Shown here: positions 1-64,000 of the stretch, piece by piece
Layout: each line of letters begins with the position of its first letter
How positions within the stretch are numbered: the first letter of the stretch is position 1
Source of the DNA: Flavobacteriales bacterium
GTDB lineage: Bacteria; Bacteroidota; Bacteroidia; Flavobacteriales; CAJXXR01
DNA: 64,000 bases
Assembly (NCBI GenBank): GCA_025210805.1
Contig: JAOAQX010000032.1
Location: 1 to 64,000 of the forward strand
Reading direction: 5' to 3'
Program-made: the position numbers and the translations under genes
Notes under the pieces: generated by a model
Seen by the model: only the letters and a program-made list of their open reading frames with translations
Databases searched by the model: none
Told to the model about the DNA's origin: nothing

Positions 1-240
1 ATGAAACAGTATGCAATATCCCCCTTTGAAGGGGGTAGGGGGATGTTACACAATGCAAACACCCCGAAAAAGAAATTAAAAAAGAAAATGTAATTCGATT
101 ATGAAACAGTATGAAACATCCCCCTTTGAAGGGGGTAGGGGGATGTTACACAACGCAAACACCCCGAAAAAGAAATTAAAAAAGAAAAGTAATTCGATTA
201 TGAACCAGTATGCAATATCCCGTAAAAAGAAACTAAAACC
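1..240. repeat. Tandem ~100-bp repeat, two full copies and one internally deleted copy
   Basis: Copy 1 is 1-100 and copy 2 is 101-199, differing at a handful of bases. A third copy begins at 200 but lacks the middle of the unit and resumes at about 221. Each full copy holds the hairpin CCCCCTTTGAAGGGGG followed by TAGGGGGATG. Similar G-rich palindromes are scattered through Bacteroidota genomes. No coding potential is evident and the window edge hides how far the array extends. Confidence 0.85.
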
Positions 241-243
241 GTT

Positions 244-271
244 GGATAAATTAACACCATAAACGGTATAA
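244..271. repeat. 28-bp dispersed repeat, copy 1
   Basis: Matches 61585-61612 at 26 of 28 positions. The shared core is ACCATAAACGGTATAA. In this copy the palindrome arms are imperfect. Confidence 0.6.
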
Positions 272-287
272 TTCGAAAGGTGTAAAC

Positions 288-328
288 AAAAAAACGAGAC
301 TATCCATAAAAGATGAGTCTCGTTTTTT
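288..328 (-). terminator. Intrinsic terminator of the VGIGT-type secreted protein gene
   Basis: Long stem AAAAAACGAGACT pairing with AGTCTCGTTTTTT around a loop of about 14 nt. It lies 17 bp beyond the stop codon of the minus-strand gene at 346-990. The A and T runs make it usable in both directions. Confidence 0.85.
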
Positions 329-345
329 AATGATGATAAATGGTA

Positions 346-990
346 TTAATTCGTAACAGTTATATTAACTCCACAACCTCCTACAGGGTTTCCATTGAAA
401 TCGATAATAAAAGAAACATTCCCTATGGTAGTGGCTGTTCCTGTAAGATCATAAAAGAAAGTATCTACACCTGTACTTCCCGTATTCCCTGGTCTTAAGG
501 TTAATTTAAAATTATTATTAGCTGTTGTTCCCGCCACAGCTGGAGTAATTTCATGCCCACCAGCATAGGCAACATTATTAGTAGCTACTACATAAGGAAT
601 GGAAATAGTAGAAGTGAATGCAGTATTAACTGTTGCGATATTTGCCGTTATTTGCATAGTAGAACAGTTAAGGTTGGTGATATCACTTGCGTCTGGTGTT
701 TGATTAGGGTTGTTCGAATTTCCGCCTCCACATAAATTTACCCAAGAATTGGAATTAAAGACATTTAAGCAAGACTCATCAGTGTTGTAAATGACTAAAC
801 CCTCGGCTGGGTTGTTGATAGTGCCTCTTTGTGCATTAGATAGTCTAGGAAGTACAAAACCTTGAGTGGTACTTTTTACTTCTAAGATAGCAGAAGTATG
901 GGGTTGAACTGTTCCTATACCCACTTGGGCAAAAGATTCATAAGTACATAGCAATGCTATGAACAATGCGAATTGTAATGTTGTTTTCAT
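346..990 (-). CDS. Secreted protein with Bacteroidota VGIGT N-terminal motif
   Basis: A 214-aa protein with an N-terminal signal peptide (MKTTLQFALFIALLCTYESF, cleaved near AQ). Right after it comes the VGIGT..P..SAILEV block, followed by QGFVLPRL and GLVIYNTD. This block is common at the start of exported, often adhesin-like Bacteroidota proteins. The C-terminal half is Thr/Asn-rich and looks beta-stranded. No catalytic motif and no T9SS sorting domain are seen. The start ATG at 990 is the first codon of a clear signal peptide. The gene stands alone, with a terminator behind it and an AT-rich spacer before it. Function unknown; cell-surface or exported role inferred. Confidence 0.8.
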   Translation of the reverse strand: MKTTLQFALFIALLCTYESFAQVGIGTVQPHTSAILEVKSTTQGFVLPRLSNAQRGTINNPAEGLVIYNTDESCLNVFNSNSWVNLCGGGNSNNPNQTPDASDITNLNCSTMQITANIATVNTAFTSTISIPYVVATNNVAYAGGHEITPAVAGTTANNNFKLTLRPGNTGSTGVDTFFYDLTGTATTIGNVSFIIDFNGNPVGGCGVNITVTN

Positions 991-1324
991 TTGCGAGTTT
1001 TTTAAAAATAAAGGGCGAATCTATGAATAAGAAATCAGCTGATAAAAAAAAATGTGTTAATATATTGTTGTTTTTTTGTGTTGATTATCTTTTTTTGTTA
1101 GAAAATGAATAGAAACGCTATTTTATATTAGATCTACTAGGGTTTAATATTTATTGAGATGAATTTTTCCTTTTTTTAATTTAAAATTCTTTGTTTCAGT
1201 TTTTAAAACAGGATGAAGCGTATTTGATTAATTTTAGCATATAAAACCCATTTATTTCGAAACAAAATATGTAGATTAGCTCGACTTTTTGCGTATATTT
1301 TTCGCACTTAAAAATCACAGAATG
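991..1324. other. AT-rich divergent intergenic region
   Basis: 334 bp between the divergent secreted-protein and bioB genes. It must hold both promoters, but I see no full TTG/TAnnTTTG pair on either strand and no riboswitch or BirA-type palindrome that I can defend. A TTG codon at 1289 would extend bioB but is not supported. Confidence 0.5.
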
Positions 1325-2401
1325 ATGAGTGAAATTAGACATAACTGGACCAAGGAAGAAATCTTGGAAATATATAACAAACCGCTGATTGAGTTACTTT
1401 ATGAAGCGGCAACAGTTCACAGACAATACAATGATCCTAGAGAAGTGCAAATCTCTACATTAATCTCCATCAAAACAGGAGGTTGCCCAGAGGATTGTGG
1501 GTATTGTCCTCAAGCAGCGAGATACAGTACAGATATAGAGGGTAATGACTTAATGAGTGTTGCGCAAGTAAAAGCACAAGCTTTGCGATCAAAAGCGGCG
1601 GGTTCATCAAGGATCTGTATGGGTGCAGCTTGGAGAAATGTAAAAGAAGGAAAAGATTTCGATCAAGTGGTTGAAATGGTAGAAACCCTCAATAAAATAG
1701 ATGTAGAGGTATGTTGTACCTTAGGGATGCTTACGGAGAATCAAGCTAAAAGACTTGCAAATGCTGGGCTATACGCTTATAATCATAATCTTGATTCATC
1801 CGAAGATTTCTATGAAGAAATTATCTCAACAAGAGCCTATGACGATCGTTTGAAAACGATCGAAAACGTTAGGAAAACAAATGTAACAGTCTGTTCTGGT
1901 GGGATTATAGGAATGGGAGAAACTGCAGAAGATAGAGCAGGAATGTTATTATCACTTTCTACAATGATTCCTCATCCAGAATCTACACCAATCAATGCTT
2001 TAGTACCTGTAGAAGGAACACCATTAGAGGAGCAAGAGCTCACTTCTATTTGGGATATGGTAAGAATGATTGCTACTACAAGAATTGTAATGCCCGATAC
2101 GATGATTCGCCTTTCGGCAGGTCGTCAAACGATGAGTCAAGAAGGACAAGCCATGTGTTTTATGGCAGGAGCGGCTTCTATTTTTGCAGGAGACAAACTA
2201 CTTACAACGCCAAATCCTGATATTAACGAGGATTTAAAATTATTTGAAATATTAGGGCTACAGCCTAGAAAACCTTATAAAAAAGGTGATAAGCCACAAG
2301 TAAAACAAGAAGAAATTCCAAAATCGTCTCGTGAGGAATTGAAATGGACACGCCCTGCTCATAAAATTGAGAGAAATATTGAAGCAAGTAAGAAAAGATA
2401 A
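1325..2401 (+). CDS. bioB: Biotin synthase
   Basis: Radical-SAM enzyme inserting sulfur into dethiobiotin, the last step of biotin synthesis. The radical-SAM motif CPEDCGYC gives cysteines 54, 58 and 61 from this start, one residue off the E. coli positions 53, 57 and 60. That supports ATG 1325 (ATG 1322 is adjacent) over a longer TTG start at 1289. Candidate ligands of the [2Fe-2S] cluster are visible in SRICMGAAWRN, VCCTLGMLT, VCSGGIIGMGE and IRLSAGRQTM. YNHNLD is also present. The C-terminus carries a Lys-rich extension. The other bio genes are not in the window. The GldI-like gene follows after 9 bp, perhaps co-transcribed. Confidence 0.97.
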   Translation: MSEIRHNWTKEEILEIYNKPLIELLYEAATVHRQYNDPREVQISTLISIKTGGCPEDCGYCPQAARYSTDIEGNDLMSVAQVKAQALRSKAAGSSRICMGAAWRNVKEGKDFDQVVEMVETLNKIDVEVCCTLGMLTENQAKRLANAGLYAYNHNLDSSEDFYEEIISTRAYDDRLKTIENVRKTNVTVCSGGIIGMGETAEDRAGMLLSLSTMIPHPESTPINALVPVEGTPLEEQELTSIWDMVRMIATTRIVMPDTMIRLSAGRQTMSQEGQAMCFMAGAASIFAGDKLLTTPNPDINEDLKLFEILGLQPRKPYKKGDKPQVKQEEIPKSSREELKWTRPAHKIERNIEASKKR

Positions 2402-2410
2402 ATACTTACC

Positions 2411-2941
2411 ATGTTAAAAATACTTCCACTTTTGTTTCTTAGCTTCCTATGGCTAAGCTCTTGCGAAGAGAATAAAAAAATGGCTCCAGTACAAGGAATC
2501 CAACCCACAGAAGATCTTATTGAGCAAGAATTAATAAAAAAGAATATCCGTAGGACGCAATATGAGCAAAATGCTATTGATACTTTGATGAGAATTAATC
2601 ATTGGGAGTACCAAAAAACGGCAACAGGTTTGCGAATTCAGTTAGGAGAAGAAGATTGTGAAGGGAAAAAGAAACCAAAAGTGGATGATTACTTATTGGT
2701 AGAAATGGAAATAAGGGATATTTTTAATAAACCCATTTATCCAAAAGAAACCACAAGAGTGATTTTTCATAAAGACTACCATGTAAATGGTGTAACAGAA
2801 GCACTTGGGCAGATGTGCGAAGGAAGTTCTGCCAAATTAATTGTACCTTCGCATTTAGGTCATGGAACTCGTGGAGATGAGAACCGAATAAAGCCTAATC
2901 AAGTATTATTGTATTCTATAAAACTCAAAAAAATAAACTAA
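2411..2941 (+). CDS. gldI: GldI-like FKBP-type peptidyl-prolyl isomerase lipoprotein
   Basis: A 176-aa lipoprotein: hydrophobic N-terminus ending in a lipobox (LWLSSC, Cys18), then a divergent FKBP domain covering roughly residues 70-175. Length and layout fit the gliding-motility isomerase family GldI of flavobacteria, where the protein is needed for gliding and type IX secretion. Assignment as GldI rather than another FKBP lipoprotein is an inference. Its place directly upstream (2 bp) of a second lipoprotein isomerase suggests an operon for folding envelope proteins. FKBP active-site aromatic residues are only partly conserved, so catalysis is uncertain. Confidence 0.6.
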
Positions 2942-2943
2942 AA

Positions 2944-4131
2944 ATGAAAAACCTAAAATTAATAGCATTGGGTTTGATTTCAACAAGTATTGTAGCTTGT
3001 GGAAACTCAGATAATCAGAAGCTAAAAGAAGTAGAAAAAGCTGCGGCAAACATTGAGCAAAAAGAAGAGCAAAAAAAGCCAGTAGTTAAGGATACAGGGC
3101 TTCACGCTATTATTAAAACAAACAAAGGAGATATCAAATTAGGTCTTCAGTTTGAAAGAGCACCTATGACAGTAGCTAACTTTGTAGCACTTGCTAAAGG
3201 TGAAATGGAAAATGATGACAAAGAAAAAGGAACTCCTTTTTACGATGGATTAGTATTCCATAGAGTAATAAAAGATTTTATGATCCAAGGTGGTTGTCCA
3301 CAAGGAAGTGGGCAAGGAAATCCTGGATACCAGTTCCCTGATGAAATCGATGCTCAACTAGTGCATGACGGGCCTGGGATATTGTCTATGGCAAATGCAG
3401 GACCAGGAACAAATGGATCACAATTTTTTATTACTCATAAAGCAACCCCATGGTTAAACGGTCGTCATACTGTTTTTGGTCATGTTTTAGAAGGTCAAGC
3501 TATTGTTGATACCATTGCTCAAGGAGATAATATCATCAAAGTTGAAATTGAAACAAAAAATAAAGCTGCAAAGGAATTTGTGAAAAATGCAGTAAGTATT
3601 TTCAACACAGCTAAAATGGAATTGGCATCCAAAGTGGAAGCTGAGCAAAAACAAGCTGAAGAGGCACGTAAAAAGCAAATGGAAGAAATGCAAGGTAAAT
3701 TTGCAGAAGAAGATGCAGCTTTGGCTACTTGGGTAAAATCAAATTATCCAAAAGCAACAAAGCATGAATCTGGATTCTTCTATGTAAAATCAAAAACAAA
3801 CAAAAAAGGATCAGAAATTAAACCTACTTCAAAAGTAGAAATCAACTACCTAGGAAAATTGAAGGACGGAAAAGTATTTGATACTTCTTGGGAAGAAAAA
3901 GCAAAAAAGCACGGAATTCATAATGCACAAAGACCTTATGCTCCACTACCATTAGACATGTCTAGAGGTGGGGTAATTATGGGATGGATGCAAGGGATTC
4001 CATTATTCAAAAATGGAGAATCAGGAACTTTGATCATTCCATCAAAATTGGCTTACGGACCAAGAGATAATGGACCAATTCCAGCTTACTCATCATTGAT
4101 CTTCGATATCGAAATTGTTGATGTAAAATAA
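2944..4131 (+). CDS. Lipoprotein cyclophilin-FKBP dual-domain isomerase
   Basis: A 395-aa protein with lipobox SIVACG (Cys19). Residues about 53-205 form a cyclophilin domain ([28 protein letters not shown]). An Ala/Glu/Lys-rich helical linker spans about 205-260. An FKBP domain ends the protein ([26 protein letters not shown]). Both are peptidyl-prolyl isomerase folds. Fusions in this order (CFBP) have been described in flavobacteria and a few other microbes. Lipidation places it in the periplasm or outer membrane. It follows gldI by 2 bp. The next gene is a paralogue without lipobox. Confidence 0.92.
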
Positions 4132-4165
4132 AAACACCTTAAAGTTTGGGTTCATAAACTTCAAC

Positions 4166-4190
4166 TAAGCCTCCTTTGTAGGGGGCTTAT
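4166..4190 (+). terminator. Weak hairpin terminator after the lipoprotein isomerase
   Basis: Stem TAAGCCTCC with GGGGGCTTA (one mismatch), followed by an interrupted T-rich stretch. It lies 34 bp after the stop codon and may only partly separate the two fusion-isomerase genes. Confidence 0.5.
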
Positions 4191-4221
4191 TGTATATTTA
4201 ACAACAGATAACACCAAAAAA

Positions 4222-5169
4222 ATGTCAAATCAAAACGGGTTATACGCCCATATTCACACAGGAAAAGGAAAAATTTCCATTTCATTAGAATTTCAAAAAA
4301 CACCTATGACCGTTGCTAACTTCGTAGGTCTTGCAAAAGGTGAAATTGAAAATGCAGAAAAACCAAAAGGAACTCCATACTATGATGGATTAAAATTCCA
4401 CCGAGTAATCAACGATTTTATGATTCAAGGAGGATGTCCAAAAGGTAGTGGTTCTGGTGGACCAGGATACCAATTTCCAGATGAAATAGTAGCTGAACTA
4501 AAACATGATAAGCCAGGAATTCTTTCAATGGCAAATGCAGGTCCAGGAACCAATGGTTCACAGTTCTTTATTACTCATGTAGAAACACCTTGGTTAGACG
4601 GTAAACACACTGTTTTTGGTCATGTTACCGAAGGAATGGACGTGGTAAACACCATTGCAGGAAATGATGTAATCGAAAAGGTAGAAATAGAAGCAGTAGG
4701 AACAGAAGCAGCAGATTTTAATGCTCAAGAAGTATTTGAAAATACCATCAAAAAGGCACAAAATGCCGAGGTAGAAGCTCTGAAAAAAGAAATGATGGAT
4801 TTTGTAAATAAATACAAAGACCAATATCCTGATGCTAATTTTCACGAATCTGGATTAATAAAAGTAATCGAAAAAGAAGGTGAAGGAGATGCTTGTAAGT
4901 CTGGTAACACAGTTACTGTTCATTATACAGGTATGTTGGATGACGGAAAAGTATTTGATTCTTCACTTCAAAGAGAGCCTTTTGAATTAGAACTTGGTGC
5001 TGGAATGGTTATTCCAGGATGGGAACTAGGAATCGATGGTATGAAAAAAGGAGAAAAAGCACGTTTAATCATTCCTTATTACTTGGCGTATGGAGAAAGA
5101 GGTTATCCAGGTGCCATTCCACCAAAAGCCACTTTAGAATTTGAAGTAGAACTATTGGATTTTAAATAG
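4222..5169 (+). CDS. Cytoplasmic cyclophilin-FKBP dual-domain isomerase
   Basis: A 315-aa paralogue of the preceding protein without any signal peptide, so presumably cytosolic. Residues 6-160 are cyclophilin ([35 protein letters not shown]). Residues about 220-315 are a canonical FKBP domain ([46 protein letters not shown]). The FKBP half keeps the full drug-binding/active-site pattern and looks catalytically competent. The tandem arrangement points to duplication followed by divergence in location. Confidence 0.93.
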
Positions 5170-5190
5170 TTAATGAAATTATAACAAATG

Positions 5191-5229
5191 AAAACGGTTA
5201 CTTGTCGTATAGATAAGTAACCGTTTTTT
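5191..5229 (+). terminator. Intrinsic terminator, bidirectional position
   Basis: Perfect stem AAAACGGTTACTT with AAGTAACCGTTTT and a T run, between the convergent isomerase and nrdA genes. It is 22 bp after the stop codon on plus. Confidence 0.9.
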
Positions 5230-5313
5230 ATGTGAATATATTTGCTATAAAAGGAAAATCAAATGTATAACCTTTCAATCCTCCCTAAGCGAACACATTT
5301 AATCAATAAAGGA

Positions 5314-6981
5314 CTAACCAGCACAGCTTGTACACTCCTTAAATTTATTGATCATTTCTTGTGCTACCGAGAACGAACGCTGATAGTATAAAGTTTTTAC
5401 TCCAAGTTGCCAAGCTTCAATCAAAAGTGCATTTACCTCTTTAGGAGACATCGTAGGAGGGATGTTTAGGTTTAAAGATTGCGTTTGGTCAATGTATTTT
5501 TGACGGATAGATGCTTGAATGATGACTTCTTGAGGACTTATTTCTCTAAAAGTTTTAAAAACATTCTTTTCATGGTCTGATAAAAAATCTAAATGCTGAA
5601 CAGAACCGTTATTGACCATTACAGAATCCCAAACTTCCTCAGTATTTTGTCCTTTTTCTTGAAGTAATTGTTTCAAGAATTTGTTTTTACGAATGAAATT
5701 TCCTTTTGCTAATCCTACTTTATAATAATTTGAGCTATAAGGTTCTATCCCTGGTGAAGTTTGTCCTAGTATAGAAGATGAAGAAGTTGTTGGAGCTACA
5801 GCCATTAAGGTGGTATTTCGTCTTCCATATCCTCTTAGCATTTCTGGTTCACCATATTCTCTGGCTAATTTTTCAGATGCTCGGTAGGCTTTTTGTTCAA
5901 TTTCTTGGAATACTTTGGAATTAAACTGTTTTGCCTCAAAACTTTCAAAAGCAATATTGTTTTTTTGTAGATACGCATGATAACCCAATACTCCTAAACC
6001 TAATGCACGGTGTCTTTTTGCAAAATTGTGTGTGCGTTCCATGTATTCAGCTCCTTCAGATTTGTTTATAAACTCCTCCATAACAGCATCTAAGAAATAC
6101 ACCGATAGTTCTATTGCATCTGTATCTTTCCATTCGTCATATAACTCTAGATTCATAGAAGAAAGACAGCATACAAAACTTTCGTGTTCGCTTACAGGCA
6201 AAGCAATTTCCGAACAAAGATTAGAGTTATAAATAGGCATCCTTTTGTCTTTATATACCTCAGGTTTATTGTTGTTTATATTATCTGTAAAGAAAATATA
6301 GGGTAAACCTTTCTCTTGACGACTTTGGAGAACTTTTGCCCAAAGAGAGCGTTTTTCTACATCGCCAGCAATCATTTCGTTCATCCATTTATCGGTAACG
6401 CACACTCCAAAAAATAAGTTTTGAATAGAGTTTCCAATATCTTTTATTTCCAAAAACTCACTACAGTCTGGGTGTTCAATATCTAAATAAGTTGCAAAAG
6501 CTCCTCTACGTACATTTCCTTGACTCACAGTGTCTATCATGGCGTCAAACATCTTTAAAAAAGATACTGCTCCTGAGGATTTACCATTATTTTTTATCGG
6601 AGCTCCACGTTCTCTCAGGTGACCGAAATAGGCAGATGTTCCACCTCCAAATTTTGTCATCATGATACTCTCAGAGAGTGTTTTGGTGATTCCAGACATG
6701 CTGTCTTCTACATAGGATCCAAAACAACTGATCGGTAAACCTCTATTGGTTCCCATATTTGCCCAAACTGGAGAAGAAAGCGAGAGCCATCCATTCGCAA
6801 TAAGAGATTCAAATTTTGGTTGCAAGTCCATTCTGTTGAGGTTTTTAGCAGCCGCAGTAGTAATTCTTTTTACTGCATCTTCTACATTTTCACCTTTAAG
6901 AAGGTATCCACGCTTGAGCATGGTCATAGTTTCGTCATTCACCCAGTGATATTTCACTGTAGTTGGAGAGAGTGTAAACAT
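5314..6981 (-). CDS. nrdA: Ribonucleoside-diphosphate reductase alpha subunit, short form without ATP-cone
   Basis: Catalytic subunit reducing ribonucleotides to deoxyribonucleotides. At 555 aa it is about 200 aa shorter than E. coli NrdA. There is no N-terminal ATP-cone, and the first redox cysteine (ISCFGS) is already residue 86. The active-site loop NSNLCSEIALP gives Asn254, Cys256 and Glu258. The second redox cysteine is Cys272 in CCLSSMNL. A C-terminal shuttle pair ECTSC ends at residue 553. The paired dithiols and the thiyl cysteine are all present, so it should be active. Downstream of nrdB in an operon, 30-bp gap. Loss of the cone removes the usual dATP off-switch (see findings). Confidence 0.95.
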   Translation of the reverse strand: MFTLSPTTVKYHWVNDETMTMLKRGYLLKGENVEDAVKRITTAAAKNLNRMDLQPKFESLIANGWLSLSSPVWANMGTNRGLPISCFGSYVEDSMSGITKTLSESIMMTKFGGGTSAYFGHLRERGAPIKNNGKSSGAVSFLKMFDAMIDTVSQGNVRRGAFATYLDIEHPDCSEFLEIKDIGNSIQNLFFGVCVTDKWMNEMIAGDVEKRSLWAKVLQSRQEKGLPYIFFTDNINNNKPEVYKDKRMPIYNSNLCSEIALPVSEHESFVCCLSSMNLELYDEWKDTDAIELSVYFLDAVMEEFINKSEGAEYMERTHNFAKRHRALGLGVLGYHAYLQKNNIAFESFEAKQFNSKVFQEIEQKAYRASEKLAREYGEPEMLRGYGRRNTTLMAVAPTTSSSSILGQTSPGIEPYSSNYYKVGLAKGNFIRKNKFLKQLLQEKGQNTEEVWDSVMVNNGSVQHLDFLSDHEKNVFKTFREISPQEVIIQASIRQKYIDQTQSLNLNIPPTMSPKEVNALLIEAWQLGVKTLYYQRSFSVAQEMINKFKECTSCAG

Positions 6982-7011
6982 GGTTGTTGGAAATTTTATC
7001 GTTGGAAAATA

Positions 7012-7992
7012 TTAAAATAAATCGTCGGCAGTAAAAGCTTGGTTATGCTTAGAGTATTCTACAGGTCTTTTTGCGAAAAAGTCGTCGAGAGTGTTGGCTG
7101 TAACTTCTTCATCAAACCATTTCATTTCAGAAAGTAATTTTTCATCAATGTCAAACACTGGCTCAAGGTTTATTTCTTTAAGACTAATGTTTATACGGTT
7201 TTTCATAAAATTGAGTAGTTGTTCTTTACTCAAATGTTCTAAGCTACCTTCTTCAAAAATCCAATTAAGAATTTTCTTTTCTTGTTCAATGGATTCTTTA
7301 GCTGTATCATAAATAAGATTTTTAAAATCCTCTGAAAACCATTGAGGATTCTCTTTCATGATGGCATTAAAGATATAAATTCCAGCATTGGCATGAAGTT
7401 GTTCATCTTTGCTAGTCCAAGCAATGATATTGCTCGTGTTTTTTAAAGATCCTTTGAAGTGTGTAAAGGATAAAATAGTTGCAAACTGACTAAAAAGTGA
7501 CACATTTTCTACCAAAAGAGAAAAGATAACCAAATTAAGAGCAAAAGCATGTTGTTCATTTTCGCAGCCTTTCGCTAAATCTTTATTTTGAAGAAAAGCT
7601 AAGCGTTCTTGTAGAATTTCAGACTCCAAAGCTGATTCAAATTCGTCATTGAATCCTAGAACATCCAATAAACGAGAATAGGCCTCTGAATGTCTAAACT
7701 CACATTCTGCAAAAGTAGAACCAAGACCATTGAATTCTGGTTTTGGAAGATGATTATAAAGATTTCCCCAAAAAGTTTTTACCGCAACTTCCACTTGAGC
7801 AATAGCCAAAAGTGTACGTTTTACGGCGTTTTTTTCGTGTGCTGCAAAATCTACCTTGAAATCTTGAACGTCCCCCGTAAAATCCACTTCAGAATGCACC
7901 CAAAAGGTTTGGTTGATTGGATTGATGAAGTCTAACACTTCGGGGTATTCAAAAGGCTTATATGCCACTCTTTTTTGGAAAATATTTTTCAT
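7012..7992 (-). CDS. nrdB: Ribonucleoside-diphosphate reductase beta subunit
   Basis: Di-iron radical subunit, 326 aa. Metal ligands follow the class I pattern: Glu68 in QVEVAVK, Glu98 and His101 in ECEFRHSEAY, a Glu in LVENVSLFSQF, and EQLH in SKDEQLHANAG. The radical tyrosine is Tyr105 (His101 plus four). No ATP-cone precedes the helix bundle, and no upstream in-frame extension could supply one. Located first in the nrdB-nrdA operon. A perfect flavobacterial -7 box (TATCTTTG on minus) lies at 8022-8029. Confidence 0.95.
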   Translation of the reverse strand: MKNIFQKRVAYKPFEYPEVLDFINPINQTFWVHSEVDFTGDVQDFKVDFAAHEKNAVKRTLLAIAQVEVAVKTFWGNLYNHLPKPEFNGLGSTFAECEFRHSEAYSRLLDVLGFNDEFESALESEILQERLAFLQNKDLAKGCENEQHAFALNLVIFSLLVENVSLFSQFATILSFTHFKGSLKNTSNIIAWTSKDEQLHANAGIYIFNAIMKENPQWFSEDFKNLIYDTAKESIEQEKKILNWIFEEGSLEHLSKEQLLNFMKNRINISLKEINLEPVFDIDEKLLSEMKWFDEEVTANTLDDFFAKRPVEYSKHNQAFTADDLF

Positions 7993-8021
7993 GCTCTTTC
8001 GCTTTGCATTTTTTGATGAAG

Positions 8022-8029
8022 CAAAGATA
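8022..8029 (-). promoter_or_regulatory. Candidate -7 box for nrdBA
   Basis: On the minus strand the bases read TATCTTTG, an exact match to the TAnnTTTG element of flavobacterial promoters, 30 bp before the nrdB start. No well-spaced TTG partner is seen. Confidence 0.55.
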
Positions 8030-8102
8030 AAAAATCTGATAAATTATAGTTGTTTTTCAATATTAAATTTCAGAAAGTTTACAAAAAAAAATCGTAAAAC
8101 AC

Positions 8103-8121
8103 TAATAATCAGTGATTATTA
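8103..8121. promoter_or_regulatory. Palindrome upstream of nrdB, candidate operator
   Basis: TAATAATCAGTGATTATTA is a perfect 9-bp inverted repeat around one G, overlapping ACACTAATAATCAGTG, which loosely resembles an NrdR box. GTTTACAAAAA occurs as a direct repeat on both sides (8077 and 8141). It lies in the 420-bp spacer between divergent nrdB and the moeB-like gene. Regulator unknown. Confidence 0.4.
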
Positions 8122-8414
8122 TTTTTTGTGTTGTAAAAAAGTTTACAAAAATGTTTTCCATGCTTAGAATCAAAGTAATATGAAATATTCCAGTTTTTTT
8201 AATGATTTTTACGTTAAATGGCTTGTTTTTTCCGATAATTATTCTACTAAAAATTAACTTTGATATTTCCAAGTTGAATTACGAAAAAAAGTAAATAATG
8301 TGAAGATTTATTAAGCTTGAAACCTACGGTTTGTTTTATTGTGTGATGAGTATTGTGTTTTCTTTTCTGGTGCGAAAAAAACGCACTTTTGATAAAAAAT
8401 GAGAACTTTGCTTC

Positions 8415-9479
8415 ATGAGATACGATAGACATATTCGCTTGGAGGAAATAGGGATTGCTGGACAAAAAAAAATTGGACTATCCAAGGTTTTAGTTATAGG
8501 AGCAGGCGGCCTAGGTTGTCCTGTTTTACAATATCTTTCTGCTGCGGGTGTTGGTACTATCGGAATTGTAGATGGAGATCAAGTTTCGATTTCTAATCTT
8601 CAAAGGCAAATCTTATTCTCCACTCAGGATATTGGAAAAAATAAGGCTGAGATGGCAAAAAAGAGATTGGAACAACTCAATCCTGAAATCCAGTATCAAA
8701 TTTTCCCTTTTTTCCTTTCTCCAGAAAATGCTTTGGAGATTTTTACTCAGTTTGATATCATTGTGGATGGAACAGATAATTTCTCCAGTCGGTATATGAT
8801 AAATGATGCGTCTCTCATTACAGGGAAACCTCTGGTGAGTGCTTCCATTCAAAAATTTTCGGGTCAATTGTCGGTGTTTAATTACCAGAATGGCCCCAGT
8901 TATCGTTGTCTTTTCCCTGAACCGCCAAAGCCAGAAGATGCTCCATCTTGCCAAGAGCTTGGCGTTTTGGGTGTACTTCCTGGTATTTTAGGAACTTGGC
9001 AAGCAAATGAAGTACTCAAAATAATTTTACAGATAGGAAATGTTTTGTCAGGTGCTTTTATAACAATCGATACACTTTCAATGAATGTGCAAAAATGGTG
9101 TATTGAAAAAGATGAGTATATAATAAATAGTGTATTGAATGATTCTCAACCTTTCAAAGAACGAATATTTGAATATTCTTGCAGGGCAACTTCTTTTCAG
9201 AATAAAAGTAACTGGGATGTCTCTTGTGAAAATATGTTTTTGTTGGATGTAAGGGAAAAGGATGAATTTCCAAAAATATTAGGAGCAGTGAACATTCCGT
9301 TGTCTCAGCTGGATAAGAGAACAATGGAGCTTCCACGAGATCAACAGATATTAGTTTTCTGCGAAAAAGGTATTCGAAGTCTCCGAGCTATTGAGGTCTT
9401 GGAAAATTTTAATTTAAGAAATTTGATAAACTTAAAATTCGGTCTAGATGTACTGCCTAATAAATTGAAATTGAATTAG
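8415..9479 (+). CDS. moeB: MoeB/ThiF-family adenylyltransferase with C-terminal rhodanese domain
   Basis: A 354-aa E1-like enzyme activating the C-terminus of a sulfur-carrier protein (MoaD or ThiS type). It has the nucleotide loop VIGAGGLGCP, SNLQRQILF and DGTDNFSSRYMIND. A conserved cysteine lies in PSCQELGVLGV. The zinc CxxC pairs of E. coli MoeB are absent (GPSYRC holds one Cys only). Residues about 270-350 are a rhodanese domain with active loop CEKGIRS (Cys316). The architecture matches MoeZ/MOCS3, so sulfur transfer is likely. No moa or thi genes are nearby, so the substrate cannot be fixed. A near-consensus -7 box (GAACTTTG, 8404-8411) sits 3 bp before the ATG. Confidence 0.88.
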   Translation: MRYDRHIRLEEIGIAGQKKIGLSKVLVIGAGGLGCPVLQYLSAAGVGTIGIVDGDQVSISNLQRQILFSTQDIGKNKAEMAKKRLEQLNPEIQYQIFPFFLSPENALEIFTQFDIIVDGTDNFSSRYMINDASLITGKPLVSASIQKFSGQLSVFNYQNGPSYRCLFPEPPKPEDAPSCQELGVLGVLPGILGTWQANEVLKIILQIGNVLSGAFITIDTLSMNVQKWCIEKDEYIINSVLNDSQPFKERIFEYSCRATSFQNKSNWDVSCENMFLLDVREKDEFPKILGAVNIPLSQLDKRTMELPRDQQILVFCEKGIRSLRAIEVLENFNLRNLINLKFGLDVLPNKLKLN

Positions 9480-9493
9480 TTTTTGTAATTTTG
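9465..9493 (+). promoter_or_regulatory. Promoter of the Rpn-family gene
   Basis: TTG at 9465-9467, 18-nt spacer, TAATTTTG at 9486-9493: full match to the flavobacterial consensus, 22 bp before the ATG at 9516. The TTG lies within the end of the preceding gene. Confidence 0.65.
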
Positions 9494-9515
9494 TTGAGTT
9501 TTCATACTACTTACA

Positions 9516-10485
9516 ATGACAGGTTTTCAAGAAAAATATATTAACCCATTTACGGATTATGGCTTCAAGCGTCTTTTTGGAGAAGAGCCTAATAAGGATT
9601 TACTATTAGATTTCCTCAACGAGCTACTGAGGGATAGGGAAGGTCAAATTGTAGAATTGAGTTATTTGAAAAATGAGCACCTTGGAGCAACAGCGATTGA
9701 TCGAAAAGCTATCTTTGACATTTATTGTGAAAACGAAAAAGGTGAGAAATTTATTGTTGAGCTCCAAAAAGCCAAACAAAAATTTTTTAAGGACCGAAGC
9801 GTTTTTTATTCAACTTTCCCAATAAGGGAGCAAGCTCCAAAATCTACTTGGAATTTTGAACTTAAAGCCGTTTACACTATCGGAATTTTGGATTTTGTGT
9901 TTGATGATGAATTTGGAAGTGATGATAAATACAGATACGATGTTCAGTTGATGGATGTTGATACAAAAAAGGTATTTTATAAAAAAATTGACTTTCATTT
10001 ATTTGGAGATGCCAAAATTTGAAAAAAGTGTTGAAGAATTAAAAACACGATTTGAGAAATGGTTATTTGTACTTAAGAATCTAAACAAATTACATCGAAT
10101 TCCTGATTCACTTAGAGAATCTATTTTTGAAAAATTATTTGAAACCGCAGAAATCGCAAAAATGAGTAGAAAAGAGTTTGATTCATACGAAGGAAGCTTG
10201 AAATATTATAGAGATATGCAAAATGTACTCGATACTAGTTTTGAGGATGGCTTTGAAGATGGTTATGATGACGGTTTTGAGCAAGGAATCGAACAAGGAA
10301 TAGAACAAGGAATAGAGCAAGGAATCGAAAAGGGAATAGAGCAAGGAATTGAAAAGGGAGTTGAGCAAAAGAATATAGAAATTGTTAGACAATCTCTTGA
10401 GATAGGGATTAATATTGCTACTATTGCTCAAATAACAGGTTTAAGCGAAGAAGAGATTCTTTTGATTAAAGAACGTGAAAATTAG
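9516..10485 (+). pseudogene. Rpn/PD-(D/E)XK nuclease family transposase-like gene, frameshifted at an A7 run
   Basis: The first frame (9516-10022, 168 aa) starts MTGFQEKYINPFTDYGFKRL and contains the nuclease core (AIFDIYC, FIVELQKAK). The second frame continues the family sequence as LTFIYLEMPKF and runs to 10485. Removing one A from the run at 9981-9987 joins them as YKKLTFIYLEMPKF, giving 322 aa of normal family length. The Gly-Ile-Glu-Gln repeat and the C-terminal GLSEEEI helix are typical of this family. It could be a recent pseudogene, a slippage-expressed gene or a sequencing error. The promoter and the rest of the reading frame look intact. Confidence 0.85.
10279..10368 (+). repeat. 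In-frame 12-bp tandem repeat encoding (E-Q/K-G-I)n
   Basis: About 7.5 units of GAGCAAGGAATA-like sequence within the second part of the Rpn-family gene. Being a multiple of three, copy-number change would lengthen a helix without shifting the frame. Confidence 0.9.
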
Positions 10486-10564
10486 TAGTTTGCTCATTAT
10501 TGTATCAACGTAGTTTTCCTTTATTAAAGTGCCAAACATTCCATATTTCTAATAGATTCTTCTG

Positions 10565-10572
10565 TACTTTTG
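10565..10572 (+). promoter_or_regulatory. -7 box for the thioredoxin-like gene
   Basis: TACTTTTG, exact TAnnTTTG match, 13 bp before the ATG at 10586. No TTG found at the expected distance. Confidence 0.5.
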
Positions 10573-10585
10573 CAAAAAAAGACGG

Positions 10586-10915
10586 ATGAACTATATTAAA
10601 GATCAACAACATTTAGAGAATTTGCTAAAAGAGGAAAGAGCAATTGTACTTTATTTTTCTGATGGCACCTGTTCTGTAGGTGAGGCAGTTGCTCCAAAAC
10701 TTGATGTTTTACTCAAAGAAAAATACCCCCAATTTAAACTCTATAGTCTAATGCAAACAGTACATCAAGAACTATTTGCAAAGCATCAAATTTTTGTGGT
10801 TCCTAGTTTGTTAGTTTTTCTAGACGGGAAAGAAACCATTCGTAAATCTAGAAATTTTAGTTTGCTAGAATTAGAGTCTGAAATTGCTCGTTATCAAACC
10901 TTAATGTTCGATTAA
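10586..10915 (+). CDS. Thioredoxin-like protein with a single active-site cysteine
   Basis: A 109-aa protein spanning one thioredoxin fold: AIVLYFSDGTCSVGEAVAPK at the usual active-site place, then FVVPSLLVFLDGKE with the cis-proline region (VPS). The CxxC is reduced to CSVG, so only the N-terminal cysteine remains. Such a protein could act as a mono-thiol oxidoreductase or as a redox-inactive partner. No signal peptide. It stands alone between the Rpn-family gene and a lipoprotein gene. Partner unknown. Confidence 0.75.
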   Translation: MNYIKDQQHLENLLKEERAIVLYFSDGTCSVGEAVAPKLDVLLKEKYPQFKLYSLMQTVHQELFAKHQIFVVPSLLVFLDGKETIRKSRNFSLLELESEIARYQTLMFD

Positions 10916-10924
10916 CTCTTGAAT

Positions 10925-10932
10925 TATCTTTG
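10925..10932 (+). promoter_or_regulatory. -7 box for the lipoprotein gene
   Basis: TATCTTTG, exact consensus, directly after the thioredoxin-like gene and 50 bp before the ATG at 10983. Confidence 0.45.
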
Positions 10933-10982
10933 AAAGAAAATTTGTATATTGCATCATAAATAAATGATAAATAACAAATATT

Positions 10983-11525
10983 ATGATCAATTTTTTGAAA
11001 ATTAGTTTGATAATTTTTTCTTTAAGTATACTGTCCTGTAGCCTTTCTTCAGATGTAGAAAAGCCCTATTTTGATGCTCCTATTGCAGAAATAAAAGGCA
11101 GTGAGTTTTTACTAATTGAAAGGGAGACAGTCGCGAATTATTGGTCGAAAAATATTCGAGATATGGATAATGATCCTATAGAGAGAGTTCATTTTTCATC
11201 CCAAATTTTACCTGAAACTATGCAAATTAAAGCATTCGATTCTTCATTTCTATTAGTAGCAAAAACCAATAGTGGAATCCCATTGGGTGTTAAACTCATA
11301 AAATTTCAGAATAAGCTTTATGAGGCAGATCATGATTTAGGAGGAAAACAAATGTATGCAAGTATGGGCTATTGTAAACCCGCTGATAGTAATTCTGTAA
11401 ATTGCATGATAAGTCTTTCTAAAGAAGGATACTATTGTGAAAGCACCACAGGTTCTTGTGAAAGTACAGTAACGGCACAAGAAAATCCAATTTTAAGCAT
11501 TCGTAAAACAGAATCAAAAAAATAA
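10983..11525 (+). CDS. Lipoprotein of unknown function
   Basis: A 180-aa protein with a clear lipobox (SLSILSC, Cys19) after a hydrophobic segment. The mature part has no motif I recognise. It contains four cysteines in the C-terminal third (YCKP, NCMIS, YYCES, SCEST) that could form two disulfides. It is followed at 14 bp by the convergent xerD. Not identified; envelope location is the only supported inference. Confidence 0.7.
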   Translation: MINFLKISLIIFSLSILSCSLSSDVEKPYFDAPIAEIKGSEFLLIERETVANYWSKNIRDMDNDPIERVHFSSQILPETMQIKAFDSSFLLVAKTNSGIPLGVKLIKFQNKLYEADHDLGGKQMYASMGYCKPADSNSVNCMISLSKEGYYCESTTGSCESTVTAQENPILSIRKTESKK

Positions 11526-11538
11526 AAATCACCAAGAT

Positions 11539-12429
11539 TTATTTATTGGCTCTTGGATGTTTAGAAAGGATATCTTGCTTAATAAATTGATTATTGAGGT
11601 GAGAATATAGCTCGGTGGTCAAAATGCTTTCATGACCTAGTAAGTCTTGTACCATTCTAAGATCAGCTCCATTTTCTACCATATGACTAGCAAAAGAATG
11701 ACGAAAAGAATGGGGGGAAACATTGCGTTCTATCCCCACTTTTTTTGCTTGCTTTTTTACGATATTAAAAACCATAATACGGCTAATTCTTTTTCCTCTA
11801 TTATTCAAAAAAAGATGTTCCGTACATGCTTTTTTGCTCACCATTATATCTCTTTCTTTTTCTAAATAGATCTCTATAGATTCTTTTAAGATATCACTTA
11901 GAGGTACTATTCTTTCTTTGTTTCCTTTTCCGATAATTTGAATAAATCCTTCTTCTAAAAAAACACGATTTAAACTCAAATCGCAAAGCTCAGAAACTCG
12001 TAGTCCACAAGAATACAACATCTCCAAAATTGCTGTGTTTCTAAAGAAATTAGGATCTTCCATGTCCACAGATTCTATCATTCTGTTTACTTCTTCGAGT
12101 TCAAGAAACTCGGGAATTTTCTTTACAATTTTAGGACTGTCCACTTGGTCCATTGGACTTACAATAATTATTTCTTCCAAAAGGAGATAGTCATAAAAAG
12201 CCTTTAAAGAACTGATAATTCTAGCAATAGAACGTTTGCTCAATACTTCACTTTGGGTGTAGAGAAAAGATCGAACCTTTTCGGTGTCAAAATCCTGTAT
12301 TTCGCCCATTTCAAAAGTAGTGGCGTATGATTCTAGTTTGTATAAGTCAGATTGATAGGCTTTTAAGCTGTTTTCAGAAAGCCCTTTTTCTAGTTGTAAA
12401 TAGTAAATAAAGTCATCAATGACGGACAT
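11539..12429 (-). CDS. xerD: Site-specific tyrosine recombinase (XerC/D family)
   Basis: A 296-aa recombinase of typical XerD length, resolving chromosome dimers with FtsK at dif. An N-terminal SAM-like domain (1-90) is followed by the catalytic domain. Catalytic residues: Arg144 (CGLRVSEL), Lys in GKGNKER, His240 and Arg243 (PHSFRHSF), His266 (LLGHESI) and the nucleophile Tyr275 (TELYSHL). It starts 2 bp after the divIC-like stop codon, so the two cell-cycle genes are probably co-transcribed. No flanking element marks it as a mobile integrase. Confidence 0.93.
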   Translation of the reverse strand: MSVIDDFIYYLQLEKGLSENSLKAYQSDLYKLESYATTFEMGEIQDFDTEKVRSFLYTQSEVLSKRSIARIISSLKAFYDYLLLEEIIIVSPMDQVDSPKIVKKIPEFLELEEVNRMIESVDMEDPNFFRNTAILEMLYSCGLRVSELCDLSLNRVFLEEGFIQIIGKGNKERIVPLSDILKESIEIYLEKERDIMVSKKACTEHLFLNNRGKRISRIMVFNIVKKQAKKVGIERNVSPHSFRHSFASHMVENGADLRMVQDLLGHESILTTELYSHLNNQFIKQDILSKHPRANK

Positions 12430-12431
12430 GC

Positions 12432-12752
12432 TTATTCTTTTTCGAGGATAAAAACTTCTTCTTCAGGTCTTTTCATTAAATATTGTTCTCTTGCAATACG
12501 TTCAAAAGTATTTTTAGAGTCCAAATTTCTTAAGGTCTTTTTATCTTTTTCTATTTGTTTCTTATAATAAACGATATCTTTTTGAATTTCTTTTATTTCA
12601 CCATTAAGTTTTTGATGAGCTAAATAGGAGTTTTGATCAAAAAATAAAAGCCAAATAACTGCTGCAATAGATATAATGACATATCTATTGGTAGTTATTT
12701 TCCATGCTTTAGTCTGAAAAAATGGATGAATTTTTTCTAATTTCTTGATCAT
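12432..12752 (-). CDS. Septum formation initiator protein (DivIC/FtsB family)
   Basis: A 106-aa protein with a cytosolic N-terminus, one membrane helix (about residues 25-43, VIISIAAVIWLLFF), then a periplasmic coiled coil (EIKEIQKDIVYYKKQIEKD). It ends with the family signature FERIAREQYLMKRP. FtsB/DivIC proteins link FtsL and FtsQ/DivIB in the divisome. First gene of a two-gene unit with xerD. Confidence 0.88.
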   Translation of the reverse strand: MIKKLEKIHPFFQTKAWKITTNRYVIISIAAVIWLLFFDQNSYLAHQKLNGEIKEIQKDIVYYKKQIEKDKKTLRNLDSKNTFERIAREQYLMKRPEEEVFILEKE

Positions 12753-12885
12753 TTATTCGCTCACTATATTAAAATAAATTCGCAAAACCTATTCTGATAA
12801 TCTGATTTTAACATCAGTTTCTTTAAAGGTTTCGAACTTTTGTTTTTACTAAATACAAAGGTAAAGGTTTTGTTTGAATTATATA

Positions 12886-12899
12886 GATTACTTGCTAAA
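12886..12899. repeat. Short intergenic motif GATTACTNGCTAAA, copy 1
   Basis: The same 14-mer pattern recurs at 35867-35880 and 49143-49156, always between genes. Confidence 0.4.
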
Positions 12900-13056
12900 T
12901 GTTCATTCATACTGATTACTCACTTGTTATGTCATTTGTGGTGTTCGTTTATTTACCATGTAATACTAATAGATGCTGAAAATCAACCATGAACGCAGTG
13001 AGAAGAACGAGGAGTGAACGAGAAGTGTTAGTAAGTAATCGGTATTGTATAAACAT
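12898..13056. repeat. MITE-like segment with imperfect terminal inverted repeats
   Basis: The left end (12898-12925, beginning AATGTTCATTCATACTGATT) is matched by the reverse complement of 13029-13056 at about 23 of 29 positions. The interior (about 100 bp) has no ORF. It lies in the 388-bp spacer between divergent divIC and the SH3 protein gene. No target-site duplication is obvious. Confidence 0.4.
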
Positions 13057-13140
13057 TTTTTAGAAAGGTAACAACATTAACAAGGTACTTAATTTTTTAA
13101 TTTAGCACACAATTAGTAGTTTTATAAAAAAAATACATTG

Positions 13141-14952
13141 ATGATGAAGTATCCGTTTTTTCTTTTTTTCTTTTTTAGCTTTTTATATTCTCAAGCTCAA
13201 GGTGTTTCTGAGTTTCGGATACGGAATTTAATTATAGATTCCGTTGTGAATATCCACGAATTTCCTAGACTTAACGCATCAATAATTGGTAAAATGCATC
13301 AAGGTGATAAAATTGTTTTTGTGCCTAATGGAAGATATGTTTCAGACACCATTGATGGTATTAAATCTTACTGGTTGCCGATAAAACATGAAGGTGTTGA
13401 GGGATATATTTGGAATGAAACTAATTCTGATAATACTTTTTTTATGCAAAATCGAGAGACTTTATTAATTAAAAAACTTGACAATAATCGTTCTTTTAGG
13501 TTTGTGATCATGGATGATAAAAAAAACTTATTTGATTTTGTACAAGACTTTTCATGGGTGAATAAAGAACAGAAAGATTATACGGTTTATTATTTTCAAG
13601 ATTTGAAAGACTATCCAAATAAATCCGTTTTGTATTTTATGTATTATAACAAAGGTGAAAAGAAAATGGAACATTATACTTATGTTTTAGAAAATGGCAA
13701 GTTGACTTTTCAAAACAATAAAAAACTCTTGTATAATAAAAATATTCCTTCAGGATACCTAGTTAACAAATGGTGGATTATTGGTGATAAAGTGAATATT
13801 AGGAAAGAACCAAATTTGGATTCAGAAGTTGTTGTTCAGTTAAATCATGGGGATTCCCTTGAATCTTTTCCAAAAGTGAAAATAGTACAAGACACGATAG
13901 CTGGGAAGAGCGGTTATTGGTTTCCTGTGAATTTTAACAATGAAAAAGCCTTTGTTTGGAATCATTTGTTAGAGAAGCCTCTGGTTTATTTTAAAAGTAT
14001 TTATGATGAAGGAATAGCTTATAAGATTACCTCAAGAAATGTCTATTTGTTGAATAAAGGAAAAGTAGTGGATACCTATTCTTATATGGAAAAAAATAGA
14101 TTTTTTCCCGAACGTATTTCAGAGGTTTCTACACCAAAATTAAAAAATGTGGATAGAATACTCAAACTACAATATTTTGGAGAAGCTTGTGGAAAGGAGT
14201 CAGGGGATGTTTATATTGCCAGGGCAGGAAACAAACTTCGTTTTCTATTTCACAATACTTCCATGGGTGATGGAGGATATGGAACTTTTTCTGAAAACCA
14301 CCTGAAGGAAAATATTCTAACTTTTTCATCTATTGAAGGAGAAGATTTTTTTTCACAAAGGGTAGATGTATTTGATACCTATTTTTCTTATAATGCTAAA
14401 AGTAAACAGTATAAATGGACAGGAGAAAAGATGGTTGAAAACCCTGGCGATTTTGATTTTATTTATCAGCGAGCAAAAACGAACAATTGGGTGGTAGATA
14501 ATTATTTTAAGATAGATGTCAACAAGGATGGTAGAAAAGATTTTGTTGCCAGTTTTCGTAGAAAACTTAAAAAGGTTGTTGATTGGCAATATACGTCTGA
14601 TGATGGAATTATTGGAGTATACCTTCAAAATGAAAATGGGAAGTTTGAGGTATTTGGTGAGAATTCCAAAATTCTAAAAAAGGGATTCGGAGCGTTTAGA
14701 GCTTCTGTTAAAGATGATTTAGTGATTTTTGAAATTCCCTATTGGGAAAATTGTTTGGGGTGTGCCTCTGTCAAGGTGAAAGATAACGGGTATAAACGGT
14801 ATGATTTTGAATGGGATAGTAGTCTTAATGAGTTATTCTTGTTAAAGACTGAATGGCTCAATATGAAGAATTTTAAATATGCTGATGATACTAGTTACTG
14901 GTTAATCAAGGAGTATCAGAAAGAAAAAATAAACTACCTTGAAGCAAAGTAG
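13141..14952 (+). CDS. Exported SH3-domain protein with C-terminal FG-GAP-like segment
   Basis: About 603 aa. A TTG at 13138 would add one residue, but ATG 13141 or 13144 is the better start for the signal peptide (YPFFLFFFFSFLYSQAQ). Two bacterial SH3-like domains follow, near residues 20-95 (VNIHEFPRLNASIIGKMHQG) and 205-285 (VNIRKEPNLDSEVVVQLNHG). Both end in a YWxPI/V motif. A later stretch (KIDVNKDGRKDFVASF) resembles an FG-GAP/EF-hand calcium loop. SH3 domains of this type often bind cell-wall peptides. No peptidase domain is present. Substrate unknown. Confidence 0.75.
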   Translation: MMKYPFFLFFFFSFLYSQAQGVSEFRIRNLIIDSVVNIHEFPRLNASIIGKMHQGDKIVFVPNGRYVSDTIDGIKSYWLPIKHEGVEGYIWNETNSDNTFFMQNRETLLIKKLDNNRSFRFVIMDDKKNLFDFVQDFSWVNKEQKDYTVYYFQDLKDYPNKSVLYFMYYNKGEKKMEHYTYVLENGKLTFQNNKKLLYNKNIPSGYLVNKWWIIGDKVNIRKEPNLDSEVVVQLNHGDSLESFPKVKIVQDTIAGKSGYWFPVNFNNEKAFVWNHLLEKPLVYFKSIYDEGIAYKITSRNVYLLNKGKVVDTYSYMEKNRFFPERISEVSTPKLKNVDRILKLQYFGEACGKESGDVYIARAGNKLRFLFHNTSMGDGGYGTFSENHLKENILTFSSIEGEDFFSQRVDVFDTYFSYNAKSKQYKWTGEKMVENPGDFDFIYQRAKTNNWVVDNYFKIDVNKDGRKDFVASFRRKLKKVVDWQYTSDDGIIGVYLQNENGKFEVFGENSKILKKGFGAFRASVKDDLVIFEIPYWENCLGCASVKVKDNGYKRYDFEWDSSLNELFLLKTEWLNMKNFKYADDTSYWLIKEYQKEKINYLEAK

Positions 14953-14958
14953 TTTCCT

Positions 14959-15462
14959 CTAGAAAATCTCAGGATATTTTTTGATAATTTCTTTAAACCA
15001 GAAAGTGAAAACTTCTGGTTTTTCTTTTATTTCTATTAAGAGATCAGAAGTGGAGATATAGCGGAATGCTTCTGCTTCTTCTGGGTTCAAAATAGGCTCT
15101 TCATCGGTAAATCCGAAGAGAATATGATCGTATTCATGTTCTGCAAGACCGTTCTCAAATTCGGTTTTATAAAGAAGGTGTCCTTTAGTTTCCAATGTTG
15201 AAATTTCAATTCCGATTTCTTCTTTGAGTCTTCTAATTCCAGCTTTCTCTGAGCTTTCATTAGGTAATTGATGACTACAGCAACTGTTTGTCCACAATCC
15301 TCCAGAATGGTATTTTTCTTTTGCTCGTTTTTGTAAAAGCATTTCACCCTTAGAATTAAACAGAAACACCGAAAAAGCACGATGGAGTAAACCAAGCTCA
15401 TGCGCTTTTAGTTTCTCCATCGTTCCAAGTTCTTTGTCTTGTTTGTCAACAAGTATAACCAT
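14959..15462 (-). CDS. idi: Isopentenyl-diphosphate delta-isomerase, type 1
   Basis: A 167-aa Nudix-fold enzyme interconverting IPP and DMAPP for isoprenoid (menaquinone, carotenoid) synthesis. Diagnostic motifs: ILVDKQDKELG at the start, LLHRAFSVFLFN, the active-site LWTNSCCSH (catalytic Cys, metal His) and Nudix-like AGIRRLKEEIGIE. The metal/proton Glu pair is in EHEYDHILFG. Last gene of the plsY-hpt-LytTR-idi run, 4 bp after the regulator. Confidence 0.95.
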   Translation of the reverse strand: MVILVDKQDKELGTMEKLKAHELGLLHRAFSVFLFNSKGEMLLQKRAKEKYHSGGLWTNSCCSHQLPNESSEKAGIRRLKEEIGIEISTLETKGHLLYKTEFENGLAEHEYDHILFGFTDEEPILNPEEAEAFRYISTSDLLIEIKEKPEVFTFWFKEIIKKYPEIF

Positions 15463-15466
15463 TTTT

Positions 15467-16183
15467 TTATTTCAAAAGATTGAGAGAATTCATAAGAGGT
15501 TCTCGTTGAGAACGTGAAATAGGAATTACTTTTCTTCCAATCATTAAACTCATATCCTCAATATCCACAATTTTATCTTTATTTACAATATAAGATCTGT
15601 GAACCTTGATAAAGTGTTCTTTAGGAAGATTGTTTCCAATATTCTTCATGGTAGAGTGTACAATATAAGAACGCTCTGTGGTTTTAAAAACAACATAATC
15701 ACCACTGGCTTCTACATAGAGAATTTCATCAAAATCGAGCTTTACATATCTTGAATCTGTTTTAATAAAAAGAGAGTTTATCTCGCTTTTATCAGTTTTT
15801 ACTGCCGATTCAATGATTTTTTTCTTGTCCTCAATTCTATCAATACAGCTGAGAAGTCTTGGAAGGGTTACGGGCTTTTTTAGAAAGTCTGTAACATTAT
15901 AATCATAGCATTCCAAAGCATACTCAGGATTTGAGGTATAAAATACTACTTGTGGTAAATGAGCACGCATTGATTGTACGAGTTCTATTCCCGATAGTTC
16001 TGGCATTTCGATATCTAAAAAAACCACATCACAAGAATTTGATTTTACAAATTCTATGGCTTTTAAAGGGTTTGTGAAAGTTTCAACAATATTGCAATTT
16101 TCTATTGTTGATAACATAGAAATGAGTTGTTTTTGTGCAACTTCATTATCATCAACTACAATAATATCAAGATTAGTTTTCAT
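15467..16183 (-). CDS. LytTR-family response regulator
   Basis: A 238-aa two-domain regulator. The receiver domain (1-120) has acidic Asp11/Asp12, phospho-acceptor Asp57 (VFLDIEMPELSG) and a KKPVT lysine loop. The LytTR DNA-binding domain covers about 135-235 (VKLDFDEILYVEASGDYV, FIKVHRSYIVN). Usual partners are membrane LytS-type kinases, but here the upstream gene is an Hpt protein whose 3' end it overlaps by 11 bp. A phosphorelay from an unlinked hybrid kinase is therefore likely. The target genes are unknown. Confidence 0.92.
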   Translation of the reverse strand: MKTNLDIIVVDDNEVAQKQLISMLSTIENCNIVETFTNPLKAIEFVKSNSCDVVFLDIEMPELSGIELVQSMRAHLPQVVFYTSNPEYALECYDYNVTDFLKKPVTLPRLLSCIDRIEDKKKIIESAVKTDKSEINSLFIKTDSRYVKLDFDEILYVEASGDYVVFKTTERSYIVHSTMKNIGNNLPKEHFIKVHRSYIVNKDKIVDIEDMSLMIGRKVIPISRSQREPLMNSLNLLK

Positions 16184-16556
16184 TGGATTGGTTTAAAATA
16201 AATTCTACTTCTATAACACCTGTTTTTATCATTTCAACCACCTTATTATGTTCTATTTTAGAAACAATATATGAGGGATTGATTTTAAGCTCTTTTTCCA
16301 TTCGTTTTAGGTGATCGTATATGGTGTCTAGTCCGAAAATTTTGAAATTAGGACTCCACTTATGCAACAATTTAGCATATTCTATACCATTTTTTTTCTG
16401 GAACAAGTTTTCCAGAATAGGAACCTCTTCACTTAATGATTCTTTAAATAGTTGAAAAGCTTCTTCAGCAAGATCATTTGCTCCTAAAAAATAGGTCGCT
16501 AAAAAATCATTTGACAAAGAGGCATTTTGATTGAATTTATTAATAGATGTTTTCAA
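16173..16556 (-). CDS. Histidine phosphotransfer (Hpt) domain protein
   Basis: A 127-aa, all-helical protein. The segment LLHKWSPNFKIFGL fits the Hpt signature, with His65 as phospho-site. The only plausible start is TTG at 16556, one base after the plsY stop. No ATG occurs before residue 86, and the frame is well coded from there. It overlaps the LytTR regulator by 11 bp, implying translational coupling and equal amounts of phosphodonor and acceptor. Assignment rests on one motif and context. Confidence 0.72.
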   Translation of the reverse strand: MKTSINKFNQNASLSNDFLATYFLGANDLAEEAFQLFKESLSEEVPILENLFQKKNGIEYAKLLHKWSPNFKIFGLDTIYDHLKRMEKELKINPSYIVSKIEHNKVVEMIKTGVIEVEFILNQSNEN

Positions 16557-16557
16557 T

Positions 16558-17151
16558 TTATAATTTGATTTTGCTCTCCTCTTTTCGTACTAGGCGTTCT
16601 ATATTTTTTTGATGAGAAATAAGAACAAGACAGCTGATAATGATCCCGAAGATAAGGGATTCTCTGTCTTTAATACCTAGTGCGATCATCCAAAAAGGAA
16701 GTGAAAACGCACCAAAGATTGAGCTAAGTGAAACAAAACGAGTTGATATAAATACGATTACGAATATCCCGATAGATAATAAGGCTGCCAATGGATATAC
16801 TGCGAGTAAGAATCCTAACAAACTAGCAATACCTTTGCCTCCTTTGAATTTTGCAAAGACAGGGAAAATATGACCAAAGACTGCAGTAATTCCTAAACCT
16901 AATTTTAAGAGCGTTGTGTTTTCATCTCCCATAAGCCAAGCCAATTTAACGGCTGCAAATGCTTTAAGAATATCAAAAATAAGAACACTCACACCAGCTT
17001 TTGTTCCTAAAACCCTAATGGTGTTTGTTGCTCCAGCGTTTCCGCTTCCATAATCTCTTACATCTAAACCATAAAACTTTTTACTGACGAGTACTGCCGT
17101 GGGAATGGATCCTAATAAATAGGCTGCAATGTATAATAATAGTATTTCCAT
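16558..17151 (-). CDS. plsY: Acyl-phosphate:glycerol-3-phosphate acyltransferase
   Basis: A 197-aa integral membrane enzyme making lysophosphatidate, the first step of phospholipid synthesis. The three family motifs are seen: YLLGSIPTAVLVSK, YGSGNAGATNTIRVLG and KGGKGIASLLG. Several membrane helices. First gene of a four-gene minus-strand run (plsY, Hpt, LytTR regulator, idi). Confidence 0.96.
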   Translation of the reverse strand: MEILLLYIAAYLLGSIPTAVLVSKKFYGLDVRDYGSGNAGATNTIRVLGTKAGVSVLIFDILKAFAAVKLAWLMGDENTTLLKLGLGITAVFGHIFPVFAKFKGGKGIASLLGFLLAVYPLAALLSIGIFVIVFISTRFVSLSSIFGAFSLPFWMIALGIKDRESLIFGIIISCLVLISHQKNIERLVRKEESKIKL

Positions 17152-17213
17152 AAATCTTTTCTAGGCAGTAGCAAAGGTACAAAATTTGTTTTGAAAATAC
17201 GCTTATCTAATAA

Positions 17214-20200
17214 TTAATGCAGTTCGTCGCTAGGATTGTGAAAGATAACCTTGTAATGGTATCCTTTTTTCTTTATTGCTTTTTTGTTTTGATTTATGAT
17301 TTTGTTATATCTATCATTGGATGACGAGGTGTATAAAATACCATCTCTGAGTTCGAAATAATAAAATTGATTTTCTTCAAATTCTAGATAAATCTTCCAC
17401 ATATCGTGAATTTGCTCGGGTTTGTAAACCAAGAAACCTTCTACAATTCTATCTATTTTCTTTCCCCTAATATGATTTACTTCTAAAGGAAGTGTGTTTT
17501 CAAATCTTTGTCTTTTTGCATTCCATTGAAGCTCAAGGTCTGTGAAGAAGATGGTGCTTTGCATGGGTTTTGGAACGTACTTTTTGTTACGACTCTTTGC
17601 TTTGTAGTATTTTCTTTCTCCTTTTTCGCCAATAATTTTCCTTAAAAAATCTACAAATAACTCACTACTTTCATAGGTTGTTTCATAATCTCGTGTCTGT
17701 TTTCTGAAATCTTTATAGAATTCTTTAAGAGCTTTTTTGGGCAATGGAAGATCCAGTCCTAGATGTGCTTGGAAAATTAAAGAATCTGCTTTGTTTTCTT
17801 CATGGAAAAATCGTCCATATCCATAGCTTTTTAACGATTTTGTATGACTAAGATTTAAAAAAGATTCGAGCTCATAGATACATCTTTCTGAATCAAATTT
17901 TGCCAGATCATTTTCATCTGAGCCTTGGTATGTGTAATATCCTTGTTGATCATCAAATTGGAATGTTCCAGGGATATTTACTAATGAAACTTCGTTTGAA
18001 GAAAGCTGATTACTTGCATATTGTACATAGAATTGATGACTAAATGTGTTGAAAACAAATCGGGCTTCTGGAAGTATAGAGTCTTTGCTCTCGACAGATC
18101 CAAATTGTATATTTTCATTATTCAATGTATCTTGATAACTAAAAAGTTCTGAGCTGTTCCCTAAGCAGGGATCATCAAAGCTTAAATGTCCGTCTAGTTC
18201 CATTTTTTTACTACTTTCTTTGAGGTCCAATGTACCTGTGTAGCTCATTTGAGGATCTATTTTAAAATTAGAGGAAACCTCGGTGCTTCCATAGGAAATT
18301 TTATTTTCTGAGACTTGGAGACTGTCAAAACGGGCTTTTTGAGTTTCTCCTAATCTATTGGTATAAATAAAATCGGCGGAAGCGATATAGTCATCAGCAT
18401 GAATGATATTGATATCCGCATTTTCAAAGGAGTAACGAATATCTCCCGCAGGGTTGATGAGATCTAAGTCTGCTCCGTAAAGTTTTTCGGGAAGTCCACT
18501 TGCAAGTAGGGTAAGTTTTTCTTCTTTAGGTCTTATCTGTGCATCGGCTACTTGAATTCCTTGTATATCATACATAGAAACTTTGTGTGTTTTCATGTTA
18601 ATATGAGCAGTGGGACTCAAATATTTTATTTGTCCTGTGAACGGGTTTAAAGATTCTACTATTGTTGTTTGCTTAGTGCTGTCTTCTGTGTTTTCTTCAA
18701 AAAATATCTCGGAGTTAGCTCTTTCGTAGGTAAACATTGGGTAAACAAAACGATACCTTAAAAAAGGGGACGTGTATTTACTAGATTTTTCAATGTCATT
18801 ATTCTGGAACATATCGTTACCATATTGATATTCCACTTGAGAGCTAGGTGCGGTTAATACAATTTCGTGTTCTAAAAAGTTCTGAGTGTTTTCGTCAAAT
18901 ACTTTGAAAAATGCTTTATTGGCTTGCATATTTTCTCTTGTGAGTAAAATAGAATCACTTCTCAGGAATATGTTTCGATCTTGCCATTTTCCATAGGCAA
19001 TATAGTCATAAGGACTGATCTCTATTCCTCCTTCTAAAGTAGAGGTGTGGTTAACTGAAATGGGTTGATCTTGGGTTTTGAATTCCAAAATTTCGTCTGA
19101 TTTAAACCAGTCTAAACGCAAGTTTTTTCCTCTTAGATTAGGAGAAAAGCTTTGTGTAGAATTGTTGGTCATTTTTTGTACATCAGCAAAAAGGTAACTT
19201 GGGTAAAAATCAAGAGAATCTGCTTCTAGATAAATATCTTGATAATTAATTGTTCCTTTTCCATTCAGTCCATCATTGTTTAGTCTAAGATAAGAACGAT
19301 AATTTCCTTTTTCAAAAAGTGCATAATCTTGGGTCATTTTTCTTTCAAAACCCAGTTGATCATTTGGGAATAAAGACAGACGTTCTTCTATATTAGGAAA
19401 TATTCCTCCAGATACTAAAGTTCCACCGAAGCTGAGATTAAAAGTATTTTTGGTCATTAAACTGTCAATCTTAAATGGAAATACTTCAAAGTGAAAATCT
19501 TCTTTAGGGTAGAGTCCGTCTCTTACTCGGTCATAAAAGACATAGCTATTTTCTTTACTTTCAAAAATAGGGTATTCTTGGTGTTCTTTTTTTGCACTTT
19601 TATTTTTGGGTTTATCTATTTTTAGAAGTCCAGTTACTTCTTGAATAGAAGTTTGGCAAGGTCTAATAAGGATCGAAGTATCTTCAGGGTGCATTCTAGA
19701 TTCTAAGAGGTATCTAAAAGAATCTATTTTTTCGAAATCTACGACATAGTCTTCATATCTGAAGAGTTGATTGTTTCCAAAAAAACCAAATTTTCCGCAG
19801 GTGGTGAGTCCATCAAATTCAATATCCAGTTTTGGATAAATTAATAATTGCTGGTCCGATGGATGGAGCGAAACATCTTTTGGGCGACTAATTTGGACTT
19901 CTTTTACAGCAAAAGTGGTCATGTCTCCAGAAGCCAAATCAATGATACTTGCAGGGCGATTATTGATATTTGATCGGAATCTTATTTGATCATAATCCGA
20001 TTTTGTATTTAATGCAGTTACAAAACGAAAAAATCGGTTTTTAACTTCTATTTTTCTTTCAAAAGGGTTGTAATAAACAAAGCCTTGATTCGTAAAGTCC
20101 TCCATTAAAGAAATGAGTTCTTCTTCTTTCATTTCTTTATAAACTTCAAATAATTCTTCGAGGTAAAAACTTCTTCTATCTTTATTTCTTTTCGTGAGTT

Positions 20201-21530
20201 GAAGAAGTCCAGATGTAGGATGTTTTGTGCCAAAATCAAATAAGTCTATATACCAGTTGATATCAAAAAAATGCAGAGATTGATAATACACAGGCTCTAA
20301 ACGAGACATGGCTTTATTCATGAAAATCAGTTCTTTATTTTTATCTTCCCAAGTAAGAAAGTTTGCCACAATTTGGAGCTCATGTAGTCCATCATAAAAA
20401 GGGGTTTTTCCTAGTTTGTTCTCAGATCTTTTTGCCTCCATTTTTAGTGCATTGATATCAAAACTTAAATCAATACTTGGGTGTGTGATACTATCGTTGA
20501 GTAAGAAGAGCTTAAACATTACTTCTCTAGCAAAAAAACGTCCAGATTCTAGGGTGAATTTTTGAGCATCTAGTTTTACAAAGGCTTTTCCGTCTTGATA
20601 AAAAGTGATTTTTGAGCTTTTTCCTTTGGGGGCAATTAAATCTAGTAGATGCCCTTTTACGTGGATCCCAGATTCTATTTTGAGGTTTGGAGATTTCCTT
20701 TTTATGGGGATAATTTCTGTACTCACAAATTGTGGTTCCAAAGCGATATTTTCTTCATTTTGAAAATACATTCTGTGGGTAAGTGTTCCTTTTATAGGTT
20801 TGTGAGAAATACTACGATCAAAAAGTGTGGCATTTTCAGATTGGAAATAAATACTATTTATTTTAAACTGATAAGCTCCTATTTCTGCTTTTCTTTGTCC
20901 ACCTTGCCAAGAAGTATTTCCTCCTTGTCCCACAAAATCTCCATTGAGTAGATAGTAATCTCCTTTTGTACTCCGTATTTTAAATTCATCATCTCCGTTT
21001 GAACAAATCAAATTGGCTTTTGGGAAATGAATAATTGCTGTGGGTTCTGTTTCAAATTTCCATTTGTCTGTTTCTATTTTCCAAGAATAATTTTGAGAAG
21101 CGAAAAGAGTAGTTTCTTCCAAGAAATTGGCAAGAACCACCACCAGCCTTTTGATCTCTGATACTCTTGCGTTTTGAAGAAACTTCCCCGAAAAATTGAT
21201 AAGATCAAGCAGTTGGTCTTCGTCAAATTTTCCTTGGTAATAAGCGTTGTAAATTCTGAAAAGGTGAAAATAATCCTCAGAAACCGAGAGATGATTCTCT
21301 TTCATGAGCTGATGGAAAGTTCGCATTTTTCGGTCTAATATAGGGTGGTTGTTTTCCCTATAATAATTTATAAAAACTTTCCCTTCTTGGTACACATCGG
21401 CATGAAGGTAAGGATAGATTTCTTGTTTAAGTTTTTTAAGAAAAAGATCTTTATCCGTTTCTGTTTGTCCAAAAGAAAGACTAGCAGAAAATCCAAATAT
21501 GATGACGAAAAGAAGTTTTGCTCGGCTCAT
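17214..21530 (-). CDS. Very large exported beta-rich protein, unknown function
   Basis: A 1438-aa protein with an N-terminal signal peptide ending SLSFGQ. The N-terminal 150 residues look helical (YHLFRIYNAYYQGKFDEDQL). The remainder is dominated by short alternating beta segments resembling layered or barrel-like envelope proteins (for example KGDYYLLNGDFVGQGGNTSW). No TonB box, no DUF490/TamB C-terminus, no catalytic motif and no T9SS domain could be recognised. Proteins of this size and layout next to prmA occur in flavobacteria, from memory. It begins directly at the prmA stop, so co-expression is likely. A role in outer-membrane biogenesis is speculative. Confidence 0.75.
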   Translation of the reverse strand: MSRAKLLFVIIFGFSASLSFGQTETDKDLFLKKLKQEIYPYLHADVYQEGKVFINYYRENNHPILDRKMRTFHQLMKENHLSVSEDYFHLFRIYNAYYQGKFDEDQLLDLINFSGKFLQNARVSEIKRLVVVLANFLEETTLFASQNYSWKIETDKWKFETEPTAIIHFPKANLICSNGDDEFKIRSTKGDYYLLNGDFVGQGGNTSWQGGQRKAEIGAYQFKINSIYFQSENATLFDRSISHKPIKGTLTHRMYFQNEENIALEPQFVSTEIIPIKRKSPNLKIESGIHVKGHLLDLIAPKGKSSKITFYQDGKAFVKLDAQKFTLESGRFFAREVMFKLFLLNDSITHPSIDLSFDINALKMEAKRSENKLGKTPFYDGLHELQIVANFLTWEDKNKELIFMNKAMSRLEPVYYQSLHFFDINWYIDLFDFGTKHPTSGLLQLTKRNKDRRSFYLEELFEVYKEMKEEELISLMEDFTNQGFVYYNPFERKIEVKNRFFRFVTALNTKSDYDQIRFRSNINNRPASIIDLASGDMTTFAVKEVQISRPKDVSLHPSDQQLLIYPKLDIEFDGLTTCGKFGFFGNNQLFRYEDYVVDFEKIDSFRYLLESRMHPEDTSILIRPCQTSIQEVTGLLKIDKPKNKSAKKEHQEYPIFESKENSYVFYDRVRDGLYPKEDFHFEVFPFKIDSLMTKNTFNLSFGGTLVSGGIFPNIEERLSLFPNDQLGFERKMTQDYALFEKGNYRSYLRLNNDGLNGKGTINYQDIYLEADSLDFYPSYLFADVQKMTNNSTQSFSPNLRGKNLRLDWFKSDEILEFKTQDQPISVNHTSTLEGGIEISPYDYIAYGKWQDRNIFLRSDSILLTRENMQANKAFFKVFDENTQNFLEHEIVLTAPSSQVEYQYGNDMFQNNDIEKSSKYTSPFLRYRFVYPMFTYERANSEIFFEENTEDSTKQTTIVESLNPFTGQIKYLSPTAHINMKTHKVSMYDIQGIQVADAQIRPKEEKLTLLASGLPEKLYGADLDLINPAGDIRYSFENADINIIHADDYIASADFIYTNRLGETQKARFDSLQVSENKISYGSTEVSSNFKIDPQMSYTGTLDLKESSKKMELDGHLSFDDPCLGNSSELFSYQDTLNNENIQFGSVESKDSILPEARFVFNTFSHQFYVQYASNQLSSNEVSLVNIPGTFQFDDQQGYYTYQGSDENDLAKFDSERCIYELESFLNLSHTKSLKSYGYGRFFHEENKADSLIFQAHLGLDLPLPKKALKEFYKDFRKQTRDYETTYESSELFVDFLRKIIGEKGERKYYKAKSRNKKYVPKPMQSTIFFTDLELQWNAKRQRFENTLPLEVNHIRGKKIDRIVEGFLVYKPEQIHDMWKIYLEFEENQFYYFELRDGILYTSSSNDRYNKIINQNKKAIKKKGYHYKVIFHNPSDELH

Positions 21531-22361
21531 TTATGCTTTTTGAAATTTAAGAGAAACCCAATCGTTTCTTTCTTTTTGATCCAATAATTGAAGTCCAAGT
21601 TCATTGGCCTTAGCTTCTATTTTCTCAATATCCATTGTATAGAAACCGCTAAAGAAAATTAAGCCATTTTCTTTTAGATTTTTCACATATTCTGGCATAT
21701 CATTAAGCAAGATATTTCTGTTGATATTTGCTAAAATAATATCAAAACTGTGATTTCCAAGTAGGCTTGCATCTCCTAGTTTACAAGTGATTTCTTGCTT
21801 GTTTAGGCGGATATTATCAGCACTGTTTTCAAAAGCCCATTCGTCATTGTCAATCGCTTCAACATAGGCCGCATTTTTCATTTTTGCTAAGATGGCTAAA
21901 ACACCTGTTCCGCATCCCATATCAAGAATATCTTTGTTTTCGCAGCTAGTTTCTAGGACAAACGAAGTCATCATGTGAGTGGTTTCGTGATGCCCCGTCC
22001 CGAAAGACATTTTTGGGTTGATAAGAATATCAAATTCTACAGGTTGTTTTGGGTGAAAATCGGCTCTAATTACGCATTGGTTATCCACATTGATTGCTGT
22101 ATAATTCTTTTCCCATTCTGCATTCCAATTTTGATTTTCAATTTCTTGGAATGTATAGTTTTTTTGTTGAAGACAAAATAAATCTTCTAGCGCATTATGG
22201 TCCATGTTTTCCTCTTGAACATACGCTTTTAGAACATTACCTTCTTCCACAAAACTTTCGAAACCTATTTCAGCAAGTTCGGCAGTAATTATTGGCGACC
22301 AGATAGCCACTTCTCCTGGGTAGGCTGTTTCTACATCAATTAAAAATTCGAAATATTTCAT
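21531..22361 (-). CDS. prmA: Ribosomal protein L11 methyltransferase
   Basis: A 276-aa SAM-dependent enzyme methylating ribosomal protein L11. N-terminal substrate domain (1-100), then MSFGTGHHETTHMM, SAM motif I LDMGCGTGVLAILA, and the catalytic-loop sequence IILANINRNIL. Its start overlaps the stop of the upstream glycosyltransferase by 4 bp. Confidence 0.95.
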   Translation of the reverse strand: MKYFEFLIDVETAYPGEVAIWSPIITAELAEIGFESFVEEGNVLKAYVQEENMDHNALEDLFCLQQKNYTFQEIENQNWNAEWEKNYTAINVDNQCVIRADFHPKQPVEFDILINPKMSFGTGHHETTHMMTSFVLETSCENKDILDMGCGTGVLAILAKMKNAAYVEAIDNDEWAFENSADNIRLNKQEITCKLGDASLLGNHSFDIILANINRNILLNDMPEYVKNLKENGLIFFSGFYTMDIEKIEAKANELGLQLLDQKERNDWVSLKFQKA

Positions 22362-24292
22362 GATTCTGTTCCTAGTTTTTTGAGGTTTTTAAGAAGTAAT
22401 GAGAAGTCTTCTTCAGAACTATTGTCTTTGGCATAAAGAAAATTAAGTTCCTTTTTTTCTTCGGGTTTGAGTGTTTGCCAATTTTCATTGGCGATAGCAT
22501 GATGAATAATCCCTTCCTTTATCTTAGGGAGTCTTGGGTCTGTTTCTTCTTGAGGAAGATATCCAATCCACGTTTTGTCTCCAAAAAGTACAAAGAAGAT
22601 ATTTTTGATAAATCCCACAGGATGATTCATCCATAAGAATAATAAGGGCGAAATTAACAAAAGAACCAGACTGAGTACAAAGTCTAATTGTCTTTTTTGA
22701 GATTGTTTTTCTTTTTGGGCGAGGTTTAATTTCATATCGGTAATTACGTCTCCTTGACGATGAATTGAGTTTGAGCCTAAGATAAAATCTTTTTCTTGTA
22801 ATTTTATTTTAAATTCTAAATCTAATGGTTGAAGAGCTTCCATTAGTGCAATAATTTCTTTGTGAGATAAGAGGCTATTAGAAAATAAAACTTGGTTTAT
22901 TTGAAAAGTATTTATGGTGTTTTTAATGTGTTTAACAGACCATTTTTCATGAATCACTTTGTGATAACTTTGTTCTTCTGAGAGTAATTTTTTTTGGAGA
23001 ATTTGCTTATAATCATCTGCTGTGGAGAGAATAAGAATTCTGTTTTTCCCTTGTTTTAGGTGGTTTTTATGTTGGTTTCTGAGTTGGAAAAAAGTTCGAC
23101 TAAGAAATAACCAAACTCCACCTGCCAATGAAGTTAATAAAATAAGCGCTCTTGAAGTTCTAAGACTTTCGGGTAGTAGTGAATAGAATACCAGAATTCC
23201 TATAGATCCCATAGCAATTCCTCTAAGTGAGGAAATAATTTTTTCGGTTTTGTGATAGGTTCTGCTAAAGAATAAACCGAGCATCCAGATACCTATATAC
23301 ATCGGGAGCATGTTTTGGAGTAAAAAACTGGGATACTCACCTCCCAAAATATATAAGTGATTGGCTTCCCAATAGTTTTTTATAAACACAAAAGATAGCG
23401 TTAATACGCTAGCGTCAATGATGGGTAAAGTGAATTTTTGAAAAAACCTTTTGGCTAGAGCCAAAAAAGCCCTCAGATAAATAGCCAAATAAATAGCCCA
23501 TTGAAACAGGAAAGAATTTGTTTTCTGAAAATGTTTTTTTGCAAACAAAATCATGGCTTTATAAAAAACAAAAACATAGTTGATAGAGCCTTTCTTTGTG
23601 CTTTCTCCTTTATAATGGATAATTTGAGAATCGGCAAAATAGACATTTTCAAAGCCAGCAAGCTCTATCCTGTAGGAAAGATCGATATCTTCTCCATACA
23701 TAAAGAAATCTTCGTCTAGTAAGCCACATTTGTCAAGTGCCGTTTTTCTCATCATCATAAAAGCACCCGAAAGGACTTCTATTTGATGATTCTCATTTTT
23801 ATCTAGATAGGAGAGGTGGTATTTTCCAAATTTTTTAGACTTTGGAAAAATAGCAGAAAGTCCGAAAATTTTATAAAAAGCCACCATTGGGCTGGGTAAA
23901 CCTCTTTTTGATTCAGGAAGATAAATTCCTTTTCCATCAATCATTTTGATACCCAAACCACCAACTTTTGGATGTTTGTCAAGGTAATCACAGCATTTTT
24001 CAAAAGTATCTTCTGCAACTAAAGTGTCGGGATTTAGCAATAGGAAATATTCCCCTTTTGCTATTTTCATAGCTTGGTTATTGGCTTTAGAAAACCCTGG
24101 GTTATCCTTGTTTGCAATACATGTGATGTGAGGAAACACGGTTTCCATCATTTCTACAGAATCATCTTGAGAATTATTATCCACCACAAGGATCTCGGCA
24201 TCCATATTTTTGATTGCTTTTTCGGCAGCGTAAATGGCTTGTTCAAGAAAGTGACGAACATTATAGTTCACAATGATGATGGAGAGTTTCAT
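22358..24292 (-). CDS. Family 2 glycosyltransferase with C-terminal membrane domain
   Basis: A 644-aa protein. Residues 1-240 are a GT2 (GT-A fold, rhamnosyltransferase-like) domain: MKLSIIIVNYNVRHFLEQAI, VVDNNSQDDS, the metal-binding LLLNPDT and ACID-like MYGEDIDLSYR. Residues about 265-410 contain several membrane helices, and another hydrophobic pair lies near 545. Such fusions in flavobacteria probably build envelope polysaccharide; the acceptor is unknown. It lies 9 bp after recR and overlaps prmA by 4 bp. Confidence 0.9.
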   Translation of the reverse strand: MKLSIIIVNYNVRHFLEQAIYAAEKAIKNMDAEILVVDNNSQDDSVEMMETVFPHITCIANKDNPGFSKANNQAMKIAKGEYFLLLNPDTLVAEDTFEKCCDYLDKHPKVGGLGIKMIDGKGIYLPESKRGLPSPMVAFYKIFGLSAIFPKSKKFGKYHLSYLDKNENHQIEVLSGAFMMMRKTALDKCGLLDEDFFMYGEDIDLSYRIELAGFENVYFADSQIIHYKGESTKKGSINYVFVFYKAMILFAKKHFQKTNSFLFQWAIYLAIYLRAFLALAKRFFQKFTLPIIDASVLTLSFVFIKNYWEANHLYILGGEYPSFLLQNMLPMYIGIWMLGLFFSRTYHKTEKIISSLRGIAMGSIGILVFYSLLPESLRTSRALILLTSLAGGVWLFLSRTFFQLRNQHKNHLKQGKNRILILSTADDYKQILQKKLLSEEQSYHKVIHEKWSVKHIKNTINTFQINQVLFSNSLLSHKEIIALMEALQPLDLEFKIKLQEKDFILGSNSIHRQGDVITDMKLNLAQKEKQSQKRQLDFVLSLVLLLISPLLFLWMNHPVGFIKNIFFVLFGDKTWIGYLPQEETDPRLPKIKEGIIHHAIANENWQTLKPEEKKELNFLYAKDNSSEEDFSLLLKNLKKLGTES

Positions 24293-24301
24293 AGATACTT
24301 T

Positions 24302-24922
24302 TTAAGCTCGCTTGACAGTTTTTTCATAAGGTAATCGCTGGTGAAGAGATCTTCCAAGAGTTGTTTCATCAGTATATTCAAGGTTCTCGCCGTAAGAAAC
24401 TCCTCTTGCCAATGTAGAGATTTCTACCGAGAAATTCTTGAGTTTTTTGTATAAATAGAACTGTGTAGTGTCTCCGTCCATAGTGGGGTTTAAGGCTAAA
24501 ATAACTTCACTTGGTTGATGTTTTTCCACTTTGCTAATTAGGTCATTGATATGTAAATCCAAAGGACCAATTCCATCCATTGGAGAGATTACACCACCAA
24601 GAACGTGATATTTCCCATTAAATTGTTGGGTAGATTCAATAGCCATCACATCGTTAATATCTTCTACAACACAGATAGAATCATTCGTTCTTGTAGGGTT
24701 TGAACAAATCTCACATACTTCTTGGTCAGAAATATAATGACACTCTACACACTCAAAAACTTGTTCTTTGAGTGTAGAAATAGCTTGAGTAAAACGATCT
24801 GCAAAGGCTTTGTCTTTCTTCAAGAAATGCAAGGCAAGTCTAAATGCCGATTTTTTACCCACACCTGGTAATGCCGCAATTTGTTCTACGGCTTCTTCCA
24901 GTATTTTAGAAGATAATTTCAT
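24302..24922 (-). CDS. recR: Recombination mediator protein RecR
   Basis: About 206 aa from ATG 24922 (a TTG at 24931 would add three residues and overlaps the promoter, so it is rejected). Helix-hairpin-helix LPGVGKKSAFRLALHF, four-cysteine zinc finger (CVECHYISDQEVCEIC), then a Toprim domain with CVVEDINDVMAIE and the C-terminal Walker-B-like ARGVSYG region. RecR with RecF/RecO loads RecA on gaps. First gene of a recR-glycosyltransferase-prmA-large protein run. Confidence 0.96.
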   Translation of the reverse strand: MKLSSKILEEAVEQIAALPGVGKKSAFRLALHFLKKDKAFADRFTQAISTLKEQVFECVECHYISDQEVCEICSNPTRTNDSICVVEDINDVMAIESTQQFNGKYHVLGGVISPMDGIGPLDLHINDLISKVEKHQPSEVILALNPTMDGDTTQFYLYKKLKNFSVEISTLARGVSYGENLEYTDETTLGRSLHQRLPYEKTVKRA

Positions 24923-24928
24923 AGGGCA

Positions 24929-24936
24929 CAAAGATA
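24929..24936 (-). promoter_or_regulatory. -7 box of recR, almost at the start codon
   Basis: Minus strand reads TATCTTTG, exact consensus, ending only 6 bp before the recR ATG. Transcription would start at or next to the start codon, suggesting a leaderless or very short-leader mRNA. Confidence 0.5.
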
Positions 24937-24982
24937 CTAGAATTTTTTAGTGCTTTGAAGGCTTTCTACAAGCTAAAAAACC

Positions 24983-24990
24983 TACCTTTG
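24983..24990 (+). promoter_or_regulatory. -7 box for the PnuC-like gene
   Basis: TACCTTTG matches TAnnTTTG, with a TTG at 24955-24957 (spacer 25 nt, longer than usual). It is 27 bp before the ATG at 25018. Confidence 0.45.
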
Positions 24991-25017
24991 TAGCCGTTAA
25001 TTTTCAGGAAAAATATC

Positions 25018-25767
25018 ATGAAAAACTGGGTGCGTAAATGGGTAAATTCCCCTTTTTTGGACCTCTTTGGAGCGATTTTGGTTCTAGTTATCACTTTGGT
25101 GAAAGGGTATCATAAGACCATATATTTTAATGGAGAGATAAGCAGTACTAGATCTTTAGAGTTTTGGTGGGAAGCGGTTTTATCAGGGGCTTACCCTTTA
25201 GGTTTGTTGGCTACAGTTGGTGCGGTTTTTTCTTTACTCACAACACGTTTGGTGGGAAGACAAAATAATAAAGGAAATATTATTTCCATTTTTACCACGA
25301 TTAATTCAGGACTCAATGATTTTTTATTAGGAAACAGATCCGCAATTATTACTTATCCTTTTTCTTTTTTGGCACATATTCTAGCTTCATATCGTTGGGT
25401 AAAAGGAATTCGGATAAAAAAACCTGATAGATTCTTCTATTTCATCAATGTTTTTGGACTGTTTTTAGGATATGCTTTGGTTTACCTAGGGTTTTGGCTT
25501 TTTGATGATTCCAATTTTTTGGAAACTAAAGCCATGCTTTTTCATTCTATTGCCATTAGTTTCGGACTTTCTATCAATGGAAATTTCTCTAATGTGTTTA
25601 AATATCAAGACACTTTTTTAAGTTGGATTGCTTATAATATTATACAGCTCATTAAAAATGGGCTTCAAGGAAATATTCCCAATGTGGCAAAGTATATCTT
25701 CTATCTCTTCAATTCCATTTTTACTTTTACGGATTGGAAAATGAATGGAGATCGGAAAGATCGATAG
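25018..25767 (+). CDS. PnuC-like vitamin/nucleoside transporter
   Basis: A 249-aa polytopic membrane protein with about seven hydrophobic helices. A repeated Asn/Trp pattern (TINSGLNDFLLGNRS, SWIAYNIIQLIKNG) and the C-terminal FNSIFTFTDWKMNGD fit the PnuC family, whose members carry nicotinamide riboside, riboflavin or thiamine by facilitated diffusion. The cargo cannot be told from sequence. No THI-box or NAD-linked gene adjoins. The family call is moderate only. Confidence 0.5.
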   Translation: MKNWVRKWVNSPFLDLFGAILVLVITLVKGYHKTIYFNGEISSTRSLEFWWEAVLSGAYPLGLLATVGAVFSLLTTRLVGRQNNKGNIISIFTTINSGLNDFLLGNRSAIITYPFSFLAHILASYRWVKGIRIKKPDRFFYFINVFGLFLGYALVYLGFWLFDDSNFLETKAMLFHSIAISFGLSINGNFSNVFKYQDTFLSWIAYNIIQLIKNGLQGNIPNVAKYIFYLFNSIFTFTDWKMNGDRKDR

Positions 25768-25868
25768 ATAGGATTTTACGTTTCTTGTGTCTATTTGTTG
25801 AATAGATTTATCATAACGGTTTTCAATCCTTTCGTAGGGATTAATTTTTAAATCAACAGGATTCCTAT

Positions 25869-25876
25869 TATCTTTG
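25869..25876 (+). promoter_or_regulatory. -7 box of hutH
   Basis: TATCTTTG, exact consensus, 30 bp before the ATG at 25907. The TTG within it is what makes a longer hutH frame (from 25874) possible on paper. Confidence 0.55.
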
Positions 25877-25906
25877 TGCGTTTGTATAAAAATCAGATTT
25901 AAAACT

Positions 25907-27400
25907 ATGGAAATCCATCATATTTCACCCGATTTTATAGGGATGAACACGCTTATTTCTTTGCATTCAGAAAGAAAAAAATTGGCTTTATCAGACGAAG
26001 CAATTCAGAGAATAGAAAAATGCCGAGCGTATTTAGATCATAAAACAGCTTCTACAGAAAAGCCAATTTATGGGGTAAACACGGGTTTTGGTTCACTTTG
26101 TGATCACAGTATTTCAACAGAAGAATTGAGTCAATTGCAAAAGAATTTGGTGCTTTCTCATGCTTGTGGAATGGGAGCGAGAGTTCCTCACGAAATGGTA
26201 AAATGGATGTTGTTTTTAAAAATTCAATCATTGAGCTACGGGCATTCTGGAGTGCAATTGCAGACGGTTCAAAGATTAATTGATTTTTATAATAATGATG
26301 TTTTTCCTGTAGTTTACACGCAAGGAAGTCTTGGGGCATCAGGTGATTTATCTCCATTAGCTCATTTGAGTTTACCTATTCTTGGAGCAGGAAAAGTAGT
26401 GTTTGAAGGGAAAGAAATTTCAGGAAAAGAACTTAACCAAAAAATGGGTTGGGAGGAAATTACTTTAAAATCCAAGGAAGGGTTGGCGCTGCTGAATGGA
26501 ACGCAGTTTATGTCAGCTTATGGAGTTGTTTCTTTATTGGAATCAAAAAAACTATTGGAGTTAGCGGATATCATTACCTCTATTTCATTAGATGCCTTTG
26601 ATGGAAGAATAGAGCCTTTTGAAGTATTCTCTCATGCCATTAGACCGCATAATGGACAATTACACACAGCAGAGAAAATTTTCGAATTATTGGAGGATAG
26701 TGAAGGGATTCGACAAGAAAAAGTTCATGTGCAAGACCCATATTCTTTCCGTTGTGTACCACAAGTTCATGGAGCAAGTAAAGATGCTTTGAGCCATATA
26801 GAAAAAGTAGTTATCACAGAGATAAATTCGGTTACAGATAATCCAAATGTTTTTGCTGACGAAGATCGAGTGATTTCTGCTGGGAATTTTCATGGTCAAC
26901 CTTTAGCTTTAAGTTTTGATTTCCTTTCTTTGGCAATGGCTGAAATAGGATCTATTTCAGAGCGTAGGATCTATAAATTGATTTCAGGAGAAAGAGGGTT
27001 GCCAGCATATTTGGTTGCAAAGCCAGGGCTAAATTCAGGTTTGATGATTCCTCAATATACTGCTGCTTCCATAGTAAGTCAAAGTAAGCAATTAGCAACC
27101 CCAGCTTCAGTGGATTCTATTGTTTCTTCAAATGGGCAAGAGGATCATGTGAGCATGGGAGCAAATGCCGCTACTAAAATGTGGGAAATTGTAAAAAACA
27201 CTAAGTCTGTTTTGGCAATAGAATTATTAAATGCATCCCAAGCAATGTCTTTTAGGACTTATAAAACAGGAACCTTAGGTGAAAGTCTTTTAAAAGCATA
27301 TCGAGCTGATATTCCTTTTATTGATGAAGATGTTCTTAGCCATGATTATATGCAGAAAAGTCTTAACTTTATAGATCAATTGCGATTTGATTTTGAATAA
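25907..27400 (+). CDS. hutH: Histidine ammonia-lyase
   Basis: A 497-aa enzyme converting histidine to urocanate. The MIO cofactor triad Ala144-Ser145-Gly146 sits in GSLGASGDLSPL. Tyr and Gly residues of IYGVNTGFGSL and the histidine of LVLSHACGMG (His, not Leu/Phe as in aromatic ammonia-lyases) favour histidine as substrate. ATG 25907 gives the standard N-terminus. An upstream TTG at 25874 lies inside the promoter. No hutU, hutI or hutG is next to it, so the rest of the pathway must lie elsewhere or be absent. Confidence 0.92.
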   Translation: MEIHHISPDFIGMNTLISLHSERKKLALSDEAIQRIEKCRAYLDHKTASTEKPIYGVNTGFGSLCDHSISTEELSQLQKNLVLSHACGMGARVPHEMVKWMLFLKIQSLSYGHSGVQLQTVQRLIDFYNNDVFPVVYTQGSLGASGDLSPLAHLSLPILGAGKVVFEGKEISGKELNQKMGWEEITLKSKEGLALLNGTQFMSAYGVVSLLESKKLLELADIITSISLDAFDGRIEPFEVFSHAIRPHNGQLHTAEKIFELLEDSEGIRQEKVHVQDPYSFRCVPQVHGASKDALSHIEKVVITEINSVTDNPNVFADEDRVISAGNFHGQPLALSFDFLSLAMAEIGSISERRIYKLISGERGLPAYLVAKPGLNSGLMIPQYTAASIVSQSKQLATPASVDSIVSSNGQEDHVSMGANAATKMWEIVKNTKSVLAIELLNASQAMSFRTYKTGTLGESLLKAYRADIPFIDEDVLSHDYMQKSLNFIDQLRFDFE

Positions 27401-27447
27401 GTGAGAAGAAAGAAAGTAAGGTTGACTTAAATAAATCATTATAAGCC

Positions 27448-27477
27448 TTGTATTTTAAAAATGATTGCGTAGATTTG
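27448..27477 (+). promoter_or_regulatory. Promoter of rpmB
   Basis: TTG at 27448-27450, 19-nt spacer, TAGATTTG at 27470-27477: textbook flavobacterial housekeeping promoter, 40 bp before the rpmB ATG. Confidence 0.75.
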
Positions 27478-27517
27478 CTGACCTTAAAAAGTAGAAATAA
27501 AGTAAAAAAAACATACA

Positions 27518-27760
27518 ATGTCTAGAGTTTGTCAATTAACAGGAAAGAAAGCGATGGTTGGGAACAATGTATCGCACTCTATGAGAAAAACGAAAAGAAC
27601 GTTTGATGTAAACTTGATCAAAAAACGTTTTTACATTGCAGAAGAAGATAAGTGGGTTTCTTTGAGAATCGCTGCTTCAGCTTTGAAAACAATCAACAAA
27701 GTTGGAATTTCGGAAGCCATTAAAAGAGCTAAAGAAGCAGGAACGTATTCAGGAAAATAA
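27518..27760 (+). CDS. rpmB: 50S ribosomal protein L28
   Basis: An 80-aa basic protein with the L28 pattern: [31 protein letters not shown], then [18 protein letters not shown]. In most Bacteroidota rpmB is followed by rpmG and a DUF4295 gene. Here a terminator and an unrelated membrane protein follow instead. Confidence 0.97.
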
Positions 27761-27784
27761 TTTCTAATACTTCCCAAAATATCT

Positions 27785-27814
27785 AGCCATCTTCTGAAAA
27801 GTTGATGGCTTTTT
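27785..27814 (+). terminator. Intrinsic terminator of rpmB
   Basis: Stem AGCCATC/GATGGCT with a 12-nt loop followed by TTTT, 24 bp after the stop codon. Confidence 0.8.
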
Positions 27815-27839
27815 GGGGTTTTATAAATAGTAAATAACA

Positions 27840-28175
27840 ATGTTAGCGATTTTAGTAATTTATTTTATTGGAAGATATTTCTTCAAACTGGCAGAAGTCC
27901 ATGGAAAATCAAAGTGGGTTTATGTCATTTTGGGAATTGTATCCTATTATTTTCCAATATTTATTATTGGATTAATAATTGGAATATGGTCAATATTTGA
28001 TGAAGAAACATTCATGTGGATAGAAGATTCTAATTTTACAATAATCAACTATGGCTGTATGTTCATAGGAGCATTATCCGCCTTTGTTTTTTATAAGTTA
28101 TTATCTAAAAAATGGCAAAATAAACCTCAAAATTTCAGTGAAATAGAAGAAATTGGAAAAAATGAAATAGCGTAA
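27840..28175 (+). CDS. Small membrane protein, unknown
   Basis: A 111-aa protein with three predicted membrane segments (about 1-15, 27-48 and 67-87) and a charged C-terminal tail ending EEIGKNEIA. No motif recognised. It sits between two terminators and is probably transcribed alone or by readthrough from rpmB. ATG 27840 is the first in frame. Confidence 0.6.
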   Translation: MLAILVIYFIGRYFFKLAEVHGKSKWVYVILGIVSYYFPIFIIGLIIGIWSIFDEETFMWIEDSNFTIINYGCMFIGALSAFVFYKLLSKKWQNKPQNFSEIEEIGKNEIA

Positions 28176-28215
28176 TCGATTTTATTAATCAGTCTATTAC
28201 CTTTATCAATCATTT

Positions 28216-28241
28216 AAAAGCCCGTTTCTAAACGGGCTTTT
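28216..28241 (+). terminator. Intrinsic terminator
   Basis: Perfect 12-bp stem AAAAGCCCGTTT with AAACGGGCTTTT and a tiny loop. It closes the small membrane protein gene. Confidence 0.9.
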
Positions 28242-28273
28242 GTATTTTTATCAAACAAGCAAAATATAAGGAA

Positions 28274-29479
28274 ATGAATACACTTTTTAAAAATTACTAT
28301 AACGCTTTCACTGGTTTATCAGTGGAAGTATGGTGGTTATCTCTCATCACCTTCATCAATAGGTCAGGAACTATGGTTATACCATTTATTTCCCTCTACC
28401 TCAATAAATCTTTAGGTTTTAGTTTAGCAGAAGTAGGGTGGGTGATGACCTTTTTTGGAATCGGATCTGTAATTGGATCTTGGATCGGTGGAAAATTAAC
28501 AGACAAAATAGGTCCCTATTTAGTGATGGTTCTAAGTTTGATTAGTTCAGGGCTTATGTTTTTTGTACTTCAATCTCTTACTTCGCTTTGGGATTTTCGA
28601 ATTGGAATTTTGGTTTTGATGATATTAGCAGATGCATTTCGTCCTGCCGTTTTTGTGGCTTTAAATCAATATAGTAAACCCGAAAATAAAATCCGAAGTG
28701 TCAGTTTGGTTCGCTTGGCGATTAACTTGGGGTTTTCTATTGGACCTGCAATTGGCGGTTGGATTATTCATCAATTAGGCTATGCGTATCTTTTTTGGCT
28801 TGATGGAATTACCTGTATTTCTGCAGGAATATTAATGATATTCTTATTGAGTCCCAAAAAGAGCGTCATTCTAGATGAAATCAAAAAAATGGAAAACCCT
28901 TTGTCACCTTGGAAAGATTCATCTTATCTATTGTTTCTCTTAGGTTTGATGTTTATGAGTCTTGTTTTTTTACAATATTTCTCAACAGTTCCCTTGTTTT
29001 ACAAAGATATTGCGGGTATAAGTGAAGATCAAATAGGTTTATTGATGGCTTTTAATGGGATTCTGATATTTATTGCCGAAATGCCCTTAGTGAAATACCT
29101 AGAGAATCAAAAGTTTTCCAATGTTAAGATGCTCATCGTCGGAACACTTATGGTGGGGTTGAGTCTTTTTGTAGTACTTTTCTCTGTTCATATTGGTATT
29201 ATTATTTTGGGAATGGCTTTGATGAGCTTTGGAGAAATGATTGCTTTTCCATTTTCTAATGCCATTGCATTAAATTCAGCAAAAAAAGGTTTGCAGGGTC
29301 AATATATGGCACTGTATAGTATTACTTTTTCAGTAGGGCATATCTTTGGTCATAATTCAGGAATGCAAATCATTCATCAGTTTGGATACGATCTCACTTG
29401 GTGGATCATGATTGTACTTATTTTCCTAGCTTGTGGTATTTTATTTCTTTATGGAAAACGTCAACTACTTGAGGAATGA
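28274..29479 (+). CDS. MFS transporter
   Basis: A 401-aa protein with twelve hydrophobic helices. The loop between helices 2 and 3 carries the MFS motif A (GSWIGGKLTDKIGPY), and the duplicate motif lies near residue 270. Opening residues LSLITFINRSGTMVIPFISL resemble drug/H+ antiporters of the DHA1 type. Substrate not predictable. It ends about 95 bp before the first leader peptide of the RtcB locus. I see no terminator between its stop and that leader, so readthrough into the leader is possible. Confidence 0.85.
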   Translation: MNTLFKNYYNAFTGLSVEVWWLSLITFINRSGTMVIPFISLYLNKSLGFSLAEVGWVMTFFGIGSVIGSWIGGKLTDKIGPYLVMVLSLISSGLMFFVLQSLTSLWDFRIGILVLMILADAFRPAVFVALNQYSKPENKIRSVSLVRLAINLGFSIGPAIGGWIIHQLGYAYLFWLDGITCISAGILMIFLLSPKKSVILDEIKKMENPLSPWKDSSYLLFLLGLMFMSLVFLQYFSTVPLFYKDIAGISEDQIGLLMAFNGILIFIAEMPLVKYLENQKFSNVKMLIVGTLMVGLSLFVVLFSVHIGIIILGMALMSFGEMIAFPFSNAIALNSAKKGLQGQYMALYSITFSVGHIFGHNSGMQIIHQFGYDLTWWIMIVLIFLACGILFLYGKRQLLEE

Positions 29480-29573
29480 TACCCCAGAAAGAAGTGGATA
29501 AATAAAAGAGGGAATCATAAAAACCGAAAAAAAAGTGCATATTTGTACCATTACTAACCCCAAAAAGAAGCAG

Positions 29574-29633
29574 ATGCAAAATATTTTTATAGACATACAG
29601 GACGTTTTTAGTCATTTTCAACAAGGAAAATAG
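29574..29633 (+). CDS. Leader peptide 1 of the RtcB-PrfH locus (19 aa)
   Basis: ATG to TAG, encoding MQNIFIDIQDVFSHFQQGK. Its codons for DVFSH lie exactly on the 5' arm of a 15-bp hairpin whose 3' arm overlaps an intrinsic terminator. That layout is typical of translation-coupled attenuators. No single amino acid dominates, although there are three Phe codons. A weak -7-like element (CATATTTG) lies at about 29538-29545. Whether it is translated is not shown by sequence alone. Confidence 0.5.
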   Translation: MQNIFIDIQDVFSHFQQGK

Positions 29634-29693
29634 GGTTTAAATAAATCCATTTTGATTAAAAACGTCCAAATTGAAAAATTTGGATTTTTTTTT
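29600..29693 (+). promoter_or_regulatory. Attenuator 1: antiterminator hairpin overlapping a terminator
   Basis: Arms 29600-29614 and 29653-29667 pair over 15 bp with one G-U. The terminator stem 29665-29672/29677-29684 (TCCAAATT, GAAA loop, AATTTGGA) is followed by nine T. The two structures share 29665-29667, so full formation of one disturbs the base of the other. Confidence 0.7.
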
Positions 29694-29823
29694 GCCAAAA
29701 TTTTGACAAAACATCCAATTCCAAAATATCTCAAATACAACGAAATATAAAATCGCCAACGAGCGAGAGGAATTCTATTGTCTTTTTTTATATTTAAGGA
29801 ATTGATATATAGCATTTTGAGTT

Positions 29824-29853
29824 TTGGTAATTAAAATTTTATTCCAATATTTG
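29824..29853 (+). promoter_or_regulatory. Candidate promoter for leader 2 and rtcB
   Basis: TTG at 29824-29826, 19-nt spacer and AATATTTG at 29846-29853, one base off TAnnTTTG. It would start the transcript about 50 nt before leader peptide 2. Confidence 0.45.
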
Positions 29854-29913
29854 CATCGCAATAAAGCACAGAACCAAGAGTCATTATTTGATTCTTATAA
29901 ACAACGAAGTAAT

Positions 29914-30003
29914 ATGATTGATACATACACTTTTAGCCAAGGGCTCAGTCATTCTGTACCAAGTTTAGGTACAATGATGCTTCGTGATTACCCATCTATT
30001 TAG
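29914..30003 (+). CDS. Leader peptide 2 of the RtcB-PrfH locus (29 aa)
   Basis: ATG 29914 to TAG 30003. It begins MIDTYTFSQGLSHS and ends MMLRDYPSI. The codons from the second Met of MM to Tyr lie on the 5' arm of the antiterminator (29979-29991). A ribosome reaching the stop codon would cover that arm and let the terminator form. Upstream in the ORF, GTCAT..TGTACC and GGTACA..ATGAT form a preceding hairpin (29948-29978), as in classical leader segments 1:2. No run of one codon is present, so sensing of general translation rather than one amino acid is suggested. Confidence 0.55.
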   Translation: MIDTYTFSQGLSHSVPSLGTMMLRDYPSI

Positions 30004-30061
30004 TCTAAGAAAAGCAAATATGATTAGTAATCCGAAGCCCTAGAGTTTCGGATTTTTTTTT
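29979..30061 (+). promoter_or_regulatory. Attenuator 2: antiterminator and intrinsic terminator before rtcB
   Basis: Antiterminator: GCTTCG-(T)-GATTAC at 29979-29991 pairs with GTAATCCGAAGC at 30027-30038, 12 bp with one bulged T. Terminator: AATCCGAA (30029-30036) pairs with TTCGGATT (30047-30054), followed by a T run to 30061. Eight of the antiterminator's 12 bases on the 3' arm are the terminator 5' arm, so the two are mutually exclusive. The remaining spacer 30062-30209 to rtcB contains only short AT-rich repeats (TTGAATATTC at 30123 and 30153). Confidence 0.75.
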
Positions 30062-30209
30062 GCTACGGACTTTTTCCGAAACCGTTTTTTGAGTCGCAAT
30101 TTTTTCTTCTTGAACTATTTTCTTGAATATTCACTTGATGATTACTAGTGTGTTGAATATTCTTGAGTTTAGGAAGGCTAAGAGTCCATGCATTTAAAAA
30201 AAAAATATC

Positions 30210-31604
30210 ATGGCAAATAAAATGCGCGGGAAAGATTTGATAAGAATCGGTTTTCCCAAAAAAGGAAATAGTCTAAATATCGCTTTAGGACTTATAAACA
30301 GGTATCGTAAAAAAGAAAAAAAGGAAACGGTACTTCAAGAAGCGAAAGAAGTTTTGAAATCTCCAGAAATGTATATAAACGATACATTTTGGGCAAAAGT
30401 AGCCGAAGGATTAACAAAACCTGTAGAGGTACGCAGGCATGAGCTGATGAGTACTCGAGCTCCATTTAAAATTTTTGGAGAAGATGCCATAGACGATATG
30501 GCAAAATATCAACTGTATAGTGCCTTAAAACTACCTATTGCTAAAGCTGGAGCTTTAATGCCCGACGGACATGCAGGATATGGATTGCCTATAGGAGGTG
30601 TTTTGGCCTGCGAAAATGCGGTAATTCCTTATGGCGTAGGTGTGGATATTGGATGTAGAATGCGGTTAAGTGTTTTTCCTATTCCTGTAGATTATTTAAA
30701 AGGAAAGAGAGAGATGTTTGAAAGAATTCTACAAAATCATACCAAGTTTGGGATGAGTGAAACTCATGATAAAAAAATGGATCACGAATTATTCTCGAGA
30801 TCAGAGTTTCAAGACATTCCTATCCTAAAGCAACTTAAGAAAAAAGCTTATGATCAGCTAGGTACATCAGGAGGAGGAAATCATTTTGTGGAATTTGGCG
30901 CTCTAAGTATCTACGATGAAACAAATGCAATGAATTTATCTCCAGGAAAATACTTGGCATTACTTACTCATAGTGGATCAAGAGGTTTGGGAGCTAATGT
31001 GGCAAAACACTATACATATTTGGCAAAGAAACAATGTCCATTGCCTAAAAATGTAGAACATTTAGCTTGGTTAGATCTCAATACTCATGATGGTAAAGAA
31101 TATTGGCTTGCCATGAATTTGGCAGGAGAATATGCCAAAGCCTGTCATGATAATATTCATTACAGAATTAGTAAGCTCTTAGGAACAAGGTTTTTGGCTT
31201 CTGTAGAAAATCATCACAATTTTGCGTGGAAAGAAGTGCATCAAGGGCAAGAATTGATTGTCCATAGAAAAGGAGCAACTCCGGCATCCAAGGGAGCATA
31301 TGGAATTATCCCAGGAACCATGACAGAACCAGGTTTTCTAGTTCGCGGAAAAGGAAATGAAGCGTCTTTAAATTCCGCTTCACACGGAGCAGGAAGAAAG
31401 CATTCGAGGTCTGCTTGTAAAAGTAAATTTACAAAAAGTGATATCCGTAAGAAATTGAAAACACATGGAGTAAGTCTTATTGGAGGTTCTGTAGATGAAG
31501 CCCCGATGGCTTATAAAGATATTCATAAAGTGATGGAAGCTCAGACGGATTTAATTGAAATCGTAGGGAAATTTGAGCCAAAAATTGTGAGAATGAATAA
31601 GTAG
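30210..31604 (+). CDS. rtcB: RtcB-family RNA ligase (RtcB2 type, paired with PrfH)
   Basis: A 464-aa GTP/Mn-dependent RNA ligase joining 2',3'-cyclic phosphate or 3'-phosphate ends to 5'-OH ends. Motifs seen: MPDGHAGYGLPIGG, metal site GVDIGCRM (Asp146, Cys149), GGGNHFVEF, SHSG-like THSGSRGLG, HHNFAWKE, and the guanylylated-histidine motif SHGAGR (His392). Together with the adjacent prfH this matches the RtcB2-PrfH pair known to rescue and religate ribosomes cut in the 16S decoding centre. ATG 30210 is the first; ATG 30222 is an alternative. Expression appears gated by two upstream attenuators. Confidence 0.92.
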   Translation: MANKMRGKDLIRIGFPKKGNSLNIALGLINRYRKKEKKETVLQEAKEVLKSPEMYINDTFWAKVAEGLTKPVEVRRHELMSTRAPFKIFGEDAIDDMAKYQLYSALKLPIAKAGALMPDGHAGYGLPIGGVLACENAVIPYGVGVDIGCRMRLSVFPIPVDYLKGKREMFERILQNHTKFGMSETHDKKMDHELFSRSEFQDIPILKQLKKKAYDQLGTSGGGNHFVEFGALSIYDETNAMNLSPGKYLALLTHSGSRGLGANVAKHYTYLAKKQCPLPKNVEHLAWLDLNTHDGKEYWLAMNLAGEYAKACHDNIHYRISKLLGTRFLASVENHHNFAWKEVHQGQELIVHRKGATPASKGAYGIIPGTMTEPGFLVRGKGNEASLNSASHGAGRKHSRSACKSKFTKSDIRKKLKTHGVSLIGGSVDEAPMAYKDIHKVMEAQTDLIEIVGKFEPKIVRMNK

Positions 31605-31694
31605 AATCATGATTATTTAGTGACAATAATTGACACAGCTTGTTAATAACTTCGCTAAATAATCAATGGTTTTGGAAACAAAAACAACAAGATT

Positions 31695-32408
31695 ATGAAA
31701 ACTAAAATATGGCAATTAACTGCAGGAGCAGGTCCAGTGGAATGCCATTGGGTAGTTGCACAAGTACTCAAAGTCCTTTTGGAAGATCTTAAAAATAACG
31801 GAATAGATTATGAAATTCTTCATAAAGAAAAAGGAGCATTAGAAAGAACGCTCAAGTCGGTTATAATTCAAATAAAAGGGACAGGATTGTCGGAATTGTC
31901 TTCTAAATGGTGTGGAACCATTTTATGGGTTGGAACTTCTCAATATAGAAAATTCCATAAAAGAAAAAACTGGTATATCGCCTGCAAAGAGTGGGGTGTT
32001 TTGAAAGAAAAGACCTTACGAGATGAAGATTTAAAATACCAAGCCATCCGAGCATCTGGTCCAGGAGGACAGCATGTAAACAAAGTGAGTTCGGCAATTC
32101 GTTTAAAACATTTACCTACAGGTTTGCAGGTGGTTGCAAGCGAAAGAAGATCACAAAAAATGAATAAAAAACTGGCAAAAGAACGACTCAGTGAGAAACT
32201 CACGAATTTTGAGATGGATAAACTCCGTAAAGAAGTAAAAGAATACTGGAAAAATCATCAAGAAATAGAAAGAGGAAATCCTGTTAGAACTTTTAAAGGC
32301 AAAGATTTTAAGGCAAGTTTTGGAAAAAATAAAGAACGCAAAAAGCCTTATAAATCACAAAGACAAAAATTAAAAAATGAACTTGAGAAGATCCGCTTAG
32401 AAACTTGA
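31695..32408 (+). CDS. prfH: Peptide chain release factor homologue PrfH
   Basis: A 237-aa class I release factor-like protein. The N-terminal part (1-100) replaces the stop-codon-reading domain of RF1/RF2; no PxT or SPF tripeptide is present. The GGQ hydrolysis motif is at residues 124-126 (SGPGGQHVNK), followed by the RF signature VSSAIRLKHLPTGL and a long basic C-terminal tail. PrfH frees peptides from ribosomes with a damaged A site, after which RtcB2 can reseal the rRNA. It lies 90 bp after rtcB with no terminator between. The 1605-1694 spacer equivalent (31605-31694) holds no ORF. Confidence 0.92.
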   Translation: MKTKIWQLTAGAGPVECHWVVAQVLKVLLEDLKNNGIDYEILHKEKGALERTLKSVIIQIKGTGLSELSSKWCGTILWVGTSQYRKFHKRKNWYIACKEWGVLKEKTLRDEDLKYQAIRASGPGGQHVNKVSSAIRLKHLPTGLQVVASERRSQKMNKKLAKERLSEKLTNFEMDKLRKEVKEYWKNHQEIERGNPVRTFKGKDFKASFGKNKERKKPYKSQRQKLKNELEKIRLET

Positions 32409-32456
32409 TTACCTAAGTAATGTCTTCTTGAAAATAGACTTGAAAGAGTCAAAATG

Positions 32457-32463
32457 AAGGAGG
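32457..32463 (+). promoter_or_regulatory. Strong Shine-Dalgarno sequence of the TPR gene
   Basis: AAGGAGG, seven bases complementary to the 16S 3' tail, 7 nt before ATG 32471. Flavobacterial genes normally lack such sites, and I saw no equal elsewhere in this window. Confidence 0.7.
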
Positions 32464-32470
32464 AATAGAA

Positions 32471-33022
32471 ATGACAACTTTATCACAAAAATATGTATTG
32501 AAAGCAATGAATGCTTACCCTTATGAGCTTGAAACAGCAGTTGAAGCCTTGCAATTAGCTTTAAGTTATAATCAAGAAGAAGTGAATGCTTTGATTCTTA
32601 TGGGGAAAATTTATACGGAATATTTACAAGATTATAGAATGGCGAAATATTATTTTAAAGAGGCCATTAGTATTAATATAGATGCAATAGAATTGTATCC
32701 TAGTTATGCAAAATTGTTGATTTTAAATGAAGAATATGAAGCTGCAGAAAAGGTCATAAAAAGAGGACTAACCGTAAGGGGTGTCGACAAAGGAAGCCTT
32801 TTTGTTCAAAAAGCAATCATGTTTGAATATCAACAAAAATTTGCAGAAGCTAAAGAAGCACTCAATGATGCCTTATTGCATGGTTATAATGCAGAATTTG
32901 AGAGCTATATTAAAAGTGAAAAGGATAGAATACAAAGAAAAATGAATAGATTACCTAAAGTGCAAAAAGAAGAGGTATTGCCTCAAAAAGAGACCAAAAA
33001 GGGGTTTAGGCTGTTTTTTTGA
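32471..33022 (+). CDS. TPR-repeat protein, third gene of the RtcB-PrfH operon
   Basis: A 183-aa soluble protein built of about four tetratricopeptide-type helical pairs (EEVNALILMGKIYTEYLQDY, RMAKYYFKEAISINIDAIEL, EYEAAEKVIKRGL, KFAEAKEALNDALLHG). It ends in a basic tail ETKKGFRLFF. It starts 62 bp after prfH with a strong Shine-Dalgarno. TPR proteins act as docking scaffolds, so a ribosome- or ligase-binding adaptor is possible, but nothing in the sequence proves it. It could be an unrelated neighbour. Its 3' end overlaps the convergent small gene by 17 bp. Confidence 0.75.
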   Translation: MTTLSQKYVLKAMNAYPYELETAVEALQLALSYNQEEVNALILMGKIYTEYLQDYRMAKYYFKEAISINIDAIELYPSYAKLLILNEEYEAAEKVIKRGLTVRGVDKGSLFVQKAIMFEYQQKFAEAKEALNDALLHGYNAEFESYIKSEKDRIQRKMNRLPKVQKEEVLPQKETKKGFRLFF

Positions 33023-33167
33023 TTAAATCAAAACATGGGCATTTTTTGCACCTTTTTTTCTCAGACTTTTTGTACTTATCACAACATTTGGATTTGAGTT
33101 TTTCGCTTGAATCCAAATGTTTTACCATAATTTTATGATCCTTTTTCTTCGTTTTTTTTGAGCCCAT
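33006..33167 (-). CDS. Small Cys/Lys-rich protein
   Basis: A 53-aa protein from ATG 33167 (a TTG at 33188 gives seven more residues). Over a third of residues are Lys. Five cysteines come as KSKCCDKYK and RCKKCPCFD, a possible metal-binding knuckle. I believe similar short proteins occur widely in flavobacteria. It overlaps the TPR gene tail to tail by 17 bp. Function unknown; nucleic-acid or metal binding would fit the composition. Confidence 0.6.
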   Translation of the reverse strand: MGSKKTKKKDHKIMVKHLDSSEKLKSKCCDKYKKSEKKRCKKCPCFDLIKKTA

Positions 33168-33190
33168 ATAAATTCTTTGTGGCTCCAAAG

Positions 33191-33467
33191 TTACTTATTT
33201 TTAATTATTCTAAATAGCAATAAACTAATTTTTTTAAGATATAAAGAATCAATCATTTGAATAGCGAGTGCTGCTACTTGAATCATACCGATTACTTGTT
33301 CAATACTCATTTATTTCACTTCATGATAATCTACGATTTCTTTACTGGTTTCGCCTATTTCTTATACGAAAAATAGGAATCCATTCCACTGCTGTATAGT
33401 TTTGAACGCCAAATTTTCTGTTTTGCATTTTAATTTCTGTTAGAATTTCTTCGATAACTAGATTCAT
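33191..33467 (-). pseudogene. Decayed MazG-like NTP pyrophosphohydrolase
   Basis: Reading minus from ATG 33467: MNLVIEEILTEIKMQNRKFG, then QNYTAVEWIPIF. A frameshift follows, then EIGETSKEIVDYHEVK, a TAA stop, and in the same frame MSIEQVIGMIQVAALAIQMI and DSL. Together these retrace the MazG-like fold, with an EExGE-type metal motif and a final VAALAIQMIDSL helix. One frame change and one stop break it. Confidence in the family comes from the order of motifs. The remaining spacer to 33559 is AT-rich with nothing else seen. Confidence 0.6.
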
Positions 33468-33559
33468 GTTTTTCTTCAAGAGTATTTTTTTTATCCAAAC
33501 GATCAAAAATCATCAAAAAATGGGTATTTTTATTTATTAATTATCTAAAAAAGAACATT

Positions 33560-34480
33560 ATGGGGAAAATGAATATCCACAGAAAAATTATGATTAATGC
33601 TGATAAACAAAAAGTTCACGATGTTTTAGTCGATTTTAATACTTGGACAAATTGGTCGCCGTGGCTTATCTGTGAGCCCGAAGCAAAAGTGGAAGTGAAC
33701 TCAGCTAAAAGCTATTATTCTTGGGAAGGGAAAAGAGTAGGAGCAGGTGAAATGGAAGTAACCGAAGATCTAGGAGATGAAATAAAGTATCGTTTAGCAT
33801 TTCTAAAGCCCTTTAAATCTAAAGCAAATGTAAGTTTTCGTTTGAAAGATATTAATGACGGAGTTGAAGTCACATGGACGATGGAAAGTAAGATGCCTTG
33901 GTTTATGTTCTTTATGAAAAAACAAATGGAAGCCTATGTTGGGATGGATTATGAAAGAGGGCTCAAAATGTTAAAAGATTTTATAGAGTTGGGTACTGTA
34001 GAAAGCTCACTCGAAATTAAGCCAGATGAACACTTTGACGGTTGTACTTTTATCGGAATTAAAAGATCGACAACTATTGAGGAAATGGGAGACATGATGA
34101 AAAAAGACTTCCTAACACTTACAAAGTTTGCACAAGAGCGTCAATTAGAGATGAACACATTGCCGTTTTCTCAGTATCACAAATTTGATTTTGTAAGTAA
34201 AGAAGTTGTTTACACAGCTGGTTTCCCAGTAGACAATGTACCAAAGGAATTGTCTGGAGAAATAATAACCGGTAATTTGCCCGCCATTTCTGTTAATAAA
34301 GTGAGGCATAAGGGACGCTACGAACATCTTGGAAATGCTTGGGCAGCACAAGTAATGATGCAAAGAAACAAGGAGTTTAAACCGCAGAAAAACTACCATC
34401 CATTTGAAGTTTATCAAAACAGTCCAGGAGACACGTCGATGTCTGAGCTTGTTGTAGATATTTGTTTTGCTAAAAAATAA
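33560..34480 (+). CDS. SRPBCC (START-like) plus GyrI-like effector-binding protein
   Basis: A 306-aa two-domain cytosolic protein. Residues 1-145 are a polyketide-cyclase/START-like fold (VHDVLVDFNTWTNWSPWLI). Residues 150-306 are a GyrI-like/AraC effector-binding domain (GCTFIGIKRSTTIEEM, VRHKGRYEHLGNAW, HPFEVYQNSPGDTS). Both fold types bind small hydrophobic ligands; stand-alone GyrI-like proteins can be hydrolases or sponges for cationic drugs. No DNA-binding domain is attached. Monocistronic, closed by a strong hairpin. Confidence 0.85.
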   Translation: MGKMNIHRKIMINADKQKVHDVLVDFNTWTNWSPWLICEPEAKVEVNSAKSYYSWEGKRVGAGEMEVTEDLGDEIKYRLAFLKPFKSKANVSFRLKDINDGVEVTWTMESKMPWFMFFMKKQMEAYVGMDYERGLKMLKDFIELGTVESSLEIKPDEHFDGCTFIGIKRSTTIEEMGDMMKKDFLTLTKFAQERQLEMNTLPFSQYHKFDFVSKEVVYTAGFPVDNVPKELSGEIITGNLPAISVNKVRHKGRYEHLGNAWAAQVMMQRNKEFKPQKNYHPFEVYQNSPGDTSMSELVVDICFAKK

Positions 34481-34500
34481 TTTTGAAAATAAATATAAAA

Positions 34501-34539
34501 AGAAAACCCCTTTTGTCCGTTGACAAATAGGGGTTTTCT
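34501..34539 (+). terminator. Long hairpin terminator
   Basis: AGAAAACCCC pairs with GGGGTTTTCT, and inner TTTGTC pairs with GACAAA, giving about 16 bp in all. It is 20 bp after the stop codon. The T tract is part of the stem. Confidence 0.8.
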
Positions 34540-34883
34540 AACTCGCACAATAATACATTTATAGGTATAGGAACAGATTCTGTTCGAATATTTAAATGTA
34601 TTTACAAATATAATAAAAAAAATATAGATTGTTATAAAAATAATACATTTTAAAGGCGTTATTATAACAAAGTATAATGATAAATATACAACATTCTTAT
34701 TTAGTATTCATTAGTTTTTGAAATGTTAAAAACTAAACATCTATTTAAAATACTTGTAAATACATATTTTAAATTTTTCTTTAATTTTTGGTTGTTGAAA
34801 TCTTCATTTTTTTTTCTAAATAATAATAACAAAATTGATGTAAATTTGTTCGCTAGTTTATGTTTCAATTAAAATAAATTAGC
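34540..34883. promoter_or_regulatory. AT-rich spacer with folD promoter element
   Basis: 344 bp, extremely AT-rich, no ORF. TAAATTTG at 34841-34848 is an exact -7 element, 35 bp before folD. No other structure that I can support. Confidence 0.5.
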
Positions 34884-35762
34884 ATGATTCTCTTAAGCGG
34901 TACCCAATGTTCTGCAAGCATCAAAGATGAAATAAAAGATACTTGTAAAACAATTCAAGAAGAAGGAAAAAGAGCACCAAAACTTATAGCCATTTTAGTG
35001 GGTGATGATGGAGCAAGTAGAACTTATGTAAATGCAAAAGTGAAGGCTTGTGAATATGTAGGTTTTGCCTCAGAAATTTTGAGATTTGATGCAAATATAT
35101 CAGAGTCAGAATTGATACAAGAGATTCAAAAGTTAAACCAAAATACTTCAGTTGATGGTTTTATTGTGCAGCTTCCTTTACCTAAGCATATATCAGAAGA
35201 AAATGTCACTATGGCGATTGATCCATCAAAAGATGTGGATGGATTTCATCCACAAAATATTGGTGAAATGGTTTTAGGAATGGATACATTTTTACCAGCA
35301 ACACCTAATGGGATTGTTGAGCTTTTGAAAAGGAGTAATATAGAAACCGAAGGTAAAAATTGTGTGGTTGTTGGAAGAAGTAATATTGTAGGAACTCCTA
35401 TGAGTATCTTGATGAGTAGGAATGTTTTAGGGGGGAATTCTACCGTAACGCTTACGCATAGTAGAACGAAGAATTTAAAGCAACATTGCCAAAATGCTGA
35501 TATTTTGATTGTGGCACTTGGTAAAGCGGAGTTTATAAAAGAAGATATGGTAAAAGAAGGTGCCGTGGTGATCGATGTGGGTATTCATAGAATCGATGAT
35601 CCTGAGGCTCCAAGAGGATTTAGACTGAAAGGAGACGTTGAGTTTGCTGGAGTTTCTAAAAAAGTACAAGCAATTACACCAGTACCTGGAGGTGTAGGCC
35701 CCATGACGATCGCTTCTTTATTACAGAATACTTTAAAAGCATACCAGAAATTTGCGAACTAA
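34884..35762 (+). CDS. folD: Bifunctional methylenetetrahydrofolate dehydrogenase/cyclohydrolase
   Basis: A 292-aa enzyme interconverting 5,10-methylene- and 10-formyl-tetrahydrofolate with NADP. Catalytic Lys in SRTYVNAKVKACEYVG, substrate loop VQLPLPKHI, the Asp of DPSKDVDGFHP, the NADP motif VVGRSNIVGTPMSILM, and PVPGGVGPMTIASLL. Length is standard. Monocistronic between its own -7 box and a bidirectional terminator. Confidence 0.97.
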   Translation: MILLSGTQCSASIKDEIKDTCKTIQEEGKRAPKLIAILVGDDGASRTYVNAKVKACEYVGFASEILRFDANISESELIQEIQKLNQNTSVDGFIVQLPLPKHISEENVTMAIDPSKDVDGFHPQNIGEMVLGMDTFLPATPNGIVELLKRSNIETEGKNCVVVGRSNIVGTPMSILMSRNVLGGNSTVTLTHSRTKNLKQHCQNADILIVALGKAEFIKEDMVKEGAVVIDVGIHRIDDPEAPRGFRLKGDVEFAGVSKKVQAITPVPGGVGPMTIASLLQNTLKAYQKFAN

Positions 35763-35812
35763 ATAAAAAATAGCCCATTTTTGGTGTTAATTTATTCATC
35801 GGTATAAATCAA

Positions 35813-35854
35813 AAAAAAAGGAGTTAACCAATCAAATGGTTCAACTCCTTTTTT
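35813..35854. terminator. Bidirectional terminator between folD and mscS
   Basis: Stem AAAAAAGGAGTT-AACCA with TGGTT-CAACTCCTTTTTT (one bulge), A-run and T-run on either side, between convergent genes. Confidence 0.9.
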
Positions 35855-35866
35855 AATGAGTAATAC

Positions 35867-35880
35867 GATTACTCGCTAAA
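35867..35880. repeat. Motif GATTACTNGCTAAA, copy 2
   Basis: Intergenic, just before the mscS stop; see 12886 and 49143. Confidence 0.4.
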
Positions 35881-35891
35881 ATTTTCAATGA

Positions 35892-36713
35892 TTATTTTTG
35901 GTTATAAACCACTTGCTTAAACGGAGCTTCAAACCCAGCTTTTCCAAGCTCAGCTTTTATTTGTCCTCTTAATCCCCAATAAACATCCCAGTAATTTTCA
36001 ACAGTACAGAAAGGTAAAGCAAGAAATTCTACAGAACTTTCTCCAAGATTTGTTACATAAACAGAAGGTGCTGGATCTTGTAGAACAATTGGTGAGTTTT
36101 TAAGAACATTCAAAACAATTTCTTGAGCTTTGTCTTGGTCTGCATCATATCTTACTGCAAAAGGGATATCTGCTCTTACATTTCCTTTTGCAGAGAAATT
36201 CACAATAGATTCGGCAGTGATTTTTCCATTAGGTACAATTACTGTTTTGTTTTGAAAAGTTTCTAAAAATGTAACAAATACGGATACTTCTTTTACAAAA
36301 CCTAAATGTCCATTTACTTCAATTAAATCACCGGCTTTAAAAGGTTTGAATATGAGAATCATTACCCCAGAAGCTACATTTCCAAAAGAACCTTGGAATG
36401 CCATTCCAATTGCTAAAGCAACTGCTCCTAATAAAGCTGCAAAAGAAGTCATTTCTACACCTAAAACGGAAGCAACAGAAATAAATAATAAGGCTTTAAG
36501 CAAGAGCCCAACAGTGGTAATGATAAATGGTTTTAAAGTGGCATCCATCTTAGAAGCATGAATTAACCTCGAAATTCCTTTAATCAAAAGACGTATGATA
36601 AGAAAACCAATAAATAAAGCAACTAATGCTCCTAAAAGTTTTGGTGCCCATTCTCCAGCACCTTGAATTCCAGATGTAATAAATGCATCTAAAGATTGTT
36701 TAATCGTTTCCAT
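35892..36713 (-). CDS. mscS: Small-conductance mechanosensitive channel (MscS family)
   Basis: A 273-aa channel of about E. coli MscS size. Three membrane helices in residues 20-110. The pore-lining TM3 is AALLGAVALAIGMAFQGSFG, a Gly/Ala-packed helix, followed by the beta domain (FKPFKAGDLIEVNGHLGFV, VIVPNGKI). A tension-gated osmotic safety valve in the inner membrane. The N-terminus is periplasmic and without extra domains. Monocistronic. Confidence 0.95.
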   Translation of the reverse strand: METIKQSLDAFITSGIQGAGEWAPKLLGALVALFIGFLIIRLLIKGISRLIHASKMDATLKPFIITTVGLLLKALLFISVASVLGVEMTSFAALLGAVALAIGMAFQGSFGNVASGVMILIFKPFKAGDLIEVNGHLGFVKEVSVFVTFLETFQNKTVIVPNGKITAESIVNFSAKGNVRADIPFAVRYDADQDKAQEIVLNVLKNSPIVLQDPAPSVYVTNLGESSVEFLALPFCTVENYWDVYWGLRGQIKAELGKAGFEAPFKQVVYNQK

Positions 36714-37196
36714 AATTTTTTATAATAATGTTAAAGTTTCTATCCTAATTATAGTTCTATTAGGATTTATGACTACAAGTTAAGATAGATTGTGTTCATG
36801 TGCAAATGATTTTTCTATAAATGGAGTGTTATAAAAGTGAATTGTAGTAAAATGTTAGTTAAATTCAATTTTTCGAGATTTGTCAGTTGTTTTTTGGGAT
36901 TTGAGCTTAATTAATTCTATTTGAAGATCAAAAGAGAATTCAAAGGTGAAAGTGTAGTTATACATTGTGATTCTGCTAATAAATGGGGGAAAAGGGTGTA
37001 AAGTCGATAATAATATCGAATGATTCTTTTATATCCAACAAATATTTATATCTAATCTTTGTTAGCTGTAGTTGCCGTTTTTGATGATAATTGTTGTCGC
37101 AGAAGATCTATTTTTGAGGGAAGCGCTTTTAGCTTTGTTCAGAATATTCAGAGCAATGCTTACCTTTACCAAAGTAAGACTAAAACAACAATAAAT
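36714..37196. promoter_or_regulatory. 483-bp divergent spacer between mscS and a membrane protein
   Basis: Contains an inverted repeat TCCTAAT/ATTAGGA (36743-36765), 30 bp upstream of mscS, as the only clear structure. A TTG-started extension of the next gene (from 37059) encodes an unlikely N-terminus, so I treat that stretch as non-coding. Confidence 0.4.
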
Positions 37197-37730
37197 ATGG
37201 AATTATATATCACTTTAAGTATTGTAGCAATTTTTCTCATTGTTTTGGGTGGAATTTATCTACTTATTCAGCGTTTTTTACAAAGAGAAGAAGAAATGCG
37301 TTATTTAGAATTGAGGAAAATGAATCAACAAATTGCTACACCAGCAAGGCTACAAGCTTATGAAAGGTTGGCTTTATTTCTTGAAAGAATTCATCCAAAA
37401 AGCTTGATCATACGAATGCATCCTCAAGAAAATATTTCGGCAATGGAGTATAAAAATGTTTTACAACAAAGTGTTCAGCAAGAATTTGATCACAATATTT
37501 CACAGCAAATATATGTGTCTCGTGAGCTTTGGGAAACCATTGAAGCTGCAAAAAATCAAGTAGTGTTGGAGCTTGCAGAATTGTCAAAAGGAATGCCTCC
37601 TCAAACGCCATCGCCTGCATTTTTCCAAATGATGCAAGCGAAGCTAGATGAAGAACATGAAGAAGCGGTTGAATGGATAGCGGATATGGCTTTGGTTCAA
37701 ATTCGAACGGAAGTTGCCAAACAATTTTAA
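37197..37730 (+). CDS. Membrane-anchored protein of unknown function
   Basis: A 177-aa protein from ATG 37197, where a normal N-terminus begins (MELYITLSIVAIFLIVLGG, one membrane helix). The cytosolic remainder is helical and charged (ERLALFLERIHPKSLIIRMH, LELAELSKGMPPQTPSPAFF). I recall similar uncharacterised proteins in flavobacteria but no function. It is 3 bp upstream of the copper-type ATPase and probably in one operon with it. Confidence 0.7.
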   Translation: MELYITLSIVAIFLIVLGGIYLLIQRFLQREEEMRYLELRKMNQQIATPARLQAYERLALFLERIHPKSLIIRMHPQENISAMEYKNVLQQSVQQEFDHNISQQIYVSRELWETIEAAKNQVVLELAELSKGMPPQTPSPAFFQMMQAKLDEEHEEAVEWIADMALVQIRTEVAKQF

Positions 37731-37733
37731 ACC

Positions 37734-39857
37734 ATGGCTAGTATAAAAAAACAAGAGTTTATTGTAGAAGGAATGACCTGTGCAAATTGTGCACTTTCTG
37801 TAAGAAAAACACTTGAAGCTAAGGGGCTCAAAAACGTTGATGTAAGATTTCAAGACGATTTAGTGCGTTTTGATTTTGTGGAGAATATTGACCTAGAAAC
37901 CATTAAAAAAGACATTGAAAAATCGGGTTTTAAAGCACAAATTATTGATGAAAATAACGATATTGAAGCACTAAAAAGCAAAAGAAGCACCCATAAAGCA
38001 GTCTTGTATTTCTTTTTGACTTTGCCCTTTTCTTTATTATTGTTTTCAGCAATGTTTTTTTCTAAAGGAAGCTGGATACAAAATGGTTATGTTCAGCTAG
38101 TGTTGTCTATTCCTGTTTTGATTATCGGGCTGATGAATTACGGAAAAGGTGCAATAGGTTCTATCCGTGCAGGATTAGCCAATATGGATGTTCTGATTCT
38201 TATGGGGGCTCTATCGGCCTTTGGGTACAGCTTATACGGGTTGTTTTTTACTCAAAACCCTGGCGAATATATGTTCTTTGAAACTTCGGCAACCATAATT
38301 ACTTTGGTTCTTTTGGGTTCTGTGATCGAGCATTATGCCCTCAAAAAAACCAATACAGCTTTGAGTGAGCTAAGAAGTTTTGAAGAGGATGTTTACACCG
38401 TAAAAACAGCCGAAGGATTAGAAGAAAAGAAAACAAAAGATATTCCCATTGGTGCTTATGTAATGATTAATCAAGGTGACGCAATTCCTTGCGATGGAAG
38501 GATAGAGTCTGGAGACGCTTCTCTTGATGAATCTATGCTTACTGGTGAATCTCATGCGATAACAAAAGGACAAGGAGATACCGTAAAAAGTGGATCTATT
38601 AATGTTCATGGAAGTTTTGTGATGCGTGTTGAAGCAGTCTCAAAAAACAGTACACTTTCTAGAATTGTAGAAATGATGGAGTCAGCGGAAGTTCAAAGAG
38701 CGCCCATTCAGCATTTGGCGGATCAAGTGAGTGCTTGGTTTGTACCTATTGTTGCGAGTATTTCTGTATTAGGTTTTTTCTTAAACTATTTCCTTTTTGA
38801 TATTAGTTTACAAGCTTCGGTACTCAGAAGTATTGCCGTTTTAGTAATCTCTTGTCCTTGTGCATTAGGCTTAGCAACGCCTACAGCGGTAGTCGTGGGA
38901 ATTGGAAAAGCAATTAAAAAAGGAGTTTTGTTTCGATCTGCTCAAGCTTTAGAGCATTTTGCAAAAGTGAAAAAAATATTTTTAGATAAAACAGGAACGC
39001 TCACCAAAGGATCATTTGTGGTGGATGAAATTAAAATATTTGGAGAGGAATCTGCCCTAAAAGTGCGAAGTGTTATAGATGCATTAGAATCCCATTCTTC
39101 CCATCCTATCGCTAAATCAATAAGAAATTCTTTAATAGATCATGAAAAAGAAATAATAGAATTAAATGATATTGAAGAGCAAGCGGGTTTCGGAATACTT
39201 GGTAAAGATCCTGAGGGCAATATTTGGAAATTAGGTTCTTATAGATGGTTGCCTGAGCAAAATAAAGCTCAAGACTTTCATCTATTTTTGATTAAAAATC
39301 AAGTGCATATTGCTTCTGTAAAATTGAGTGACGAGGTAAAAGAAGATACCCAAGAAACTTTAAAATATTTTGAGAAAAGTGGAATTAATTTGTCAATTAT
39401 CAGCGGAGATAAACAGGAAAAAGTAGATGAATTATCCATTGAATTCGGAATAGAAGCAAAGGGCGAATTATTGCCAGATGAAAAACTTTTGCTTATTCAA
39501 AAAGCATCTCAAAACGCACATACAGCTATGGTAGGAGATGGAATAAATGATGCACCCGCTTTGAAAAAAGCTGACATAGGTGTTTCTTTTACTCATGCCA
39601 ATGATATTACCCAGCACCAAGCAGATATTCTCTTGTTGAATCCTGATAAAATCGGTCAATTAAAAGAGGCACATCGAATTTCTTACCTTACTTATCAAAC
39701 AATTAAGCAAAATCTATTTTGGGCATTTTCTTATAATTTGGTTGCCATTCCCATGGCACTTCTAGGATTTGTAGATCCAATGTATGCTGCATTGTTTATG
39801 GCATTTTCTGATGTCGTAGTAGTGGGGAATTCACTTTGGTTAAAAACAAAAAAATAG
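37734..39857 (+). CDS. copA: P1B-type heavy-metal ATPase, CopA-like
   Basis: A 707-aa ATPase pumping Cu(I) (inferred) out of the cytosol. One HMA domain (GMTCANC, Cys16 and Cys19), actuator motif TGES, metal-site CPC at 374-376 (SCPCALGLATP), phosphorylation DKTGT (Asp418), SHPIAKSI, and GDGINDAP. In the last helices FSYNLVAIP supplies the Tyr-Asn pair of Cu+ pumps. The usual MxxSS is MAFSD here. No csoR, copZ or copper operator is adjacent. Confidence 0.92.
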   Translation: MASIKKQEFIVEGMTCANCALSVRKTLEAKGLKNVDVRFQDDLVRFDFVENIDLETIKKDIEKSGFKAQIIDENNDIEALKSKRSTHKAVLYFFLTLPFSLLLFSAMFFSKGSWIQNGYVQLVLSIPVLIIGLMNYGKGAIGSIRAGLANMDVLILMGALSAFGYSLYGLFFTQNPGEYMFFETSATIITLVLLGSVIEHYALKKTNTALSELRSFEEDVYTVKTAEGLEEKKTKDIPIGAYVMINQGDAIPCDGRIESGDASLDESMLTGESHAITKGQGDTVKSGSINVHGSFVMRVEAVSKNSTLSRIVEMMESAEVQRAPIQHLADQVSAWFVPIVASISVLGFFLNYFLFDISLQASVLRSIAVLVISCPCALGLATPTAVVVGIGKAIKKGVLFRSAQALEHFAKVKKIFLDKTGTLTKGSFVVDEIKIFGEESALKVRSVIDALESHSSHPIAKSIRNSLIDHEKEIIELNDIEEQAGFGILGKDPEGNIWKLGSYRWLPEQNKAQDFHLFLIKNQVHIASVKLSDEVKEDTQETLKYFEKSGINLSIISGDKQEKVDELSIEFGIEAKGELLPDEKLLLIQKASQNAHTAMVGDGINDAPALKKADIGVSFTHANDITQHQADILLLNPDKIGQLKEAHRISYLTYQTIKQNLFWAFSYNLVAIPMALLGFVDPMYAALFMAFSDVVVVGNSLWLKTKK

Positions 39858-39860
39858 AAG

Positions 39861-40208
39861 ATGAATGCTGTAGAGGAATATTACCACAATCTTTCGGAGA
39901 ATTACCGTGCTACTTATTTGTATATCCGAGAATTGATCAAAAAGCGTATTCCAGAATTTGATGAAGCGAAAAAGTATGGAGTTCCTTTTTTTTGTCTGAA
40001 TGGAAAAAACGTAATTTATCTATATAAAAATGAAAAAAAGCAAGCATTTTATTTAGGTTTTATGCAAGGTGAAAATTATGATCACCCTAGATTAGTTTTT
40101 GAAGGAAGAAAATGGGTGAAAGTATTTCATTTTGACCCCAAGGGCGATTTTCCCGAAGAAGAATTTTTGGAAATATTAGAAACTGTAAAAAAACACCATC
40201 AGTTGTGA
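39861..40208 (+). CDS. DUF1801-family protein
   Basis: A 115-aa single-domain protein of the DUF1801/YdhG type: NLSENYRATYLYIRELIKKR near the start, YGVPFFCLNGKNVIYLYKNE in the core and FEGRKWVKVFHF later. The fold is SCP2/frataxin-like, with unknown function. It starts 3 bp after copA and ends in a 4-bp overlap with the peptidase gene, so it is embedded in a copA-DUF1801-peptidase-osmC run. Confidence 0.85.
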   Translation: MNAVEEYYHNLSENYRATYLYIRELIKKRIPEFDEAKKYGVPFFCLNGKNVIYLYKNEKKQAFYLGFMQGENYDHPRLVFEGRKWVKVFHFDPKGDFPEEEFLEILETVKKHHQL

Positions 40209-41812
40209 ATAAAAATACCATCACATTTTTTTTGATCTTATCGATGTTTTTAAGTTTGAAAACCTCTGTTTATGGACAAGAAAATATTCTTTTGGCAACG
40301 CCAAACAAAGAAAGATTAGCCTATAATGTTCATCATTATGAACTAGATTTACAAGTAAGTTTTGAGGAGAAAAAGCTGAAAGGGCATGTCACAGTTTATT
40401 TTGAACTTAATAATGAAACGGAAAAACTTTCTGTTGACTTACACAAAAATTTATCTATAAATAGAATTATTTGGAGTGGGCAGTCACTTCCTTTCAAAAG
40501 AATTCATAGACAAGTGATGATCACTTTTCCTGAAATGTTAAAAAAAGGAAGTAATAGTCAGTTTACAATATATTATGAAGGGAGTCCTCTTGAAGCAAAA
40601 AATCCCCCTTGGAGCGGCGGTTTTACATGGTATCAAGATACGCAAGCAAATCCTTGGTTAGGGGTTTCTTGTCAAGGTGATGGTGCCAGTACTTGGTGGC
40701 CAAATAAAGATTTGTTGTCAGATGAAGCAGATAGTGTAACATTTTCTTGCACTTACCCTGATTCATTATTTTTTGTGAGCAATGGAAACCTTTATGCGGA
40801 TTCTATTTTAGCAAACGGGTGGCGTAAAACAACTTGGAAAACACATCATCCCATCAATAATTATAATATCACTATGAATATTGGAAATTATACCCATTTT
40901 TCTGATACTTTTCAAAGTGTAGATGGAGCTGTTATTGATTTAGATTATTATGTTTTAAAAAATCATCTTAAAAAAGCCAAAAAGCAATTCACACAAGTGA
41001 AACCCATGCTTCGTAGTTTCGAAAAATATTTCGGAGCGTATCCTTTTCCAAAAGACGGTTATGCCTTGGTAGAAACACCTTATTTAGGTATGGAACACCA
41101 GTCTGCAATCGCTTATGGAAATCAATACAAAAAGGGGTATTTAGGAGCTTACCCAAAGGAAATAGATTTTGATTTTATCATTATTCATGAAAGTGGTCAT
41201 GAGTGGTGGGGAAACTCTGTGAGCATGAAAGATCGTGCAGATATGTGGATTCACGAAAGTTTTTGTACGTATTCAGAAGCTTTGTATGTGGAGGATTTGT
41301 ATGGTTATGAGTCGATGTTAGATTATTTAGCTTATCAAAGAAAAAGAATTACTCACGATGCTCCTCTGCAAGGAGTTCCTCATACTCATAAAAGTGGTCA
41401 CCACACTGATATCTATTTTAAAGGAACTTGGGTGTTGCATACTTTGAGAAATATCGTGGCTGATGATAGACTTTGGTTACAAACCATTAAAAAATTATCA
41501 CTTAAATTTCGCCATCAAATTGTAACAGGAGAAGAAGTAAAAGATTTTTTGGAACAATCTCTTGATAAAGAGTTGGATGTATTTTTTAAGGTCTATTTAG
41601 ATCAAAAAGAAATCCCCCGAGTGTTTATCAAAAGAAAGCGAAGAAAGGATCTTATTTATCTGGAAGGATTAGGTAATCTTAAAATTCCTATCGAAATTGG
41701 CAATCGAAAATATATTTTGAGCAAAAACAAGATAAAAATTCCCAAAAAACATCGGGAAGAATTTCAAAATTATCTTTTTAGACACTTTCTGTTTGATATC
41801 AATCTAAAATAA
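40205..41812 (+). CDS. M1-family zinc metallopeptidase (exported)
   Basis: A 535-aa gluzincin aminopeptidase. It starts with GTG 40205 overlapping the previous stop (GTGA), which gives an intact signal peptide (ITFFLILSMFLSLKTSVYG). The N-terminal beta-saddle covers about 35-230. The substrate-end motif appears as GMEHQSAIAYGN. Zinc site: HESGH at 328-332 with Glu351 (HExxH-x18-E). It lacks the long C-terminal HEAT domain of large M1 enzymes, as in many Bacteroidota members. Likely periplasmic peptide degradation. Confidence 0.93.
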   Translation: MNKNTITFFLILSMFLSLKTSVYGQENILLATPNKERLAYNVHHYELDLQVSFEEKKLKGHVTVYFELNNETEKLSVDLHKNLSINRIIWSGQSLPFKRIHRQVMITFPEMLKKGSNSQFTIYYEGSPLEAKNPPWSGGFTWYQDTQANPWLGVSCQGDGASTWWPNKDLLSDEADSVTFSCTYPDSLFFVSNGNLYADSILANGWRKTTWKTHHPINNYNITMNIGNYTHFSDTFQSVDGAVIDLDYYVLKNHLKKAKKQFTQVKPMLRSFEKYFGAYPFPKDGYALVETPYLGMEHQSAIAYGNQYKKGYLGAYPKEIDFDFIIIHESGHEWWGNSVSMKDRADMWIHESFCTYSEALYVEDLYGYESMLDYLAYQRKRITHDAPLQGVPHTHKSGHHTDIYFKGTWVLHTLRNIVADDRLWLQTIKKLSLKFRHQIVTGEEVKDFLEQSLDKELDVFFKVYLDQKEIPRVFIKRKRRKDLIYLEGLGNLKIPIEIGNRKYILSKNKIKIPKKHREEFQNYLFRHFLFDINLK

Positions 41813-41815
41813 AAC

Positions 41816-42205
41816 ATGATTACTACAAAAACAACAACAAAAGATCAGTACAAAACTGATACAGCGGTAAGAGATTATAATCTCCAAATGGATAATTCAC
41901 CTGCAAATAATGGAGGGAATTATGGAGCAAGTCCAAAAGAGCATTTAACTGCAGCATTGGGTGGTTGTACAACGATGACGCTCAAAATGTATATTGAGAG
42001 AAAAGGATGGGAAGTAGGAAGTATTACTGCCGACACCAGTTTTGAAATGAAAGAAGATCGTTCAACAGCTTTTCATATTCATATTTCTATTGAGGGTGAT
42101 TTTGATGAGAAACAGCAAAAAAGATTAAAAGCAATAGCGCCAAAATGTCCTGTACATAAATTATTGGCAGGAAACAGTGAAATTACCGTTTCTTGGGATT
42201 TTTAA
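41816..42205 (+). CDS. OsmC/Ohr-family peroxiredoxin-like protein
   Basis: A 129-aa protein with the two reactive cysteines of the family: GGCTTMTLKMY on the long helix and KCPVHKLL. These reduce organic peroxides in OsmC/Ohr enzymes. Thiol environment and length fit the OsmC branch (YhfA-like). It starts 3 bp after the M1 peptidase gene. Confidence 0.9.
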   Translation: MITTKTTTKDQYKTDTAVRDYNLQMDNSPANNGGNYGASPKEHLTAALGGCTTMTLKMYIERKGWEVGSITADTSFEMKEDRSTAFHIHISIEGDFDEKQQKRLKAIAPKCPVHKLLAGNSEITVSWDF

Positions 42206-42291
42206 AGAATCTTGAAGAATGGATAATTTCCTATTCAAAAAATAGGAATAAATTCGCCTAAAATTATAGTAAACATTAAAATAAATCACCC

Positions 42292-43593
42292 ATGAAAGGA
42301 AGATTTGATTGGTGGCCCAATTGGGTTGAGAAAAAAAATAAATACCTCCGCTCAGAAGAAAAACAATTGAATGCCGATGTGTTCAACGCAATTTGTTCTG
42401 GTACAGGTTTGCCGAGTATTCATCAAAAATCTACATTCAAATTTCGTAATGTACAAGATGGAGCTGACAGATTCTTAGGAGTTTCCCCTTCAGGAGAAAA
42501 ACCCTTTGCAAGAATTTATACCCGACTAGGAAATCCAAATACAGAGTATTTAGAAAAAGTATTGTTCCAGCTTGAATGTAAGCACTTGATAGATGATGCT
42601 TTGGCAAATGATGAAAAAGAACCAACTATTGGAACATTGGTTTTTTCATCAGGGATGGCAGCAATCTCAACAACAATTATGGGATTTGTAAAACCAGGTG
42701 ATGCTTTGGTTTTTGGTAATGTTTATGGTTGTACAGACTCTTTTGCAAGGTATTTAGAGGAACGTTGGGGAGTGGAGGTTCACTTTGTGGACGCTACAAA
42801 CACCGAAGCAGTTAAGGCCTTGTTTGAAAAACACCACAATATTGCAGCGCTTTTTGTAGAAACACCAGATAATCCTACATTAAGAATGTGCGATATTGAA
42901 GCTTTATCTCAGATAACTGAAGCCGATGAAGCACTTTTGATTGTGGATAATACTTTCTGTTCTCCTTATTTACAACAACCTTTTAGGCTAGGAGCAGATA
43001 TCGTTATTCACTCTTTAACAAAATATGTAAATGGGCATTCTGCTTCTATTGCAGGTGCGGCTTTAGGACCATTTGAATATTTTTCAAATGATCTTTTCTT
43101 AGCTTATAAAGATTTCGGACCTACACCTTCACCTTTTGATTCTTGGTTGAATAGCTTGAGTGTACAAGATTTAGGAATCCGTATGGAAGCTCAGTGTGGT
43201 ACTGCTCAAAAACTTGCAGAGTTTTTAGAGAATCACCCAAAAGTAGATCAAATATGGTATCCAGGACTTGAGTCTCACCCAGATCATGAATTGTGCAAAA
43301 CACAAATGAGAAATGGTGGAGGAATGATCGCCTTTGAACTAAAAGGTGGTTTTGATGCAGGAGTAAGCCTAATGAATTACTTTGCAAGACCTGAAACACC
43401 AATGGAATTGGCGGTAAGTTTAGGTTCTGTAATTTCTTATATAGAACACCCCGCAAGTATGACTCACTCGGTAGTGCCAGAAGAAGAAAGATGTTTAAGA
43501 GGAATTACCAATTCTCTTGTAAGACTCTCTGTAGGAACAGAAGGTTTTACCGTTCTTAGAGATGCATTAGCGGAAGGATTGGATTTGAGCTAG
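42292..43593 (+). CDS. Cys/Met metabolism PLP-dependent enzyme (gamma-lyase/synthase family)
   Basis: A 433-aa fold-type I PLP enzyme. RIYTRLGNPNTEYLEKVL (phosphate-contact Tyr/Arg), FSSGMAAISTTIMGF, VDNTFCSPYLQQP (PLP Asp) and the Schiff-base lysine in HSLTKYVNGHS are all present, plus the C-terminal NSLVRLSVGTEG. Whether it is a methionine gamma-lyase, cystathionine gamma-lyase or sulfhydrylase cannot be settled by eye. The last 67 bp are repeated 4.1 kb downstream at 47606-47672, bounding an island. Confidence 0.9.
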   Translation: MKGRFDWWPNWVEKKNKYLRSEEKQLNADVFNAICSGTGLPSIHQKSTFKFRNVQDGADRFLGVSPSGEKPFARIYTRLGNPNTEYLEKVLFQLECKHLIDDALANDEKEPTIGTLVFSSGMAAISTTIMGFVKPGDALVFGNVYGCTDSFARYLEERWGVEVHFVDATNTEAVKALFEKHHNIAALFVETPDNPTLRMCDIEALSQITEADEALLIVDNTFCSPYLQQPFRLGADIVIHSLTKYVNGHSASIAGAALGPFEYFSNDLFLAYKDFGPTPSPFDSWLNSLSVQDLGIRMEAQCGTAQKLAEFLENHPKVDQIWYPGLESHPDHELCKTQMRNGGGMIAFELKGGFDAGVSLMNYFARPETPMELAVSLGSVISYIEHPASMTHSVVPEEERCLRGITNSLVRLSVGTEGFTVLRDALAEGLDLS

Positions 43594-43617
43594 ACTCAAA
43601 TTATAAAGTATTTTAAT

Positions 43618-43663
43618 AAAGCCTGATTAAGAAATTTACTTAGATTTCTTGATCAGGCTTTTT
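43618..43663 (+). terminator. Terminator of the PLP-enzyme gene
   Basis: AAAGCCTGAT..AAGAAAT pairs with ATTTCTTG-ATCAGGCTTT and ends in T5. A diverged relative follows the duplicated gene end at 47697-47735. Confidence 0.9.
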
Positions 43664-43918
43664 GCTTGAAGTTGAAAAATAGTAATTGGTATTATTCGTT
43701 TATTTTTTCTCCATAAAAATGTTTTTTGTACCTTAGTATCATGATATTCAAAAATATAAATAGTACCTCTAGATTTACTTCCAAAACTTGTATTTACTGG
43801 GCTTTTTGTGTTTTTGATTATGACAAAAAGTATAAACGTATAAGGCGTATAAATGCACCTGTGTTATGTGAGGGGGTGTTTATATGGTTGTTAGGCACTA
43901 TTAAAACCGTGAACTTTA

Positions 43919-44806
43919 ATGAAAGAAACATTATGGGATTTTATTAATAACCCTGCAAACAAAATTTATTTTACAGCGATAATCTCCCTATTCATTTTTA
44001 TAACAGGTGGAATCGTTAAGTATTTGTTTCAAAAAAGTAATGAATTTAAAAAGCGAAAGGATATTCGAAATACTATAAAAATACTTATAAGTAAAACTAT
44101 TAGTGAACTTGAAGTTTCTGAGTCAAATGTATTTAAATTTCACAAAACAGTGTCCATAGAACATAATCAAAGTTGGAGTTTAACTCATAAAGAGTTAACA
44201 TATTTAGATACTTTTTATGAGCTTAAATTTACAGATATATACGAAGCATATCGAATTAAAAGAAAATGGAAATTTTGCTTTTGCAATAGAAAAAAAGACG
44301 AGATTTCGTTCCACAAGCTTTGGGCTTCGTTAAAAGTTCTAAAATTTACAGAAAACAGGATTGAACCTGATTTAATAACAATGGTTGATAAACATATTGG
44401 ATATCATAATAAATATAAAGATGCTTTAGGTAAATTCAGATTAAATTTTGACCACTTAATGGTAGAAGTTAACGGTAAAGAATTACCCAGTAAAATTGCA
44501 GAATTCATAAATAAACAAGATTTGATATGGTTTGATTGGCAAAATTTAGATGAAGACAAAAGAACAGATTATTACATCACTTATAATTATGTAATAAAGC
44601 CATCGTTAGATTTAATAAAAGAATACTATGAATTAGAAATCACTAAAGTTTTTGATAAAGATTTATTAGATTGTACTCACCAGTATATCCAAATGCAAGC
44701 ATTATTAAATACTTATAAAAATCAATTTTATAGTCATTATTTAAGTTATAGAACCGTAAGACGTAAAATGAAAGTAATTAATAGAATAATAAATAACAGC
44801 ACCTAA
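43919..44806 (+). CDS. Membrane-anchored helical protein, unknown (island gene 1)
   Basis: A 295-aa protein with one membrane helix near the N-terminus (IYFTAIISLFIFITGGIVKY). A long, charged, very Lys/Asn/Ile-rich helical part follows. No catalytic motif is recognised. Composition is more AT-biased than in the flanking core genes, by eye. The layout (membrane anchor plus coiled cytosolic domain, accessory position) is reminiscent of sensor or abortive-infection proteins, but that is speculation. Its stop codon abuts repeat A. Confidence 0.65.
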   Translation: MKETLWDFINNPANKIYFTAIISLFIFITGGIVKYLFQKSNEFKKRKDIRNTIKILISKTISELEVSESNVFKFHKTVSIEHNQSWSLTHKELTYLDTFYELKFTDIYEAYRIKRKWKFCFCNRKKDEISFHKLWASLKVLKFTENRIEPDLITMVDKHIGYHNKYKDALGKFRLNFDHLMVEVNGKELPSKIAEFINKQDLIWFDWQNLDEDKRTDYYITYNYVIKPSLDLIKEYYELEITKVFDKDLLDCTHQYIQMQALLNTYKNQFYSHYLSYRTVRRKMKVINRIINNST

Positions 44807-45037
44807 TAACTAAGCCTTCAAATTCCTCGCAGAGCAAAATCTGAACTAGGTAGCCTGTCCCGAAACATCGGGATCGGCTAAAACCTAAAACCTCTAAACA
44901 GGACGTTTTCAGAAAATATCAAAAGATTATTGAGCAATCAAAAGTCTTTTTTCATGATCTTTAACTTTCTTAAAATTAGAGAATTTTGTAGTTTTAGGTG
45001 CTTTTAAGAAAAAGCTACCTGTGAAACGGGTTTAGTT
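44805..45037. repeat. 233-bp non-coding repeat A
   Basis: Begins AATAACTAAGCCTTC right at the stop codon of island gene 1 and ends CGGGTTTAGTT. About 15 mismatches and one 1-bp gap against repeat B. The ends are roughly inverted (AACTAAGCC and GGGTTTAGTT). Inside: hairpin TCCCGA/TCGGGA, a CCTAAAAC/GTTTTAGG pair about 110 bp apart, and a terminator-like hairpin ending in T6. Confidence 0.9.
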
Positions 45038-45182
45038 GAACACTTTATAAAAATAATAGCCGAGATAGTAGTGAATTCAAGGGCTGTAGCCCGCTTTAAC
45101 TTTTCTGTAACTTGATAGGAAAGTACCACACAGTCTGCTACTATTCTTATACGCACCGTTGGGGTTAATTTGAAAACACAAT
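45038..45182. other. Palindrome-rich spacer before the RhuM-Fic gene
   Basis: Outer inverted repeat ATAGTAG (45065) with CTACTAT (45138), an inner hairpin GGGCT-GT-AGCCC (45081-45092), then CCGTTGGGG (45157-45165) shortly before the ATG. It looks like a folded recombination site, but it does not match the integron attC consensus on both sides. Confidence 0.45.
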
Positions 45183-46205
45183 ATGAACACAGAATCTAAA
45201 AATACTGATGAGAAGAGAGCACTAGTTGCTTTTAAGCCTACTCAAGGTGTTACTGAATACCAAGTAATTCTGGACAAAGGTGCTGATACTCTTTGGGCAA
45301 CTGAGCTTCAAATTGCAGATATTTTTGGAAGGGATAGAACTGTTATTAATCGACATATAAAAAATGCTTTTAAAGAAGGAGAGCTTGATGAAGCAGCAAC
45401 TAGTGCAAAAACTGCACAAGTTCGACTAGAAGGCAGTAGAGAAGTCCAAAGAGAAGTAGTTCATTACAACCTTGATGTAATAATATCTGTAGGATACAGA
45501 GTAAAGTCTCCTCTAGCAACGGAATTTAGAATATGGGCAACAGATAAATTAAAGGAATATTTACTTAAAGGTTACACCATAAATAAAAGCCTTCTTCAAT
45601 CTAGTGCCGAAAAAATTAAAGAGCTTGAATTACAGATAGACTACTTAAATGAAGCTGCTTTTCAAAATCAAAAACAAATAACCGATGGCTTCCTTTCAAT
45701 AATAGGACACTATTCAAAATCATTCGAACTTCTAAATAAATATGACACAGAAGAATTGTCAATGGAAGGATTGAATGAAGATGTTATTTACATAATAAAC
45801 TACGATGACGTAAAGAAGGCAATCCAAGAACTTAAACAGTCTCTTATTCAAAAAGGAGAAGCGTCTGAAATCTTCGGAAATGAAAAAGACAAATCATTTG
45901 AAGGAATATTAGGAAGCATATCTCAAACAGTATTTGGAAAACTTGCATATCCAACAGTGGAAGAACAAGCTGCTCAGTTATTGTACTCAATAATAAAGGG
46001 ACACGCCTTTAGTGATGGAAATAAAAGAATTGGATCGTTCATTTTTGTTTGGTTCCTTGAGCAGAATAATTATCACAAAAATCAAGTAGGAAAAAGAAAA
46101 ATTGATGACAACACTCTTGTAACATTAGCACTTGCTGTTGCTCAAAGTTTGCCAGAGCAAAGAGATACTATTCTGAAATTAATAATGAACCTAATAAAAA
46201 ACTAA
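45183..46205 (+). CDS. RhuM-family protein with C-terminal Fic/DOC domain
   Basis: A 340-aa protein. The N-terminal RhuM domain (about 25-130) contains LWATELQIADIFGRDRTVIN, a winged-helix-like DNA-binding segment, and VISVGYRVKSPLATEFRIWA. The C-terminal part is a Fic/DOC fold with motif HAFSDGNKR (His274), the AMP- or phosphate-transferase signature. Such fusions are frequent on mobile islands and may modify a host target or act as toxin. No antitoxin gene is adjacent. A self-inhibitory helix was not identified. The stop codon TAA lies inside an AACTAAGCC motif shared with the repeats. Confidence 0.9.
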   Translation: MNTESKNTDEKRALVAFKPTQGVTEYQVILDKGADTLWATELQIADIFGRDRTVINRHIKNAFKEGELDEAATSAKTAQVRLEGSREVQREVVHYNLDVIISVGYRVKSPLATEFRIWATDKLKEYLLKGYTINKSLLQSSAEKIKELELQIDYLNEAAFQNQKQITDGFLSIIGHYSKSFELLNKYDTEELSMEGLNEDVIYIINYDDVKKAIQELKQSLIQKGEASEIFGNEKDKSFEGILGSISQTVFGKLAYPTVEEQAAQLLYSIIKGHAFSDGNKRIGSFIFVWFLEQNNYHKNQVGKRKIDDNTLVTLALAVAQSLPEQRDTILKLIMNLIKN

Positions 46206-46282
46206 GCCTAATATACGTAATGCCCTTCGGGACACTACACATAGCCGAAACGTTGTACTACATTGAAAAACAGGAAATATAG

Positions 46283-46759
46283 ATGATTAAAGGACTTTTT
46301 GAAACACATTTATTTGTTGAAAATCTTGAACGATCGATTGATTTTTACTCGAAAAAAATGAAATTAGAACAATGCCATTTTGAAGATGAAAGGCGAGCTG
46401 CTTTTTTTTGGATTGGAAAACCTAAGCAATTTATGTTAGGACTATGGGAAAAACCAAAAGAGGAAATTGATATAAGACATTTTGCTTTTGAATGTGAACC
46501 TGATTGGGTTTTAAATGAATCTGTTGAATATTTAAAAAAACATAATATTAAGTGTCGGAATTTCCTAAACGATGGAACTGAGAGACCTATGGTTTTTGCT
46601 TGGATGCCTGCTATATCGATATATTTTGAAGACCCTGATGGACATTCACTTGAATATATTGGAATTTTGGATGGAAAAGGAAAACCCGAAAATGGAATTA
46701 TTTCTTATGAAAAATGGAAAGAATTAGAAAAAATTGGTACAAATAACAAAGTTCGATAA
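46283..46759 (+). CDS. VOC-superfamily (glyoxalase/bleomycin-resistance-like) protein
   Basis: A 158-aa protein with paired beta-alpha-beta-beta-beta modules: ETHLFVENLERSIDFYSKKM at the start and YFEDPDGHSLEYI near the end. Metal-ligand positions (His near residue 7, His/Glu late) are conserved, so a metal-dependent lyase, dioxygenase or drug-binding role is possible. Single-gene VOC proteins are typical island cargo. The 77-bp spacer upstream holds a CCC-TTC-GGG mini-hairpin and CGTTGTAC. Confidence 0.85.
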   Translation: MIKGLFETHLFVENLERSIDFYSKKMKLEQCHFEDERRAAFFWIGKPKQFMLGLWEKPKEEIDIRHFAFECEPDWVLNESVEYLKKHNIKCRNFLNDGTERPMVFAWMPAISIYFEDPDGHSLEYIGILDGKGKPENGIISYEKWKELEKIGTNNKVR

Positions 46760-46846
46760 ACTTACAATTTGACGGTTTAAAGAAATATAATTGTAAACTT
46801 GCCTAAGTTTAAATTTTTAACTAAACTAACAATATTGCATTAAGGA

Positions 46847-47362
46847 ATGAAAAAAATAATTGAATCAAAAAGACTTATATTGCGTGAACTAGATATTTCG
46901 GATTCAGAAGATTTTTATAATCTAAATTCAGACCCTGAAGTTTTAAAATATACAGGAGATAGAGCTTTTTCATCAGTTTCTGAAGCTGAATCATTTTTGA
47001 GAAATTACAATGATTATAAAAAAAATGGATTTGGACGTTGGGCAGTAATTTCTAAGGGTTCTAATGATTTTATAGGTTGGTGTGGATTAAAACTCAATGA
47101 AGAAAAATTAATCGATTTAGGTTTTCGTTTCTTCAAAAATCAATGGGGAAAAGGTTATGCAACTGAATCGGCAAGAGCTTCTTTGGAATACGGATTCAAT
47201 AACTTAAAAATTAATGAAGTTATTGGGCGAGCTTCTATTGATAATAAAGCGTCTATTGTAGTTTTAGAAAAATTGAAAATGAAATTTTGGAAAAATGACA
47301 GTTGTGAAGGGATTGAGAACTCAGTATATTATAGAATAAATAAAACGCAGTACAATAACTAA
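46847..47362 (+). CDS. GNAT-family N-acetyltransferase
   Basis: A 171-aa RimJ/RimL-type acetyltransferase: IESKRLILRELDISDSEDFY, then the acetyl-CoA segment FRFFKNQWGKGYATESARAS (Gly-x-Gly pyrophosphate loop) and ASIDNKASIVVLEKL. Substrate unknown (protein N-terminus, antibiotic or small amine). Its stop codon lies within repeat B. Confidence 0.9.
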   Translation: MKKIIESKRLILRELDISDSEDFYNLNSDPEVLKYTGDRAFSSVSEAESFLRNYNDYKKNGFGRWAVISKGSNDFIGWCGLKLNEEKLIDLGFRFFKNQWGKGYATESARASLEYGFNNLKINEVIGRASIDNKASIVVLEKLKMKFWKNDSCEGIENSVYYRINKTQYNN

Positions 47363-47587
47363 GTCTTCAAATTCCTCGCAGAGCAAAATCTGAAGACAAT
47401 AGCTTGTCCCGAAAACATCGGGATCGGCTAAAACCTAAAATCTCTAAACAGGACGTTTTTAGAAAATATCGAAAGACTTTTGAGTAATCAAAGGTCTTTT
47501 TTCATGATCTTTAACTTTCTTAAAATTAGAGAATTTTGTAGTTTTAGGTGCTTTTAAGAAAAAGCTACCAGTGAAACGGGTTTAGTT
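47354..47587. repeat. 234-bp non-coding repeat B
   Basis: Partner of repeat A. About 75 bp in its 3' half are identical between the copies. It starts within the last codons of the GNAT gene and ends TTTAGTT, 18 bp before the remnant of the PLP gene. Confidence 0.9.
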
Positions 47588-47605
47588 CAACAATGTGTAT
47601 GCACG

Positions 47606-47672
47606 CTCTGTAGAAGCAGAAGGTTTTACCGTTCTTAGAGATGCATTAGCTGAAGGATTGAATTTGAGCTAG
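47606..47672 (+). pseudogene. Displaced 3' end of the PLP-enzyme gene
   Basis: Encodes, in frame up to the stop, the last ~20 residues of the PLP enzyme (EGFTVLRDALAEGLNLS), differing from 43527-43593 at four bases. No upstream part of the gene is present. Confidence 0.92.
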
Positions 47673-47696
47673 AACTCAGGATCTGAAAATATTTTT

Positions 47697-47735
47697 AAAA
47701 AGCCTAATCAAGAAATTTTTTGATTAGGCTTTTTT
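47697..47735 (+). terminator. Terminator after the PLP-gene remnant
   Basis: Stem AAAAAGCCTAATCA with TGATTAGGCTTTTT and a T run. It is a diverged relative of the terminator at 43618-43663. The following 47736-47857 is AT-rich without ORF. Confidence 0.9.
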
Positions 47736-47857
47736 AATTGAGTGCGAATATGAGTAAATGGTTTTAATACCATTTTAATGTAAGTGCTGAATAAATAATT
47801 GGTGTAAAATATTTATTATTAGTCGATTGAATAGGTGTATTGAACTGAAAAATAATA

Positions 47858-47885
47858 TTGAATAAAAAATAAGACGATAATTTTG
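47858..47885 (+). promoter_or_regulatory. Promoter of T9SS cargo gene 1
   Basis: TTG at 47858-47860, 17-nt spacer, TAATTTTG at 47878-47885, 34 bp before ATG 47920. Confidence 0.65.
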
Positions 47886-47919
47886 AGCATAATTTTAAAA
47901 CAAATACGAATTCATAGCT

Positions 47920-49077
47920 ATGAAGAAAAATCTATTCACTTTTAGTTTATTACTATTTGCAGTTGCATCTGCTCAAATTACTAATCAGTTAGATAGTATA
48001 AGGGAAATAACCTATTATCATTATGATGATGGAATTGATACCGCATTCCAGTCTGTAGACTTTGAATATACAGGAAATCAATGTTCAAAAGGGTATATAA
48101 CCTATGTTGAAGATACTATTTTCGATAATTATGCTATTGATTTTGAGTATGGTGCAAATGAGGCGAATGTGCGATATATAGATACTTTAAACAATGGTTC
48201 TATAGATACTTTAAGCCACACAAGAAACTTATATGATCAAAATAACCGATTGGTGGAGCATCAATTGTTTCTGAAAATTATGGGTAATTCTACTCAGTTT
48301 ATCAAAGTGAAATATGAATACAATTCACAAGGAAGAATCAATAAGTTAATAAACTATAATGTATCTCAAACACCTCCTGTGGTTAATAAAGTTGCACATT
48401 TTTATTATAATAATTCATCACAATTAGATTCTATAGTTGAAACACTTCATGGTGATATAGGAGTAGCAAATAAATATCACTATTTTTATACAAACGGGAA
48501 GCTTACTAGTGAAAAGATCTATGATTTTAGTGACATTTTTTGGGAGCAGAATAAAGATATTACTTATACCAATAGTGCGACCCAAGTAATAAAAGAAACA
48601 TTACTTGGAGAAAATGGAGTTTGGGAATCTAAAGAAAGAGTAACCTATGATATTATCAACCACCTTTGGGATCATACTCTCTCGCCTCTTAAACTTACAA
48701 ACCCATTTGATTATGAGAGTAATTTACCTGTAAACGCTTTTACACAAGAGGTAGTAGAAGTAGATCTCAATAATTCTGGAACTTGGATTGTAGATGAAAA
48801 GACAAAATATTATTTCACGCCAAAAATTTCTGTAGAAGAATATCAAGAAAACGAACTTGCAAAAATGCATTACGAAGCCCAAACAGGTTTGTTGAAAATT
48901 ACACAATTAGAAAATTATTCTTCTTTGAGTATTTTGAATATTACAGGACAAACAATAAATGAATATGGCGGGATTATAGGAGAAACAAATATTCAACTTC
49001 CAAAATTGAGTACGGGTATTTATATTGCCGTTTTGCAAAGTAAAAAGGGGCGTCAAGTATTGAAATTTAAACTATAG
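47920..49077 (+). CDS. Secreted T9SS cargo protein with YD-like strands (paralogue 1)
   Basis: A 385-aa protein: signal peptide (MKKNLFTFSLLLFAVASAQ), a middle part of repeated Tyr/Asn strands (VKYEYNSQGRINKLINYN, KYHYFYTNGKLTSEKIYD), and a type A type IX sorting domain in the last ~75 residues (SILNITGQTI, LSTGIYIAVLQ, QVLKFKL). It should be exported across the outer membrane by T9SS and possibly tethered to A-LPS. The strand repeats resemble RHS/YD repeats but are loose. Paralogue follows directly. Confidence 0.85.
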   Translation: MKKNLFTFSLLLFAVASAQITNQLDSIREITYYHYDDGIDTAFQSVDFEYTGNQCSKGYITYVEDTIFDNYAIDFEYGANEANVRYIDTLNNGSIDTLSHTRNLYDQNNRLVEHQLFLKIMGNSTQFIKVKYEYNSQGRINKLINYNVSQTPPVVNKVAHFYYNNSSQLDSIVETLHGDIGVANKYHYFYTNGKLTSEKIYDFSDIFWEQNKDITYTNSATQVIKETLLGENGVWESKERVTYDIINHLWDHTLSPLKLTNPFDYESNLPVNAFTQEVVEVDLNNSGTWIVDEKTKYYFTPKISVEEYQENELAKMHYEAQTGLLKITQLENYSSLSILNITGQTINEYGGIIGETNIQLPKLSTGIYIAVLQSKKGRQVLKFKL

Positions 49078-49142
49078 AACGGATTTCTACTTTAAGGACG
49101 GGATTGGCTTTGGTTAAAACCAGATTGAAATGGATTAATAAC

Positions 49143-49156
49143 GATTACTGGCTAAA
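49143..49156. repeat. Motif GATTACTNGCTAAA, copy 3
   Basis: Intergenic copy between the two T9SS cargo genes. Confidence 0.4.
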
Positions 49157-49232
49157 ACTACTCTCTAAGTCACTACTTTGTGGTTGATTTTAGTATTTCA
49201 CCATTGTTAATGAGTGAGTTAGCTTCATAAAT

Positions 49233-49272
49233 GGTGTAATCTAGATTTTTTTATTATTTTTATGATTACACC
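49233..49272. promoter_or_regulatory. Perfect inverted repeat before T9SS cargo gene 2
   Basis: GGTGTAATC and GATTACACC, 9-bp arms 22 bp apart, ending 17 bp before ATG 49290. Either an operator or an mRNA hairpin near the ribosome site. Confidence 0.4.
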
Positions 49273-49289
49273 TTTAAAACCATCAGAAA

Positions 49290-50444
49290 ATGAATAGGTT
49301 AGTTTTAGTTTTTTTGATCTTGTACAATTTTTTTCCTTCTTATGCCCAGAATCTTCACAGAGTAGATAGTTCAGTTGTGGTGGATTATTATTGGAATAAT
49401 GGTTCTTTAGATTCCAATAGTTATAGAAGGCATTTTACTTTTATAGGAAACCAATGTGTTTCTAGTGAAAACAGAGGCTATTATAGTGGTACATCCACCA
49501 CTTATACTCAAACAAAATATTCATATTCTCCAAATGAAGTAAGAACTTATGTTACAACTGGATTTTTTAATGGAAATAGTGATACGACAAGAGAATTTAG
49601 GAGTATTTTTTATCCAAATGGAAAGTTAAAGGAACATCGAGATAATTTTGATTTCTTTGATAAAAAATTGGATTATAAAAGAAAACTCTATGAATATAAT
49701 TCAATGGGTTTATTGAGTGAAATTACTTATGTAAAAGTTTATCCTTCAGAGCAAGATACTGTTCAAAAAATATTCTTGTATTATAATGCAAATGGACAAG
49801 TAGATTCCACATATTCAAAGGATCTTATTGCCTCTGTTGATTATAAGACAGAATACTCTTATGATCTAGATAATTTATTGTCTCAAAGTAAAGTAACAAG
49901 GAAAAAGAAAGGAATATGGACAGATGATTCTCAAACAAATTTTGTTTATGAAGAAGGTAAAGTAACAGCAACGCATTATGTTATTCACTCTGGAAATTTA
50001 AAACCAAGTGATAGGAGTACCTACTTTCTAATCCCTTTTTCATGGTCTGAGCTAAAAACGGTAGAACCTTTTGAAGATGGATTTTCTTTATCTATTCAGA
50101 CTCCTTTTCAGGCTTTTTGGAAAAAGAAATTTGAAAATTATGAAAACGGGAATTGGATGACTAGAGTTATGAGTCGGATGTATTTTAATACCAATCTTTC
50201 AGTTGAAAAAACCTCTGCTGAGCGTTCTAAAATGATATACCTTTCAAGTCAAAAAAGTTTAAAACTTCTCCAAGTTGATAAAGAGTATTCTTTAAGAATT
50301 TACAATACTTCGGGTCAATTGGTCTCCTTTTTTGGAAATTTAAATAATCAACAAGAAATAGATTTTTCAGCATTTCCAAATGCTTTATATATTGTTGTTT
50401 TACAAGGGGAAGAGGAACGAGAGATACTCAAAGTTAGTTTATAA
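49290..50444 (+). CDS. Secreted T9SS cargo protein (paralogue 2)
   Basis: A 384-aa protein with signal peptide (LVLVFLILYNFFPSYAQ) and the same plan as its neighbour: Tyr-rich strand repeats (LYEYNSMGLLSEITYVKVY, IFLYYNANGQVDSTYSKD) and a C-terminal T9SS type A domain (LRIYNTSGQLVSFFG, FPNALYIVVLQG, EILKVSL). Identity to paralogue 1 is low outside motifs, so the duplication is old. Closed by a strong terminator. Confidence 0.85.
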   Translation: MNRLVLVFLILYNFFPSYAQNLHRVDSSVVVDYYWNNGSLDSNSYRRHFTFIGNQCVSSENRGYYSGTSTTYTQTKYSYSPNEVRTYVTTGFFNGNSDTTREFRSIFYPNGKLKEHRDNFDFFDKKLDYKRKLYEYNSMGLLSEITYVKVYPSEQDTVQKIFLYYNANGQVDSTYSKDLIASVDYKTEYSYDLDNLLSQSKVTRKKKGIWTDDSQTNFVYEEGKVTATHYVIHSGNLKPSDRSTYFLIPFSWSELKTVEPFEDGFSLSIQTPFQAFWKKKFENYENGNWMTRVMSRMYFNTNLSVEKTSAERSKMIYLSSQKSLKLLQVDKEYSLRIYNTSGQLVSFFGNLNNQQEIDFSAFPNALYIVVLQGEEEREILKVSL

Positions 50445-50480
50445 AAAAAAAGCATTTGATGAAAATCAAATGCTTTTTTT
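50445..50480. terminator. Intrinsic terminator, shared by cargo gene 2 and tRNA-Pro
   Basis: AAAAAAAGCATTTGAT, loop GAAA, ATCAAATGCTTTTTTT: near-perfect 16-bp stem with A and T runs. It lies 2 bp downstream of the 3' end of the minus-strand tRNA. Confidence 0.92.
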
Positions 50481-50482
50481 AG

Positions 50483-50557
50483 TCGGGGTGGCAGGATTCG
50501 AACCTGCGGCCTCCACGTCCCAAACGTGGCGCGATAACCGGGCTACGCTACACCCCG
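50483..50557 (-). tRNA. tRNA-Pro (anticodon UGG)
   Basis: Minus strand: acceptor CGGGGTG/CACCCCG, anticodon stem CCACG/CGTGG with loop TTTGGGA, T-loop GGTTCGAATCC. 75 nt with discriminator A; CCA is not encoded. Confidence 0.95.
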
Positions 50558-50636
50558 AATTTTAGTGTTTTTGCCCTTTAGCGGGTGCAATATTATGTTT
50601 TTATTTTGTTTTAAACAATATTTAGCTAAAAAAATA

Positions 50637-51365
50637 TTAATGAAAAATTCGATCTAGAAAGATTCCTGTTGCCATAGCCACATTTAAAGACTCCGATAAA
50701 GTATTGGAATGTGCATCAATTCTAATTTTTTTGTCAGCCTGTTCCAAGATATTTGGGCGGATTCCATTTGCTTCATTTCCCATAATTAAAATACCTTTTT
50801 CAGGAAAATCTCCAGCTTTTAGAGCTTCGCCATCCATCACCGTTCCAAAACTTGGAAGCTCAATATTGGATAAAAAATGATCAGGAACTTCAGAGATTGT
50901 AATATTTCCAATAGCACCCATAGAAGCTTGAACCGTTTTGGGTTGATAAGGATCTGTAGTTCCTTTGGTGTAAAAAATTTGTTTGATACCATACCAGTCT
51001 GCTAAACGGATAATAGTCCCAAGGTTTCCAGGGTCGTTTACTTGATCCAATAAAATACTCCATTCCGATATTTCTGAAGTATTAATAGCTTCTTCAGGTA
51101 TTTTTACAATAGCAATACCATCGTCAGCCTGAGACATATTGGAAATAGAATCTAATTCTTCTTTTGAAATTAAGTGAAAATTAGTATTTTGATATTGCGT
51201 AAATTGGTTCCATTCTTGTAAAGAAAACAGATGTTCTACTTCAAGATTAGACTGCAAGAGTGTGTCGATGGTTTTTTTCCCTTCGGCGATAAATCGGTTT
51301 TCTTTATATCTAATCTTTTTTCTTTGGAGAGATTGTATGTACTTTTGTTTAGCTTTTGATAACAT
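50637..51365 (-). CDS. SpoU/TrmH-family RNA 2'-O-methyltransferase
   Basis: A 242-aa SPOUT enzyme. The N-terminal substrate-binding domain (1-90) contains NRFIAEGKKTIDTLL. SPOUT motifs follow: motif 1 LLDQVNDPGNLGTIIRLADW, motif 2 GILIMGNEANGI and motif 3 SESLNVAMATGIFLDRI, which form the trefoil knot and bind SAM. Target (tRNA or 23S rRNA) unknown. Its start codon is only 13 bp from the divergent tamL start. Confidence 0.93.
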   Translation of the reverse strand: MLSKAKQKYIQSLQRKKIRYKENRFIAEGKKTIDTLLQSNLEVEHLFSLQEWNQFTQYQNTNFHLISKEELDSISNMSQADDGIAIVKIPEEAINTSEISEWSILLDQVNDPGNLGTIIRLADWYGIKQIFYTKGTTDPYQPKTVQASMGAIGNITISEVPDHFLSNIELPSFGTVMDGEALKAGDFPEKGILIMGNEANGIRPNILEQADKKIRIDAHSNTLSESLNVAMATGIFLDRIFH

Positions 51366-51378
51366 ACCACGTATTTGA

Positions 51379-53673
51379 ATGAAACGAATGATAGCGAATA
51401 AAATTATTCTGGGTAAAATTATACGATTCCTTTTTATTTTAGGGCTGTCTGCTCATTTTTTGTCATGTAGTGTTACTAAAGGGGTTCCAGAAACCCAATC
51501 TATTCTTACGGGTTTAGAGATTTTTATTGACGGAAAAAAAAGTCAGGATGAAGAAATCCTTTCATATATCAAGCAAAAGCCTAAGAAAAAGTTCATGGGT
51601 CTCAAAAATGTAAAAGTCCTATATGATCCGGCTGCTACAGAGAATTCAAGAGAACAGCTACATTTTTATTTTAAAAATAAATCCTATTTCCAAAACCGTG
51701 TAACGGTTGAAGAAATTACCAAAAAACGAAAAACGAAAGTAATCTATAGAGTTTACAGAGGAAAATCTTATCCTGTTTCTCAAATGGATAAAACAGGAAT
51801 AAAAGATTCGGCGATTGCCCATTTGATAGAACGATTTCCTTATGAAAATAGACTAAGAGAAGGTGATGCCTACGATTATTGGAAAATAGCAGAGGAACGA
51901 CTACACATTAAAAAATTATTGGCAAGTAAAGGATATTTTGATTTTAATGAAAATAATATCCGTTTTGTTGCGGATACTTTGGGTAAAAATGGAAATGTTG
52001 AACTTAGATATCTTATTCATAGGAGAATATCTGAGGATTCTGTGGTTTCTAATTTTAAAAAATATACCTATGAAGATATTTATATCAGATTGATTGATTC
52101 TAAGTCAGATGCTGTAGTAAAGATTGATACAGTAAAGTATCCTGAACTCACCATTTACTTAGAAAACAATAAGCCTTTTCCTTTAAAAAAACAGGTAATT
52201 ACTTCAAGTCTTTTGTTCAAAAAAGGGGACTTATATAATAGAGAAGCAATAGATTTAACCTATTCTAAGCTCAATAATTTGAATGTATTTGAGCAAATTA
52301 GAATTAATATATCTGAGTCATCACCTCAAAATATTGCCATTTTTATAGAACTCAACGAACAAAAACGCTATTCTCAGACACAACTTTTGGAAGGGATCCA
52401 CCATACTGGAGCATTTGGTATTTCTGGAAGAATAGAGCTTACGAGGCGTAATCTATTTAGAGGAGGGGAAACCTGGGGAGTAAAGTTATTTGGATCCATG
52501 AGGGGAGATCTCAATAATTTGGGGGAAAATGAAAGATTCAACTTTTTCAGTATTCATTCCTATGGTCTTGAAACGGATATCACATTCCCGAAAATTTTAT
52601 CTCCGTTTAATACCCAGAAACTATTTCCACCCACCAGTTATGCTAAAACAAAGGTAGCATTGAGTTTTAATAGATTCAAAAACCCTTTGTATGGAAGGGT
52701 AGAGTCGAGTGCTTATTTTGGTTATTCTTGGAAATTTGGAAAAACAGGGCATCAACTAAATCCTGTTCAGATCAACTTTATTAGAATGGATGAAAACTCT
52801 GATTTATCAGGTTTTTCGGGTCCAGAGATTCAACAGAATTTTTCCAATTTTGCCAACCCATCTACCAGTTATGTATTTACTTATAATAATCAAAATCCAA
52901 GAAAATCACTAGATTATGATTACTTTATAGGACGGGTGGAATTTAGTGGAAATATACTCAGAACCTTAGGTAATCTTACGAGTATTTTTAAGACTACAGA
53001 AGAGGGTACTTATACCGTTTTGGGAATTCCATTTTCTCAATACATCAAACTAGATTTGGATTATCGACATTTTTTTAAGTTTGGAACGAAAACAGAATTA
53101 GGAGTTCGGATGTTTACCGGTCTTGGAATCCCTTACGGAAATTCTGTATCACTACCGTTTAACAAGCAATATACTATTGGAGGTTCTAACGATATTCGTG
53201 CTTTTCCTCCTATAGTCTCAGAACCTGGAGAATACAGCGATAACAATCGCCTCAATTATTCCGCAGATATTAAATTAGAGCTTAATGTTGAATATCGTTT
53301 TGCCATCTATGAATCCTTTAAAGGAGCATTTTTTGTAGATGCAGGAAATGTTTGGGATTTAAGAGAATCTCGTGATAATGAAGGGAATTTATTGAGACCA
53401 GGAGCAACTTTCGCTTTAGATAATTTCTATACCCAATTGTACTTGGGTACAGGAGTTGGTTTAAGATTCGATTTCGATTTTGCTGTTTTTAGAGTCGATT
53501 TAGGATATCCGCTTTATGATCCTACTTTGGGTAAAAGAAATCCAAATTACGACAAAAATCAACCAGGGAGTCAAGAGTATATCTCACTACCAAGATCTGA
53601 AAGGTGGATTATTAATCAGCCTTTTACCACTTCTAATGTTCAGCTAAATATTGGAATTGGATATCCTTTTTAG
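51379..53673 (+). CDS. tamL: TamL-type Omp85 outer-membrane lipoprotein
   Basis: A 764-aa BamA/TamA-family protein. N-terminal lipobox (HFLSC) and the TamL-like SVTKGVPE follow a hydrophobic helix. POTRA domains cover about 45-340 and a 16-strand-type barrel runs to the C-terminus (GGSNDIRAFPP is the conserved L6 region; final aromatic strand QLNIGIGYPF). In Bacteroidota TamL, with TamB, helps insert outer-membrane or surface proteins. No tamB is adjacent. ATG 51379 or 51388 may start it. Confidence 0.88.
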   Translation: MKRMIANKIILGKIIRFLFILGLSAHFLSCSVTKGVPETQSILTGLEIFIDGKKSQDEEILSYIKQKPKKKFMGLKNVKVLYDPAATENSREQLHFYFKNKSYFQNRVTVEEITKKRKTKVIYRVYRGKSYPVSQMDKTGIKDSAIAHLIERFPYENRLREGDAYDYWKIAEERLHIKKLLASKGYFDFNENNIRFVADTLGKNGNVELRYLIHRRISEDSVVSNFKKYTYEDIYIRLIDSKSDAVVKIDTVKYPELTIYLENNKPFPLKKQVITSSLLFKKGDLYNREAIDLTYSKLNNLNVFEQIRINISESSPQNIAIFIELNEQKRYSQTQLLEGIHHTGAFGISGRIELTRRNLFRGGETWGVKLFGSMRGDLNNLGENERFNFFSIHSYGLETDITFPKILSPFNTQKLFPPTSYAKTKVALSFNRFKNPLYGRVESSAYFGYSWKFGKTGHQLNPVQINFIRMDENSDLSGFSGPEIQQNFSNFANPSTSYVFTYNNQNPRKSLDYDYFIGRVEFSGNILRTLGNLTSIFKTTEEGTYTVLGIPFSQYIKLDLDYRHFFKFGTKTELGVRMFTGLGIPYGNSVSLPFNKQYTIGGSNDIRAFPPIVSEPGEYSDNNRLNYSADIKLELNVEYRFAIYESFKGAFFVDAGNVWDLRESRDNEGNLLRPGATFALDNFYTQLYLGTGVGLRFDFDFAVFRVDLGYPLYDPTLGKRNPNYDKNQPGSQEYISLPRSERWIINQPFTTSNVQLNIGIGYPF

Positions 53674-53702
53674 GTCATGTTGTTCAAATAAGGAAAGCAA
53701 AA

Positions 53703-53729
53703 TTGTACAATCTCTTTTTCTTACTTTTG
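53703..53729 (+). promoter_or_regulatory. Promoter of the miaA-M23-TonB run
   Basis: TTG at 53703-53705, 16-nt spacer and TACTTTTG at 53722-53729, 21 bp before miaA. Confidence 0.6.
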
Positions 53730-53750
53730 TGTTTTATTTAAAAAAAACTG

Positions 53751-54656
53751 ATGAAAAAACCATTTCTTGTTTTATTAACAGGTCCAACCGCCATTGGAAA
53801 AACTAATTTGAGCGTAGAATTGGCAAAATATTTTGGTACAGAAATATTATCATGTGATTCTCGTCAGTTTTTTGAGGGAATGTCTATTGGAACTGCTGTG
53901 CCAAGTGAAAAAGAAATGCAAGATGTAAAACACCATTTTGTTCAGCATTTATCACTTGATGAGCATTATTCCGTTGGTAAATTTGAAAGAGATGCTCTAC
54001 AGATTTTAGAACAATTGTTTCAAAAAAAGAATATCGCTTTTCTTGTAGGAGGTTCTGGTTTATATTATTCGGCATTACTGGAAGGGATTGATGATATTCC
54101 GCCCATTGAACAAGAAACTAGAGATCGGGTAGAACTTCTTTTTGCACAAAAAGGCTTAGTAGGTCTTCAAGAACTGGTAAAAGAAATAGATCCAGAATTT
54201 TGGGCACAAGTGGATCAACAAAACCATAGAAGATTGATGCGTCCTATTGAAATGTATTGGCAAACAGGAAAAAATTTAAGTTATTATCAAAAAAACAAAA
54301 AGGCGAAAGAACGACCTTTTAGCGTATTGAAAATAGCTCTTCAGAGAGAAAGAGAAGAACTTTATGAACGTATTAATCATCGGGTAGACTTGATGATGGA
54401 AGAGGGATTAGAAAACGAAGTTAGAGAGTTGATTAATCATCAACACAGACAAGCACTTCAAACTGTGGGATACAAAGAGTTTTTTGATTTTTTTGACAAT
54501 AAAATAGATCGAAAAACCTGTGTGGAGAAAATAAAACAAAACACACGAAGATATGCAAAAAGACAAATGACTTGGTTTAGAAGAGATAAAGAAATGCAGT
54601 TCTTTCATCCCTCGGAAAAGCAAGAAATAATACAATTTATAGAAAAATATTTATGA
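53751..54656 (+). CDS. miaA: tRNA dimethylallyltransferase
   Basis: A 301-aa enzyme adding dimethylallyl to A37 of tRNAs reading UNN codons. P-loop GPTAIGKTNLSVELAK, SCDSRQFFEGMSIGTA, GGSGLYYSALLEG and the C-terminal TVGYKEFFDFF, TRRYAKRQMTWFR. It uses DMAPP, the product of idi in this same window. Its stop overlaps the next start (ATGA). Confidence 0.97.
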   Translation: MKKPFLVLLTGPTAIGKTNLSVELAKYFGTEILSCDSRQFFEGMSIGTAVPSEKEMQDVKHHFVQHLSLDEHYSVGKFERDALQILEQLFQKKNIAFLVGGSGLYYSALLEGIDDIPPIEQETRDRVELLFAQKGLVGLQELVKEIDPEFWAQVDQQNHRRLMRPIEMYWQTGKNLSYYQKNKKAKERPFSVLKIALQREREELYERINHRVDLMMEEGLENEVRELINHQHRQALQTVGYKEFFDFFDNKIDRKTCVEKIKQNTRRYAKRQMTWFRRDKEMQFFHPSEKQEIIQFIEKYL

Positions 54657-56341
54657 TAAAAAAAATCATCTTTTTATTCCTACTCCTCAGTCAGTTTGCA
54701 TGGAGTCAAACAAATTGGGAAAAAAAACTAAGTAAATACCACTTTGTACCACCAGTGAATTTCCCCATGAAACTATCGGGAAATTTTTGTGAATTACGTT
54801 CCAATCATTTCCATGGCGGATTAGATATTAAAACAGGAGGAGTAGAGGGAAAAAAGGTTGTTTCTATTGCCGATGGATATATTTCGAGGATAAAAATTTC
54901 TCCATACGGATACGGAAAAGCATTATATATCCACCATCCTGAATCTGGGATTACTAGTGTTTATGCGCATCTTCAAAAGTTCAACCCTCAAATAGATCGT
55001 TTTATAAAATCGTATCAAAAAAGAAATAAGAAGAATGAAGTTGATTTAACCGTTAAGGAAGGCAAATTACCCATAAAACAAGGAGGGAAAATAGGTCTTT
55101 CTGGAAATTCTGGAGGTTCTGGAGGTCCACATTTGCATTTTGAGGTAAGAAATATGGCAAATCAGCACCCTATAAATCCTCAGTATGTTTTTAAAAAAGT
55201 GAGCGACAAAATACCACCAGATATTTCATCTTTAATGGTGTATGATTTCGCTTCAGATGCAGAGGGACTCATTAATCGTCGTGAAAAATTCACCTTTAAG
55301 GAAACAGGAAGCGGAAAATATATGATTTCAGACACGCTTAAAACGACTGGATTTCCTGCCTTTGGAATAAAAATTTATGATCGGGCAAATGGTGCAAAAA
55401 ACAAAAACGGATTTTATAGCCTAGATTATTATGTGGATAATCAAAAGGCGTTTTCAGTACTTATGGACGAGTATTCTTATGCAGAAAGTAGATACATAAA
55501 TGCTTTAGTAGATTACGATTTTTTAAAAAAAGCGAAAGAAAGATTTTTAAGACTATTTCCTATGCCGAATATGAAATTGAGTGTCATAGATTATGATAAG
55601 CAAATACTGTTTAAAGAAATAGAGGACAATCTTGTGCATCAGGCAAAAGTGATTGTAAAAGATATAAAAGGAAATATTTCGGTAGCACAGTGGAAGTTTA
55701 AAAAATCTAGAGAAGAAAAAAATAGCTCCTTAAAAGAAGGACTCAATTTATCTTATAAAGAAGCTTCTATTGTTGATGAAAAAGGAATTGAAATGGCGTT
55801 TTCGTCTAAGAGTTTATATCACGATATCGCTTTTACACTAGATACCCAATGGGTAAAAGGTATTCCTAAAGTAGATATTGAACCTGAGAACTATGGAATT
55901 CATAAGAAAATAAAAATTGAAATGGATTGCCCAGAGAAATTACTCTCTAGAATTCATAAGCTTTGTTTTGTGTTTAATGGAAGTTATCAAAAGGCCCGTT
56001 TTGAAGGCAAGCGAATTTTTATAAAAACAAGGAATCTCAAAGATTTCACCTTAGATTATGATAATGACCGACCTTATATCAAAATCTTAAATTTCAAGAA
56101 AGGGCAAAATCTTACAAAAAAGAAAAAGATCATTATAAAAGGATTAGATTTACAATCTGGCATAAAAAAATATGAAGCAAAACTCAACGGAAAATGGGTT
56201 ATTGTAGACTATGATGCCAAAAGGAATCGTTTTTACCATTATTTTGAAAATAAGCCAAATGGAAAAAAACATCAGTTTAGTTTTCAAATAACCGACAATT
56301 GTGGCAATTCTAAAATCATAAAAACAGAATTTATCCGTTAG
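54653..56341 (+). CDS. Exported M23-family peptidase
   Basis: A 562-aa protein with signal peptide (IIFLFLLLSQFAWSQ). The LytM-type zinc site is spread over residues about 50-165: NHFHGGLDI (HxxxD) and PHLHFEVRN (HxH). The C-terminal 400 residues are beta-rich Ig-like modules. Family members cut peptidoglycan cross-links, and all zinc ligands are present, so it is likely active. It is translationally coupled to miaA and precedes the TonB receptor by 12 bp. Confidence 0.92.
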   Translation: MIKKIIFLFLLLSQFAWSQTNWEKKLSKYHFVPPVNFPMKLSGNFCELRSNHFHGGLDIKTGGVEGKKVVSIADGYISRIKISPYGYGKALYIHHPESGITSVYAHLQKFNPQIDRFIKSYQKRNKKNEVDLTVKEGKLPIKQGGKIGLSGNSGGSGGPHLHFEVRNMANQHPINPQYVFKKVSDKIPPDISSLMVYDFASDAEGLINRREKFTFKETGSGKYMISDTLKTTGFPAFGIKIYDRANGAKNKNGFYSLDYYVDNQKAFSVLMDEYSYAESRYINALVDYDFLKKAKERFLRLFPMPNMKLSVIDYDKQILFKEIEDNLVHQAKVIVKDIKGNISVAQWKFKKSREEKNSSLKEGLNLSYKEASIVDEKGIEMAFSSKSLYHDIAFTLDTQWVKGIPKVDIEPENYGIHKKIKIEMDCPEKLLSRIHKLCFVFNGSYQKARFEGKRIFIKTRNLKDFTLDYDNDRPYIKILNFKKGQNLTKKKKIIIKGLDLQSGIKKYEAKLNGKWVIVDYDAKRNRFYHYFENKPNGKKHQFSFQITDNCGNSKIIKTEFIR

Positions 56342-56353
56342 GGATTACTAGTT

Positions 56354-58759
56354 ATGAAACACAGTTTTTTATTTTTCTTTTTGATTATTCTCTCTCAATC
56401 ATTTGCTCAAACAGGAACATTGATAGGAACCATTACGGATAAAAACAATAAACCTATTTCGGAAACTCACGTAATTTCAGGAAAAGCAACGGCATTATCA
56501 AATGAATTAGGAAAATATGAATTAGAATTACCTGTGGGAACTCACAAGGTGTCATATTCTACAGTTTCTCATCATAAAAAGGAAGTCCTCGTAAGTATTT
56601 TTGCTAATCAGAATACGGCTCAACATATTGTGCTGGAAGAAAAAGTAGAAGGACTTGGAGAAGTAACAGTTACTGACCGATCAGAAAACCGTACCACCAA
56701 TACTACAGAGGTAAAAGTGAAAGATATAAATAAAATATCAGGTGTAAACCAAGGCGTAGAAGGTATGATTCGTTCTATCTCGGCTTCTACCACTACCAAT
56801 AATGAGTTGAGTTCTCAGTACTCTGTAAGAGGTGGAAATTTTGATGAAAATCTTATTTATGTAAATGGATTAGAAATCTACCGCCCATTTTTAGTACGTT
56901 CGGGTAAACAAGAAGGATTGAGTTTTATTAATTCTGATATGGTAGAAAGCATCCGATTTTCAGCGGGAGGTTTTGGAGCAGAATATGGGGATAAAATGGC
57001 TTCTGTTTTGGATATCACTTATCGCCGACCAGAAAAATTTGGACTACAAGGAAATATGAGTTTCCAAGGTGGAGGAATTACCATTGGGTCACCATTGAAA
57101 ATAAAAGAAAATAAGCTTACCTTCTTGGGGAGTTTTAGATATAAAAATCCAGCTTTTATTCTTAAATCCTTAGATACACAAGGAGATTATAGACCTCAGT
57201 TTTTTGATGCGCAGGCTTATGTTCACTATGATCTGAATGCCGTTTCTAGTCTATCTTTTTTAGGAAATTATAGCAGAAACAATTATCAATTTATTCCCTC
57301 TACTCGTACTACAAGCTTTGGAACAGTACAGGATATCAAGCAGCTTCGTGTGGTTTTTGAAGGGCAAGAAATAGACGATTACGAAAGTGCAAATTTGGCT
57401 TTAAAATATCAAAGAAATATTGATGAAAACACGGAAATAAGTGCACAATACAGCCATTTTAGAACCGTTGAGCAAGAATTTTATGATATTGATGGTTATT
57501 ATATTTTAGGGCAAGTAGATAATAATCCAGGTTCAGAAAATTTTGGTAATGTTTCAAATATCACTGGAGTAGGAGAGTATCTTAATCATGCAAGAAACAG
57601 GTTTTCGGCTCAAGTAAATAGAGTATCCTTAAATTTCAAAAAGGAAAACCCCGATGAAAAATCACAATGGAAAGCAGGGCTTTCGTTTCAAAATGATGCC
57701 ATTAATGATCGATTGGATGAATGGCGATATATTGATTCGCTAGGTTTTAGTACCAATGGAGAAAATGATGCACTTGAGTTGGATAGAAAAGTATTTGCAA
57801 AAAACACCTTGAATTCTAACAGATTTTTTGGTTTTGCAAGCTATAAAACCCAATGGGAAAATGCAAAAAAAGAACATTGGACACTAAATGCAGGAATACG
57901 AGCAAATTATTGGGATTATAATCAAGAATTTTTTGTTTCCCCAAGGTTGCATATGAGTTATAAACCAAAAATGAAAAGGGATATGATTTTTAAATGGAGC
58001 TTAGGTTCCTATAATCAAAGTCCTTTTTATAGGGAACTTAGAGATTTAAAAGGGCAATTGAATCCTGATATTCGTTCTCAAAAATCGGTACAATCTACCT
58101 TGGCAAATGATTATGAGCTTACCCTTTTTGGAAGACCTTTTAAGATGACAACTGAGTTGTATTTTAAATATCTCTGGGATGTAATTCCTTACCAAATGGA
58201 GAATTTACTGATTAAATACTATGCGCACAACAATGCAGTAGGTTATAGTACTGGTTTAGAATGGAGGCTCAATGGCGAAATTGTAAAAGGCTCTGAATCT
58301 TTTGTGAGTTTAGCACTCATGAGAAATATGGAAGATGTAGAGGGCGATAATTTTGGTTTTATTCCCAAACCTACAGATCGTGCTTTAAGTGTGAGTATGT
58401 TTTATCAAGACCATTTGAATAAAAATGAAGATATTAGATTTAGTCTTGCCGCTTCTTATGCAACAGGTTTACCCTTTGGACCCAATGAATCTGAACGAAA
58501 GGAACAAATTTTGAGGATTCCATCATACAAAAGAGTAGATATTGGATTTTCTTACGCCTTGAAAAAACAAGACGAAATAAAGACCAGTTTTTTAAAACAC
58601 TTTGATCAAGTTTGGTTTACTGTAGAGGTTTTTAACCTTTTGGCAATAAATAATACCCAAAGTTATCTTTGGATAAAGGACGCTAAACAACAAGAATTTG
58701 CTGTTCCGAACTATTTAACAGGGCGTTTGCTAAACCTGAAATTGAACTTTGAGCTGTAA
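56354..58759 (+). CDS. TonB-dependent receptor with CarboxypepD_reg-like N-terminus
   Basis: An 801-aa outer-membrane receptor. Signal peptide (FLFFFLIILSQSFAQ), a carboxypeptidase-regulatory-like domain (about 20-97, GTLIGTITDKNNKPISETHV), plug domain (98-220, YSVRGGNFDENLIYVNGLEI), then a 22-strand barrel. Aromatic C-terminal residue missing (ends KLNFEL). No SusD partner follows, so it is not a Sus-type glycan locus. The ligand is unknown. Last gene of the miaA run. Confidence 0.93.
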   Translation: MKHSFLFFFLIILSQSFAQTGTLIGTITDKNNKPISETHVISGKATALSNELGKYELELPVGTHKVSYSTVSHHKKEVLVSIFANQNTAQHIVLEEKVEGLGEVTVTDRSENRTTNTTEVKVKDINKISGVNQGVEGMIRSISASTTTNNELSSQYSVRGGNFDENLIYVNGLEIYRPFLVRSGKQEGLSFINSDMVESIRFSAGGFGAEYGDKMASVLDITYRRPEKFGLQGNMSFQGGGITIGSPLKIKENKLTFLGSFRYKNPAFILKSLDTQGDYRPQFFDAQAYVHYDLNAVSSLSFLGNYSRNNYQFIPSTRTTSFGTVQDIKQLRVVFEGQEIDDYESANLALKYQRNIDENTEISAQYSHFRTVEQEFYDIDGYYILGQVDNNPGSENFGNVSNITGVGEYLNHARNRFSAQVNRVSLNFKKENPDEKSQWKAGLSFQNDAINDRLDEWRYIDSLGFSTNGENDALELDRKVFAKNTLNSNRFFGFASYKTQWENAKKEHWTLNAGIRANYWDYNQEFFVSPRLHMSYKPKMKRDMIFKWSLGSYNQSPFYRELRDLKGQLNPDIRSQKSVQSTLANDYELTLFGRPFKMTTELYFKYLWDVIPYQMENLLIKYYAHNNAVGYSTGLEWRLNGEIVKGSESFVSLALMRNMEDVEGDNFGFIPKPTDRALSVSMFYQDHLNKNEDIRFSLAASYATGLPFGPNESERKEQILRIPSYKRVDIGFSYALKKQDEIKTSFLKHFDQVWFTVEVFNLLAINNTQSYLWIKDAKQQEFAVPNYLTGRLLNLKLNFEL

Positions 58760-58850
58760 AGAGAAAACAGTTTAGCAATTTTTTTGTGATATAGAATTTT
58801 GCTATTTCCAATTCAATGTATTTAAAAGTGTCTAAGATATCTTCAGAAAA

Positions 58851-59468
58851 TCAATTATCCTCATGTAAGTAGAAATCTCTTTCGATTATTTCACCTGTTT
58901 TCCCATCAATAATGATGGTTTCTCTTCTGCCGTATTCTTTTCTATATGATACTTCCCAGATAGGCTTATCACCGTCAATTCCTCTAGAAATATTGGTATT
59001 TTTGTTATAGGGATCAATCAGGTCTTTTTCTTTTTTGAGAAGTTCTAGGACTTGCTCGAAGCTAAAATCAAAAGGTTCGTCATAATTTATTTCTTCTATG
59101 AGTTCTCCTTTTTTATTATAGGTTTTCCAAATACCAATCTGAAATGAACTAATTTTATTTCTAAAGCCAACTGTTTTTAATATACCATTAAAATAGAACT
59201 CTTTATAGAGGTAAAAGTGCTTTTTTTCTGGTGTAAAATAATATTCTAAATATATTTTAGAACTATTAAGCCCCGAATAAAATTGTTTAACAGAGTATCC
59301 ATTTTCTAATACAAAGCTATAGTTACCATTCACTTGGTTTTTCTCAAATTTTTTGATATCAAATTTTTCTGTAGTCATTTCTTTTTTTTGATGGTTGCTT
59401 TTTTGTTTCGTGTTTTGAGCTTGACAGGATACGAGTATCATGATTAGCAAAAAGATAGTTTTTTTCAT
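58851..59468 (-). CDS. Lipoprotein, candidate immunity protein
   Basis: A 205-aa protein with lipobox (ILVSC, Cys15). The middle holds MORN-like strands (LYKEFYFNGILKTVGFRNKI, GIWKTYNKKGELIEEINYD) and the end has a PepSY-like strand pair (ETIIIDGKTGEIIERDFYL). It starts 4 bp after the stop codon of the TssD-metzincin gene. A periplasmic lipoprotein directly behind a secreted protease suits an immunity protein that blocks the enzyme in kin. That role is inferred from position only. Confidence 0.65.
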   Translation of the reverse strand: MKKTIFLLIMILVSCQAQNTKQKSNHQKKEMTTEKFDIKKFEKNQVNGNYSFVLENGYSVKQFYSGLNSSKIYLEYYFTPEKKHFYLYKEFYFNGILKTVGFRNKISSFQIGIWKTYNKKGELIEEINYDEPFDFSFEQVLELLKKEKDLIDPYNKNTNISRGIDGDKPIWEVSYRKEYGRRETIIIDGKTGEIIERDFYLHEDN

Positions 59469-59472
59469 AATA

Positions 59473-61410
59473 TTATTCTTTTGTGATATGGGAGTTTTTC
59501 CATATTTTTTCCCATTGCCATTTCCAAGTACTGATACGGTTTATTCCCTTATGGTGAGAATAATCCATAATATTTTCGGTTTTGGCTTTTTCTAAGGTGA
59601 ATTGTCCATTGTTGCTAAAGCTATGGTATAAGCCCATGGCATGAAGAATCTCATGGGTGGTAGTAGAGGTATTGTGTGTATTGTAAAGGACAACAGAAAG
59701 TGAATTAGTGCTTTGAGCAGCACCGTTATAACCTTGATATTTTAGTTTACCCGTTTTGTCTTTTATCATCTCTCCACCGTTTTCATCAAAGAAAAATACC
59801 TTAAAAGCACCTTTATATTGTTTAAATACTTTTTCGAATTCAGTCAAAAGATGATTGTGAATACTTGGAATATCGTTGATTACGAATTGTTTGCTCTTTC
59901 CTTTTCCCCTGTCTAATCTATAAGTACTGTTTAGTATTTTATCTTTGGTCAAGTCTAAATCTTCTGAATGTATCATAGGTTTAATAATACCTTGGTTTAA
60001 ATACTTTGTTAAAAGATTTGATTCTTTTATGGAGCTACCTTTCTTTATTCCATTTCCTATATCAGTTTTAACATGAACAAAGACAATTTCAGCTTTGTAT
60101 CTATATGGTTTTGCATTTGGAATAAGTTCTATTTTACCGGCAAATTTTCCATCGGCAGAAATGGATATTTCTTGTTTTTTAGAAAATTCTTTAATACATT
60201 CTATAGTCAATTCATCAGGTAAAACAGTTTTTCCAACCGTTTTATGAGAAATTTCTGTTTTATTGAGCTTAAAGAAGGTTTTATCATAGGTGTATTCTAT
60301 CTTTTGAGCGTCAGCATCTTTTATTTCTAGATGCAAGGATAAGGTAGCTTTTTTGTTAGGGTAAATGGATAAAAAAGGGCTTATATAATTTTTTGTTTTA
60401 TCTAAAGGATTGTTTTCTGTTCCAAAGGTTTTCATGAGTTTATCGTATTCCTTTGGGTCTTTTTTGAAGACACGATTAGTATATTCTCCTATGATATTTT
60501 TATAATCAATATCTCCTGCCTTTTTGGTATCGCCATTTCGTATCCAATCAAAACCGAAATCACCTTGATATTTTGTACCAGGTCTAAACTCTACTAGAAC
60601 TTTGGAAGAGGGAAGGATTTGTAATGTTCTCCCTGTAATTTTCGAAGAAAAATATTCCGCCGTAACTTGTAGTTCATCAAAAATTGCTGTTTTAAACTCC
60701 TCCCATTTAGATTTTATTTCAATACCTGTAATGATTAAGGAATTTTCTTTTACTGCTTCTTTGTAAAAGAGCTCCTTTTTGTTTTTCTCAAATTCAGTTC
60801 CATCTTTTTTGGTGATTTTTATGATTACCTCTTTTTCTTGGGAGTTAGAAAAACATAATTTTAACCCGACATTATTACAATATTTTGCTTCGCTAATGAC
60901 GTTTTGATCTACATCAATCCAATCCAACGATAAAATAGTAGGGATTTCCATCACACGCTTCTTAAAAGGCAACTTCTCCCGCTCTGGTTTCCAGCTCACA
61001 TTCCAAGGTTTTACATATTCGCAACCATAGTTTTGTACGGCAGGAGATATTTTTATAATGGTTTGCATACCTATGGGACCTTCTGCCACAAATATTTCTT
61101 CGAAAAAGATTAAGTGAGCATCTCTAAATTTCCATGTTTTGGTGGGTGGATAATCAAAACCTTCGGCATAGAAACAGATTTTTCCTGCTTCCATTTTATC
61201 TATTTCTTCCCAAGTTTTGTCTTTGCTATATTTGGTCATCCAGTCTAGGATTTGGTCGGTTCTTTCGGTGGTTTCAAATGCCATTGAGATGCATCCACCA
61301 TAAGTTTCAGAACTGGGATTACCACGTCTTCTGGTGTCTCTTAGATAGTCCATATCTGTCCAAAGGAGCTCTATTTCTTGCCCAAGAAGGAATAGTTTTG
61401 CTTCTGTCAT
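59473..61410 (-). CDS. TssD (Hcp-like)-metzincin fusion, candidate type VI secretion effector
   Basis: A 645-aa protein without signal peptide. Residues 1-140 look like the Bacteroidota type VI tube protein TssD (AKLFLLGQEIELLWTDMDY, GGCISMAFETTERTDQILDW, FYAEGFD, ISPAVQNYG). A long beta-rich middle follows (150-480). The C-terminus holds a metzincin zinc site HEILHAMGLYH (His586, His590, His596) with Glu587 and a Met-turn in ENIMDY (Met615). The sequence suggests a tube subunit carrying a protease into target cells. No other tss gene is in the window. The effector role is inferred from the fusion. Confidence 0.75.
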   Translation of the reverse strand: MTEAKLFLLGQEIELLWTDMDYLRDTRRRGNPSSETYGGCISMAFETTERTDQILDWMTKYSKDKTWEEIDKMEAGKICFYAEGFDYPPTKTWKFRDAHLIFFEEIFVAEGPIGMQTIIKISPAVQNYGCEYVKPWNVSWKPEREKLPFKKRVMEIPTILSLDWIDVDQNVISEAKYCNNVGLKLCFSNSQEKEVIIKITKKDGTEFEKNKKELFYKEAVKENSLIITGIEIKSKWEEFKTAIFDELQVTAEYFSSKITGRTLQILPSSKVLVEFRPGTKYQGDFGFDWIRNGDTKKAGDIDYKNIIGEYTNRVFKKDPKEYDKLMKTFGTENNPLDKTKNYISPFLSIYPNKKATLSLHLEIKDADAQKIEYTYDKTFFKLNKTEISHKTVGKTVLPDELTIECIKEFSKKQEISISADGKFAGKIELIPNAKPYRYKAEIVFVHVKTDIGNGIKKGSSIKESNLLTKYLNQGIIKPMIHSEDLDLTKDKILNSTYRLDRGKGKSKQFVINDIPSIHNHLLTEFEKVFKQYKGAFKVFFFDENGGEMIKDKTGKLKYQGYNGAAQSTNSLSVVLYNTHNTSTTTHEILHAMGLYHSFSNNGQFTLEKAKTENIMDYSHHKGINRISTWKWQWEKIWKNSHITKE

Positions 61411-61584
61411 TATTTAGAAATATTAAATTTTTGACATTGAAATTATTGAAAAATATAGGATTAAGCCGTTATCATTAGATGAATTGATTATTTCTATGGG
61501 TAATAATATAGATTACTTATTATACTCTCACTTGCTTTTCTTCATTTATAAATGAGTTTTCAGAATTCTTTGGTATGATGTGGA

Positions 61585-61612
61585 GGATAAATTTATACCA
61601 TAAACGGTATAA
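61585..61612. repeat. 28-bp dispersed repeat, copy 2, with perfect palindrome
   Basis: Contains TTATACC-ATAAAC-GGTATAA (61593-61612), 7-bp perfect arms. The related copy lies at 244-271. The surrounding spacer 61411-61693 has no ORF. Confidence 0.6.
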
Positions 61613-61693
61613 AAAACAAATCTTTATCCTTTTGATTAGGATTACCTTTTTTAAGGTCGAAAAGTAAGCTTATTATTCAAAAAAAACACAAAA

Positions 61694-62155
61694 CTATTTT
61701 TTGGTAGCTCTTCCAAAATTTATTCCTAAGCCTATTTGAGGATAAATGAGCATACCATTCTGGTCATTAAAAAAACCAGAACTTAATTTAAAGTATAAAA
61801 CAGGTGCAATGTAAAAATCAATATAAGGCCAAATTCCCAATTTCGTTCTAGTTTCTATTTCGTCTGAAAACAGATAAGCGTATTTTTTATGAAAAAGGAC
61901 TGAAAAATCAGCTCCAAAATGGATTTTATTCCCTTTAGAAGATTTAAAACCTATATTAAGGTGATAATGTGTTTTCTTATTGTTTTCGGCAAGTAAACCT
62001 CCTCCAAATTGTAGATTTTCAACTTGTACATCCAATCTAAAACCAATTAGGTCTTCATTATCTCGAGGGATTATGGATCCTGTTGCTGACACTTGTGCTT
62101 TACTGATTCCTAGAGATACCCATGAAAAGAGGATTAATAAAAAAGTTTTGTTCAT
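61694..62155 (-). CDS. Small exported beta-barrel-like protein
   Basis: A 153-aa protein with signal peptide (LLILFSWVSLGISKAQ). The remainder alternates polar and aromatic residues in amphipathic strands (HYHLNIGFKSSKGNKIHFGA, PQIGLGINFGRA), as in eight-stranded outer-membrane barrels. No family recognised. Monocistronic, oriented with menB but separated from it by 111 bp and a terminator. Confidence 0.65.
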   Translation of the reverse strand: MNKTFLLILFSWVSLGISKAQVSATGSIIPRDNEDLIGFRLDVQVENLQFGGGLLAENNKKTHYHLNIGFKSSKGNKIHFGADFSVLFHKKYAYLFSDEIETRTKLGIWPYIDFYIAPVLYFKLSSGFFNDQNGMLIYPQIGLGINFGRATKK

Positions 62156-62217
62156 TATATCGTTATAATTAATTTTTTAAAGAAATATATTAAAAGGTGT
62201 CTTTGTTTTACAAAGGC

Positions 62218-62254
62218 TAAAAAAACCGCAAAGTGATTAATGAGCTTTGCGGTT
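62218..62254 (-). terminator. Intrinsic terminator of the menD-menB operon
   Basis: On minus: AACCGCAAAG pairs with CTTTGCGGTT and runs into T7. It begins 12 bp past the menB stop. Confidence 0.88.
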
Positions 62255-62266
62255 GTTGTTTGATTA

Positions 62267-63106
62267 CTACGGAATCCATTTTTTATCAAAATTGGGTTTT
62301 CTTTTTTCCAAGAAGGCATTTCTACCTTCTTTTGCTTCATCGGTCATATAGGCTAGGCGTGTGGCTTCCCCTGCAAAAACCTGTTGTCCTACCATTCCGT
62401 CGTCGGTAAGGTTCATGGCAAATTTGAGCATTTTGATAGAAATTGGCGATTTTCCTAAAACTTCTTGAGCCCATTGGTAAGCCGTAGTTTCTAGTTCTTC
62501 ATGTGGAACCACCGCATTTACCATTCCCATTTCATAGGCTTCTTGGGCTGAGTAATTTCTTCCTAAGAAAAAGATTTCACGAGCTTTTTTCTGCCCTACC
62601 ATTTTGGCAAGATAAGCTGACCCGTATCCACCATCAAAGCTGGTAACATCAGCATCGGTTTGTTTAAAAATTGCATGTTCTTTACTGGCTATAGTCATAT
62701 CACAAACTACGTGTAAACTATGTCCTCCACCTACAGCCCAACCGGGTACTACTGCGATAACAACTTTGGGCATAAAGCGTATTAAACGTTGAACTTCTAG
62801 GATATTTAGGCGGTGATATCCATCATCACCAACATATCCTTCTTTTCCTCTTGCTTTTTGATCACCACCACTACAAAAAGAAAATACTCCATCTTTTGAT
62901 GATGGACCTTCGGCACTCAATAAAACGACTCCAATGCTGGTGTCTTCATTGGCATCATAAAATGCGTCATAAAGTTCGCTTGTTGTCTTGGGTCTAAAAG
63001 CATTTCTTACATCAGGTCTGTTAAAAGCAATTCTGGCAACGCCATTGCATTTTTTGTAAGTAATATCTTCGTATTCTTTTACGGTTGTCCAGTTTATTTC
63101 GCTCAT
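62267..63106 (-). CDS. menB: 1,4-dihydroxy-2-naphthoyl-CoA synthase
   Basis: A 279-aa crotonase-fold enzyme closing the second ring of menaquinone. Diagnostic segments: VARIAFNRPDVRNAFRPKT, the oxyanion/bicarbonate region FCSGGDQKARG, VVPGWAVGGGHSLHVVCD, TDADVTSFDGGYGSAYLAK and the C-terminal RKPNFDKKWIP. Follows menD by 2 bp. Confidence 0.97.
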   Translation of the reverse strand: MSEINWTTVKEYEDITYKKCNGVARIAFNRPDVRNAFRPKTTSELYDAFYDANEDTSIGVVLLSAEGPSSKDGVFSFCSGGDQKARGKEGYVGDDGYHRLNILEVQRLIRFMPKVVIAVVPGWAVGGGHSLHVVCDMTIASKEHAIFKQTDADVTSFDGGYGSAYLAKMVGQKKAREIFFLGRNYSAQEAYEMGMVNAVVPHEELETTAYQWAQEVLGKSPISIKMLKFAMNLTDDGMVGQQVFAGEATRLAYMTDEAKEGRNAFLEKRKPNFDKKWIP

Positions 63107-63108
63107 AG

Positions 63109-64000
63109 TTATTTTTTTAAGTGTTCAAAAAGTTCCGAAAGCGTTTCGGGACCTATTTTTTCTGAGATTTTTATCTCAAACAAAGTCTTATTTGGGTTGT
63201 TTAGAAAACATTCCCACTGTTTTTTTAATTCTATATGATTATCACAAAAATAATAATCAAAACCGAAAGAATCACAAAGACCTTTCGCTTGTGTCTGGTG
63301 TTTCGTTGCAAAGAAATCCTCTCTTACGTCAGATTTTTTCGGACCAGGTATGATTCTAAATATGTCACCTCCTTGATTGTTGATCAAAATAATCTTTAGA
63401 TTCCTAGGAAATTGAGTGTTCCATAAAGCATTGGAATCATAGAAGAAACTAATGTCTCCTGTGATCATAAAATGCGCACCCAGATCTTTTATGGCATGTC
63501 CTACAGCAGTGGAGGTCGATCCATCAATTCCACTAGTTCCTCTATTGCCATAAAAGTCATAATCTGCAGAATGTGAAAATAATTGAGCATAACGAATAAC
63601 GCTACTATTGCTCAAATGAATCTGGCTACTTTTAGGAAAGTTTTGGAATAAAAACTCATATACTTTTAAGTCACAAAAGGCTTTTTGATTCAGGAGATAC
63701 TGCCCTCTTTTTTTCAAAGTATTGTGATATTCCTTTAGGTGAAGATCTCCAAAATTGCTTAGGTTTTCTGTATGTTCAATGTTTTTGAATGTTTCAGAAA
63801 AACAAAGGTTTGATGAGTTTGAAATTGTTCCATAAATATTCGGATGAATTCCATTTTTATTAAAAGACCAATATTTTTTAATATTCAGTTTTTGCAATAA
63901 AAATTTAATTTTTTTCGAAACAATGGCTCCACCAGTTTGAATGAGTAAATCGGGTTTAAAATCGGAAGTGTTTTTTATGCCTTCTAAAAACACATCAATA
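63109..64000 (-). CDS. menD: MenD (SEPHCHC synthase), C-terminal part, cut by window edge
   Basis: The frame is open to the window end, so the true start lies beyond 64000. The visible ~297 residues cover the middle and the ThDP-binding C-terminal domain: NSSVIRYAQLF, the MenD signature NRGTSGIDGSTSTAVGHA, and GDISFFYDSNALWN (ThDP-Mg motif). It joins 2-oxoglutarate to isochorismate, two steps before menB (MenH and MenC/E lie between). First visible gene of the menD-menB operon. Confidence 0.93.
   Translation of the reverse strand, partial: IDVFLEGIKNTSDFKPDLLIQTGGAIVSKKIKFLLQKLNIKKYWSFNKNGIHPNIYGTISNSSNLCFSETFKNIEHTENLSNFGDLHLKEYHNTLKKRGQYLLNQKAFCDLKVYEFLFQNFPKSSQIHLSNSSVIRYAQLFSHSADYDFYGNRGTSGIDGSTSTAVGHAIKDLGAHFMITGDISFFYDSNALWNTQFPRNLKIILINNQGGDIFRIIPGPKKSDVREDFFATKHQTQAKGLCDSFGFDYYFCDNHIELKKQWECFLNNPNKTLFEIKISEKIGPETLSELFEHLKK

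Follow-up and report, generated by a model that had tools for sequence, protein, structure and literature searches.

A conserved leader RNA upstream of rtcB-prfH in Flavobacteriales has the features of a ribosome-controlled transcription attenuator

The window, which is the whole 64,000-nucleotide stretch of Flavobacteriales DNA analysed here, encodes the ribosome-repair pair rtcB and prfH, and the identity of both genes, as given in an earlier note made from the sequence, was confirmed by Pfam RtcB and TIGR03072. Directly upstream, the same note had described a short open reading frame, a bulged 12-bp helix (29979-29991 with 30027-30038) and an intrinsic terminator, all of which are present as claimed. 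The features of the locus are as follows.

29824-29853, forward strand: Bacteroidota-type promoter-like site (TTG at 29824-29826, AATATTTG at 29846-29853), from sequence reading
29904-29909, forward strand: arm 1, ACGAAG, the putative anti-antiterminator; its partner is 29980-29985 (8 bp including a flanking U-G and A-U)
29914-30003, forward strand: leader ORF of 29 codons, reading MIDTYTFSQGLSHSVPSLGTMMLRDYPSI and ending with a UAG stop (30001-30003)
29955-29973, forward strand: small hairpin TGTACC/GGTACA within the leader ORF, from the predicted fold
29979-29991, forward strand: arm 2, the 5' arm of the antiterminator (GCTTCG, a bulged U, GATTAC), at the 3' end of the leader ORF
30027-30038, forward strand: arm 3, GTAATCCGAAGC, common to the antiterminator (with arm 2) and the terminator (with arm 4)
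30029-30061, forward strand: intrinsic terminator, with its stem at 30029-30054 (arms 3 and 4) and nine Ts at 30053-30061; -12.1 kcal/mol
30210-31604, forward strand: rtcB, an RtcB2-like RNA ligase with an N-terminal extension (Pfam RtcB, E=3.5e-84)
31695-32408, forward strand: prfH, peptide chain release factor H (TIGR03072, 233.8 bits against a cut-off of 166.65)

In the window, arms 2 and 3 form 12 Watson-Crick pairs with one bulged U. The pairing between the ORF and the terminator arm reaches -21.4 kcal/mol against a shuffle mean of -11.1, and only 6 of 5000 dinucleotide shuffles are as strong; thus, the 2:3 helix exceeds chance expectation. The terminator was also recovered independently by a consensus scan. 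Arm 1, which the earlier note had overlooked, ends 4 nt 5' of the leader ATG and is complementary to CTTCGT of arm 2. The arm geometry makes helices 1:2 and 3:4 compatible and together terminating, while helix 2:3 excludes both, so the addition of arm 1 to arms 2-4 gives the classic 1:2, 2:3 and 3:4 logic of an attenuator. The putative promoter was called against what we take to be the Bacteroidota promoter consensus, and relatives carry TATATTTGCACC at the matching position. At the site of the small hairpin inside the leader ORF, several relatives have a differing yet self-complementary sequence, as read by eye. Between the terminator and rtcB, at 30120-30170 of the window, lie two copies of the palindrome-containing TTGAATATTC, a possible regulator site.

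The conservation of this arrangement was analysed in 396 genomes of the order, 80 of which carry prfH; upstream regions with rtcB were readable for 79 of the 80, and loci from the same genus are not independent of one another. Arm 1, the leader ORF, arms 2-4 and the T-run are complete in 78 of the 79 loci; in the remaining one (L116) the leader is the same and the terminator has decayed. Across the 78 loci, the leader ORF is open over 19-29 codons and arm 1 keeps a fixed position, 2-5 nt 5' of the ATG, with ACGAAG or a pairing variant present in all annotated relatives. The distance from the start of arm 2 to the leader stop is 21 nt in 72 of these loci, and this fixed spacing points to the ribosome as the sensor. 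The leader stop is UAG, a codon recognised by RF1 only, in 74 of the 78 loci, compared with 39 of the 363 long ORFs of the same loci.

In about 30 of the 79 operons the gap between leader and rtcB is 750-1090 nt. The long gaps that were opened encode a basic protein, about 200-250 aa long and without a clear match in Pfam (L040, L041, L072, L090, L032, L267, and L189 from another order), which is likely a third operon component. Some loci have a second gene of the RtcB family, or a fragment of one, 5' of the rtcB-prfH operon: L188:1-422, L353:1-1044 and the upstream part of L095.

Over 20 distinct sequences, helix 2:3 is paired in 88.3% of cells and 26 cells carry double changes, a result matched by none of 500 shuffles, and sliding the partner lowers the pairing to 55% or less. 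Helix 3:4 is paired in 96.9% of cells in the same set, with 15 double-change cells. Arm 3 takes part in both of these pairings; as judged from sequence, antiterminator and terminator are mutually exclusive and both covary strongly. Helix 1:2 was counted from anchored arms and not from the MAFFT alignment. It is short and mostly invariant, its core pairing is kept in nearly all loci, and its outer pair becomes A-C in 17; since most of its pairs do not vary, covariation lends the anti-antiterminator modest support. Two loci (L094 and L095) nevertheless replace ACGAAG:CTTCGT by CTGAAG:CTTCAG through double compensatory changes, and a third (L082) has a G-C outer pair. In L094 and L095 the leader peptide reads LQ for LR (Arg to Gln) and the 2:3 bulge has moved, a shift by which all three helices survive. 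Another locus (L139) has a shifted bulge and a changed frame, keeps the pairing and places the stop at 22 nt; in L134 the ORF stops just 5' of arm 2 and the pairing is kept; and in L087 the distal half of 2:3 is swapped for an unrelated complementary pair. The claim of the earlier note that a translation-coupled transcription attenuator precedes the operon is thereby upheld: when the rtcB upstream regions of relatives are compared, conservation beside rtcB-prfH extends to the leader ORF and to each of the two alternative helices, with compensatory changes.

The earlier note had also proposed that absent as well as slow translation would free the antiterminator. In such a two-state switch arm 1 is idle, and the window taken by itself is compatible with it: over 29890-30061 the predicted OFF and ON folds are nearly isoenergetic (-36.8 and -37.5 kcal/mol), and the arm 1 match is statistically unremarkable there, being equalled by 195 of 5000 shuffles. 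In P. aeruginosa, moreover, removal of the leader region or a stop at codon 3 raises ArmZ, although the deletion also took 226 nt downstream of the leader start. The relatives speak against this version. The terminated state (1:2 with 3:4) is predicted to be the ground state in nearly all of them and lies lower than the antiterminated state by a median of 7.6 kcal/mol over 76 distinct loci, so that ribosome-free RNA should usually terminate, and an idle arm 1 does not fit its fixed place in 78 loci or the changes in L094, L095 and L082. We thus consider the two-state version improbable. Given arm 1, which would sequester arm 2 in ribosome-free RNA, and the predicted OFF ground state, absent translation should leave the operon off, and only translation that has started and not finished should turn it on.

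The leader peptide, by comparison, is weakly constrained, with a pN/pS of 0.62 against 0.67 and 1.03 in the other frames, so the coding status of the ORF rests on its open frame and stop position and not on codon statistics. The ratio is only mildly reduced in Chryseobacterium-type leaders, whose peptides resemble each other, while leader sequences vary almost freely between genera. Peptide conservation as the driver was rejected, given the weak pN/pS and the variants that alter the peptide while keeping the pairing. As far as the sequences tell, the peptide is less conserved than either the RNA pairing or the position of the ribosome.

These data bear on two further explanations. The leader might encode a small protein that has a function and a terminator of its own, with rtcB-prfH using another promoter; the ORF is indeed conserved and terminated, and the Chryseobacterium-type peptides are alike. 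The weak peptide constraint, the arm 2 pairing retained despite peptide changes in L094, L095, L139 and L134, and the fact that the element goes with rtcB-prfH rather than with other genes make this very improbable. An amino-acid-specific attenuator of the trp or his type has a precedent in the leader-peptide attenuation of amino-acid operons reported from flavobacteria (PMC9723704). However, neither the leader in the window nor the leader sequences of relatives contain a run of any one codon, as the earlier note had correctly observed for the former; the leaders differ between genera, and the controlled genes are not biosynthetic. We regard such an attenuator as scarcely credible here.

To what extent the element is confined to rtcB-prfH was assessed with R1, a covariance model that spans arm 2 to the T-run and was built on 20 of the loci. 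In the genome of the window, R1 scores 68.3 bits at this element and 39.7 at the next match. It reaches at least 52 bits in all 80 prfH genomes among the 396 searched; since 20 of these loci went into the model, this sensitivity is partly by construction, while the absence of matches elsewhere is unaffected. Strong matches away from a detected prfH occur in two genomes only. In one (G318) the element adjoins rtcB and no prfH was detected at threshold. The other (G314) holds an orphan element (L210, C1:3482504-3482585), which has neither rtcB nor prfH in its vicinity and is apparently left over from an operon since lost. The remaining matches score 50.7 bits or less; among those inspected, the highest-scoring (G008, 49.2 bits) and the second match of the window's genome both lack arm 2 and are plain terminators. 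We also rejected a general-purpose flavobacterial terminator or attenuator, as genomes without prfH, apart from G314 and G318, score weakly. The sequence comparisons thus argue for a genuine, deeply conserved regulatory RNA that is dedicated near-exclusively to rtcB-prfH.

Such a dedicated RNA might also be a riboswitch-like attenuator that binds a ligand or protein, with translation of the ORF incidental. The strong primary-sequence conservation in the arms would agree with this, as would the near-constant UAG stop. On the other hand, a search of the window with Rfam covariance models at the gathering score returned only one tRNA and no leader family, the pairing accounts for the conserved parts, and the constant distance from arm 2 to the stop favours a ribosome as the sensor. 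A riboswitch-like element is accordingly a highly improbable reading.

We then propose a model in which rtcB-prfH is preceded by a ribosome-controlled four-arm transcription attenuator whose input is leader translation that has been initiated and not finished, a reading to which we assign a probability of roughly 0.82. In a ribosome-free leader, arm 1 would pair with arm 2, the 3:4 terminator would form and the operon would be off. During normal translation, the ribosome at the UAG stop would occupy arm 2, the terminator would again form and the operon would likewise stay off. A ribosome that stalls early after initiation would instead cover or separate arm 1 and leave arm 2 free to pair with arm 3, which would block the terminator and allow rtcB-prfH to be transcribed. 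We infer both this step from stalling to read-through and the nature of the triggering stress: initiated but unfinished translation would be the state expected of drug-inhibited ribosomes or of ribosomes damaged in the decoding centre. It is plausible, and in line with all of the evidence, that damaged ribosomes could induce their own repair genes via the leader.

Outside the order, leaders were read by eye. A profile search of contigs returned mostly relatives of RF1 and RF2, together with named prfH loci in Chryseobacterium, Bizionia, Mucilaginibacter, Chitinophaga, Fulvivirga and Pseudomonas. In the order of genome G504, identified as Sphingobacteriales by comparison with named loci, one genus (g109) has the same CTTCG-type leader as the Flavobacteriales at three loci (L263, L264 and L265) and a decayed one at a fourth (L259). 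A different leader is found in two further genera of that order (g122 and g120) and in Mucilaginibacter, Chitinophaga and Edaphocola; its strongly conserved peptide is typically MTEQxYISPLSLIA followed by the stop, and long conserved blocks lie downstream (L188, L189, L247-L258, L261, L262, L271, L273 and L276). In these Sphingobacteriales and Chitinophagales loci, rtcB-prfH is thus preceded by another conserved leader RNA, unrelated to the first, with the conserved block AAAGGGTATATCC...GGACGAA, and an Rfam search of the leaders of the two orders gave no match. Fulvivirga, of the Cytophagales, has the leader MMVQKIHIALLTGMLAA, ending in a stop, and its own GACCGGG:CCCGGTC antiterminator over a terminator. 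Cytophagales rtcB-prfH leaders contain a strong AAGGAGG-like Shine-Dalgarno sequence, which is unusual in Bacteroidota, at L348:1320-1350 and at about 3300-3330 of L269.

Among Proteobacteria, uORFs of 13-15 codons led by a Shine-Dalgarno sequence were seen in E. coli, Proteus, a Pseudomonas and a Neisseriaceae genome, and their ends pair downstream. Those of E. coli (MTNPLSMTLCRPFQD, within L347:900-1060) and Proteus (MTTTNMNTLCGQSQK, within L352:1200-1361) both stand before rtcB2-prfH, and their complementary arms differ compensatorily from one species to the other. Judging from these sequences, the pairing of the uORF end could compete with a hairpin that covers the ribosome-binding site of rtcB, which would amount to translational attenuation. 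The region of the E. coli leader and rtcB start is at least partly present in 5347 of 5426 complete genomes. A wider proposal, to which we give somewhat less than even odds, is that the leader responds specifically to ribosomes that initiate but cannot decode, for example because of a cut in the 16S rRNA at the decoding centre. The very ribosomes that RtcB-PrfH repairs would then turn on the repair genes, and this logic would have arisen or diverged more than once, since the leader ORFs and RNA folds that precede rtcB-prfH in Bacteroidota and Proteobacteria are unrelated.

If the model holds, a two-gene ribosome-repair module becomes a complete damage-sensing circuit in which the ribosome itself is the sensor, and the circuit makes distinct predictions: off when initiation fails, on when translation is left unfinished. 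Leader ORFs before rtcB-prfH would appear to be common, well past the single known case of P. aeruginosa and with E. coli included, where ribosomes damaged by colicin E3 could be used directly as the inducer. The link through leader control would also connect the literature on MexXY and ArmZ regulation to ribosome repair.

The earlier note knew of no such control for this gene pair, yet the principle is already known from P. aeruginosa. There, armZ (PA5471, RtcB-like) and PA5470 (prfH) are cotranscribed, and ribosome-targeting drugs induce them by way of PA5471.1, a leader of 13 codons (PMC3516279, PMC12057347, PMC13041342). According to reviews and a 2026 study, a terminator forms from segments 3 and 4 when PA5471.1 is translated completely, and transcription reads through when the ribosome stalls (PMC3516279, PMC12057347, PMC13041342); the leader work is that of Morita 2009, as described in those three papers. 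The likeness to our element lies in the pair of RtcB-like protein and PrfH, the short leader ORF directly upstream, the proposed transcription attenuation and the 3:4 terminator on full translation. The differences are the 13-codon leader and the other phylum, and most discussion of ArmZ treats it as an anti-repressor acting on the MexXY pump and not in terms of ribosome repair. Induction by antibiotics or stalled ribosomes is reported for P. aeruginosa only. R1 has no match at the Pseudomonas prfH locus examined (L281), whose uORF is MQQLITPCRTCLV. In E. coli, RtcB2-PrfH protects against colicin E3, which cuts 16S rRNA within the decoding centre (PMC9223846), and ykfJ, the truncated homologue of strain K-12, is induced by 4-azaleucine, which interferes with translation (PMC3516279).

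Other attenuators share parts of this logic. The rli80/hflXr attenuator of Listeria (PMC6310831) also consists of a small ORF, an anti-antiterminator, an antiterminator and an intrinsic terminator, a stalled ribosome there leads to read-through, and the regulated gene helps ribosome rescue; however, its 14-codon ORF has the RLR stalling motif typical of macrolide resistance leaders, and its genes and sequence are unrelated. The toiL uORF of E. coli topAI (PMC12121999) is likewise a general sensor of translation stress, in which stalls at varied uORF sites alter RNA pairing, but it works on translation initiation and Rho-dependent termination and controls an unrelated gene. The flavobacterial amino-acid leaders (PMC9723704) use leader-peptide attenuation in the same bacterial family, but they sense amino acids and stand upstream of biosynthesis operons. 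In a literature search, mostly of openly accessible papers, neither the Bacteroidota element nor a leader before E. coli rtcB2-prfH was found described. What is new relative to P. aeruginosa is an unrelated, deeply conserved Bacteroidota version of this control, together with leader ORFs of other kinds that precede rtcB-prfH in Sphingobacteriales, Chitinophagales, Cytophagales and Enterobacterales.
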